A DNA stretch of 7,237 bases from Candidatus Hydrogenedentota bacterium (GTDB lineage Bacteria; UBA8481; J006), in the NCBI GenBank assembly GCA_003697085.1, contig RFFU01000091.1:1-7237 (forward strand), read 5' to 3'. The notes below the pieces were generated by a model that was not told where the DNA came from, searched no databases, and saw nothing but the letters and a program-made list of their open reading frames with translations. Shown piece after piece: positions 1 to 7,237 of the stretch. Both the position numbers and the translations under genes were made by a program. How positions within the stretch are numbered: the first letter of the stretch is position 1; each line of letters opens with the position of its first letter.

Positions 1-21
1 CGATACCGTTTCCTGTTTCAT
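1..21 (-). CDS. Start of a further gene, cut by the window edge
   Basis: Only seven codons are visible, reading M-K-Q-E-T-V-S, so no product can be named. The start is supported by position and translation signals. The ATG shares an ATGA overlap with the TGA stop of the upstream lipoprotein gene, and a GGAGGG sequence lies five bases before it on the minus strand. This arrangement is typical of translational coupling within an operon. Because the upstream gene looks like the N-terminal part of a SurA/PpiC chaperone, a folding factor is possible here, but that is inference from context only. Confidence 0.55.
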
Positions 22-515
22 CGAACCCTCCAGGGGTAAGTCTCCACGCGCTTCCGCGCTCGCATCTCCTCCACACGATCGAACAGCGCCCGACGGGCGG
101 CGGTCTCCGATTCCGCGCTCTCGGCCAAGGCGTGTCCCAGTTCCCGAATCAGAATCCGCTCGCGGGCCGCCTCGATCTCCCTCCGCACCTCTCGTTTCCG
201 CTCCAAACCCATCTCCTCCGCCACGGCGGTCATCAACTGGCGATCGACCCAATTCCGCACATACTCGGCGATCTGCTCCGACGTCAAAGAATGTTTCGGA
301 TCGATCGTCTCAAAATCCTCGACCGTAAGATAACGGTCTCCGACGCGAGCCACAACCTCCTCCGGAGCGGGCACATTCTTCTCCGCAATCGCGGCCTTCG
401 CCGGCGCGGGGTTCGTCGTTCGCGGGGCCGGTTTCTTCTTTTCCACGGCTCCGCCGCAGGAAACCACTGGAAGCAGCAGAAGAACTAACAAGAGCCTGTA
501 AAGTCGCCGATACAT
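18..515 (-). CDS. SurA/PpiC-N-like lipoprotein, short
   Basis: This 165-residue protein begins with an arginine-containing N-region, a leucine-rich hydrophobic stretch (about residues 7-18) and a lipobox V-V-S-C with Cys20, so it is predicted to be lipidated. No Asp follows the Cys, which by the enterobacterial rule favours the outer membrane. Residues 24-50 form a Lys/Pro/Ala linker. Residues 54-145 (VVARVGDRYLTVEDF, then a helical VRNWVDRQLMTAVAEEMG segment and basic helices) resemble the N-terminal chaperone region of SurA/PpiC proteins. The catalytic parvulin domain that normally follows is absent, since the protein stops at about 165 residues. I chose the ATG at 515 because it directly precedes the signal peptide. 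The frame is open further upstream, but that extension is not signal-like. No strong ribosome binding site is seen. The downstream gene overlaps its stop codon, so the two are probably co-transcribed. Confidence 0.75.
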   Translation of the reverse strand: MYRRLYRLLLVLLLLPVVSCGGAVEKKKPAPRTTNPAPAKAAIAEKNVPAPEEVVARVGDRYLTVEDFETIDPKHSLTSEQIAEYVRNWVDRQLMTAVAEEMGLERKREVRREIEAARERILIRELGHALAESAESETAARRALFDRVEEMRARKRVETYPWRVR

Positions 516-595
516 AGAAGCGGAAGAATATCCGCGGTTTCGGTCGGCGAAAAGCGCTTCCTGGCCTGAAGGAACGTCTCGGGAACCTTGCGTAC

Positions 596-624
596 TGTAC
601 AACGAACGGCGGTCTCTGTATGAT
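596..624 (+). promoter_or_regulatory. Candidate sigma70-type promoter for the MinD/FlhG-like gene
   Basis: TGTACA (596-601) and TATGAT (619-624) are separated by 17 bases and match the sigma70 consensus hexamers at 4/6 and 5/6 positions. Transcription would start near 631 and give a leader of about 50 bases before the TTG start at 683. The in-frame ATG at 620 lies inside the -10 hexamer, so it could not be in the transcript if this promoter is used. The prediction is by eye, with no experimental support. Confidence 0.35.
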
Positions 625-682
625 TCGGAGATTCGGACTGTCGGACGGCGGAAGAAAAGGAAGAGGAAAAGGGGAGAGGAAT

Positions 683-1798
683 TTGAGCAAGATACTGGAG
701 CTTTTGCAGCGAATCGAAACACCGAAGCGGAAACTCTTTGAACTTCCTCCTCCCCCGGCGGCCTCCGCCCCGGACCTGGAAGCTGACATCGACGAAGAAG
801 AGATCGATCCCACCATCGACACGCGGCTCGTTCCCATCGCCAGCGGGAAGGGCGGGGTGGGAAAGACCAACGTCGCCGTCAATCTCTCGATCGCGTTGGC
901 GGATCGGCTGGAAAAGGTAAATCCGAACGGGCGCGTCATCCTTGTGGACTGTGACTTCGGTCTTCCGAATGCAGATATCCTCCTTGGAACGCGGGACACG
1001 CGGACCATCGACGATTTTGTCAAGAAACGGATCACGCGTTTGAGCGAGGCGGCGGTTCCGACGGCCGTCCGGCGCCTCTTCTTCCTCTCCGGTTCCGCGA
1101 CTCCCTCCCGTACGCTTTCCAACCTCCATTACCAACAAAGGCAGAAATTCCTCCGCCACCTCAGAAGCCTCAGAGCGGACTTCATCGTCCTCGACCTGGG
1201 AGCCTCGGTTCATTTCGAAGTGGTGGACTTCTTCGCGATGGTAAATACCGGCATCATCGTGACGAATCCGGAGCCCACAGCGTTGCGGGATTCGTTCCTT
1301 TTCCTGCGCACGGTGATCCTGCGGAAGATTCAACAAGAGATGAAACAGTCTCCCGCGGTTGCGGATCTGCTCAACCGCCTCGATCGCGGGGAACTCGAGG
1401 TTCCCAGCATCCCCGGCCTCTTGCGGGAACTCCAACGCGCCGGGCGATTCTTCGAACACAAGACGCTCAGGGCCGTCCTCGAAAGCGTTCAACCGAAGAT
1501 CATCGTCAATCGCGCCGATCATTTCGACGAAGGACTCGAGGTCATCCGCCGATTCCGCTCCGAGACCAAAAAGGAATTGGGAATCGAAGTCTCCTACCTC
1601 GGGCCCGTCCTCCAAGACGACAACGTCGTGCGCGCCGTCAAGGAAGGAACCCCCTTCCTGCGACGTTTTCCGGAATGCGACGCCAGCCACTGGATCCGCA
1701 ACATTGCCGAGCGCATCTCGGAGAACCGAGATTTCGAGATCGAGAAGAATTACTTCTCCTTCGGCTCCTACCTCAAACGCCTCTTCGGAGGCTCTTAA
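683..1798 (+). CDS. MinD/FlhG-family (ParA-like) P-loop ATPase
   Basis: This 371-residue member of the deviant Walker A ATPase family acts in the cytoplasm and probably binds the membrane. The ATP-site motifs are clear: SGKGGVGKT (Lys56 signature lysine, Lys61), VDCDFGLPNADILLG (Asp89/Asp91, switch I) and FIVLDLGAS (about 168-175, Walker B/switch II). A KIIVNRAD strand (272-279) and the YLGPVLQDD segment follow, as in the LDLG-type FlhG/MinD relatives found in deltaproteobacteria. The last residues, S-Y-L-K-R-L-F-G-G-S, closely resemble the membrane-targeting helix of E. coli MinD. I chose TTG at 683 because GGGGAG lies six bases upstream. An in-frame ATG at 620 would add 21 Arg/Gly-rich residues, but it has no ribosome binding site and sits in a putative -10 box. 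Residues 23-45 include a Pro-rich tether. No FlhF or MinC gene is visible nearby, so whether it positions flagella, a division site or another apparatus is open. Confidence 0.88.
   Translation: MSKILELLQRIETPKRKLFELPPPPAASAPDLEADIDEEEIDPTIDTRLVPIASGKGGVGKTNVAVNLSIALADRLEKVNPNGRVILVDCDFGLPNADILLGTRDTRTIDDFVKKRITRLSEAAVPTAVRRLFFLSGSATPSRTLSNLHYQQRQKFLRHLRSLRADFIVLDLGASVHFEVVDFFAMVNTGIIVTNPEPTALRDSFLFLRTVILRKIQQEMKQSPAVADLLNRLDRGELEVPSIPGLLRELQRAGRFFEHKTLRAVLESVQPKIIVNRADHFDEGLEVIRRFRSETKKELGIEVSYLGPVLQDDNVVRAVKEGTPFLRRFPECDASHWIRNIAERISENRDFEIEKNYFSFGSYLKRLFGGS
1779..1792 (+). promoter_or_regulatory. Small cUUCGg hairpin over the end of the ATPase gene
   Basis: GCCTC (1779-1783) and GAGGC (1788-1792) flank TTCG, giving a five-pair stem with a very stable C(UUCG)G tetraloop six bases before the gene's last base. 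It could be an RNA 3' structure, but no T-run follows directly, so it is not a convincing intrinsic terminator. The bases also encode the R-L-F-G-G tail, so the structure may be coincidental. Confidence 0.25.
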
Positions 1799-2232
1799 AA
1801 GGTGTCATTCTTCCATTTTGTCAATTTCAGACTCCTGAAACCACAAGAGTTAGATCAAACTCCACCATACGACAACGCATACATTCGTCGAGCCTACCGC
1901 CAACTAGGGCTCCGAAACCACACCGCCTTCGCTCTCGGAGGAAAATGTCTCGAAGGAAAGGCTCGGCCACACCGCGGGGCATATTCCGCCCTCGGCTTGG
2001 CATCGTCGGCTTTTCGCGGAAGTTGCGGGATATTTTCCGTTTTCCGCCTCGCATCAGTGACCGCTCACAGAGTCGGAACGTTGCAATTCGGTGGCTACGG
2101 CGGGCTCTGAAATGAGACCAACTTTCTGCGGCGAAGAAGGTGGCTTCGTTCCACGAAAGTCTCCGTTCTTCTCCAACAGAAGTTTACGGAAAGAGGAGAA
2201 AATCATAGGAAGAAAGCGAGGGTTGTCGGGAA
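1799..2232. other. 434-base stretch without a convincing gene
   Basis: I find no supported gene here. A GTG-started frame (1802-2110, 102 codons) has GGAGG ten bases upstream and starts three bases after the ATPase stop. Its product is not recognisable, lacks a consistent domain pattern, and is rich in Gly, Ser and Arg towards the end. A short segment, Y-I-R-R-A-Y-R-Q-L, is faintly reminiscent of the J-domain-like small proteins that sometimes follow such ATPases, but this is too weak to call. The stretch also holds a TTCGT-TCC-ACGAA inverted repeat (2145-2157) and presumably the exeA-like gene's promoter, which I could not identify. GAGGG at 2218-2222 serves as the ribosome binding site for the next gene. 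Confidence 0.5.
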
Positions 2233-3921
2233 ATGTATAAGGAGTTTTTCCATCTGGTGGATGAGCCGTTCCGAATGACACCGGATACGCGTTATCTCTT
2301 CCGGTCACGGCGGCACGAGGAGGCGATTTCGTCGCTGCTTTACGGCATCGGCGAAAAGAAGGGGTTCATCGTCATCACGGGGGAGATCGGAACGGGAAAG
2401 ACAACCCTGTGCCGCGCCCTGCTCAACCAACTCGATCCTCATACCAAAACGGCGATCATCCTCAACCCGTCCCTTTCCGCCTCCGAGCTCCTCCATGCAA
2501 TCGTGGACGATCTGGGGATCGAATTGAAGAAGAAGGAGCCGACACAGAAGGAACTGATGGACACGCTCAACGCGTTTCTTATCGAACAGGCGCGGGCCGG
2601 AGGAAACGTCGCGGTGATTATCGACGAGGCACAAAACCTCGACGTCAATGTTCTCGAGTTCATCCGGATGCTCTCAAACCTCGAGACGGAGCAGGAGAAA
2701 CTGCTCCAACTGATCCTGGTGGGGCAACCGGAACTGAATGAAATTCTCAAGATGGATCGGCTCGAGCAGCTCCGCCAGAGAATCGCCGTTCGATACCACA
2801 TCACTCCGCTGGAACGGGATGAGATTCCGGAGTACATTCGGCACCGGCTCAAGATCGCAGGGAACGAACGCGCCGTGAGTTTCGAGAAGGGAGCCGTTGA
2901 TGCGATCGCGGAATACACGGGGGGAACGCCCCGGCTGATCAACATCATCTGCGACAAATGCCTGCTTGCCGCGTACGCGCTCGAGACGAAGACGGTAACG
3001 GAAGCGATCGCACGAAAGGCGATCGTAGATCACGAGGGGCCGGTGTATCGACCGACGAGCGAACGGCGTCAACGAGCGGCGGCATCGTTAGGCGCGGCCG
3101 AGATCGGAGAAGAGTCCTGGGAAGAAGATAGGATTCCCGATGCGGCTGTTTCTCCTTCGCGGCCAGGCAACATCGTGGGGGGCGTTCTCCTGGGTGTTTT
3201 GGCCGCGGGAATCGTTCTGGTCATCCTTCATTCCGCCGGTCTTCGCGGCCGCGTCGACGAGCAACGCCGTTTACCGCGTAGCCCGGCCGTAGCGACGCCG
3301 GCGAGTCCGTCGAAGAAGGATTCGACCAAATCAGTATGGACCGAGAAGGCGGTGGAAAAGAGCACGGAGCCGGAAGTTGTTACGGCCGCGGGTGAGGTTC
3401 TTCGTCTCTGGGGAGCCGATCCGAAAGCGAAGAACTTCGCGGAAGCGGGGATGGCGGCCGTGCCGGTCATGACTGATCTTCCGACACTGGCGGCGATCAA
3501 TCTTCCCGCTCTTATCAAGGTTCTGGACAAACAAGAAAAGGAGGTCGCGCTCGTCGGCGTGACTCCTACATCCTACGAATTCTACCGCGGCGGGGAAGGA
3601 GGGTCCGAACCGATTGTCCGGTATCCGCGGGTCACACTCGACCGCGAGGGGCTCGTCAACGCCCGCATTCCTCTCCCGGCGAACTTCGCCTTCACGACGG
3701 CCTCACCCGCCGACCCCCGTCTCTCGAAGATGCTCGACGATGCACTCGAACGCCTCGGCGTCGTGGTTCCCTGGAAAAACCGCCGACGGGAACCGCTCGC
3801 CCGCCGCGTCCTCCGTTTCCAATCCGCCGCCGGTCTGCCGGTGGACGGAGTCGTCGGTCCGCTCACCTGGTGCGCCCTCGTTTCCTATTCCCATCCGGAA
3901 TACCCGAGCCTGAGGAAGTGA
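2233..3921 (+). CDS. exeA: ExeA/GspA-type AAA ATPase with C39-like and peptidoglycan-binding domains
   Basis: This 562-residue inner-membrane protein has the ExeA/GspA layout. The start, MYKEFFHLVDEPFRMTPD, is the family's typical opening. The cytoplasmic AAA ATPase shows Walker A GEIGTGKTT (50-59), Walker B VAVIIDEAQ (126-134, Asp131/Glu132), a sensor segment LILVGQPEL (160-168), an LRQRI arginine region (180-184) and GGTPRLIN (230-237). A single membrane span covers about 314-336. The periplasmic part begins with a basic linker, then a C39-peptidase-like region (about 385-470, starting EVLRLWGAD) with no cysteine, so probably not a protease. A type 1 peptidoglycan-binding domain follows (about 497-551, RRVLRFQSAAGLPVDGVVGP). 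In Aeromonas and Vibrio, ExeA/GspA works with GspB to get the type II secretin assembled across peptidoglycan. The GspB-like gene starts four bases downstream. No other type II secretion genes are visible, so the client apparatus is unknown. Confidence 0.92.
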   Translation: MYKEFFHLVDEPFRMTPDTRYLFRSRRHEEAISSLLYGIGEKKGFIVITGEIGTGKTTLCRALLNQLDPHTKTAIILNPSLSASELLHAIVDDLGIELKKKEPTQKELMDTLNAFLIEQARAGGNVAVIIDEAQNLDVNVLEFIRMLSNLETEQEKLLQLILVGQPELNEILKMDRLEQLRQRIAVRYHITPLERDEIPEYIRHRLKIAGNERAVSFEKGAVDAIAEYTGGTPRLINIICDKCLLAAYALETKTVTEAIARKAIVDHEGPVYRPTSERRQRAAASLGAAEIGEESWEEDRIPDAAVSPSRPGNIVGGVLLGVLAAGIVLVILHSAGLRGRVDEQRRLPRSPAVATPASPSKKDSTKSVWTEKAVEKSTEPEVVTAAGEVLRLWGADPKAKNFAEAGMAAVPVMTDLPTLAAINLPALIKVLDKQEKEVALVGVTPTSYEFYRGGEGGSEPIVRYPRVTLDREGLVNARIPLPANFAFTTASPADPRLSKMLDDALERLGVVVPWKNRRREPLARRVLRFQSAAGLPVDGVVGPLTWCALVSYSHPEYPSLRK

Positions 3922-3925
3922 CGCC

Positions 3926-5239
3926 GTGAGCATTATTCACGACGCGCTTCGAAAAGGTAAACCGGGAACAGCCCCCCGAATCGTTCCGCCTTCCTCGAAA
4001 CGAACCGCTTCCGTCAAGCCCGACTCCCCGTGGATTCCCGCGCTTCTGGGGTTCGCCGGCGTGATCGCCGCGGCTTTGATCACCTGGTCACTGGCTCGCG
4101 GGCCTGAAATACGGGTCGTGACGATCGAAGCGCCATCGCGTCCCCCCTCCGCCGCGCGCTCTGAACCAAGTCTCAGTTCTTCCTCGCCCCGCGAAAAACC
4201 CTTGCCTGCTCGAACATCTCCCAACTCCGAACCGCTTGTTCTGGCATTCAACAAGGTTCCGCCCCGTTCAACCTACACGCTTCCTCAGATTCCTCTCACC
4301 TTTCAGCGGAGGCCCACACCTCCCGCTCCCCTTCCCTCTTCCTCTTCCTTCCCCTCCGGAGAGATTTCTCCCTCGGAAGAAGAAACGACGGGACGTGAGT
4401 CGACGGAAGGCAAGGTCGGCTCGGAGGAGCCCCCCTTCGCGGAAGATGTCGCTCATCAGGAAGCGGCTCCGGAACGCCCTGCGGCGCAAGAATTAACGCC
4501 GTCTCAAATGCCTTCCCCACCACTCGATGTCTCGGCCGCGAATCGCCCCGCCGCCTCGAAAGTTCCAGTGAGCGAAGAAGTACCGGAACCGGTAATCCCA
4601 CCTTCCTCCACCGGGGAGAAAAACGAGGAAAGTACGCCACCAGCCGGTGCCGACGCCGTTTCGATGGGCGCGGGTCCTCGCGAACCTTCCCCGAAAATTC
4701 ATTCGACTCCCGCGACTCCGGAAGAGGAAACCGGGGGTGAGCCGGAAACCTCCGACGCTCCCGTTATCATTCCGGTCCAAAAGGCTCCGCGGATTCCCCT
4801 GCCACGCCCTCAGACGGACGAGGACCTACCGCCGGATGCCGTGACAATCTCGCTGGGAGGCGGAACACTCCAGAGCCTTATCGGACGTGTCACCGTAAAC
4901 GGGGAGGAAGCGATTCCCGGTCGTGTCTTGGGAATCGGCGACAAAATTCGGACGGAACGGGCTTCGAACGCAACGCTTGCCATCGGGGGAGCGGTGATCG
5001 AGGTTCAGCCGTTTACGCGGCTCGAGATTCTCCAGACGGAGGTTCATTCGCGCCGTAACCATCCCTTGGAGGAATACACGACCCTCTTTCTCGAACGAGG
5101 TTCCCTCGATGTCGTTCTTCGGCGAATCGAAGGCTCCTTCACGATCAAGACTCCGACGAAGACCTTCACGCGTCAAAGCGGCGCCTTCACAATCACGCAG
5201 CCCGCAAAGGGTGAGCCTCGGTTGGTTTCCCGCTACTGA
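3926..5239 (+). CDS. GspB-like membrane protein with C-terminal FecR-like domain
   Basis: This 437-residue protein starts at a GTG with GAGGA nine bases upstream, four bases after the exeA-like stop, so translation is probably coupled. The opening M-S-I-I-H-D-A-L-R-K matches the GspB/ExeB signature (MSxILDALKK). A single membrane span lies at about 36-57. Residues 60-300 are a long low-complexity linker rich in Pro, Ser, Glu and Ala, suited to crossing the periplasm. Residues 307-428 look like a FecR domain: LIGRVTVNGEEAIPGRVLG, then IGDKIRTERASNATLAIGG, FLERGSLDVVL and FTIKTPT. GspB proteins usually end in a different globular domain, and I do not see it. A role as the partner of the neighbouring ATPase in building a secretin-type envelope complex is inferred from the N-terminus and the context. 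The FecR part might bind peptidoglycan, a secretin or a signalling partner. Confidence 0.8.
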   Translation: MSIIHDALRKGKPGTAPRIVPPSSKRTASVKPDSPWIPALLGFAGVIAAALITWSLARGPEIRVVTIEAPSRPPSAARSEPSLSSSSPREKPLPARTSPNSEPLVLAFNKVPPRSTYTLPQIPLTFQRRPTPPAPLPSSSSFPSGEISPSEEETTGRESTEGKVGSEEPPFAEDVAHQEAAPERPAAQELTPSQMPSPPLDVSAANRPAASKVPVSEEVPEPVIPPSSTGEKNEESTPPAGADAVSMGAGPREPSPKIHSTPATPEEETGGEPETSDAPVIIPVQKAPRIPLPRPQTDEDLPPDAVTISLGGGTLQSLIGRVTVNGEEAIPGRVLGIGDKIRTERASNATLAIGGAVIEVQPFTRLEILQTEVHSRRNHPLEEYTTLFLERGSLDVVLRRIEGSFTIKTPTKTFTRQSGAFTITQPAKGEPRLVSRY

Positions 5240-5308
5240 ATCCCGGCGGTGCCGCGCATCCGAGGGCGAACCGATGGACCATTTTCCTAGGACGGAACCT
5301 GCCCCCAA

Positions 5309-5356
5309 CGCGGGACGGCCGTCAGGACCGTCCCCGCGATTTCCTCGTTTTTCTCG
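5309..5356 (+). terminator. Likely intrinsic terminator after the exeA/gspB-like pair
   Basis: GGGACGG (5312-5318) pairs with CCGTCCC (5328-5334) around a nine-base loop. After a single bulged C, three more pairs (5309-5311 with 5336-5338) extend the stem to ten pairs. A T-rich stretch, including TTTTT at 5348-5352, follows about ten bases later. It lies 70 bases after the gspB-like stop. The delayed T-run makes it less than ideal. Confidence 0.5.
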
Positions 5357-5363
5357 TTTCGCG

Positions 5364-5405
5364 CCGAGGGCTTTCCGTGACAATTCGTCGAACGAAAGCC
5401 CTCGG
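5364..5405. terminator. 12-bp perfect hairpin between convergent genes
   Basis: CCGAGGGCTTTC (5364-5375) and GAAAGCCCTCGG (5394-5405) form a perfect 12-pair stem with an 18-base loop. It sits between the gspB-like gene (+) and the secreted Cys/His protein gene (-), 19 bases past the latter's stop. Neither strand has a T-run directly after the stem, so it may block RNA polymerase or protect 3' ends in either direction rather than act as a textbook terminator. Confidence 0.55.
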
Positions 5406-5423
5406 AATCATCGAATGAATCTT

Positions 5424-5855
5424 TCAATACGGTTGCGAAGCCGCTCCTTCCGATTTCTTCGCGTGAATCTCGAAGGGGTAGACGGCGGCGATCCCGTGAC
5501 GAACCATAACCTTCCCCCTGACCTCCACTTCCTGTCCCGCCAGGTCCGCCAATCCCTCGAGCAATTTCCCGTGATCGCCGGTAACGATATAGATCGTCTC
5601 GTCGCTCTCGTTGAGCACTCCCAACGGCCCACCGGCTTTCGCACAGGTTACAGCGCAGGCTTGATGCTTCTTCCCGCGGGCACCGTGATCGAGGTAACAC
5701 CCGAGATCAATCAATTCTCCCCGAAGGACGACTCCTTCGTGCCCCCCTGAACGTCCCTTTGCCTCGACACCCGGCCGGGCGAAAAAGAAGACCGCGCCCG
5801 CCATAAGAAGCGCGCTCCCGATAACCACGGAGAAACGAAACCCTTTTCTTTTCAT
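5424..5855 (-). CDS. Small exported protein with Cys/His cluster, possibly OB-fold
   Basis: I do not recognise a named gene. The 143-residue protein has a basic N-terminus, a hydrophobic segment (about 8-26) and a possible signal-peptidase site after V-E-A (residues 30-32). It is therefore exported or anchored by an uncleaved signal. Residues 43-132 look like a small beta-rich domain, perhaps OB-like: RGELIDLGCYLDHG, then KHQACAVTCAKAGGPLGVL, TIYIVTGDHGKLLEGLADLAG and VEVRGKVMVRHGI. Cys53, His57, His64, Cys67 and Cys71 form a tight C-x3-H-x6-H-x2-C-x3-C cluster that could bind a metal or a redox cofactor. The ATG at 5855 has GGAGG seven bases upstream. The DsrE-family gene ends 55 bases before it on the same strand, so the two are probably one transcript. 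The function is unknown, and a periplasmic redox or metal role is inference. Confidence 0.8.
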   Translation of the reverse strand: MKRKGFRFSVVIGSALLMAGAVFFFARPGVEAKGRSGGHEGVVLRGELIDLGCYLDHGARGKKHQACAVTCAKAGGPLGVLNESDETIYIVTGDHGKLLEGLADLAGQEVEVRGKVMVRHGIAAVYPFEIHAKKSEGAASQPY

Positions 5856-5910
5856 TCCAACACCTCCAACACTTTTTTCATTTCTTACCCAATACTTACC
5901 CGTCGCCGGG

Positions 5911-6264
5911 TCAGAACGTCAGCAAATGATAGCCGTCCCGGAGATACCTTCTCACACTCGGGTGGCCGTCGAATTCATCGAGGAGGGATATCCCGATTTT
6001 CTCGACTGTCTCCGCCACGCCGAAGGCCTTCGCGCAATAGGAACACGCTCCACCGATGCACTCCTTCACCTCCGAGAAGAGGCGATGGTACTTGTGTGAG
6101 GCTTCGGCCAACGCTCCCGGCCACAACGTAGCGGCACCGTCGAAAATAAGAATAACCTCTTCGCCGGCCTCCTTCAACTCTTTTACGGTCTCAAGAGCAT
6201 TCGCCATCCGGCCCCACCCTTCTTTCGACTCATCGCTCGCGAGCAACACTACCGCAACCTTCAT
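5911..6264 (-). CDS. DsrE-family protein with three cysteines
   Basis: This 117-residue cytoplasmic protein fits the DsrE/DsrF/TusD-like fold. It opens with a beta strand (KVAVVLLAS), has a helix containing RMANALETVKEL, then the strand EEVILIFDGAATLWP typical of DsrE relatives. Near the C-terminal third it has ECIGGACSYCAKAFGV, with Cys69, Cys74 and Cys77. In DsrE-type proteins a cysteine around this place can carry a persulfide in sulfur transfer, so a sulfur-relay or redox role is plausible but unproven. The length is normal for the family. A GTG three codons upstream is in frame but overlaps the GGGAGG ribosome binding site, so I chose the ATG at 6264, eight bases after that site. It probably leads a two-gene operon with the exported Cys/His protein gene downstream. 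Confidence 0.85.
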   Translation of the reverse strand: MKVAVVLLASDESKEGWGRMANALETVKELKEAGEEVILIFDGAATLWPGALAEASHKYHRLFSEVKECIGGACSYCAKAFGVAETVEKIGISLLDEFDGHPSVRRYLRDGYHLLTF

Positions 6265-6490
6265 CGCTTCCACCTCCCATCAGACTGTAGTCACGGGTTT
6301 TCGTCGGAGATTTTCCGTTTCCCTTACGGTGATTCTAGAAGCGGTTTCATAAGTACCGTTACGGCCTCGAAATTTCTGCAATCTCGAGGAGAGAAAAAAC
6401 CGCTTCGAAATTATCCGAGACGGAAAGAGACAAGCCGCGGCGCGCCACCACGGAGGGGAAGGGAAAGGCGGAGGGGGGGGGAAGAATGAG
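6265..6490. other. Gene-free stretch upstream of the DsrE-family gene
   Basis: No gene is seen here. The stretch holds the DsrE gene's ribosome binding site, the nested inverted repeat described separately, and a purine-rich segment with a run of nine G (6473-6481). A promoter for the DsrE operon must lie here or in the terminator region beyond, unless transcription reads through. I could not find a convincing sigma70 or sigma54 match. Confidence 0.5.
6338..6406. repeat. Long inverted repeat upstream of the DsrE-family gene
   Basis: GAAGCGGTTT (6338-6347) is exactly complementary to AAACCGCTTC (6397-6406), 49 bases apart. Between them CCTCGA (6365-6370) and TCGAGG (6384-6389) form a second, nested inverted pair. 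A TTCTAGAA palindrome (6333-6340) overlaps the left arm. The element sits about 70-140 bases before the DsrE start on the minus strand, where a promoter or leader is expected. It could be an operator pair or a folded leader RNA. No known motif is recognised. Confidence 0.4.
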
Positions 6491-6529
6491 AAAAGAAAGC
6501 GGGGTCGGAACCGTCCGAACCCCGCTTTC
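6491..6529 (-). terminator. Intrinsic terminator of the hendecad-repeat gene
   Basis: GAAAGCGGGGT (6495-6505) pairs with ACCCCGCTTTC (6519-6529). After one bulged A (6518), CGGA pairs with TCCG to give a 15-pair stem closed by a four-base loop. Read on the minus strand, the stem is followed directly by TTTTCTCATTC. It lies about 30 bases past the stop of the repeat-protein gene, as expected for a Rho-independent terminator. Confidence 0.85.
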
Positions 6530-6561
6530 GGTCTTTCCGTTTTCGATAGCCTTCTCCCGAC

Positions 6562-7237
6562 TCAGTGCCGTCGGCGACTCGAATGCCGAGATTGAGCGTG
6601 CGAACGTGCCGTGCTGCGCCGCTCGTGCGCCCTCGACCGGGCTGCACTACGACGTTCGTGCGCCCTTGACCGAGCCGCACTCCGGCGATCCCGGGCCTTA
6701 GATCGAGCGGTGCTCCGGCGCTCTTGAGCCTTCGAACGTGCTGTACTCCTCCGGTCTTTCGCTCTTTCTTTCGCTTCGCCGCGCCGCTCCTTGGCTTTCT
6801 CTTTCGCTTCGCCGCGCCGCTCTTTCGCCTTCTCCTTCGCTTCCGCGCGTCGCTCTTGCGCCTTCTCTTTCGCTTCCTCGCGCCGCTTTTGCGCATTCTC
6901 CTTCGCTTCCTCGCGCCGCTCTTGCGCCTTCTCCTTCGCCTCCGCGCGCCGCTCTTTCGCCTTCTCCTTCGCTTCGCTGCGTCGCTCTTGCGCCTTCTCT
7001 TTCATCTCCTGCCGGTGTTCCTGTACCTTCTCCTTCACCTCATCCCGGTGCTCTTGAACCTTTTCCTTCACTTCCTCACGGTGCTCTTTCGCTTTCTCCT
7101 TCGCTTCCGCGCGCCGCTCTTGCGCCTTCTCCTTCGCCTCCTCGCGCCGCTCCTGCGCCTTTTGCCTCGCCTCGTCCCAACGCGACCCCTCGTCTGATGT
7201 CGCCGTACCTTCATCCGTGGATTCATCCGCCCGAACA
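6562..7237 (-). CDS. LEA-like 11-residue-repeat protein, N-terminus outside window
   Basis: The frame is open to the window edge, so the true start is not seen; 224 codons are visible. After 21 mostly acidic or small residues (DESTDEGTATSDEGSRWD part), the protein is 18 uninterrupted 11-residue units plus a five-residue basic tail. The typical unit is EAKEKAQERRE, with Ala at unit positions 2 and 6 and charged residues elsewhere. Such a pattern predicts a long, very soluble, polar helix, and it resembles the AKEKAxE core of group 3 LEA proteins. Units 14-18 change to TARSKAQERRS or AARSRAHERRS and become strongly basic. No large hydrophobic residue or Cys occurs in the repeats. This frame is preferred over other open frames here because the protein repeat is regular and a strong terminator follows its stop. 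Stress protection, nucleic-acid binding or an envelope spacer role are all possible; none is shown. Confidence 0.75.
   Translation of the reverse strand, partial: VRADESTDEGTATSDEGSRWDEARQKAQERREEAKEKAQERRAEAKEKAKEHREEVKEKVQEHRDEVKEKVQEHRQEMKEKAQERRSEAKEKAKERRAEAKEKAQERREEAKENAQKRREEAKEKAQERRAEAKEKAKERRGEAKEKAKERRGEAKERAKDRRSTARSKAQERRSTARSKARDRRSAARSRAHERRSAARSRAHERRSTARSHAQSRHSSRRRH
6580..7173 (-). repeat. Tandem array of 18 units of 33 bp, coding
   Basis: Eighteen direct units of 33 bases encode the 11-residue repeats of the overlapping gene. Units are diverged, not identical: units 1-12 keep the E-A-K-E-K-A type with Val, Met or Asn exceptions (units 4, 5, 6, 9), unit 13 is transitional (EAKERAKDRRS), and units 14-18 are the TARS/AARS type. 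Neighbouring pairs 11-12 and 16-17 are identical in protein sequence, which points to growth by local duplication. Confidence 0.85.

Follow-up and report, generated by a model that had tools for sequence, protein, structure and literature searches.

The window (the whole 7,237-nucleotide stretch of DNA analysed) corresponded to the entire contig C126. At its right end, the minus-strand open reading frame 6562-7236 was open at its 5' end and contained 18 contiguous 11-residue units (hendecads) followed by five residues, the gene being cut by the window edge. The right end of the window and the end of contig C72 shared an exact overlap of 99 bp, and end overlaps of this kind are a typical leftover of k-mer assemblers. 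Through this overlap, 22 more residues were recovered on C72, and the joined frame encoded a protein of 246 amino acids, starting at an ATG (L002:1436) with an AAGGAGG ribosome-binding site before it. In the full-length protein, a Sec-type signal peptide, an acidic linker, 13 units of the type EAKEKAQERRE, five Arg/Ser units and a basic end followed one another. The features of the locus, in window coordinates, were as follows:

7228..7236, minus strand: final three residues, VRA, of the signal peptide MRGKALLGLVLCGCVLVSAPVVVRA, of Sec type as judged by eye from the sequence; the remainder, the ATG and AAGGAGG lie on contig C72 (99-bp overlap of C126 and C72)
7174..7227, minus strand: acidic linker DESTDEGTATSDEGSRWD, residues 26-43, after the predicted signal-peptidase site (sequence layout)
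6745..7173, minus strand: first 13 hendecads, of EAKEKAQERRE type, spanning residues 44-186 of the full-length protein (layout, lag-11 identity, position profile, pN/pS)
6580..6744, minus strand: last five hendecads (units 14-18), of the strongly cationic Arg/Ser type RRSTARSKAQE, spanning residues 187-241 (layout, net charge of approximately +6 to +7 per 22 residues)
6562..6579, minus strand: C-terminal SRRRH and stop codon TGA (ORF reading, layout)
6495..6529, minus strand: intrinsic terminator hairpin just 3' of the gene, then TTTTCTC (fold of 6480-6540: -28.8 kcal/mol, z -4.3)

The array of 18 contiguous units on the minus strand, as described in the initial annotation, was recovered unchanged: the layout comprised exactly 18 units, and identity at a lag of 11 residues in the mature protein was 0.69, compared with 0.14 ± 0.02 (maximum 0.22) in 2000 shuffles. 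Assignment to the hendecad repeat class is well supported. The same annotation described the units as of the EAKEKAQERRE type, which held for units 1-13 but not for units 14-18 (RRSTARSKAQE), where most of the Glu was gone, being lost at two positions. It had also allowed for the segment being only a linker of a well-known large protein, a reading rejected by the recovered full-length gene, of only 246 aa. Followed beyond the right edge, as had been recommended there, the gene displayed a signal peptide, no folded domain at either end and no clear lipobox.

Given the strong hairpin with a T-rich tail after the stop codon, the gene is probably monocistronic. A DUF47/PhoU-like gene was located upstream, in divergent orientation, and an Rfam search found nothing. 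The Sec-type signal peptide indicates that the protein probably leaves the cytoplasm, and on the sequence level this export is well supported. Since Omp85 and LpxC genes were present in the host genome, the host is a diderm having an outer membrane with lipid A, which makes the periplasm the likely location of the protein; we infer both cleavage of the signal peptide and periplasmic residence. Other features were noticed elsewhere in the window: on the minus strand, a small secreted protein with a Cys cluster (CYLD...CAVTC) and no Pfam match (5424-5855) and a DsrE/DsrF-like protein (5911-6273; 19.7 bits, just under the Pfam cut-off of 22.7); on the plus strand (620-5239), a MinD/FlhG-like ATPase, an XrtA-associated/ExeA-type ATPase with a peptidoglycan-binding domain, and a third protein, the C-terminus of which appeared FecR-like by eye, with no Pfam match.

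The consensus register of group 3 LEA proteins has hydrophobic residues at positions 1, 2, 5 and 9 (PMC10295645), and repeat positions were scored in this published register (PMC10295645, PMC8123400). At six of the nine constrained positions (5, 6, 7, 8, 9 and 11), nearly all of units 1-13 agreed with the consensus, with Ala at 5 and 9, Lys/Arg at 6 and 8 and mostly Glu at 7 and 11; agreement was partial at position 3, where 37% of all units had an acidic or amide residue. Over the whole array, the hydrophobic positions 5 and 9 conformed at frequencies of 1.00 and 0.95, against 0.00 and 0.05 for positions 1 and 2, which were occupied by Arg/His and Arg, respectively, and make up half of the hydrophobic stripe of a LEA helix. 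The Arg pairs that the initial annotation had singled out as atypical of LEA motifs thus fall exactly on hydrophobic positions 1 and 2. The LEA-like core proposed there stood as regards the 11-residue period and the six positions, but not as regards positions 1 and 2 or the Pfam LEA_4 profile, which, searched as had been suggested, scored 9.9 bits, below its cut-off of 51.1. In the suggested apolipoprotein profile search, no Pfam family other than Apolipoprotein matched at E 0.1 (28.5 bits, E 1.5e-6), and this match lay below its cut-off of 90; the best PDB sequence matches were ApoA-I fragments (E 2.9e-6). This similarity, which is in part a matter of composition and stays under the curated cut-off, is only suggestive, and by the families' own tests the protein is a member of neither LEA_4 nor Apolipoprotein. 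A LEA_4 search over the host genome gave no match, a result of no weight because the controls were silent too. In sum of resemblances, the protein shares with group 3 LEA proteins (Pfam LEA_4, PF02987, including Deinococcus DosH) the tandem 11-mers, the A-K-E-K-A core and high hydrophilicity, but differs in its Arg/His at positions 1 and 2, net positive charge, signal peptide and lack of a LEA_4 match; with apolipoproteins A-I/A-IV/E (PF01442) it shares helical repeats of 11/22 residues and the best Pfam and PDB sequence matches, but not the bulky hydrophobic face.

When residues were projected on an 11/3 helix, the apolar, positive and negative directions lay at 48, 69 and 257 degrees, respectively, each moment being larger than in all 500 shuffles. 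Ala5 and Ala9 shared a side with the Arg/Lys of positions 1, 2, 6 and 8, with Glu 4, 7 and 11 opposite (LEA register); the helix thus has one face made up of Ala and cationic residues and another that is anionic. The hydrophobic moment (Fauchere) was 0.079, inside the shuffle range (maximum 0.107), so that there was no clear hydrophobic face.

A scan of named genomes matched seven loci. The protein at L014, from a deltaproteobacterial groundwater MAG, repeated the layout of the window protein, with a signal peptide, a polar linker, hendecads and a Lys/His-rich end, and L033 and L034, found in genomes near that of L014 and clear orthologues of each other (65%), showed a signal peptide, a polar linker, hendecads and a net-positive end. 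These three exported hendecad proteins differed from the window protein in that position 1 of most of their body units was I, V, L, M or A, followed by Lys/Arg at position 2, in the prevalence of Lys over Arg, and in their hydrophobic moments (0.19-0.30, above all shuffles, vs. 0.08 in the window protein). Identity between the window protein and these relatives was 44-45%, over low-complexity repeats, and the neighbourhood was not shared; the likeness appears to be one of layout, which would fit common descent and convergence alike. When a profile built from the four proteins was run at E 1e-5, 16 of 386 genomes gave matches, many of them owing to composition only. Individual inspection brought up further exported hendecad proteins in scattered genomes: L047, which also has a PDZ domain, L048, which has one of FecR type (52 bits, cut-off 24), and the Arg-rich L050. 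The flavobacterial L010-L013, in which no signal peptide was seen, were YtxH/apolipoprotein-like and of a different layout, L016 was set aside for its membrane helices, and the only find of a viral scan was a phage-like protein whose helical stretch was short and whose layout differed. A tblastn search against plasmids gave no match, which is weak evidence because the BLAST low-complexity filter was on. The host lineage was isolated, with one relative of the same order (G001, 86% complete) among the genomes compared, and that genome had no match to the hendecad protein. A protein of similar purity, exported and built of hendecad/22-mer repeats (REARKDAEERQ), was observed in Shewanella canadensis at L015:4764-5468.

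A precedent for bacterial export of LEA-like 11-mers is BilRI of Aggregatibacter, an exported outer-membrane LEA_4-like protein with eleven such 11-mers, mostly ending in KD[A/T], which was predicted to be 92-97% helical yet was disordered by NMR, and whose repeats did not bind LPS (PMC8096337). The window protein is similar in both export and LEA-like repeats, but differs from BilRI in being Arg-rich, in its cationic tail and in having no clear lipobox. This precedent, together with the fit of the hendecads to most of the LEA consensus and the weak LEA_4 matches of L014 (17.8 bits), L033 (19.2) and L034 (14.7), would agree with an ordinary group 3 LEA-type desiccation protectant that is exported, disordered in water and helical on drying, and that shields proteins and membranes. 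Such a role is unlikely for the window protein, which carried Arg/His at hydrophobic positions 1 and 2 in nearly all units, fell far short of the LEA_4 cut-off and was strongly net positive (net charge per residue of +0.11), whereas the LEA_4 proteins of Arabidopsis are charge-balanced, with a net charge per residue near zero (PMC7215670).

Counted per 22 residues, net charge increased towards the C-terminus, from -6 to about +7, and units 14-18 plus the C-terminal end totalled approximately +20 and were rich in Arg, Ser and His. The protein might accordingly be read as an exported polycation, with the tail binding a polyanion (extracellular DNA, polyphosphate, LPS or a mineral) and the hendecads acting as a spacer, and L014 had its Lys/His-rich tail at the same place. 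This reading is quite improbable: 13 conserved, nearly neutral hendecads would be superfluous for a polycation, the tails of L033 and L034 were only mildly cationic, and BilRI did not bind DNA (PMC8096337).

For the part of the protein encoded in the window, AF2 drew a single uninterrupted helix from residue 17 to residue 223, with a mean pLDDT of 89, in a run on a single sequence of a composition that readily favours helix. Such a model, together with the content of charged residues (59%) and Ala (17%) and a length of approximately 297 Å for 18 units as a helix, would be compatible with a stable single alpha-helix (SAH), a rod of approximately 30 nm that could span the periplasm. SAHs owe their stability to numerous E-K/E-R pairs at i/i+3,4 (PMC5347031). 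The window protein resembles SAH domains in its predicted helix, which is long and rich in E, R and K, but separates its charges by face instead of pairing them along the helix: in units 1-13, attractive i/i+3,4 pairs were fewer than in shuffles (47 vs. 58 ± 6) and repulsive ones more numerous (65 vs. 57 ± 6). The shortage of attractive pairs suggests that charges are arranged by face and not to stabilise a lone helix. With charge pairing running in the opposite direction and no folded domain at either end to bridge, the rod was disfavoured and is distinctly doubtful. Since BilRI was disordered despite its helical prediction, a helix formed on binding is here just as probable as a preformed one.

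Pairwise comparison of units 1-13 in the coding frame gave a pS of 0.58 and a pN of 0.165 (ratio 0.28), and pN/pS was 0.32 for units 14-18. In the other two same-strand frames, ratios were 1.20 and 1.05 for units 1-13 (1.05-3.1 over both unit groups), while one antisense frame gave 0.37 (0.37-0.40 over both groups) because codon positions there mirror those of the coding frame. The high pS indicates that the array is old and not the product of recent slippage, and the low pN/pS, in DNA that has drifted, that the amino-acid sequence has been kept by selection; the hendecad ORF is a real gene under selection at the protein level. A spurious ORF or a recent, functionless microsatellite-like expansion, which the low complexity and the simple 33-bp period might bring to mind, is scarcely credible and was rejected on the in-frame pN/pS of 0.28-0.32 at high synonymous divergence, in a gene having a ribosome-binding site, a signal peptide and a terminator.

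The reading that we favour, tentatively and with somewhat less than even confidence, is that of a Sec-exported, probably periplasmic protein, a LEA/apolipoprotein-like helix that attaches to anionic surfaces of the envelope by electrostatic attraction, is tethered by its cationic C-terminus and serves as a protectant or coat. Arg in place of half of the hydrophobic residues of a LEA helix points to a probable grip on such surfaces and not to burial in lipid; this substitution and the charge split are what make the protein unusual. Once exported via Sec, the protein would form one long helix, or become helical when bound. Its Arg/Lys/Ala face would lie on phospholipid headgroups or LPS phosphates, the Glu face would be turned outward or lie against an adjacent helix, and the protein would be kept on the surface by its last five units, which are very cationic, and its polycationic C-terminus. 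Its role would be that of a stress protectant or surface coat, as for LEA and apolipoprotein repeats, but exerted electrostatically rather than by hydrophobic insertion. We infer surface binding from the charge pattern alone, and the protective role is suggested by analogy. The hydrophobic stripe is thought to drive membrane binding of LEA proteins and apolipoproteins. The window gene encodes a natural hendecad protein in which this stripe is almost gone and the 11-residue period is still under selection, and thus allows one to ask what hendecads do without lipid insertion; it also directs attention to the export of LEA-like proteins by poorly known groups of bacteria.

In some of the other hendecad loci, a link to FecR and ECF sigma factors was observed. 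At L014:3105-5459, an ECF sigma gene, a FecR gene, whose product had a long tail rich in Lys/Arg/Asp, and directly thereafter the exported hendecad gene lay on one strand, and the Arg-rich hendecad tail of L048 (G177:C143, minus strand) belonged to an exported protein that also contained a FecR domain. Both arrangements hint at envelope-stress control of some members; no ECF sigma or FecR neighbour was found at the loci of L033, L034 or the window gene. A distinct, scattered class of exported, charge-split hendecad proteins that coats the envelope electrostatically, some of its members being tied to FecR/ECF-sigma envelope signalling, is conceivable but on present evidence improbable. For the type of protein encoded in the window, the literature search found no description. 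Apart from the hendecad proteins, an exported protein in which 18-residue repeats (ERRGQAQENAQGRREDLR), nearly identical to one another, precede a GGRGG-rich end was noticed at L063 (G293:C1:1214494-1214949).
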